31,600 nt of DNA from contig JAHBMJ010001305.1 in the NCBI GenBank assembly GCA_018398765.1, positions 1,409 to 33,008 on the forward strand. Direction: 5' to 3'. Below are positions 1 to 31,600 of this stretch, one piece after another. The notes below the pieces were generated by a model. It saw only the letters and a list, made by a program, of their open reading frames with translations, was not told the DNA's origin and ran no database searches. Origin of the DNA: Chromera velia. Taxonomy: Eukaryota > Sar > Chromeraceae. The position numbers and the translations under genes were made by a program. The stretch's first letter is position 1. Each line of letters opens with the position of its first letter.

Positions 1-1538
1 GGGGGGGGGGGCAGGAGGACGAAAAGCGAAGATAATGGGTCAAAGCAAGAAGGAAGGGAAGAAGCGAACAAGGGAAGAAAGAGGGAAGGAAAAAGAATAC
101 GTGAAGGGAAAAGGAAACAGGGAGCTAGAAATCAAGACAAGAAAACAAGTGGAAAAGGATAGGACGAAGAAGCAGGTCGCAGGAAAAAAGGAAAAAAGGG
201 AAACCACCACCGTGAAATGGAAAGCAAAAGAGATACACCGAGGAAGAGTGGAAGAAAAATGGAAGCCAAAGAGGGACGAGAGGCAAGGAAAGCATCAGAG
301 AAGGAAAAAGGAAAGGAAAGAAAAAGAAAAGAAAAGAAAAGAAAAGAAAAGAGAAGGAAAAGGGAGGAGGCGAGCATGTAGAGCGAGGAAACGAAAGAGT
401 CAGGCATAGAGAGGCTCCTGCAGCTATGCATATGGTCTGCGTGCATGTAAAGAGAAAAGCAAGGGAAGAATGAATGGATGGATGTTGACTCTTCAAGTAC
501 AGACCATTGAATCCTTCCCCTCCTCCCTCTCTTGTGTTCTCTCCTGTCCACTTGATGTGCACTCTTGCTACCAGGATTGAACGATTGAACGCATGCGCTA
601 CGGAGGCGACGGTCGGGTACGAGCGGGCGAACAGTTACGACTCGTGATGGGTTTGCCTCTTGGGGGGAAATTTAATCAGCTTCCAACGTGCTGTGTGTAC
701 TGATTATGGATCGAGTCTAGGATCGAGTCAAGCCCGACAACTTGAATTTTGGGGTGATTGAATACTCCCGTTTTATATTTTTTTGAGTTTAAAATAAGTT
801 TAAACGAACTTTTCCGGAAGGATGCGACACTTCTTCTGCTTACATGGATGTTTAGATTCATTTAATTTATAATTTTTATGCAATGCAAAAATTAATTATT
901 TTTGTAAGCTAATTTTGTGCCAGTGTAATTTAAATCAGAGCCCAACGCAATTTTCATAGATCGAGTTCAAGTTAGACCTGTTTACGAGTCAAAAAAAAGT
1001 TAGAGATCACCCGGCCCAGCATCAAACATTCAAAGTATATTGACACTGAAATCTAGGCTGAAACTAGACCCGAAAAAAACGTGAAAAAATATATATATAG
1101 TAGAAAAAAATTCATTTTTTTGAAATTTTGAACTAGATTTCGAATTTGCAATTGAATTAAACCTTCTAAAAATTTTATTTCAGGTTACACGCTATATCAA
1201 AAATCTAAGAGCAAATCATACCTGGAGTCATACCGACTATGATTAAAGATGGTCAAAATTTAAGATAAGATTAAGATCTTAGAAGCTAACTTGCAAGATC
1301 TTTTAGTTATTTAAAGTTTGTCTGAGTTAATTATACAACACTACATATTTAATAATGCCAGTTTCCGTATAAGTATAGAGAAATGAGTACAAAAATAATT
1401 TATTATGATTCGAAAGCTTTGTTGAGTTTTAATTTAGATGCTTCTAACTATAGAGTTCGAATTACGCTTCTTTTGCCCTGCACTTGAACTTGGTTGAACA
1501 GATCCTAGAACAGATCGAGTCTTTATGATGGTATGTAA
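1..1538. other. Non-coding flank: purine-rich tract then AT-rich DNA
   Basis: The first 400 bases are almost purely A and G on the + strand, with a run of ten G at the very start and an AAAAG-type microsatellite at about 311-355. Open frames here are low-complexity Lys/Arg/Glu strings and do not look like protein. From about 700 to 1500 the DNA is AT-rich with many stops in all frames. No gene is seen. The opening G run may be an assembly edge effect. Confidence 0.6.
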
Positions 1539-3347
1539 TCACGATGCGAGCAGAGTTCTCACTCTGTCATCAAGGACTGCCTTGGAGAAGGTGCTGAAGG
1601 AATCCAAAATCTCCAGCGACACTGACGCCCCAGTATCGGACTGCGATGGAACTCCTCTCCCTTCTTCTGCCTCCGTGAAACTCCCTGCGTTCTCATTACC
1701 ATTCTTTGGCTTTCTGAAGACGACAAAGTGCGGCAACGCACGCACACCCAGAGACTTACACCACCCTTTGGTAGCTTCGAAGTCCACTTGACACAGACAA
1801 ACTCTTCCGTCTCTGTAAGCGAGACGCTCACACAAATTTGCAAAGTCTTCTTCCCTCTTTTCACAAGCCTTGCACCAGTCTGCGCGCACCATCACCACCG
1901 CACTAGAGCACCCCGACCGTCCCACCTCACGCGCGACGTCGTCCACACACGCCACAGATGGCAGACGCGCAAAGGAGTCGCTCAACACACGAGACACCCC
2001 CCCCTCTGAAGAGGAGACAGACTCCATTCCCTCCCACTCGGGCGCTTCCTCGTCCTCTGACTCTTCTCCCCCGTCTCTGAACCCGCACCTTTTGAGAGAC
2101 TCCGGCTCTCGAGGCCAGTTCAATGCCTCCCAATAATCCTCCCATCCTTTCCCCTTGCGACCCAAAACAAACTCACTCTGCGAACTCAATGCAGAGAGGG
2201 CAAAACCAAGTGCCAGACACCCCGTGACACTCAATTCTGCTTTCTTCTTCCCATCAGACGCGGCAGCTGCAGACTGCGAAAGAAAGGGCAGCGCATTTCC
2301 AAGAAACGAAAGCGTGCGAGGGGCAAACAGGCCCTCATCAAGGAGAGAAAGCAGGGCAGCAGGTGCAACACTCGCATATCTAAACAAACACTCAGAAGAA
2401 CCCCTCTCGGCCTCTCCCCATCTGTCGGCCAAGAGATTTCTCTGCAGCTCATCCTCACACCCTACTGTGTCGAGGACAAAACACTTCTCCCCCCCACTCC
2501 CCCTCAACGAGTCAATAGTACCTGTCTCCCCCTCTAGAGCCTCTATCGCAACCTCTACAAAACTCCTCCCCTCACTAGCATCCTCAACTAACACAGCCCC
2601 CCCGAGTCGCGTGAAGGCATCGCGCTCTGCCTCTCCCATCTGCCTTGATGTGCACACGGCTACACGCGCACCCATTGCTCTTGCAAGGGTTAAGGCAACT
2701 GCTGCGGCAAGCCCAGCACCCAGCACCACCACAACTTTCCCCTTGAGGGAATCAGAGGTGGCCCGGTAAGCCTGTGCCTCTCCCTTCCCTTGAAAGGGAA
2801 CCAGGCGAGACAGCGCGGCCATCACAGACAAAGAGATGGCTGAGAGTTCGGGCAGCAGTGGGGACTCTCCAAGTTTGTCGGAGACGGGAAAAGAATGTCT
2901 TGTGTCGAAATCGGATTCCGAAGAACCGCCATCTTTTACACTGACGAGCCGTGTACCCTCAGTGATCTCAGATACACTCTCAGGACCTTTCAAATCAGAC
3001 CCAGCCGACGCATCCCCCCCCCCCTTGCTGGGTGATACACTCTCAGCCGCCGTCCCAATTGCCAAACGGATCACATGACCCTCCTCAGCAGACCCTTTTC
3101 GGACATTCCCCGGAGACGAATCTAAAATTCCTGCAGCAGCCAAGAGCTTCTCTGTCCCCAGAGGGGCGCCACTCACGGACACCCTTCGGACACGAACACG
3201 GCGAGACGGAACGGCCCCGTCTCCCACGGCCTGCCACGCCACTAAGCGGCGGAGGCGGCAGAGCCGACTTGAACTGCACAGAGCTCTCCCTATACAAAAG
3301 CTTGCCAGCGTAAGGCAGATACAGAACAATAATTTTTGGGGTCTCAT
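1539..3347 (-). CDS. Secretory/plastid-type preprotein with Rossmann-like and C-terminal thioredoxin-like domains
   Basis: An intronless 602-aa frame ending in TGA. The first residues (MRPQKLLFCICLTLASFC) form a signal peptide, followed by an Arg/Ser-rich stretch. That is the bipartite pattern of nuclear proteins sent to a complex plastid, so plastid targeting is inferred. At about residue 200 a strand and glycine loop (KVVVVLGAGLAAA) begins a Rossmann-type nucleotide-binding fold. At about 487-545 lies a thioredoxin fold with the redox pair in ADWCKACEK and a later RALPHF that supplies the cis-Pro. The region between them is acidic and unrecognised. A dithiol-disulfide role is likely from the CxxC motif; the substrate is unknown. 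The start is the first Met and gives the only frame with a signal peptide. It lies divergent from the caspase-like gene. Confidence 0.8.
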   Translation of the reverse strand: MRPQKLLFCICLTLASFCIGRALCSSSRLCRLRRLVAWQAVGDGAVPSRRVRVRRVSVSGAPLGTEKLLAAAGILDSSPGNVRKGSAEEGHVIRLAIGTAAESVSPSKGGGDASAGSDLKGPESVSEITEGTRLVSVKDGGSSESDFDTRHSFPVSDKLGESPLLPELSAISLSVMAALSRLVPFQGKGEAQAYRATSDSLKGKVVVVLGAGLAAAVALTLARAMGARVAVCTSRQMGEAERDAFTRLGGAVLVEDASEGRSFVEVAIEALEGETGTIDSLRGSGGEKCFVLDTVGCEDELQRNLLADRWGEAERGSSECLFRYASVAPAALLSLLDEGLFAPRTLSFLGNALPFLSQSAAAASDGKKKAELSVTGCLALGFALSALSSQSEFVLGRKGKGWEDYWEALNWPREPESLKRCGFRDGGEESEDEEAPEWEGMESVSSSEGGVSRVLSDSFARLPSVACVDDVAREVGRSGCSSAVVMVRADWCKACEKREEDFANLCERLAYRDGRVCLCQVDFEATKGWCKSLGVRALPHFVVFRKPKNGNENAGSFTEAEEGRGVPSQSDTGASVSLEILDSFSTFSKAVLDDRVRTLLAS

Positions 3348-4132
3348 ACGGCACGGAGTGAAATAATATCCAAAGTCTGTGGAACTACGAAGTCTAAATC
3401 AAGACTGTCAACTAACCACGCCAGTTTGAAAAGGCTCCGCTTATGACCGACTCAAAGAGCCTTAAATAATTGGCACTCTGCTGTCTCTTACCCTGATCTC
3501 CCTCTTGTGCACTGGGCCCGCATCCTCACAAACAAATGTAGCGCAGAGTTCGGGACTTCAATGAGAGACGGAACGCCCCAATCCGTCTCCTTTCTTTTGC
3601 AGAGAAATCTCTGTGACACGCCTGCACTTCCGCTGCGATTCTCGATGCCGGAAGCAACTGCTCTGGGAATGGATTTTCTCGCTGCAGAACTGATGATTTC
3701 AGTCACCAGCTACATCAGTTCAGTTGGATAAATGTGGATGTGACGGCCGGTGGCATGCCGGTGGCAGACGGAGAATGACGGTGGGTGATCGGTGGGTGCG
3801 ACTGCCATGCATGGGTCGGCCGCGCGCGCGTTCACTGCGCGCCCGCGGCCCCGAAATTGGGCCCGAAAGACCTCTTTCTGTGCACTGTTGTGCATGCGAA
3901 ATGATACGCGACCCAGAAATCGGCTCACCGAAAGGAAGTCTTCCATGATTGCAGACTGGCACATACTGACACGCACGGAAGCTGTGACTTGTTTATACGT
4001 AGGCGTGTTATTCGCAATTGTGCACGGTAATAAGCACTTCCTCGAGCACTTCATTCGTGTGGACTGAGGGCGCGCACTAATCCATCCCGAGGAGAGAGGG
4101 AGGGGCGCTGACCCAAAGAGAGAAGGAGGGGG
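3348..4132. promoter_or_regulatory. Divergent intergenic region (probable shared promoter)
   Basis: This 785-base spacer separates the start of the minus-strand thioredoxin-like gene from the start of the plus-strand caspase-like gene, so both promoters should lie here. It holds GCATGC-type palindromes near 3805-3815 and 3890, of the kind clustered at 15.1-15.3 kb. An in-frame TGA at about 4109-4111 closes the caspase frame upstream of its ATG. Short frames in this stretch overlap on both strands and show no domain. No clear TATA box can be claimed. Confidence 0.4.
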
Positions 4133-7100
4133 ATGTGGTGGAAAGGGGCGGGATGGGATCCTGCCTCTGCAGGCCGCCACGCTATTGTGATAGGGAACGA
4201 TCAGTACACGTCGGGACTGTCGAACTCGAGGCAGAGTGCGAAGAGATTCCACGAGGTTCTTGTGTCGAGGTACTCATTCAAGACCGTCTACCTCGAGAAT
4301 GCAACAAACCAACAAATGGTGTCTGCCGGCACAGACCTTGTCAGGCGGTGTCGCGTGTCGTCGTCGAAGACCCCCATCGCCGTCTTATTCTTTTCAGGAC
4401 ACTCGGAGAGTAGGGACAACAAGCAGGTCCTCCTAGGTATTGACGTCAAAGTGGTCAGTCAGTCTGTCAGTTTGAGTAGAAACGCACCTTCCGACCTTTT
4501 GATACATGTGCATATGATTCCAAACTTGATCTCTCTTTATTGATCTATGCAGGGTCTTTTCGGCGCAAGGGCTTGTTTTGACCTTCAGAAGTTTGCAAAA
4601 GACCTCGCGGGTTCTGCCCCTGCAACCCGTCTACTCTTATTTTTAGACACAGGCAGAGTGGAGGTATCTCCTGAGGTGGCGGACCTCGCAGGTCTCGAGG
4701 CGTACTCCAACCTTCTACAGCGGCCCAGTGCCTCTCCCCTAGGGCACTTGAGCATACCGCCTGTGCTTTCACACCTTGTGCTTTCTGCCTGTGAGCCCAG
4801 CGCCTTCGTCACCCTTGCACGGTCGGGGGAGACGGGGCTGGAGGACGCAGAGGTGCCCCCGTCTGCGTTCACAGATGCGCTGTCGAAAGTTTTGTCTTCT
4901 GATGGTGCGATCGGGGGAGAAGGGAGTGGGGCGGAGAAAGAAGGGGTGATGGCGGGAAAAGGAGGAGTGCCACTTGTGGACCTTGTGAGTCGTCAAGTGA
5001 AGTCTGTCTTCAAGGAGACGGGAGGAAGGGAATGCCCCTGGCTGTGGACAAATTTTAGGGAACCCTGGGTGCTCACGGTCAGTCTGTCAATTCTTTCGTT
5101 CTATTTCACTGGAGTCGTTTCTGTGACAGTGAAAGGGGTCGAGCAGGAAAGGCTCCTTCGTACTGCGTCTAAAGAAAGTCTCTCCCTTGGACTCTTTGTT
5201 TCGATCCCCAGCCCTTTCGAGATCTGATGGGTCTGCTTTGAATCTCTCTGCCCTGTCCTTTCTTGCTCTTGTCTGTATCTTGAATGAATCCGCATGTCGC
5301 ACTTTCATTCTGACATCTGCCTCCCAGTTTTCTGGCTGCCTGTCTCCCTGCGACTCTTCCCTTTTGACCCCTTTTCGCTTTCCGCCTTTCATCCTCTCTC
5401 ATTGCAGCCGGTGATCAAACAACAACAGCAAGAGGGAGGGGGGGCGGTGGCGGTGCAACCACAGGGATCTCCTTCTCCCCGCCCGTCGCGCCTGTCTGTG
5501 CCCCCCCCCGGTTCCGCTCCGCCTTCCTCTGCCCCTGCTCTTTCTTCCTGTCTCTCCCCCTCTGCCTCCGCCCAGGCAGCAGATGAGGAGGAGGCAAGCA
5601 GCCCGTCCGAGGGACCAGATGCTAGTCTCCGATCTCCCGCGCTGTCTCCCTTCCAGAAGATCCCCACAGAACCGGATCAAGAGGAAAGCACAGGGTGGGC
5701 TGGGGGGAAGGATAGCTCGGCAGGCCCCATACTGCCTATAGAAGAAGTGCAGGACGCAGGAGGGGAGGTGCCAGTCACCTCTGTTCCCCCGGATGATTCC
5801 AAACCCGCCCCCGCATCGTCACCCGACCGCAAGGGCTCGCAAAGGAGGGGACGGCGGAGGAGTGCCCCGAAGGCTGCTGAAGGTACTCACTATTTATTAG
5901 CGGCAGTCGATGGTGACGGGGAGGGGGGGGGCCTTTCTTCGTCCTCTTCTGTGATGCCAGAGGGTCCAGACGGCCGGGGCCCTTCAGGTACCGTTGGGGG
6001 CCCTCAGCAGCAACAGCCGCCCCCGGCAGAGTTCCTTGAAGACCTCTTGGGTGTGGTGAGGTATGAGCGGAAAGGGGAGGAAGATGGGGTGATTGATAAC
6101 GCACCCACAGCAGAGGGGGGGACTGAAAAAATTCTAGATGCAATTGACAAGCCAGAATCCTCCCAATCCCCCCCGCCCCTTTTGTCTTCCTCTTCTTCTG
6201 CGTACTGCGGGACGATTCCGACAGTCCAAATTCGCCTCCCGTCTCCTCAAGAGCAGTCAGCTTCACCGTCTGCAGGTGGAGTGGTCACAGCTCTGGTGGT
6301 GAACAACCGGGACATTCCCAGTGCATCAGGGTCGGGTAACTCCCCGGGCGGGCTTTCCTCGAGTGCTCTGTCTCCTGAGCAGCAGAGTCCTCCGGGGGAT
6401 TGTGCAAGTCCCCCGTCTCCAATAGCGGTGGGGGAGGAAGAGGAGGAGGATTTACTGTCGTTTGATCTTCCCGACCCGTTTACGTCTCATGAGATCTTTT
6501 CGGGATCGGGGCCGCGCGTCCGGCTCCCCCTAGGCACCGATGGGTGTCTAGTTTATGAGGGGGGGTCCGATGCGGAGGGGGGTAGGTCGGGTAGCGGCGT
6601 CGCTTTTTGGGCGAACGGCGATAAGTTTACGGGAAGTTTTGAAAAGGGAGTGCGGGAAGGGGAGGGTATCTATTGGTGGTTCGAGGGAGGGAGGTATGCA
6701 GGGCAGTGGGTCGAGGACAAACGTGAAGGGAAGGGAGTTTTTCTCTTTCCAGATGACTGCAGTGTGTATGAGGGGGGGTGGGAGAAGGATGTTATGCATG
6801 GGCCCGGAAGGATGCTGTTCGGGGTTGACCATTGGTTAACTCCCCGTGTCAACCGGGGAGAGGGGGGGGATGGAAAAGAGAAAGAGCAAACGCATGATGT
6901 AGTGCTGAACGCCGATGGGTGTGCTTTTTGGGGAGAGTGGAAAGAAGGAAGCCCAGATGGGTTTGGGGTTTTAATTGATGTTGCAAAGAGAGTTTTGTTT
7001 GGGGGGATTTGGAGTAGGGGGCAGCCTGTCTCGAGGTGTCCTCCTCCTGCGGGGGTGGACATCCCGTCTTTTCCAAATTGGTCGGTGCGTGGGGTGGACA

Positions 7101-9649
7101 TGGGGAGTCGGGGCACTTTGAACGAATCCTCCGGGTCGTCCCGAGTGGGCGCCGCCGCAGCGTCCCCCGGTGTCTCTCCGGATGCCCAGACTTCCTCTTC
7201 AGCAGGCGGAGGGGACAGAGGAAAGTCATTTGGGACCGCTGTGGAGGAGGGGGGGCTGAGTCTGGAGTCGTACATCAACGAGACTCAGACTGAATTGGGG
7301 GTGCGGAGTGGCGCACCTGCCTCCGCTTCGTCAGAGCAGGAGGCAGCAGCAGCAGCTGCAGCGGGGCAGCTGGGGGGTCCCCAGGCGGTTGTTGTGACCC
7401 AACCTTCTTTTATTGCGTGGTATATGCGAAAGAATAGGAAGAAGGACTTGAAGGCAGCCAAGAAAAACCTAGAGGAAGACGGAGGCAAGAAGGAAGGGGC
7501 GTCTGGTACAGAGCTTCAGTCAGCCTCCTCTTCCTCGTCTGCAGCTTTGCCGTCTCCCGATGCAGCCGCGGCCTCTTCCTCTCCTGCCCACCCTCTTTCT
7601 CTGATCCCTCCCCCACAAGACGCACCTGCCGATACACACACAGAAGCAGATGCAGGTGAGGTGGAGGAAATCGGAGTTCTCGACCCCGTTGCAGGGTCCG
7701 AGAATCCGGAGAGGGAAGTGTCACAGGGTGCACCGCAGATGGTCTCTATCGATCTTTTGGGATTAGATCAAACCGTCACGCAAGAGACGGGAGACGGCTC
7801 TGGAGGCGCGGCCGCTTCCGGTGGCCGCTCCTCCAGTGTCGCACCACAGGGGGCCTCCGCTGCAGCCGCTGCCTCCCGTGCGGTCCATATGCGCGCGCGT
7901 CGAGGGTTCTGCACTGTCGGGTGGCCGGAACCGACGGCCGCCCTGCAGGAGTATGTTGGGGAGAGGGAGACTGAGCCAGAGACAGAGGGTGCACCCCTGC
8001 AGCCCCACGGTAAAGGTGTGGCCACATTTGCAAATGGAGATCGGTATGAGGGCGATTTTGTCAGAGGTGCACGAGAGGGACGGGGTGTATATGCGCAGTC
8101 GGTTGGGGGAAAATATGACGGTAAGTGGTCGGGTGAGATGATGCACGGGTACGGGTCTTTTGCCTTTCCCGATGGCATCACTCGTTATGAAGGGGGGTGG
8201 GTGGAGAATCGGATGGAGGGGTATGGAGTGATGCACTATGGCATCGTGGAAGGGTCAAAGAACGCGTATCGGTATGAGGGGCAGTGGCGTGCTGATTTAC
8301 AGCACGGTCACGGTACGTTCATCAGTCCTGAGGGGAAAACGATCTACGGAGGGAGGTGGACGCTAGGACAGCCCCACAAGCTGGGTGCTCGTATGAAGCG
8401 TCTGGCAGTGGACTTCATGGAATCCATGCCTGTGATTGGCCACGTGACCTCTCTCGGGTATACCATCAGGGGTGATACAGATAGCGCCAAGAGGGCAGCT
8501 GGGAAGGCGACGTCGAATATGTTGAGTTTGGGAGGGGCGATTGCCGGAGGGCTGGTCATGGGTCCTCTGGGGGCTGTTGCCGGTGCGATGGCTGGCTGTG
8601 CGGTTGGTCAGGTTGGAGAGATGGGGGTGAACACAACGATCCTCGACAAGAACAAACGCTCTGCAAAGGGAACGTGAGTTGAGGAGGAATCTTTTTTGCG
8701 CGGTCGACCGCATGTACAGATAGATGGTTGAGGAACGCGTGTATTCCCATATTCAGTGTGATGGCAGCCGGATGGGCATAGTAATTTTGATCAGATTGAG
8801 AACAGGCAGACAGTCTCCATTCTTTCGTTTCACAGTCACTCGGGCGTTTGCGTGATAGACTGTATTCTAGTGTTTGGTTCTTGACTCCGTCTCTTCTTTT
8901 GGAAAGAATTTGTTTTCCGTTTGTCGTTCCGTATTCGCATTTTTGAGGTTTGCAGTGGCCTTGGGATGGTTATACAACGGTTTTCAATTGCCTTTCTGCG
9001 GCTGTACGTGCGGTTTTTTTTGTGTTGCAGGTTTCGAGACTTCAAAGCCGTGGACTCGAGCGTTGAGATTGCCGTGTCGGGTGCAGTGTCGGGTCTGACG
9101 GCCGGACTTGCCTCGGGCATGGGGACAGTGTTGGCGAACCACGCTGCGAACACAGCGTCTGTGGTTGCAGACCCTTTCCAGAGAGTGGCAACGAAATACG
9201 TGGCCTCGAAAGGTGTTAGCGAGGGCGTGAAGCGACACAGGCGATCGAAAAAGGGGGGGAAGGACAGTGGCACGAGTTCCCAGGATGGGGGGACAGATAC
9301 GCCCGCGTCAGGAGGCGGGGGTAGTGGAGTGAAAAAGAAAGACAGCCTGGCGTGTGAGCGGATTGATGAGGAGACAGAGGCAGAGGATGAGGAGGATGAC
9401 GATGAGTTTTTTGGTCTTGTCGGAGATGGAGCCTCTGCTCCTGCGTCGGCTGCGGCAGCAGGCAGTGGGAGTGGAGCGTCGGCTGGGAAGGAGAAGGCGA
9501 AGGATGGGGGGGAGAGTTCAGGAAGGCGAAAGAAAGAGAAGGAGGATGAAAAGAAAAATGCTGCGGCTGCTGCAGCTGTGGCTCGAGAGCAAAGACTTCG
9601 GGAGTGGGAAAGAAAAGAAAAGGATCGCAAATGGCGAGAGAAGGGCTAG
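4133..9649 (+). CDS. Pseudocaspase-MORN repeat-glycine zipper protein (4 exons, ~1,576 aa)
   Basis: Exons 4133-4453, 4553-5077, 5408-8673 and 9031-9649; introns 4454-4552 and 5078-5407 are phase 0 and 8674-9030 is phase 2, all GT-AG. Residues ~15-280 are a C14 caspase-like domain: RHAIVIGNDQY, the His motif FFSGHS (His90), then LLLFLDTGRVE (~134-144) where the family has D-x-C, and LSACEPSAF of the p10-like part. The catalytic Cys is thus replaced by Gly141, so it is probably inactive. A long Ser/Pro/Gly-rich linker follows. MORN block 1 (~660-820) has about four motifs (for example YAGQWVEDKREGKGVF) and block 2 (~1148-1270) has about four more (YEGGWVENRMEGYGV). Then comes a Gly/Ala zipper (~1320-1400, interrupted by intron 3) and a charged Lys/Glu tail. 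MORN repeats usually bind lipid or scaffold proteins at membranes. The start is uncertain: a CTGCAG just before GCCGCCACG (about 4172) could instead be an acceptor from an unseen upstream exon. Confidence 0.82.
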
Positions 9650-10812
9650 GATCGAGAACAACACTTTTGGGACCGATCTAGGTGCTGTTAAGGGAATGCA
9701 TTGAGAACGTTATTATTTTTCACTTGTATATACCTGGCAGGTTTTCTTTTTGTTTTATGTTAGGTTTCATACGTTCAGGGGTGTATGTATGCATACTGTT
9801 ATAACGCAGTGACCGCCCGCAAACGTTGCGATAAGTAGTGTTGTGGGCCGCATGATGGGCATGTTAGTTTACTGCTAGGTTTACTATTATGCAGTAGATT
9901 CTAATTTAGGCCTAAAATTAGCTAAGCTAAGCCAGTTTGTATAATTGCGAAATGTTATGGAGTAAGGGTGCATCATTTAACAATCTGTCCTGCATGTCGT
10001 GACTTGCCGACTAGCTTGCCGAATGGTAGATGTCTATTATGACTCAATTATTATGAGCCGATGGTGTATGATGATGATCATAATCCTAAAAAATGTTTTA
10101 GCAATTAAGAACTTTGCAGTGCCAAGAAGGCCAGGATCTAGGCCAGGATTATGATTCATAATGGAATGAACAAAAAGAGATAGGACTCGATTAAAAGAAA
10201 AAACATTTTGTTACTAACGGATAAGGCACGGTCGTGGGAAGACATGGAGAGCCCATAGGTGATTAAGAATTTTCGAGTCGCGGTTTAGAGATTTTGTTAC
10301 ATTGATTGCACAAGAAATTCAAGTTCTTCCAAATTTAGTTCCAAATACAAACAGAAATTACCAGGGAAATCAATTGATACCCAGATCTATATACATTTTT
10401 TTATTAGTTCATAGAATAGTTAAAAACACTCTCAATTTGTTCCACTGTCAATCTGTTCAAATAGCACTGGCAAGTCAAATAAATTGAAAACTTTCAGTCG
10501 GCGTTCCAATTCTTTCAAATAAACCGTTCTTTTACTCAGAAAAAAACAAAAAACCTTGACACATATGGTTTTTTCCATACAGATATTTTCTGAGTGAGCC
10601 AGGCTTTAGTTTCGAATTGACAACGCAGCGGTTTAATTAGGATCACGCGGTTTAGGCACGTTTCGACCCGGGGCTTTTACAACAAACTTGAAGCCTGACT
10701 TCTGCTGAGTCGCTCCAATTCGTAGACCGTTTGCTCTCTGCGTGGATTGCGTTTTTCCTTTAATTCAAGTACCTCTCAAGTACATATTCTCATGGCGAGG
10801 AGATCGACCAGC
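9650..10812. other. Convergent intergenic region, AT-rich
   Basis: This is the 3' side of two convergent genes. From about 9700 to 10700 the DNA is AT-rich with frequent stops. The short plus-strand frame at 10302-10487 has no recognisable content. No polyadenylation signal, tRNA or repeat could be supported. Confidence 0.5.
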
Positions 10813-11610
10813 TCAATCCCTGCAGTTAAGAGCCGTGGAGCATTGGCTGCATGCGTCCTCTGCTGCCTCCACACAGCAGCAGAGCCTCTGGGCGTTCATG
10901 ATCACTTCATTGGTCGAGTCGGGAGTCCGGTCACAGTACGTGTCACAGCACGACCCTGGGTACCCCGCACACCTGCAATTCAATTTAAAGAACGCATTTA
11001 TTCAAAGTATATACGTTGTGTGCCTATGTAGGAAGTCTGGCAACGTGACGCACCAGGAAAATGCAGGAAGGAATACGACGCGAATTCTGAAATGTACAGC
11101 TTTTTGACTTAATTTCAAGAGATCGGAGAGGCATGCTCCCTCCGCGCGACCACGCAAAGATCGATTCCGGACTGCCTCGATCGCATCGCTTTTGTGTCAC
11201 GTATGTTGGAGGGATCGAGGAGTGAAAGCTACCGCAGGGCAATCGTCTGATGCCGAGACACTGTTTATCGCAGCAAAAAAACACACGGACATTTGTGGAC
11301 ACACGCTCAAAACCTTCCTGAACGCGTGCAAAATCGGCCTCTTTACTTAATTCCTCGTGAGAATTGATTGGATGGCTCGATCCGTCTCTATGCATCTTTT
11401 GATATGCGTGGATCCGTCGTCCAATTATCTGTTGAGACATCTACACATTCACTGGAACGTGCACACCGAGCCTTGAACGCCCACAGCCTATGCGCGTACC
11501 TGGTCTGAATAATGTGGTCATCGTCGTTCGGCGGTACTTCCCCGACAACTCCATCTTTCATGTACAGAGGGGCTGCGGTGCTGACGCTGCACCATCCGTT
11601 GTAGAACTGC

Positions 11611-11641
<31 letters not shown>

Positions 11642-11697
11642 GAGACATCCAACGGTCAAGAGCCGACGGGTAATGTGAGCCGGATGTCAACTTTCTC

Positions 11698-11728
<31 letters not shown>

Positions 11729-13036
11729 GCTGAGTATCAGATGCCGCCATGCAACAAAAAGGCCATCCCCTTTATCGATCTGTTTGATCGATCCCAAATG
11801 GCTCTTCCTTTCCGAGAAAGATTTTCTCCCCAACATTTTTCTCACAGGGCATCCATGGAAGTCCGTCTCCACAATCACAAAAAAGAGGCCTCTCATCAAG
11901 ATACAACACATAGAGCTTTCAGAGACACAGCAATAAAGGGAATTCGGTCAACTGACGGTCTCACAATCGAGGTCCTTTCCAGTGTTGCACGCTGCCTCCT
12001 CGAATGCTCCCAGAAATGTTTCGTCGGTGGACGCACCGTTGCCCCCAAACGCCTGCACACAGTCAGGTGCACAGAAGTGCTCCTTCCACGTCATGCAGGA
12101 ATTGTACAAACAACCTGGATTTATGGAGGGACTTGTAGACATCCTTCGCAACGCAGTGTCATTATATGTTCATAAATCGGAGACAGCAAATAACCCCCAC
12201 ATTTCTTCACTTCACAAACCTACACACCATCACCCGAGGAACCTCACCACGTGCCTAAACTGAAAAGAGACAGATTCTGTCTTTCAAATTACTCCCTGCG
12301 CGTCCTTACAAGTATTTGGTTTGTCCGGATACGTGCAGTCAGTGAACCCGACACGCACTCTGTCATACAGACCTGGAGAGCACAGGCGTCGCAAAACAGT
12401 CCAGAAGCCGAACAGGCCGCAGTGCAGCTCTGCCCGGGCTCCCCCAGAATCCAGGAACCTGATCGAAAGCATACAGGCAGGCAGGCAGGCAGGTACACAT
12501 GGAATGAGATGAAGAAAGGCGGGAGTGCTGAGCCTAGTCCTCGTGGGCGCTGTTTCATTTTCTTTTCACGAGAATAAAGAGAGGGGCGCAGCAACGGACT
12601 GAAGCGAAGGGGAGGGGAGGAATACGGGAAAAAAGGATCTGGGCGCCGACATGCGACTATTGGCCTGTCCTTGTCGACACTTCATCTGACAGGAGGGACC
12701 CCGGGGTGCATGGATCCTGTCGTTGTCTCTCCATTTCTCACACGCAAGCAAGCCTTCTCCATCATATGCCGCCAGTGGTCTCATAGATACGGTGAGAAAA
12801 TTCCGACAGACAAACATACAGTGAGGCATACAGACATCCGGCATGCCTCGCAAGCATGCCCATGGACTCACGCATCCCATCAGCCCCTGCCTGCCTGAAC
12901 AAATGTTTACTCACCCGAGCAGGCCTCCCCCTGGTTGTGCATGACGGTCTCCCTCCCAGCGGAGCACAGAGAGCAGTCAGACTGACAACCCGGCCCAGGA
13001 GGGTCACACGCCTCTCCACCCTCCTCCTGCTTACGT

Positions 13037-13094
<58 letters not shown>

Positions 13095-13353
13095 GGACAG
13101 AGAGACAGAGAGGTAAAGGAATGGAGAAACGATGAGATCTGAATGCATGTGTACATGCATGAATGGATGCTGGGAGGCCACAAGTACGGAAAGTGTATCA
13201 CTTATCTGAATCTCAGTCTGTCTGCCTGTTGACCTACCCCCAAATGTTTAATGTCTGCATGACGTCTCCCGCTTTTGTTTTGAGAGCCTGGAGAGAGAGA
13301 GGGAGAGAGAGACAGAGAGAGACAGAGAGAGGGAGAGAGACACAGGGAGAGAC

Positions 13354-13408
<55 letters not shown>

Positions 13409-13441
13409 GACAGAGACAGAGACAGAGACAGAGCCTAGAGA

Positions 13442-13492
<51 letters not shown>

Positions 13493-14231
13493 AGAAAAAT
13501 GTCAGACCCCCTAGTACAGTACGAAGAACCCACACCGACCTGCACGACAGCATCCCCACAGAAAGTGCAGCTGCTCCTGTACCCCTCTTCACTCGGAGTT
13601 CCTCCCGTAAAGATGGGCGTCCTGTTCGTCATAGGGTGCTCTGGCTCGCAGGTCTCCGCGCCCTGTAGACAGGCAGGCAGGCAGGCAAGCAGGCAGGCAG
13701 GCAAGCAGGAAGACAGGCAAGCAGGCAGGCAGGCAGGCAGGCAGGCCAAAAGGGACTACATGGTTTCACGCATGCATGCCTATGAATCGATCGCAGACGA
13801 CTCTCTTGATGCTGGACTTCGTCAATCGGTTGTCTCCTGATTGTAAGTGCACAAATTTAAGCCTAATCAGTGTTGCGCAGACTGTTGGGAGGGCCATGCA
13901 TGAAAAGTCGATCTCTCTTAGGAAAAGCCTCAGCGAGTGGAAATAAGCATTCAAAATAAATACGCATGCACAAGCCCGTTGTGCAAACCGACGTACGCCC
14001 CGACGGACGGACGGACGGACGGACGGACCTGAAGGATCCCATCCCCACAGAAGGTGCAGTCCTCCCTGCAACCGCTCTCGAAGGGGAGGTCCAAAAGAAC
14101 ACCCCGTCCGAAAATTGGAGTTCCTTCTTTTGAAGAGTCGAAAGGCTCGCCTGCGTGGGTCAGGAGGCGGAAGTTCAGTGTACATGCATCGATGTATGAA
14201 AATTTGCATATAAAACAGGGTGCAATACCGC

Positions 14232-14304
<73 letters not shown>

Positions 14305-14417
14305 GCATATATGCATTTACAGACTATATGGTTTCTTTGCCTCCTCCTTTTCATGAACACAACAGACAAAAAGAAAGAAAGTAACAAAGACAAAGGAACA
14401 TCACGAGAATCTGCATT

Positions 14418-14453
<36 letters not shown>

Positions 14454-14898
14454 GGCAGGCAGGCAGACAGGCAGGCAGACAGGCAGGCAGACAGGCAGAC
14501 AGAAGGAAAGGAAGAGAGCAAGGAAGAGAGAGAGAATCAGCTGACACGTCTCTCCATCTTCACTCCACTGAAGAATTCCGTCTCCGCATTGAGGGATCTG
14601 TTCTTCTTCCTCTTGAATGGTTGTCAGAACGTCCTCTCCTGTACTGTTTGCCCAGGTTGTGGTGGTTTCTGCTGCTGCTGTCGTGGTGGTGGTGGATGGC
14701 GGTTTCTTTACGTTCTCGGTGTCAGTTTTACTTGTCTTCTTGGGAGTGTTTGAGAAGGTTGCATGGGAAAAGGCCGGAGGGAAGCTTGAAGTCGAAAGGG
14801 GGGCCGCCATTCGCGTTCTTGAAAATGTCCTGAAGACCCTCTAGGGCTCCGGACACACAAAGAGCGAGGCCAACCAAATGCAAGCAGTTAAGCCTCAT
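10813..14898 (-). CDS. Secreted cysteine-rich modular protein (~10 exons, ~376 aa)
   Basis: Exons in transcript order: 14898-14732, 14643-14546, 14150-14029, 13662-13540, 13026-12915, 12458-12373, 12052-11957, 11606-11500, 11260-11201, 10972-10813. Exon phases join exactly at every border. A signal peptide (MRLNCLHLVGLALCVSGA) opens it. Then come tandem modules like the DUF4215/Myxo-disulfide family: CGDGILQ..GETCEP, TPIF, CTFCGDGILQ, then GAETCEP, TPIF, CTFCGDAVVQ, then EEGGEACDPPGPGCQSDCSL. A second module (SWILGEPGQSCTAACSA, CDACALQ, then FLGAFEEAACN) and a last Cys-rich exon (GSCCDTYC, LCCCVEAA, CSQC) follow. It is probably extracellular or wall-associated; function is unknown. The weakest step is exon 1: either an 88-nt intron at 14731-14644 with a poor pyrimidine tract, or a 1-nt slip in the G6 run near 14798-14803. 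If exon 9 were not spliced, the frame would end at a TGA at 11197. Confidence 0.72.
11611..11646. repeat. (GACA)n microsatellite at a 3' splice site
   Basis: On the coding (minus) strand this reads (CTGT)n and runs directly into the CTGCAG acceptor of the exon starting at 11606. It therefore serves as that intron's polypyrimidine tract. Confidence 0.85.
11697..11729. repeat. (GAAA)n microsatellite in an intron
   Basis: An AGAA-type tetranucleotide run, (CTTT)n on the coding strand, lying in the intron between exons 12052-11957 and 11606-11500 of the Cys-rich gene. Confidence 0.85.
13039..13500. repeat. (AC)n, (GA)n and (GACA)n microsatellite cluster in an intron
   Basis: (AC)n(AG)n at 13039-13100 abuts the acceptor of exon 13026-12915. 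Mixed GA/GACA tracts fill 13290-13497, down to just after the donor at 13539. All are pyrimidine-rich, or TG, on the coding strand. Open frames across them are low-complexity artefacts. Confidence 0.85.
13667..13746. repeat. (CAGG)n microsatellite at a 3' splice site
   Basis: An interrupted GGCA/CAGG tetranucleotide array. On the coding strand it is (CCTG)n, ending a few bases before the CTACAG acceptor of exon 13662-13540. A shorter array of the same unit at 12474-12491 precedes the acceptor of exon 12458-12373. Confidence 0.85.
14001..14029. repeat. (GGAC)n microsatellite forming a 5' splice site
   Basis: On the coding strand the exon ends ...CTTCAG and the intron begins GTCCGTCCGTCC. The donor sequence is thus itself the first units of the tetranucleotide array. 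Confidence 0.8.
14231..14511. repeat. (CT)n(CA)n(GA)n and (GACA)/(GGCA)n microsatellites in an intron
   Basis: A compound dinucleotide array at 14231-14304 and a GACA/GGCA tetranucleotide array at 14421-14505. Both sit in the intron between exons 14643-14546 and 14150-14029 of the Cys-rich gene. Confidence 0.85.
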
Positions 14899-15119
14899 TT
14901 GGCTGTATCTATTTCTGTCTGTCAGTCAACCTACTTTACAAAGGTCAGTCAAATGTGTTGCGCCCCTCCCTCTAGTCTTCCTCAGCTTCGACTGCGGAAA
15001 CTCCACTATCAATAGAATGGCAGTAGGCTGTGCATAGGATTCAAGGGTAGAATTCAATCTACTGAATTCGTGGCGAGTGAGCAATTAAAAAGAAACAACG
15101 GTCAAATCGAGTGTTAGTA

Positions 15120-15300
15120 ACGTTGTTGAGGGCACTGTTGCATGCCATGCATGCAGCCCGTGGGCCGCGTGCATGGCTCTGCGCCTCAAAACAAAAAAGT
15201 GCATGCATGCGCGCGCTGACATTTCTGCATGCATGCATGCATGCATGGCCGGGCCGAGACGCGGTCGGTCCCTTGGCCGTGCATGCACGTGCAAGAGAGG
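15120..15300. promoter_or_regulatory. Cluster of GCATGC palindromes upstream of the Cys-rich gene
   Basis: GCATGC or TGCATGCA occurs repeatedly at 15140-15154, 15201-15210, 15226-15246 and 15280-15286, about 240-390 bases upstream of the predicted start at 14898. In Apicomplexa this motif is a known binding site class of ApiAP2 factors. A promoter role here is inferred from motif and position only. It could equally be a short-unit microsatellite. Confidence 0.4.
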
Positions 15301-15348
15301 TATATTAAACCACATTTTGCTTGCAGTTTCACCGCAAGGGTAATCAAA

Positions 15349-15559
15349 TTCAGCTTCCACACTCCTCTTTCCTCCTTTACTACTGCCCCTGTCCTCCCTG
15401 TGATCTTATATATGTGTAGGTTTCCTACCTATACTCTGGTTTTGCCAGGCATGGTCAGGCTTGGCCCGTGCTCACTATCTGCACTCAGCTAGGCTCCCCG
15501 CCCCCTTTCTGCCGCTGGCGCAGATAAGATCTGGCTCCAAGGGTCCGCCCCCATACCCC
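15349..15559 (-). repeat. Split direct repeat B2 (3' end of element)
   Basis: 211 bp, matching B1 at 16070-16280 with about ten substitutions, all transitions by eye. It forms the outer 3' end of the element. The host side reads TAATCAAA. Confidence 0.9.
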
Positions 15560-15665
15560 GAAGTAGGCCGACGAATCAGGCTACGTCCTTCCGCTGGCGG
15601 ACTCGTTATGTGCCGGGCCGCCCAGAGGCAGGCCGGCCGAGTCTCCAGGGGAGGGTGGGCGGGCA
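15560..15665 (-). repeat. Unique spacer between A2 and B2
   Basis: 106 bp with no second copy in the window. It is GC-rich. In the canonical layout A2 and B2 lie next to each other, so this may be a variable region of the repeat or an insertion. Confidence 0.6.
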
Positions 15666-16069
15666 TCAGTTCGGTCCCTCAAATGCAGAATCCTCGGTTG
15701 TTCTTTCATTTTTACCCCTCCACTGATTCCGGTTTTTTGTAGAAAAAAAAAAACATGCACCAATTCACTTTTTAACAATCTTTTAGGCCGTCTCACTTGC
15801 CGTCTCTCGCTTTTACAGCTTGCTCTCTTCTTGTTAGTCTATTTCTTTGCTGTCTCTCCTTGCTATTCCCGTCTCCTTTTTATCATTATTCAGCTCTTGC
15901 CAATTCTCTGTCCGCGGCGATTCTCTACGTGACGTAATCGGCGTTCAGTCGCACTTACGCCTCAGGGCCCGACCCCGGCCTGCGCACGTGCGCACGTGTA
16001 GTTCGTTCCAGCTGAACCTGCGTTCCCACTCCGTTGTCTGGTTTAGTCCGGCTCCGCATGAACTCCTAT
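15666..16069 (-). repeat. Split direct repeat A2
   Basis: 404 bp, matching A1 at 22742-23145 with about 14 substitutions. Nearly all show T or A here where A1 has C or G. Joined directly to B1. Confidence 0.92.
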
Positions 16070-16280
16070 TTCAGCTTCCACACTCCTCTTTCCTCCTTTA
16101 CTACTGCCCCTGTCCTCTCTGTGATCTTATATATGTGTAGGTTTCCTACCTATACTCTGGTTTTGCTAGGCATGGTCAGGCTCGGCCCGTGCTCACTATC
16201 TGCACTCAGCTGGGCTCCCCACCCCCTTTCTACCGCTGGCGTAGATAAGATCTGGCTCCGAGGGTCCACCCCCATACCCC
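16070..16280 (-). repeat. Split direct repeat B1
   Basis: 211 bp, the internal copy of B2, lying between the tyrosine recombinase region and A2. Confidence 0.92.
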
Positions 16281-16596
16281 CACAACCCCGCAAAGAAGAC
16301 TACCATCGCGCCGCAGCGCACCAGCCGGGCCTAGCCCGGGGTGACCGTGGAGCTAGAAGCCGGGCAGCTAGCTGGGCGGCTTGGCCCCGGCCGTCATCCA
16401 TCTCCCGCTGCGTGACTAGCCCACGTCCCTCTACTGAGACAGTAGCTTAGTAAGTCCTATGTGTACCTTAGTGTCTAACTTCATCCGCTGTACGTCATCA
16501 ATGACATACACATGATTAATCACTGTCTGCTACAACTTTCTTTGGGTCTGCTTTTTCCCTGCTGCATAGCGCAGCTTCTTTGGGCTTAGCGTTTCC

Positions 16597-17604
16597 CTAA
16601 CACATGCTTGCAATATGTCTTGCAATTTCCTCTATTTCTCTTGCCGCATACGCCATCCATACATTCACACTGTTGTACCCCAGGATATTGACCGCTACGT
16701 CTACTGGCAGATTCGCTTTCCTCGCTGCCGTATGCCTACTTCTACGCAGTGAGTGTGTCGTAAAGTCCGTGCACTCCCTCTCTGGGAGACACTTTATGAT
16801 TGCCTTCCTCAGTGCCTTCTGCCACGCCTCCCTCGTGAGGGGCCTCTCTGCCCACCGATGGCCATATGCGTCCGTCGCCCGGAAAAGTGTCCCGCTTTTC
16901 GGGGCTTTCTCTAGAAACTCTAAGATCCTTTGCCCCAGTGCTGTTCCGTCTGTCCCTACTAGTAGAATCGGGCACATCATGCCTCTGCCCTACCTGTCCC
17001 CCTTCGATCTGTGTATATAACAAGCCACAAACGGTGGTTTCGCTTTGTCCCTCAATATGAAATCTTCCCTCCCTCTCGCCAAGATCTCCCCAATTCTCTT
17101 CACCGGAAAGAACGCCAACACCGTAATCGCTATGTTTCATAGGGCGTCTAGTGACCCTTGCCCCTCCCAATACTCTATCAGCTTCAACACCTCTTCTTTC
17201 GAAAGCCTCTCTTTCGTCTTCACTGAGTTGTCAGCCAACTTGTGCAAGCCCGTAAAAAAATACCGGAGGCTGTCGCTTTCAAATGGCGGCTGTTCGTGCC
17301 TGTGCATATGATGCCACCATCTCACCGCCCCCCTCAACGTTCCTATTTCATTCCCCTTCAGCCCTTTCAGATGCACGAACCCCATCTTCACATCCAGCGC
17401 ACACCACATAAGCAACAAGAACGGGTTTGATCTCTCCAACTTCCTTAGCGCCGCTTCATACCGCCGCTTCATGCTCACTTCCAGAGCTGCAGCCTCTATC
17501 TCCTCCGCTACTTTCGCGAGCTCATCCTTTGGTGTTGGGTCTAGCTTGTTGTCACTGGCCAGCACCAACTCCCTCTGTGACAGGAACCCTGCCTGTTTTG
17601 CCTT
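16597..17604 (-). pseudogene. Tyrosine recombinase of the DIRS-like element (broken)
   Basis: One frame interrupted by TGA at 17139-17137 and TAG at 16992-16990; a TAG also closes it at 17607-17605. The N-terminal part (ERLSKEEVLKLIEYW) is an alpha-helical core-binding domain. The catalytic part shows the box I Arg in FFPVKRIGEIL, the box II block TTHSLRRSRHTAA (H-x-x-R) and the likely nucleophile Tyr in VWMAYAAREIEEI. This enzyme joins the circular DNA copy to its target. The catalytic residues survive, so only nonsense changes are visible. It lies downstream of RT/RNase H, as in Ngaro-type elements. Confidence 0.85.
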
Positions 17605-18174
17605 CTAGGACAGCATCCTGGCCCTGCTTCCCTGCCTCTGAGCTGACTCTATATTCGGTCATGATATATGCATCGCACCCGTTCACGGTTTCCACTTCGC
17701 TAGCGCACCGCCATGCATGTACTTTGTCTAGCACTTTGATCAGTACTGCCCTTATGCCTATCGCTGGGACTAATACCCGGACTATGCCCTCCCTATTGCT
17801 AATTTTTGCCATCTCAGTAATAATCTATGGCAATTATACTAACATTGCCTACTATATATCAGGTTTTGTATGTCCACTTTTTCTAACTCTTTTGCATTAT
17901 AATTCTTTGAAGTTTACTATTGATAGTTCTATCGGTTTTAACTTTCTACATGCCGTTAACACTGTGACTTGCGCTGCGGTTGTCTGAAATTTCCCTAAAA
18001 CAACACTGCCTCCCACTCTTCCGCAATAGGCTGGCCCCACATGATGCTGAATTCCCAATCACCGTCTCTGTCCCCTCCATGCGCCACTCTACACGCGACG
18101 GGGGGTAAGACCTCAAACAGCCTGTGCCCTACTCTAAACCTTTCCATAACCCTGCTCTTTACGCCCTGTCTCCT

Positions 18175-20136
18175 CTATGAATCTCCTACGGATCGCGGCA
18201 CCAATAGTATGCGCGGCTCAAAAGCCGTTGTGGCTGCCTTTATCGCCGACTGATATTCGTCCCCCGCGGGTGCGTGCACCTCAACGCCTTCCACCCCCTT
18301 CTCTTTTGTCCCCCTAACTGCACTAACCTCCCTTCCTAGTGCTCTGGTTGCCTGGTGACTTAGTCCTCTTAACACTCGATCTGTTACCTTTTCTTTCCTG
18401 TGAACATCTCCGCTCATCCGAGACAGACTGTCTGCCTCTGTGTTCTCGGCGCCTGGGATGTGCACTGCCACGACCTCCACCTTTGCCTTCCTTTCAATCG
18501 TTTGAATCTCCTCTACAATGTCTCCCAAGGCCGCGGCTGCGCTGTGACGGTTGTTAATAATCCTCACTGTCACGCTGTTATCTGAGCAGACCACAATCCT
18601 CCCATTCTCGCTCCCTGCCCCTAATTTTGTAAATACCTGCAAGCATCGTAGCACCATCTTTGCCTCTCTTCAGTTAGATGAGCATACTGCTTGCTTTCCC
18701 GACCATCTCCACCAAATAGGGTTGCCTTTCCACACACCACCTCCCCCTGTCCCCGCCGCATCCCCTCTGATCACGGCTACCCCTTGGGGGATATCTTTCC
18801 ATGACGCTACCCAATCTGCTTCCCACACATCTAGACAGCCGGTGGGCGTCACATATAACTGCCTAACTGGTCTTTTTTCAACTGCGGACTTCCACCAATT
18901 CAATGACCTTACCATCTCTTTGCTCAGCTCTAACCCTCCTTTTTTCCATTTCCTCCATTCCATCTTTGACGTTGGCTGTACCGCTGGCGAGAACGCCCGC
19001 CAAAACGGGGCCAGTTTTTGCCCTCCGTGTCTCACAATAAGTCTCAGATGGTTCAGCAGACCCACTGTCTGAAGCCCTTGGGCAATGGTCGCTCTTCCTT
19101 CCCCTGCCGCCTGCATCAGCTCAGCAATTCTTTTTAGGGCCTTTTCCGTCTTACGCGGGGAGATATACAAAAACAATCTCTTCGTGTTTATGCCAATTCC
19201 GGTGAACTCCAATGCCTGTGTTGGTTCAACGGTTTTCAATTCTTTCACTTTCCATTCCATCTGTGCTAAGATTCTAAGTGCAAGCTGCAGGGCCTCTTTT
19301 GCTTCTTTTTCTGTGCTTGCTGTTATCAGAAAATCATCGATATAATTCAGTGACCGAATCGTTGCTGTGTGTATGCCAAACCGTTTGAACACTCTCTGGA
19401 TGTGCTCCATTGTACCTTGAAAAATAAACGGAGCGACTTTCAGGCCGAAACACATCACTCTGTAGCGATAGAAGGACTGGGTCGCTGGGTTGAAAAACCC
19501 TAGCAAATCGACATGCTCTGGGTGAATCTTGATGTGAAAGTACCCATCCTGCAAATCCAACTTTGCCATATGTTCTCCTGAGCGCAACAGCCTCAACGCA
19601 TGACGCACTGTTGGTAGCCCCATCACTGTGTCTCTTGTCGCTTTGTTTACCCCGGATGCTGTCATATCTATGATGATACGCGGCTTGTCCAATTCTGGCT
19701 TAGGTACTGCTCCCAAGGAGGATACAATATGGGGTTGTTTCGTCACTCTTTCAATAAATCCTTCCCTCTTCAGGCGATCAAATTCCTGACCCACTTTCTC
19801 TTCCCACTCTACGAGTGAGGAGTAATTTTCCATTTGAAAGCTTGGGGGCCAGTATTCTAGTGGAAGTTTCACACCTTCTTCTAACTGCTGTACTAGCCTG
19901 CCATCCATCCCAAACTCTCTCATTCTCTCACAATCAAGCTGCAACCCCTTTGCTCAGCATTCAGGTGTCACCCAACCTGGCGGTGGCTCCACTTGCGGTT
20001 TTGAAATGCTCCATTCTTCCAATGGCAGCGCCCACTTAGATTTTAGTGGTGGCAGTGGCTTGCCCCCTCCCTCCAGTCCGTGACCTGCACACAAAATTTT
20101 TGTATACTTAGATTCACTAATTTTGTACTGCAATCT
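18175..20136 (-). pseudogene. Reverse transcriptase/RNase H of the DIRS-like element (two in-frame TGA)
   Basis: One frame from just after a TAG at 20139-20137 to a stop at 18175, interrupted by TGA at 19956-19954 and 18672-18670. RT motifs in order: VPKPELDKPRIIIDM, AKLDLQDGYFHIKI (motif A), MCFGLKVAPFIFQ (motif B) and LNYIDDFLI (motif C, about 19333-19344). The RNase H part has VVCSDNSVTVRIINN and HIPGAENTEADSLSR, typical of DIRS elements. The second TGA follows SSN where these proteins usually have a Trp (N-W-x-E), so it looks like TGG to TGA. Host genes nearby use TGA as a stop, so recoding is unlikely. Confidence 0.88.
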
Positions 20137-21040
20137 CTAGAAGCCGCTAAATCGACTTGACCAGTCACTAGTCTCGATCGACTTGACCAGCCACTAGCCT
20201 TAATTTTTTCGCTGCCACGCTACCTTTCTAAGGCTTTTTTCTAGTCTGTTCTAGACTTATTTTTTTCTCTCCCCATCCTATTGAATGTTCCCTATACTTT
20301 GTTTCATGTACTTCATCCCCTTATTTTCAGTCAGCGTTTTCCGCATGCTCACCTACGGAGCCAGCTTACGGACCCTAACACTTCTAGCATGCTTAATGCA
20401 CCAGCTCTAGACGGCCTTCCCTTAATTCTGCAACTCATCTGCGCAATTCTACGAATACAACATGTGTCTTCCCTACAACCCTTCATGTATTCACCCCTCC
20501 CACACGGTTGCCTGACGCCTGGACGGGGTGCGCCAATCAACTCGGTCTGTCAGTGACCCCCTCCTTTGCCCTTGACCATCCCTTTGCCGTCTGTGTGACT
20601 CAATCCGATTCACTGACGGCCGGACGTCCCCCTCCTTTCACAACACACTAGGCATAAAAACTGTCATCTATGTAGCCTCTCGTTGGTACGGGACGTTTCG
20701 CTGACTAGCGCACTTCCTCCTTTTCTCATGCACCCCGCCCCCTTTCCTGCATCCTGCGTAACCGCATCATCCGGCCTGGTACAGCCTTCGTCGCGCGGGC
20801 GGACGCTGGATGAGGGCGTGGCTCTCTGAGGCTCTCCCCGCTGCTGCACTTTGAAGGGTCTCTGACTCTCCTCTTTCTAGGCAGATGCCAGTGGGGCAAC
20901 TGCATGGACCGCCTGAGCCGGCTCTCACGCTTCCCTTTTTATGTACTCACCACAGATCGCACTGTCATGCCGCTGCCCCAGCAACGCCTGACAATGCCTT
21001 CTTTTCCTTCTCAGCCTGCATCTCTACGCTACTCTCCTCT

Positions 21041-22342
21041 TTACTGCTTTTTTGAGGACACTCTAAACAGCTGGTCAATCATCTTGAAGCCCTCGCAGTT
21101 AGGCAGCCCTTGATTCGGGCAATCTGCCTGTGCGTGCTTCATACTAGCGGGGTCGGCTGCCTGCTTTCCCAGAACCTTGACCTTGTAGCGGTTCTTGGCC
21201 GCACAGATGCCACACACGGAGGGGCCCCCCGAGCTGGCTGCTGCCGCTGCTCCCCCATCCTTCCGCTGCTGCTGCTTACCCGCCGACGCCAGCTGGAGGT
21301 GCGCTTAGGTCACATACTGCGGGGCCGGCTGCCCCATGCGCAGTATCTTGGCCTCGACACTGCTCATGCGGTGCTCAGTGTGTGCGGCTCTGTCCCTCAA
21401 CTATGACAGTCTCTTGAAGGTAAGAGCGAGGAGAGGGAAAATCAAATCAGTCGCGTGGGGGTGTGTGGGCGCTCCGACTCTCGTGGCGTCAAGCGCTTGT
21501 CCCCCCGCCTCCAACGCCGCCTGCTGGAGGTCGGGGAACTCGCTACACCCGTCCATGTAGCGGACGAAGGTGGCCGCTGCCTCGGCAGTGCTCTACGCCC
21601 TCACATACTCTTTCTCGTCTGCGTTCTCAGACAGCCCATCTCTCTCTCTTGTGATTTGGGCCGCCATCTCCTTCGTCACCCCTTTCACCGATACCAACTC
21701 CCACTTTCCCTGAACCTTGTGTTCTCCTTCGGTGTTCGGGCCTCTCGCGAGAGCCCCAGCCGTGGTCGTGTCTGTGGGGAGGATGCAGGTCCCGTCTTGC
21801 TCTACTTTGGGTGCGGGGGCATACAGATTCACTTTCCATCCCCCCGTCTTTTTCACTCTCCTTTCATGCCTCTTCCTCCGCTCACCTGCCGTAATCTGGG
21901 GGATGATCATATCCTCGTCCTTGTCACTCTTCCCATCGTCGTCAGACTCGCCATGCGCGGCGGGGCCTCTAGGGCGCTTGGCACCACTTCCGCCCGCGGC
22001 GGCTCTCCCCGTGATCACGACCTCGTCTTCCAAATCCTCTGCGGCCTTTTTGGCCATGAAGGATTCGATCTTGGCCTTCAGGTCTGCTCGCTTCCGCTTC
22101 TGCTCAGCTCTGCGGAGGCGCTCTCTCTCCGCCTTCTCTCTNAGTCATGCATTGGTTGTTGTACCATGTCTGGCAGACATGCGGTGAACGCTCGTTCCCC
22201 TTTTACGCGCTTTGTACTCGTTTGTACTCATTGTGACTCCCTTGCGGCGGAGCCCTCTGCACTCCTTCGCTCGGGCAGTGTCTCGCTCACTTCGCCTCTC
22301 TGCCTGCTTTGTTGATCCTGCACTGACCTGCTTCGCTCGCAA
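21041..22342 (-). pseudogene. Gag-like ORF of the element with zinc-knuckle-like C-terminus (broken)
   Basis: A single minus-strand frame stays coding-like over 1.3 kb but contains stops at 22147-22145 (TGA), 21595-21593 (TAG), 21403-21401 (TAG) and 21307-21305 (TAA), before a terminal TAA at 21041. It also crosses one unresolved base at 22141. Content: a basic charged helix (RRAEQKRKRADLKAKIESF), an acidic stretch (DDDGKSDKDEDMIIP), then near the end VCGICAAKNRYK with a later KHAQADCP, giving a C-x2-C...H-x4-C pattern like a nucleic-acid-binding knuckle. Its position 5' of RT fits gag. Confidence 0.65.
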
Positions 22343-22741
22343 GCAGCTCTGCTGCCGCCTTCAGTGCAGCGCGCCTTTCCGTGTCAGTTTCTCCCCCTGT
22401 GGACTGCTCTCTCGCGTCCTGCGGGGGTCCCTCTGGAAGCTCTCCATTGGCTGCTGCCGCTGCCCCCGCGTCACGCTGGCCGTTCTCTCTTCCTTCGTCC
22501 ATCCCGCCCTTTGCCGTCTTCCTCTTAAGGACTAAGCGCTGCTTAGGGAGACCTGAACGCATTCAGAAGGTACGGTGACACAATGAGGAGACTGGGTCTG
22601 GGTTCTCGCCGCAAGCTGCGCGAACGGTTACGCGGTTCACCCCTGCATGCCGCCCTGTGCGCTGACCTTGCAATGATCGATCGATCCGTCACGCCACGTG
22701 CGCACGCAGTGTATTCTGTCCGGCGGGCCCCGCAACTTCCG

Positions 22742-23145
22742 TCAGTTCGGTCCCTCAAACGCGAAATCCTCGGTCGTTCTTTCATTTTTACCCCTCCACT
22801 GATTCCGGTTTTTTGTAGGAAAAAAAAAACATGCACCGATTCACTTTTCAACAATCTTTTAGGCCGTCTCACTTGCCGTCTCTCGCTTTTACAGCTTGCT
22901 CTCTTCTTGTTAGTCTATTTCTTTGCTGTCTCTCCTTGCTATTCCCGTCTCCTTTTTGTCATTATTCGGCTCTTGCCAATTCTCCGTCCGCGGCGATTCT
23001 CTGCGTGACGCAATCGGCGTTCAGTCGCACTCACGCCTCAGGGCCCGACCCCGGCCTGCGCACGTGCGCACGTGTAGTTCGTTCCAGCTGAACCTGCGTT
23101 CCCACTCCGTTGTCTGGTTTAGTCCGGCTCCGCGTGAACTCCTAT
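22742..23145 (-). repeat. Split direct repeat A1 (5' end of element)
   Basis: 404 bp, the outer copy of A2. It contains GC-rich palindromic cgcacgtgcgcacgtg. The host side begins GTCACCGTCC. Confidence 0.92.
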
Positions 23146-23460
23146 GTCACCGTCCGGTTATGTATTAATACTAATATCTGTACAGTGTACACCCATCAGA
23201 AAACTGTCAGGCACTTCGCCTGGAACTTTCCCCGACAGAACTGAGGTCTTTGCACGGAGGCAGCTTGGCAGTGGCCCTATCAACAGGTATTCACTTTTTT
23301 GACTGACCTTTCTTTATATAAATCCCGCGCTAATATCCCGCTAACGCATGCCAGAGCTCTCTACCTGTTTCTGTCACAAGTGTAGCTTCTGAACAGCCGC
23401 TAACCAAAGAGTACTGCAGTCAAGGTCACCGATAGAAATCCAGCGAACAGTCGGCATGCA

Positions 23461-23804
23461 ATGGTGAACAATTCAGAAGGATTTGCTCGAAAGACTGTGG
23501 GAGAGGTGGAACTCAGGGACTTTGCGTTCGTTCTCGACGTCAGAAGTGCAGAAGAGAGAAAGTCTGAAATAGGGTATATACCAGGGACAATTAACGTGGT
23601 TCTTGACCAACTGCTGGCAGATTGCGAGCTGCCTGTGGGCATGGAGAAGAACTCGAAGATTTTGATAGTCTGCCGCTCAGGTAGACGCTCCGCCACAGCA
23701 TGCGAACACCTGCTCATGCACGGCTTTATACGGGCCTCACCAATCTGGAGGGCGGCACGGTTGCTTGGGGAGAGGCAGGGCTTCCGATTGCAAGAGAGAA
23801 TTAA
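23461..23804 (+). pseudogene. Single-domain rhodanese, frameshifted near its C-terminus
   Basis: The frame from ATG 23461 gives FVLDVRSAEERKSEIGYIPG and then the active-site loop ILIVCRSGRRSATACEHLL, with the catalytic Cys in C-R-S-G-R-R-S, typical of sulfurtransferases. After HGFIR the family ending appears in another frame: LTNLEGGTVAWGEAGLPIA, ending at TAA 23802-23804. One base is therefore missing around 23731-23737 (CGGGCCTC). In the original frame translation runs to 23814 with unrelated sequence. The frame is also open upstream to about 23407, with possible acceptors, so the start may be in an earlier exon. The retrotransposon ends 315 bases upstream. Either a decayed gene or a one-base sequence error. 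Confidence 0.75.
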
Positions 23805-24119
23805 AGAACTTTAGATGACCGGCCGGGGACGTTCGGACCTCAAAGCATGGATGCATGCATGTGCATTTCGGGTGAACGGCGAAAGCAGGATTCAATCAAT
23901 CCCCGTCTGTGCACGCAATGATGTCGTCATTTCAATACAAAGCTGCATGAGTGGCACTGTGAACCTCCAGTAGCTTCGTGTACAGCATTTTTGCAGTGCC
24001 TTTGAATCTGATTCTTTCCCACTTGCTTACTTTCTCTCTTTTTGGTTTTTTCAAATGCAACTCGTCCTGGTCTGTCTCTCTGTTAGTTTGAAAATCCGTC
24101 TTTCTATGTGTTCCCCTGC

Positions 24120-24121
24120 CC

Positions 24122-24152
<31 letters not shown>

Positions 24153-24473
24153 ATATACGTATGTTTGTCTGTCTGTCTGTCTGTCCTGTCTGTCCTGTCT
24201 GTCCTGTCTGTCCTGTCTGTCCTGTCTGTCCTGTCTGTCCTGTCTGTCCTGTCTGTCCTCTGTGTCTGTCCTCTGTGTCTGTCCTCTGTGTCTGTCCTCT
24301 GTGTCTGTCCTCTGTGTCTGTCCTCTGTGTCTGTCCTCTGTGTCTGTCCTGTCTGTCCTGTCTGTCCTCTGTGTCTGTCCTGTCTGTCCTGTCTGTCCTG
24401 TCTGTCCTGTCTGTCCTGTCTGTCCTGTCTGTCCTGTCTGTCCTGTCTGTCCTGTCTGTCCTCTGTGTGTGTG

Positions 24474-24511
<38 letters not shown>

Positions 24512-24552
24512 TGTCTGTCTGTCTGCCTGTCTGCCTGTTTGTCTGTCTGAAC
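24120..24552. repeat. Higher-order CTGT-type satellite
   Basis: Nested organisation on the + strand: (CTGT)n, then about eight 9-bp units CCTGTCTGT from 24185, about seven 13-bp units CCTCTGTGTCTGT from 24257, two 9-bp units, one 13-bp unit, about nine more 9-bp units, then (GT)n and (CTGT)n. Long frames across it (Thr-Asp-Arg or Cys-Leu-Ser strings) are repeat artefacts. Confidence 0.9.
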
Positions 24553-24599
24553 ACGTGACACTGCAAGCTATCCAAACACGTGATGAGTTAATTTAGTTT

Positions 24600-25335
24600 A
24601 AGAGGGTTTAGTGATGTTTAGTGTAAATATAGGTCCAATTAATTTCTATGTTATCTAGTATTATATAGAGATAAACAACTTTAAAACAAGTAAATCTGCA
24701 GTGGCCATTTGACCGTAAAAAATAAAAAAGAGCCATGCATGAACACAGTAGTACACGTACACCGTACCACATTATGGTCCACTAAATATGGAAAGAAAAA
24801 CTGACAGTGGAAGCTAGCCATGCTAGGAATTTAGGTCTTTCCTAGGGTCTTCCAGGGTATTACAGAGGGCAGACCCGAAAGATGGTGTCCCAAAGAATGT
24901 TTCACTAGGTCTGCGGTCCAGCATGTGCATTAAAATAATTAAAAATTTTGACTAAGATAATTTTGTATATCATTCAAGGCATTATCACGATTTATTACTA
25001 AATTATTAGAGCATAATGAGGTTAAAGAGTTTGAAAATCTAGTTAAAAATGCGCATCTTGAGTCAAAAGATTAAAAAATATAGCTAGAAATGTAGAATGC
25101 TGTAATAATGACCAAATTGACATTGAAAATGCCTCGTGCGTTGCCGCCTAATGCTAGACGCCTACTTATGGGCCGATATGGCGATGCCGTATTATCATGA
25201 TGATGAATGATCACTATGCTTCTCTTTGAGCTTCTTCACTGGTCTATTATACTGAGTAGCAGCCGGTCGTAGCAGGCTGTCCACCTTAAAGAGCCCTAGA
25301 ACGATCCTGGACTCCCGTTGTCAGACAGAGAATCA
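24600..25335. other. AT-rich intergenic stretch
   Basis: AT-rich with stops in all frames between the satellite and the last exon of the ankyrin-type gene. Nothing coding or structured was recognised. Confidence 0.5.
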
Positions 25336-28300
25336 TCACGCAACTCTCCGAGTTACTCTGTTCAGAAGATCTTCCGAGCACCAAATAAGCTTGAGCTGCA
25401 AACACAAGGACTAGCACAATCGAGCTTGATCGCCGCAAATGCAGAAGGAGCACTGCTTCCTCTCGAAAGGATGGTGAAGAGAGGTTGAGAAGGATAGCTA
25501 GGGGACAGGGGAAAAGATAGACTCCCGATTGTCGACAGACAAAAGGTGAAGAAAACATTCGTGGGAAGAAGGAATCAGAGAAGGAGCAGCGAAGAACTGA
25601 GGACAAATCACAACATGCAAGCATGTGGTAGAAGGGAGGAACAGTTGAGACGCCAAACTAACCTCAGAGGCTTGACTTCTCAACGGCGAAACGAAGTTAG
25701 CCCTCGCTTTTTTTACGGTTCGGAATGCATCCTGCAACACAAGGGAATATTGTTTCACATGAGAAAGAACTTTTCGGAGCTTGAATCTGATCACACAGGA
25801 ACTGAACTGGCAAATCAATGATGAAGAGAGAGGAACCTGTTGGGAGATGGTAGTGTGAGGATCAAAAAAGGACAGTGATCGCAGTCCCTTTTAGAAACCT
25901 CATACATTAAATGTAAATGGCAATTGACGACGCAAAGCAGAAATGTCAAGGAGAACGCTTATTGAATCTACGAGTTCGTTGACCACGGCACTCATTGACA
26001 TGCATCCAGTGTCATCCCAGCCCCCCACCTCGTCCGCTCCTGTCCATCTTGCGCCAGCAGCAAGTAGAGCGTCAACCATCTCCCAGCATCCCTTTCGCAC
26101 CGCAGCTAGGAGAAGGGACTCTTGGAAGTCTCCTCTCTCTTTCCCACTGAACTGCAACAAGCAACAAAGAGCGACATGCCATCTCACAAACGCGGTGGGA
26201 AATGATTCATTGTGTCAACCGACTACCGAAACCGAAAAAATCACGTCCTTCAACCCTGAGGTGGATTTGGAGAAGTAGCGTGACCACCAGACCCCTAAAC
26301 AAAAAGTGTTCAAGGAAGCCGTCAAGCATCCCCGAATCCTCTTACCATGCGCACAAGGACTCTTCGTTGCGTCGTTGACAGATCAGCTCCTGCAGCGATC
26401 AATTTCCTGGCGCACTCGAGTCTTTCCAGCTGCACTGCCATATGCAGTGGCGAAGCGGGGAGGAAGCTGTACCGCTCGCCGTACCGTCCACGGTCGTCGG
26501 AAAGGTCCAGAAGGTTGCCAGGGAACTGTTGCAAGGTTTGGGCAGAGAAATCCGAAGGGAGACTGAGTTTTCTTGTCAGAGTCAAATAAAGTCTCAGTGA
26601 TCGAACTATACAGGAAGGACTCGAGGTTCACGGCACAGTAATCAGAAGAATGGAGGATTGAAAGGATTGAGAACCGACTGTAGATCAATACAGAGAAAAA
26701 ACAGCTGATACCTCTGCCGACCTTCCGAGACATCAAGAGCACACGCCCTATCTCAGCGCAAGAATGATTGGCAAGCAGATGCAAAGACTCATATGATCGT
26801 ACATGCGCGAACAAACAATGGCTCTGGATCAGAGTGACAGTCGACTACATGCACAGCACCAGGCAGAAAAACGAAAACTCTGAAATTTCATGAGTAAGGC
26901 CGGGGACTGACAGCGTTCTTATCTGCCCCCAAGTCCAGGCACATCTGAATGAGGTTAGATTTGCCCCTTTCAATGGATGAGAAGAGCATTTTTCCGGCAG
27001 TCTGCAGCTGTGCCTGCAATAGAGTACCCCTTTCAATCGATGAAAAGCGCGCTTCTCCGGCAGTCTGCAGCCTTGTCTGCAATACAGAAAAATGGGACAA
27101 GACATACAAAGTTGACACGAAGTTTACGCCCAGATCTGTTAAAAGGAAAACCCTTCCACAGACAAAAGCCAGAGGAAAACTGAAGCGAACTGCTGTCGTA
27201 GGAGATGGTTCCTGACCCTCGATCTACTTGGCAAACAGGCAGAAACTTTTAAGAACGCTTTGTAACAGAAGAGGAGAGAGAAACCGGATGCATGCAAAGA
27301 AAGACAGCTGGGAGAAAGAGTCGTCAGAGATCCCGTCCCGGCGGAGGGGCCAATCATTTTGAGAAGTCAAGGAGACCCAGCGGGACGAGCGGAAAAGAGC
27401 TTGTCATTCAAGCACAAAACTAGACAACCAGAAACGGAGACGGCAAAAGGGCACAGTGGCCATATATGCAAGAGGCAACGATAGAGGGCTACCTACATTC
27501 GGGTCCATTCTTTCCACAAAAAGTCGAAGAATCGTGGCATCGACTTCGTCCCAGTCCCCCTGAAGAAAAGGAATGCAATCAGAAAGGGAACGGAATAAAA
27601 AGCACCATACAACAAGAATCGGCAGCCTCGAGCAAAGCCCATCAGAGGTCGGAGCATCACCACGCACAGACAACGGCTTCTATGCTGACAAATTTTCTTG
27701 ATGTGATTCGTCGAGTCCGATATGACAAGAATCACAGCAGCCGAAAAAGAGGGGGCATACAGAAAGGTGCGAGAGCAAACAGCGAAGCACCTCCAACCTC
27801 GAGCAGGCGACCATGAAAGAGAAGGGACGCGGGACAGAAACGGGCACCGCGGAGAGGGTAGAGATGAGAACATATCCCACAAAAAGGCAGGCAGGAAAGT
27901 CGTGGATACCAAAAAGAGTCTCAGACAACAGGGTGAGAAAGAAAAGCGACGCAAATAGGAAAAGATCCTGACGTTAGAAAAGAGAAATACACGGAAGACA
28001 GACTGAAGGTTTCGAGTTCGGATCGACGCCCAGCTCCAGCAAAAAAGGGACCAAGTCCCCCCTTCCCGCCCGAATCGCCGTGCGGAGAAAGTTGTCCTGC
28101 GGTTTGTAAGAAAAAGCAGAATGTCATTATAGTTGCCACCATACAGTACATATTCATAACTCTTGTCATGCAAGTGCAGTTTCAAAAGGGCTCTTCTGTG
28201 GTGAGAGAACGTATCGCAGGGAAATTCAGAGACAAAAGTCGAGGACATCTGAAAAATCCCCAGACAAAAAAGCGAGAAAGAACAGTGGCACAAATAGGAA

Positions 28301-30473
28301 GAGGCCCCACCAACATGAAAGAAAAACACTGAAGACCAACTGGAGTTCCCGTCTTATCGACGCCCAGCTCCAGCAAAACAGGGACCAAGTCACTCCTTCC
28401 CGCCCGAATCACCGTGCAGAGAAAGTTGTCCTGCGGTTAGCAAGAATCGTTGCCAACATGCATTCTGTTTTACGTGGCTCTTGCTACGCAAACCGAGCTG
28501 CAGCGCAGGAAACCCCACACAACACTGGCTGCTGAGATGATCTCCGACGATCTCCCAACAAGAGAGGACAGCAGACACAAAACGAAGACATGTGCCGGAC
28601 ACACTCACAACAAAGTACACAACGGCGCGGACCCCATGACACTGAAAGAAAACCCAGACAACCAGGCGAAAGGCAAACAGAAAAGGGTCTCAAGAACAGA
28701 CAAGAGAAATACACTGAAGACTGACAGGAAATTCGTTCTTCATGTCGACGCCCAGCTCCCGCAAAACAGGGACCAAGTCACCCCTTCCCGCCCGAATCGC
28801 CGTGCGGAAAACGTTGTCCTGCGGTTTGTGGGATTTATTGTCAAGATTTGATCAATCTGGATGTTCTTGCGATACAATTGCAGCCCAAAGAGGCTCATCT
28901 GGAATGGCGGAACGCCGGCTGAGACGATCCTCCAGCGACCTGAGAGCTCAGTGTATGAAAATTGAACATACGTACAGGGCATGCTCACTACTAGGTACAC
29001 AACAGCACGGACCCCATTTTTATTCTCCTCAGACAGATCTTTCGGGTCGACTCTGTCCCCCAAGACCTTCATGGTCTCTGCGGAGATTCCGCCTGAGGCC
29101 ATCGCTTTCAGAATGTCCTCACGAGAATCTTCGAGCTGCACAAAGAGAGGGTGCAGTAGACGTATTTGTTGACTCCAAAGGACTTGAATCGGCAACACCA
29201 GAACACCAAGAATTCAGAAGACTTGGAGGTACGGCAAGAACCTCAAGCGGGAGATGAACGAACACACGAGAAGGCAAATTTCTCCAGAAAGTCAGGATTG
29301 GAGGTCAGGGGGAGATACCCTACTCACAAAGTGTTTTGCAGCAGCAAAAGATGTAAAGGTGTCCAGCATTGCGTCCAGAGACGTCGCTCGATCGTGTAGA
29401 AGAGCAACCTTCAGAGGGGTCTGCCCACTCTGCAGGAGAAAGCCAGAAGGGGTAAAATCAGAAGATACCGAATGAGGTTTGAGGTCTTTGGAAGTGAATG
29501 CATGTTATGAAACGTCCGCGATGGATTGACTCAAGGATCGGCTCAGGTACGCGGCTTCAAGAGACACACACCAAGCAATCCATCCGTCTGATAAAGTTGA
29601 CGGCCACAAAAGGCAAGGAAGCACCTGCATGTCGCGGCGATGAGAAGATACTGGGCTGTCCAAAACCATGATGGAAGGTGAGATTGACCGCGTGATTTCG
29701 GAACTTGGAATCACTCTTTCATTGCATGTGATAAATGGGACCATGTGCTGACTCGATTCTCCGCGTCGATCTGGGCTCCCTCCTCCATGAGCACCTCCAC
29801 CATCCTCCGCCCGACGTCGCCTTCCATTCGGGCCGCGATGTGCAACACGGTTTCGCCTCTCTGCATGGATAAAATGGACGGGACAATGAACCGGAGAAAG
29901 GGTTTTGACAGCGATTTGGCAATTAAGTTGAGGCACTTCCCCTTCAATCAGACAGGCACCAGAAGTACGCCGACTGACCACCGGTCCATTTACGTTTGCG
30001 CCTGCCGCCAGAAGACCTCGCACTCTTGACTCGTCCCCGTCTCTGACAGCCCCGGCAAGCTGTACGGCGTTGGCCTGCATGTGCACAAGTGATAAACAAT
30101 GACAAGTCTGTGTAGGCACATCTTCGCAAGAAAGCACGAGATTTCTCCGGCTGACTGACTGACTGACACACTGACTGACCTTTGCACGTGGGACTGTTGG
30201 CCTAGGATTCAGATGAACGACAGAGGGAGGAGAGGAGCTGGTCACTGTCGGAGCCTCTTGATATGCCCCTTCACTCGCTCCTTCTATCACATCGCTTGCG
30301 AGGGCAGACTCAGTCCCCCTGCCGCCTCCATTCTCTTCGAGAATACCGGAGGAGGCAATTCCGGAGACAGAGACGGTGGAGACGGGAGACGGCTGAAAGG
30401 TAGTCGCATTCGCCGACACAGGGTGCTCAGGAGCATGCAAATGTGAGCCATCCATGGGGTGAGCAGCTGACAT
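25336..30473 (-). CDS. Ankyrin-type repeat protein, about 14 phase-0 exons (~593 aa)
   Basis: Exons in transcript order: 30473-30180, 30074-29979, 29860-29753, 29429-29328, 29135-29013, 28818-28726, 28430-28341, 28096-28004, 27559-27497, 27076-26912, 26525-26346, 26151-25906, 25731-25663, 25395-25336. Exon 1 encodes a Ser/Thr/Pro-rich start (MSAAHPMDGSHLHAPEH). Most others hold one ankyrin-like unit each: VRDGDESRVRGLLAAGANVN, ETVLHIAARMEG, SGQTPLKVALLHD, RGDLVPFLLELGVDPN, SPLHMAVQLERLECARKLIA, LLAAVRKGCWEMVDALLAAG. Every intron is phase 0. Ankyrin repeats mediate protein binding; the partner is unknown. Uncertain points: exon 26151-25906 could instead end the protein at a TGA at 25902-25900, and a small extra exon at 26787-26722 (SLHLLANHSCAEIGRVLL) is possible. 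The first exons look soundest, the last two least. Confidence 0.7.
26950..27076 (-). repeat. 63-bp in-frame tandem duplication within an ankyrin exon
   Basis: CTGCAGACTGCCGG followed by TTC(A/T)TC.ATTGAAAGGGG occurs twice, 63 bases (21 codons) apart, giving LQTAGEARFSSIERG then LQTAGKMLFSSIERG. Each copy carries CTGCAG, so several in-phase 3' splice sites exist. Confidence 0.75.
28004..28818 (-). repeat. Tandem triplication of one ankyrin exon plus intron
   Basis: Three exons begin CAG|GACAAC and encode close variants of DN.(F/L).T.IRAGR.DLVP. with LGVD at the end (28818-28726, 28430-28341, 28096-28004). Acceptor spacing is 388 and 334 bases. Flanking intron sequence is also similar, with CCTATTTG and TTCTTTCTC blocks, so exon and intron were copied together. 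Confidence 0.85.
30151..30180. repeat. (GACT)n microsatellite forming a 5' splice site
   Basis: On the coding strand exon 1 of the ankyrin-type gene ends GCAAAG and the intron starts GTCAGTCAGTGTGTCAGTCAG. The donor lies inside the array. Confidence 0.7.
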
Positions 30474-31454
30474 GACTGCAAAGTATGATTAAAGAGCCCA
30501 CTTTCACCGAGTCTAAGGTTGCCCTGCTGTGATGGACTGAAAACCGCCAATTAAATTGCCAAGTTGGCCAAAGCACCCAGTTTCGGACGCTCTCACGCTT
30601 CGTGAGATTCTCACCGATTACAATGGGTTCCCGTACTTGGCTTTACCAAAGCTGTGTCAGTAGAGTCTCCTCTAAGTCTGCGTACTTCGGTGCAAGCTGC
30701 CATCAGTCTTCGGCAATTTAGAACACAGTAGAGAAAGTAAAGCATCGTACGTATAAAGCTGCACTTCAATTCAATTTGACGTCCGCCACCGAGCCATCAT
30801 GCGAGGACCGCGCGCGTGCGGTCTGAGGCATCAGACCGTGCGAATGGCCCCCCGGAAAGCAGAATTCCCGCCGAACACTGCAATATGCATCGCGCAACAA
30901 CATGCACCTGTATAGCTGCATGTACATCGACGAAATTGTTGGATACACTCTCGATCCAGCCACAACATCCCAGAACAACAGCTTCCCAACCAACGTACAG
31001 CAAAAATTCCAAACTGTTCAATAAACCTTTACAAATCCCCATCGAAGAGCATCTGTTCCGTCCTATGTGGCTTTCTAGTCACGATCTTTCCACACGGACG
31101 GGAATCAATTTCTTGAACGTTGCAAACGTGTTGCTGTCTCCTCAGTCCATATCTGGGCTGGGAGGAAATTTCTACGTGCTTTGGGAGAAAATTTGTGCGC
31201 GCCGCAGGCGCGAAAATTTTTTTTGCAGCACATGAAACGTACTGCCTGGGAGAAAATGGGAGAAATATACGAGTCATGGCCCACCACAGCGCCACAGCTC
31301 CCTTTGCATGCCGGGGTCCGTTGCCCGCACGTGCCCGCCTCGCCGTCTCCGTCTCCTGGCACCTACAGTCTCCAGGGTCAGATTACCATCTATCCATCTA
31401 TTGATTGATAGACCATCCTGCCCTGCCCACAATCAGTATCGCAATATTGACTTC
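30474..31454. other. Upstream region of the ankyrin-type gene; no gene recognised
   Basis: It contains the presumed promoter of the minus-strand ankyrin-type gene. A GTATAAAG at about 30751-30758 is of uncertain meaning because it is some 280 bases upstream and on the other strand. A plus-strand frame at 30816-31235 shows no domain. An imperfect inverted repeat lies at about 31188-31220 (AAAATTT, GCGCGCC, loop GCA, GGCGCG, AAAATTT). Confidence 0.4.
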
Positions 31455-31600
31455 AGAGAAGGATGCACAGGGGCGCGGAACATTGCAACTTCATCTGATG
31501 AGGAAGAAATTTCAATTGAGTGGTTGCATCTTGCTGGCTCTTCTGTCTCCGGTCGCAAAGCTGCTTTGGTAGCGCAGGTGGAAGCTCGGGAAAGTGAGGT
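31455..31600 (+). CDS. Possible partial exon running off the window (weakly SAP-like)
   Basis: An open plus-strand frame reaches the window edge and reads as ordinary protein: SSDEEEISIEWLHLAGSS followed by VSGRKAALVAQVEARESE. The (V/S)SGRKA.LV motif resembles the second helix of SAP DNA-binding motifs. There is no ATG in frame nearby, so it would be an internal exon, with a possible acceptor at GACTTCAG (31456). Too short to be sure. Confidence 0.25.

Follow-up and report, generated by a model that had tools for sequence, protein, structure and literature searches.

A predicted Chromera velia protein joins a probable pseudo-caspase domain to MORN repeats and a glycine-zipper stretch

A single predicted gene in the window analysed here, 31,600 nucleotides of Chromera velia contig JAHBMJ010001305.1, joins a caspase-like domain that has probably lost its catalytic cysteine to two blocks of MORN repeats and a Gly-rich hydrophobic C-terminal part. 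Since the catalytic His is kept and the Cys is probably replaced by Gly, the domain is probably a non-protease, as a sequence-only reading of this DNA had proposed. Judged from its sequence, the protein is probably a scaffold or regulator rather than an enzyme.

The predicted coding sequence (4133–9649, forward strand) comprises four exons joined in frame, 4133–4453, 4553–5077, 5408–8673 and 9031–9649, and ends with a TAG stop at 9647–9649. The product has 1576 residues. The three introns, placed by a GT-AG model and donor comparison, are 99 (4454–4552), 330 (5078–5407) and 357 bases long (8674–9030), with T fractions of 0.35–0.37 and GC of 0.40–0.49 against 0.16–0.23 and 0.55–0.60 in the exons. 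Intron 2 lies at the junction between the caspase and MORN parts, and its donor (ACG/GTCAGT) and acceptor (TTGCAG) are similar to sites picked in HSP70 genes of the same genome. GTCAGT serves as donor for both intron 1 and intron 2, and 5 of the 18 HSP70 junctions have it in their donor zone. These junctions are unproven; they come from 23 of 38 matches by picking the best-scoring GT and AG near each match end. It is unlikely that the two parts are adjacent genes, a short pseudo-caspase gene of exons 1 and 2 and a separate MORN and glycine-zipper gene of exons 3 and 4. The reading frame of exon 3 does extend without a stop back to 5288 and contains an ATG at 5294, but the gap between the parts is just 330 bases, both of its ends resemble the HSP70 picks, and exon 2 ends in phase a few residues past the C14 PW motif. 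The gap is also intron-like in T and GC, although intergenic DNA could look alike.

In the four-exon model, which we favour, a C14 caspase-like domain occupies residues 15–282 (4175–5077, spanning intron 1). It scores 61.7 bits against PF00656, well above the curated cut-off of 21.4 (E 1.1e-16), with residues 15–273 on profile positions 2–225 of 233, so that the p10 part is present. Residues 245–281 match the p10 end of a profile of bacterial relatives (18.7 bits; 0 of 200 shuffles), the match of the p10 strand and first helix to that profile is weak (17 of 200 shuffles), and residues 152–282 alone matched no Pfam family. The His motif picked out by eye earlier is SGHS at residues 88–91, with the catalytic His at position 90 (4400–4402) and Ser as the residue after it. 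One of the two acidic S1-pocket residues that confer metacaspase and orthocaspase specificity, Asp139, is kept; in the column of the other, part of the NDA motif, stands Ser35 (4235–4237). This column holds Asp in two paralogs from the same genome (L002 and L005) and in 80 of 80 bacterial rows, the best 80 of at least 446, where the search pattern had partly fixed it.

These bacterial relatives are the best 80 of at least 446 confirmed among at least 593 matched stretches. The search patterns prejudge the columns of the S1 Asp, the His and the following Gly, and not those of the Asp, Cys and Arg of D-x-C-R. By alignment column, His, Cys and S1 Asp are kept in all 80 rows; searched by regular expression, the dyad went unrecognised in 7 of the loci. 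The profile retains one locus with an internal stop (L051), and alignment A5 covers 56 of the 80 loci. A single-sequence search of the PDB returned no C14 structure and three chance-like matches, to TREX2 and Cap10, and a profile of the protein with L002 gave four matches, the best to metacaspase-4 at E 0.27. Profile A3, built from the protein and four relatives, placed MALT1 first (E 5.9e-18) and also found metacaspase-4 (E 2.7e-7), mostly through the signal of the relatives. The NCBIfam model caspase_w_EACC1 was rejected at 21.7 bits against a cut-off of 140. Among plasmids, the domain had 17 matching records at E of 1 or below, the best of them at 8e-3.

The Pfam model, the spacing and the comparison with L002 make it very probable that Gly141 occupies the position of the nucleophile Cys, in an Asp139-Thr140-Gly141-Arg142 site (4646–4657) corresponding to D-x-C-R; the assignment of D-T-G to this site was part of the sequence-only reading. 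In the Pfam C14 model Arg142 falls on profile position 128, which holds the corresponding Arg in two Cys-bearing relatives, L002 (DCCR) and a protein encoded on a Croceicoccus marinus plasmid (DACR). In a truncation test this offset was unchanged once the segment containing Cys187 was added. Gly141 lies 51 residues from His90. In the best 80 of at least 446 bacterial relatives the spacing is 51–109 with a median of 52 by regular expression, the upper end of this range being provisional. Among 170 anchor residues Gly141 scored best and Cys187, at a spacing of 97, 37 bits lower. BLASTP against L002 (E 2e-7) pairs D-T-G-R with D-C-C-R. When L002 is added, hhalign shifts to Gly141 and its score rises from 78–79 to 106–110; the hhalign probabilities refer to the whole match, not to the placement of the Cys.

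The main remaining doubt is whether another Cys, Cys187 (SAC; 4790–4792), belongs in the active site, as it would in a caspase homolog that is or once was active and carries D-T-G-R within an insert of about 46 residues. Alignments to the bacterial profile do set Cys187 in the nucleophile column. Residues 182–209 align ungapped to the bacterial catalytic strand and loop and score 18.2 bits, which 0 of 200 shuffles reached (18.5 bits and 0 of 300 in another test), whereas the D-T-G stretch, residues 108–146, is not significant on the same profile (36 of 300). The second HMMER domain, MAFFT and single-sequence hhalign concur in choosing Cys187, and beyond D-T-G the similarity to L002 is not significant (108 of 1000 and 175 of 1000 shuffles). 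The wider Pfam C14 model, however, sets D-T-G-R at the site and FTDAL in p10. On that model the alignments of residues 1–225 and of L002 both end at position 193, at residues 223 and 204, ten past the F of FTDAL and of FTRAL, respectively, and Cys187 therefore lies before the p10 helix; we read it as the start of p10. Moreover, a nucleophile at Cys187 would depart from the median spacing, would put Ser and Glu where all 80 rows (best 80 of at least 446) have the Asp and Arg of D-x-C-R, and would, by inference, leave p10 without a strand. With Pfam and spacing both favouring Gly141, we regard a Cys187 nucleophile as distinctly unlikely.

A Cys might also return at caspase spacing through a splice form that drops part of exon 2, a possibility raised along with the original observation. 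Such a form is conceivable, in that 35 GT-AG pairs are in frame and stop-free, 14 of them beat the 35.0 bits of the unspliced sequence on the bacterial profile, and removal of 4611–4742 gives 38.4 bits and brings Cys187 to the site. The donor for this removal (CGG/GTTCTG) nevertheless scores 1 of 5, against 2–5 for the picked HSP70 donors, and the Pfam score goes down from 61.9 to 56.3. The removed stretch is exon-like (T 0.24, GC 0.58) and resembles L002, itself one open frame, and the pair that scores highest on the bacterial profile (41.8 bits) retains D-T-G; we consider a Cys-restoring splice form extremely improbable. A sequence error or a recent allele, with Cys as the real residue 141, would take only a single base. 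This too is very unlikely: one S1 Asp is lost as well and Ser follows the His, which points to relaxed catalytic constraint, and the reading frame runs unbroken through 4731 coding bases. With base error and splicing also allowed for, the domain is, on its sequence, probably a true pseudo-caspase.

The MORN repeats form two blocks, at residues ~661–825 (6542–7036) and ~1143–1275 (7988–8386). Two scanned pieces scored 64.0 and 76.1 bits on the MORN profile (cut-off 22.5) with four and five matching stretches, in keeping with an initial estimate of eight or so motifs; several repeats above the cut-off place the product among MORN repeat proteins. Block 2 matches the structures of MORN1 (E 4.4e-32) and junctophilin-1 (E 1.4e-15) in the PDB, and on plasmids it matched 17 records, none annotated as a caspase and several without annotation. 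The view of MORN repeats as membrane-associated modules was not supported: the available part of a study of MORN1 shows the protein as dimers, and TbMORN1 is reported there to bind neither membranes nor vesicles (PMC7725318).

Beyond the second block lie two hydrophobic stretches, one Gly/Ala-rich (8411–8611) and one Gly-rich (9056–9133), followed by a tail that by eye is charged and of low complexity (9134–9646). Each stretch contains a GxxxGxxxGxxxG run of four Gly, the first at residue 1337 and the second at 1388. When residues 1280–1420 were shuffled, 303 of 50000 permutations had at least two runs of this kind; for the full-length protein the figure was 541 of 5000. In Pfam/NCBIfam, DUF456, DUF1269 and pdsO all remained below cut-off. 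PHROGs, the PDB and plasmids yielded no family for this part, and neither the zipper nor the caspase piece had a match at E 0.01 in PADLOC and PHROGs. The runs noticed at the outset are thus present, and the zipper is the weakest part of the architecture because its support from shuffles is moderate and no family reached its cut-off. The C-terminal Gly-rich hydrophobic stretch could be a membrane anchor in the form of a helical hairpin.

No second copy of the gene was found in the assembly, and C14 and MORN occur together on one contig only, with 150 of 308 candidates scored on the MORN side. Literature searches listed no eukaryotic MORN-caspase fusion, and scans of viral contigs, in which 14 and 40 stretches matched the patterns, confirmed none. 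Among the 80 bacterial ORFs, some cut at locus ends, MORN went undetected by a strict regular expression; a small MORN profile, built partly from repeats of L097 and of the Chromera velia protein, found it in one, L097. The claim that the architecture is new finds partial support: it stands for eukaryotes as far as these searches reach, but in bacteria MORN-C14 fusions are known, in the opposite order.

A caspase-like domain probably without its Cys, MORN repeats and a possible anchor together suggest a scaffold, and we lean towards a single protein in which a caspase fold without catalytic activity serves as a binding module. The C14 domain would cut nothing; the MORN blocks would, as in MORN1, dimerise the protein or dock it on the membrane skeleton or another structural complex, and the Gly-rich stretch would insert in, or pack against, a membrane. 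The caspase fold might then bind a partner, perhaps one of the C14 proteins of this genome that bear a Cys, and regulate or position it much as FLIP(L) does with caspase-8. More speculatively, and on balance doubtfully, the dead fold may have become a structural or sensory component of the membrane skeleton or membrane contact sites, with MORN tied to the skeleton, a Gly-zipper hairpin to the membrane and the caspase fold reading or holding a partner. As far as searches reach, such a structure would then have its first member with a caspase fold, and eukaryotic pseudo-caspases would extend beyond trypanosomes and animals. The roles of protist caspase homologs are disputed. A homolog that probably lacks the nucleophile, lacks one pocket acid and yet keeps its frame over 1576 residues makes it possible to test whether the fold works without proteolysis, and whether such proteins act in structural complexes instead of in cell death; bacterial fusions with an intact dyad are the natural comparison.

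Junctophilins combine MORN repeats with a C-terminal membrane anchor, and neither they nor MORN1 are known to have a caspase domain. FLIP(L) belongs to the metazoan caspases and carries death-effector domains instead of MORN. This human pseudo-caspase, a dead paralog that regulates an active caspase (PMC7586951, in part), is a model for how the Chromera velia protein might work. Among C14 proteins, bacterial orthocaspases and MALT1-type paracaspases are close to the domain. It shares the p20-p10 layout of its bacterial relatives, but not the His, Cys and S1 Asp set that those relatives keep. In pseudo-orthocaspases the p20 has a substituted dyad, as probably here (HG instead of HC), in this case in a eukaryotic genome. 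According to the available text of PMC6426788, such substitutions occur in 858 of 9,994 bacterial orthocaspases; the dyads it names are YS, YN, YA, FS, QC, HA and YG, HG not being among them, and it does not mention MORN. That text also names T. brucei MCA4, a C14 protein with a substituted dyad, alongside them, and describes the two pocket Asp as highly conserved, whereas here one is lost (Ser35). Deletion of SyOC is described as raising oxidative-stress tolerance (PMC7889975, in part). Fusions of MORN and metacaspase are listed for bacteria, with MORN first and C14 last (PMC4933709, in part), and one Saprospiraceae genome contains two (L097 and L127) in the same order with intact dyad motifs (FAGHG or YAGHG, and DACR), both of which terminate in the C14 domain. 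The Chromera velia protein shares with these fusions MORN and C14 in one chain, but its order is reversed and its Cys probably lost. Each half is thus already known elsewhere, pseudo-caspases in bacteria (PMC6426788, in part) and MORN-caspase fusions with MORN first.

The candidate gene (4133-9649, + strand) is predicted to encode 1576 residues from four exons, which fuse in frame across the three introns that the sequence-only reading had proposed; all three are GT-AG. Exon composition (T 0.16-0.23, GC 0.55-0.60) is distinct from that of the introns (T 0.35-0.37, GC 0.40-0.49). These joins appear typical of the genome, since their donors and acceptors (GTCAGT and TGCAG for introns 1 and 2, GTGAGT and TTGCAG for intron 3) resemble those of putative HSP70 junctions in the same assembly where, with sites picked by score, GTCAGT lies in the donor zone of 5/18 junctions and 16/18 acceptors end in CAG. 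Only predicted intron 2 would link the caspase and MORN portions into one protein.

PF00656 spans residues 15-273 (profile positions 2-225 of 233; E 1.1e-16). A profile of the protein and four relatives, which dominate it, retrieved the MALT1 paracaspase as top structure (E 5.9e-18) and metacaspase-4 as second (E 2.7e-7); the protein's own sequence used singly found no C14 structure. D139-T-G141-R142 is very probably the D-x-C-R site, with Gly in the place of Cys. Pfam truncations put Arg142 at profile position 128, also the position of the Arg of DCCR in L002, a C14 paralog, and of DACR in a Croceicoccus relative, and the offset is unchanged when the segment containing Cys187 is included. Alignment of residues 1-225 stops at position 193 (residue 223), ten past the F of FTDAL, the same end point that L002 shows relative to its FTRAL. 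The His90-Gly141 spacing is 51 (median 52 in the best 80 of at least 446 bacterial C14 matches), and Gly141 ranked top among 170 anchor residues tried. BLASTP pairs D-T-G-R with the D-C-C-R of L002 (E 2e-7). Against L002, the part after His was matched by 24/1000 or 13/1000 shuffles, depending on gap cost, and the part after D-T-G by 108/1000 or 175/1000.

This placement competes with one in which Cys187 is the nucleophile, as chosen by MAFFT, by a weak second HMMER domain (5.2 bits) and by an hhalign run with the protein's sequence alone. On the bacterial profile, residues 182-209 (window 4775-4858) score 18.2 bits over columns 117-144 (0/200 shuffles), compared with only 8.8 bits (36/300) for residues 108-146, which include D-T-G, and only 11.7 bits (17/200) for the p10 strand-and-helix columns. 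Residues 182-209 match the bacterial catalytic strand and loop beyond what their p10 place would lead one to expect, as if the region were duplicated, and this match weighs against the Gly141 placement; residues 152-282 searched alone against Pfam returned no family. As controls, the p10 part of L002 matched the p10 columns (19.3 bits, 0/200), its part after DCCR did not match the catalytic columns (33/200), and its DCCR stretch was itself weak (20/200). L002 is a single open frame with both DCCR and, ~50 residues on, an ACAP strand. The sequence-only reading had named a structural alignment with another Cys in the active site as grounds against its Cys loss; a sequence alignment of that kind exists, but we judge the Gly141 placement better. 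It comes from a model of the whole family, its spacing is as expected, the Asp and Arg of D-x-C-R are retained (as in 80/80 of those best bacterial matches), p10 is left with a strand, and L002 agrees.

A splice form restoring Cys had likewise been named. The examined part of exon 2 holds 35 in-frame, stop-free GT-AG pairs, 14 of which outscore the unspliced form (35.0 bits) on the bacterial profile. The top form (41.8 bits) retains D-T-G; the pair 4611-4742 (38.4 bits) puts Cys187 at the site. Both score lower on Pfam (58.1 and 56.3, against 61.9 unspliced), and their donors score 1/5, compared with 2-5 for picked HSP70 donors.

The putative loss extends to the S1 pocket. In the NDA-motif column the protein has Ser35; the Asp is kept in L002 and in L005, another paralog, and in 80/80 of the best bacterial matches, partly through selection by the search pattern. 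This Asp is one of two S1-pocket acids named for T. brucei MCA2 in PMC6426788. With Ser35 added to the probable loss of Cys, it is likely that the domain does not cut and that it does not bind a basic residue in the normal manner.

The two MORN blocks score 64.0 and 76.1 bits, and block 2 matches structures of MORN1 (E 4.4e-32) and junctophilin-1 (E 1.4e-15). In the Gly-rich C-terminal stretch the highest 19-residue Kyte-Doolittle average is 1.68, a borderline value for membrane, and the zipper runs of this stretch are moderate relative to shuffles. The MORN motifs had been called membrane-associated. This fits poorly with TbMORN1, for which PMC7725318 reports that membrane or vesicle binding was not observed and that MORN1 was seen as dimers; the blocks may therefore be better read, by analogy, as dimerisation or docking modules.

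Among seven C14 places and at least 88 MORN matches in the assembly (177.8 Mb, 4040 contigs; 150 of 308 MORN candidates scored), this contig alone has both. A Cys-bearing D-x-C is present in 3/6 other C14 places (L002, L005 and L007); the relevant exon was not found in the remaining three. L002 (contig C398, reverse strand, match 1501-2112) has two Cys in its catalytic motif, and the frame downstream is ankyrin-like by eye. Elsewhere in the window lie an open frame of 619 residues (1539-3398, - strand) that ends in a thioredoxin domain (PF00085, E 4e-7) and whose long N-terminal part has a sub-threshold AlaDh_PNT_C match, a reverse transcriptase frame from a retroelement piece (18670-19953, - strand; PF00078, E 1.4e-19), long CTGT-type and GAGA simple repeats (24116-24549 and 13291-13495) and a 327-residue open frame (29505-30488, - strand), one stretch of which is ankyrin-like by eye, with no Pfam family at E 0.01.

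Among the best 80 of at least 446 bacterial C14 matches, a small home-made profile found MORN in one ORF, L097; MORN was present in 4/13 genomes examined. The L097 and L127 ORFs (1903-3663 and on the - strand, respectively), from one Saprospiraceae genome, have starts that look signal-peptide-like by eye. The combination had been thought undescribed, and no eukaryotic caspase-MORN protein was found in searches of open-licence papers, but PMC4933709 lists six metagenomic and metatranscriptomic sequences in which a metacaspase comes after one to four MORN repeats.

The best account is that the protein is a pseudo-caspase scaffold, with a location and partners that we infer. Of the proposed non-enzymatic role, the loss of cutting is probable, although the Cys187 placement competes with it. 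A dead caspase fold can act, as FLIP(L) does in regulating caspase-8 (PMC7586951), and deletion of the pseudo-orthocaspase SyOC altered stress tolerance (PMC7889975). Pseudo-orthocaspases usually keep both pocket acids, according to PMC6426788, whereas one is lost here. The Saprospiraceae genome encodes two MORN-C14 proteins and these differ too, with MORN N-terminal to C14 and the motifs, FAGHG or YAGHG and DACR, intact.
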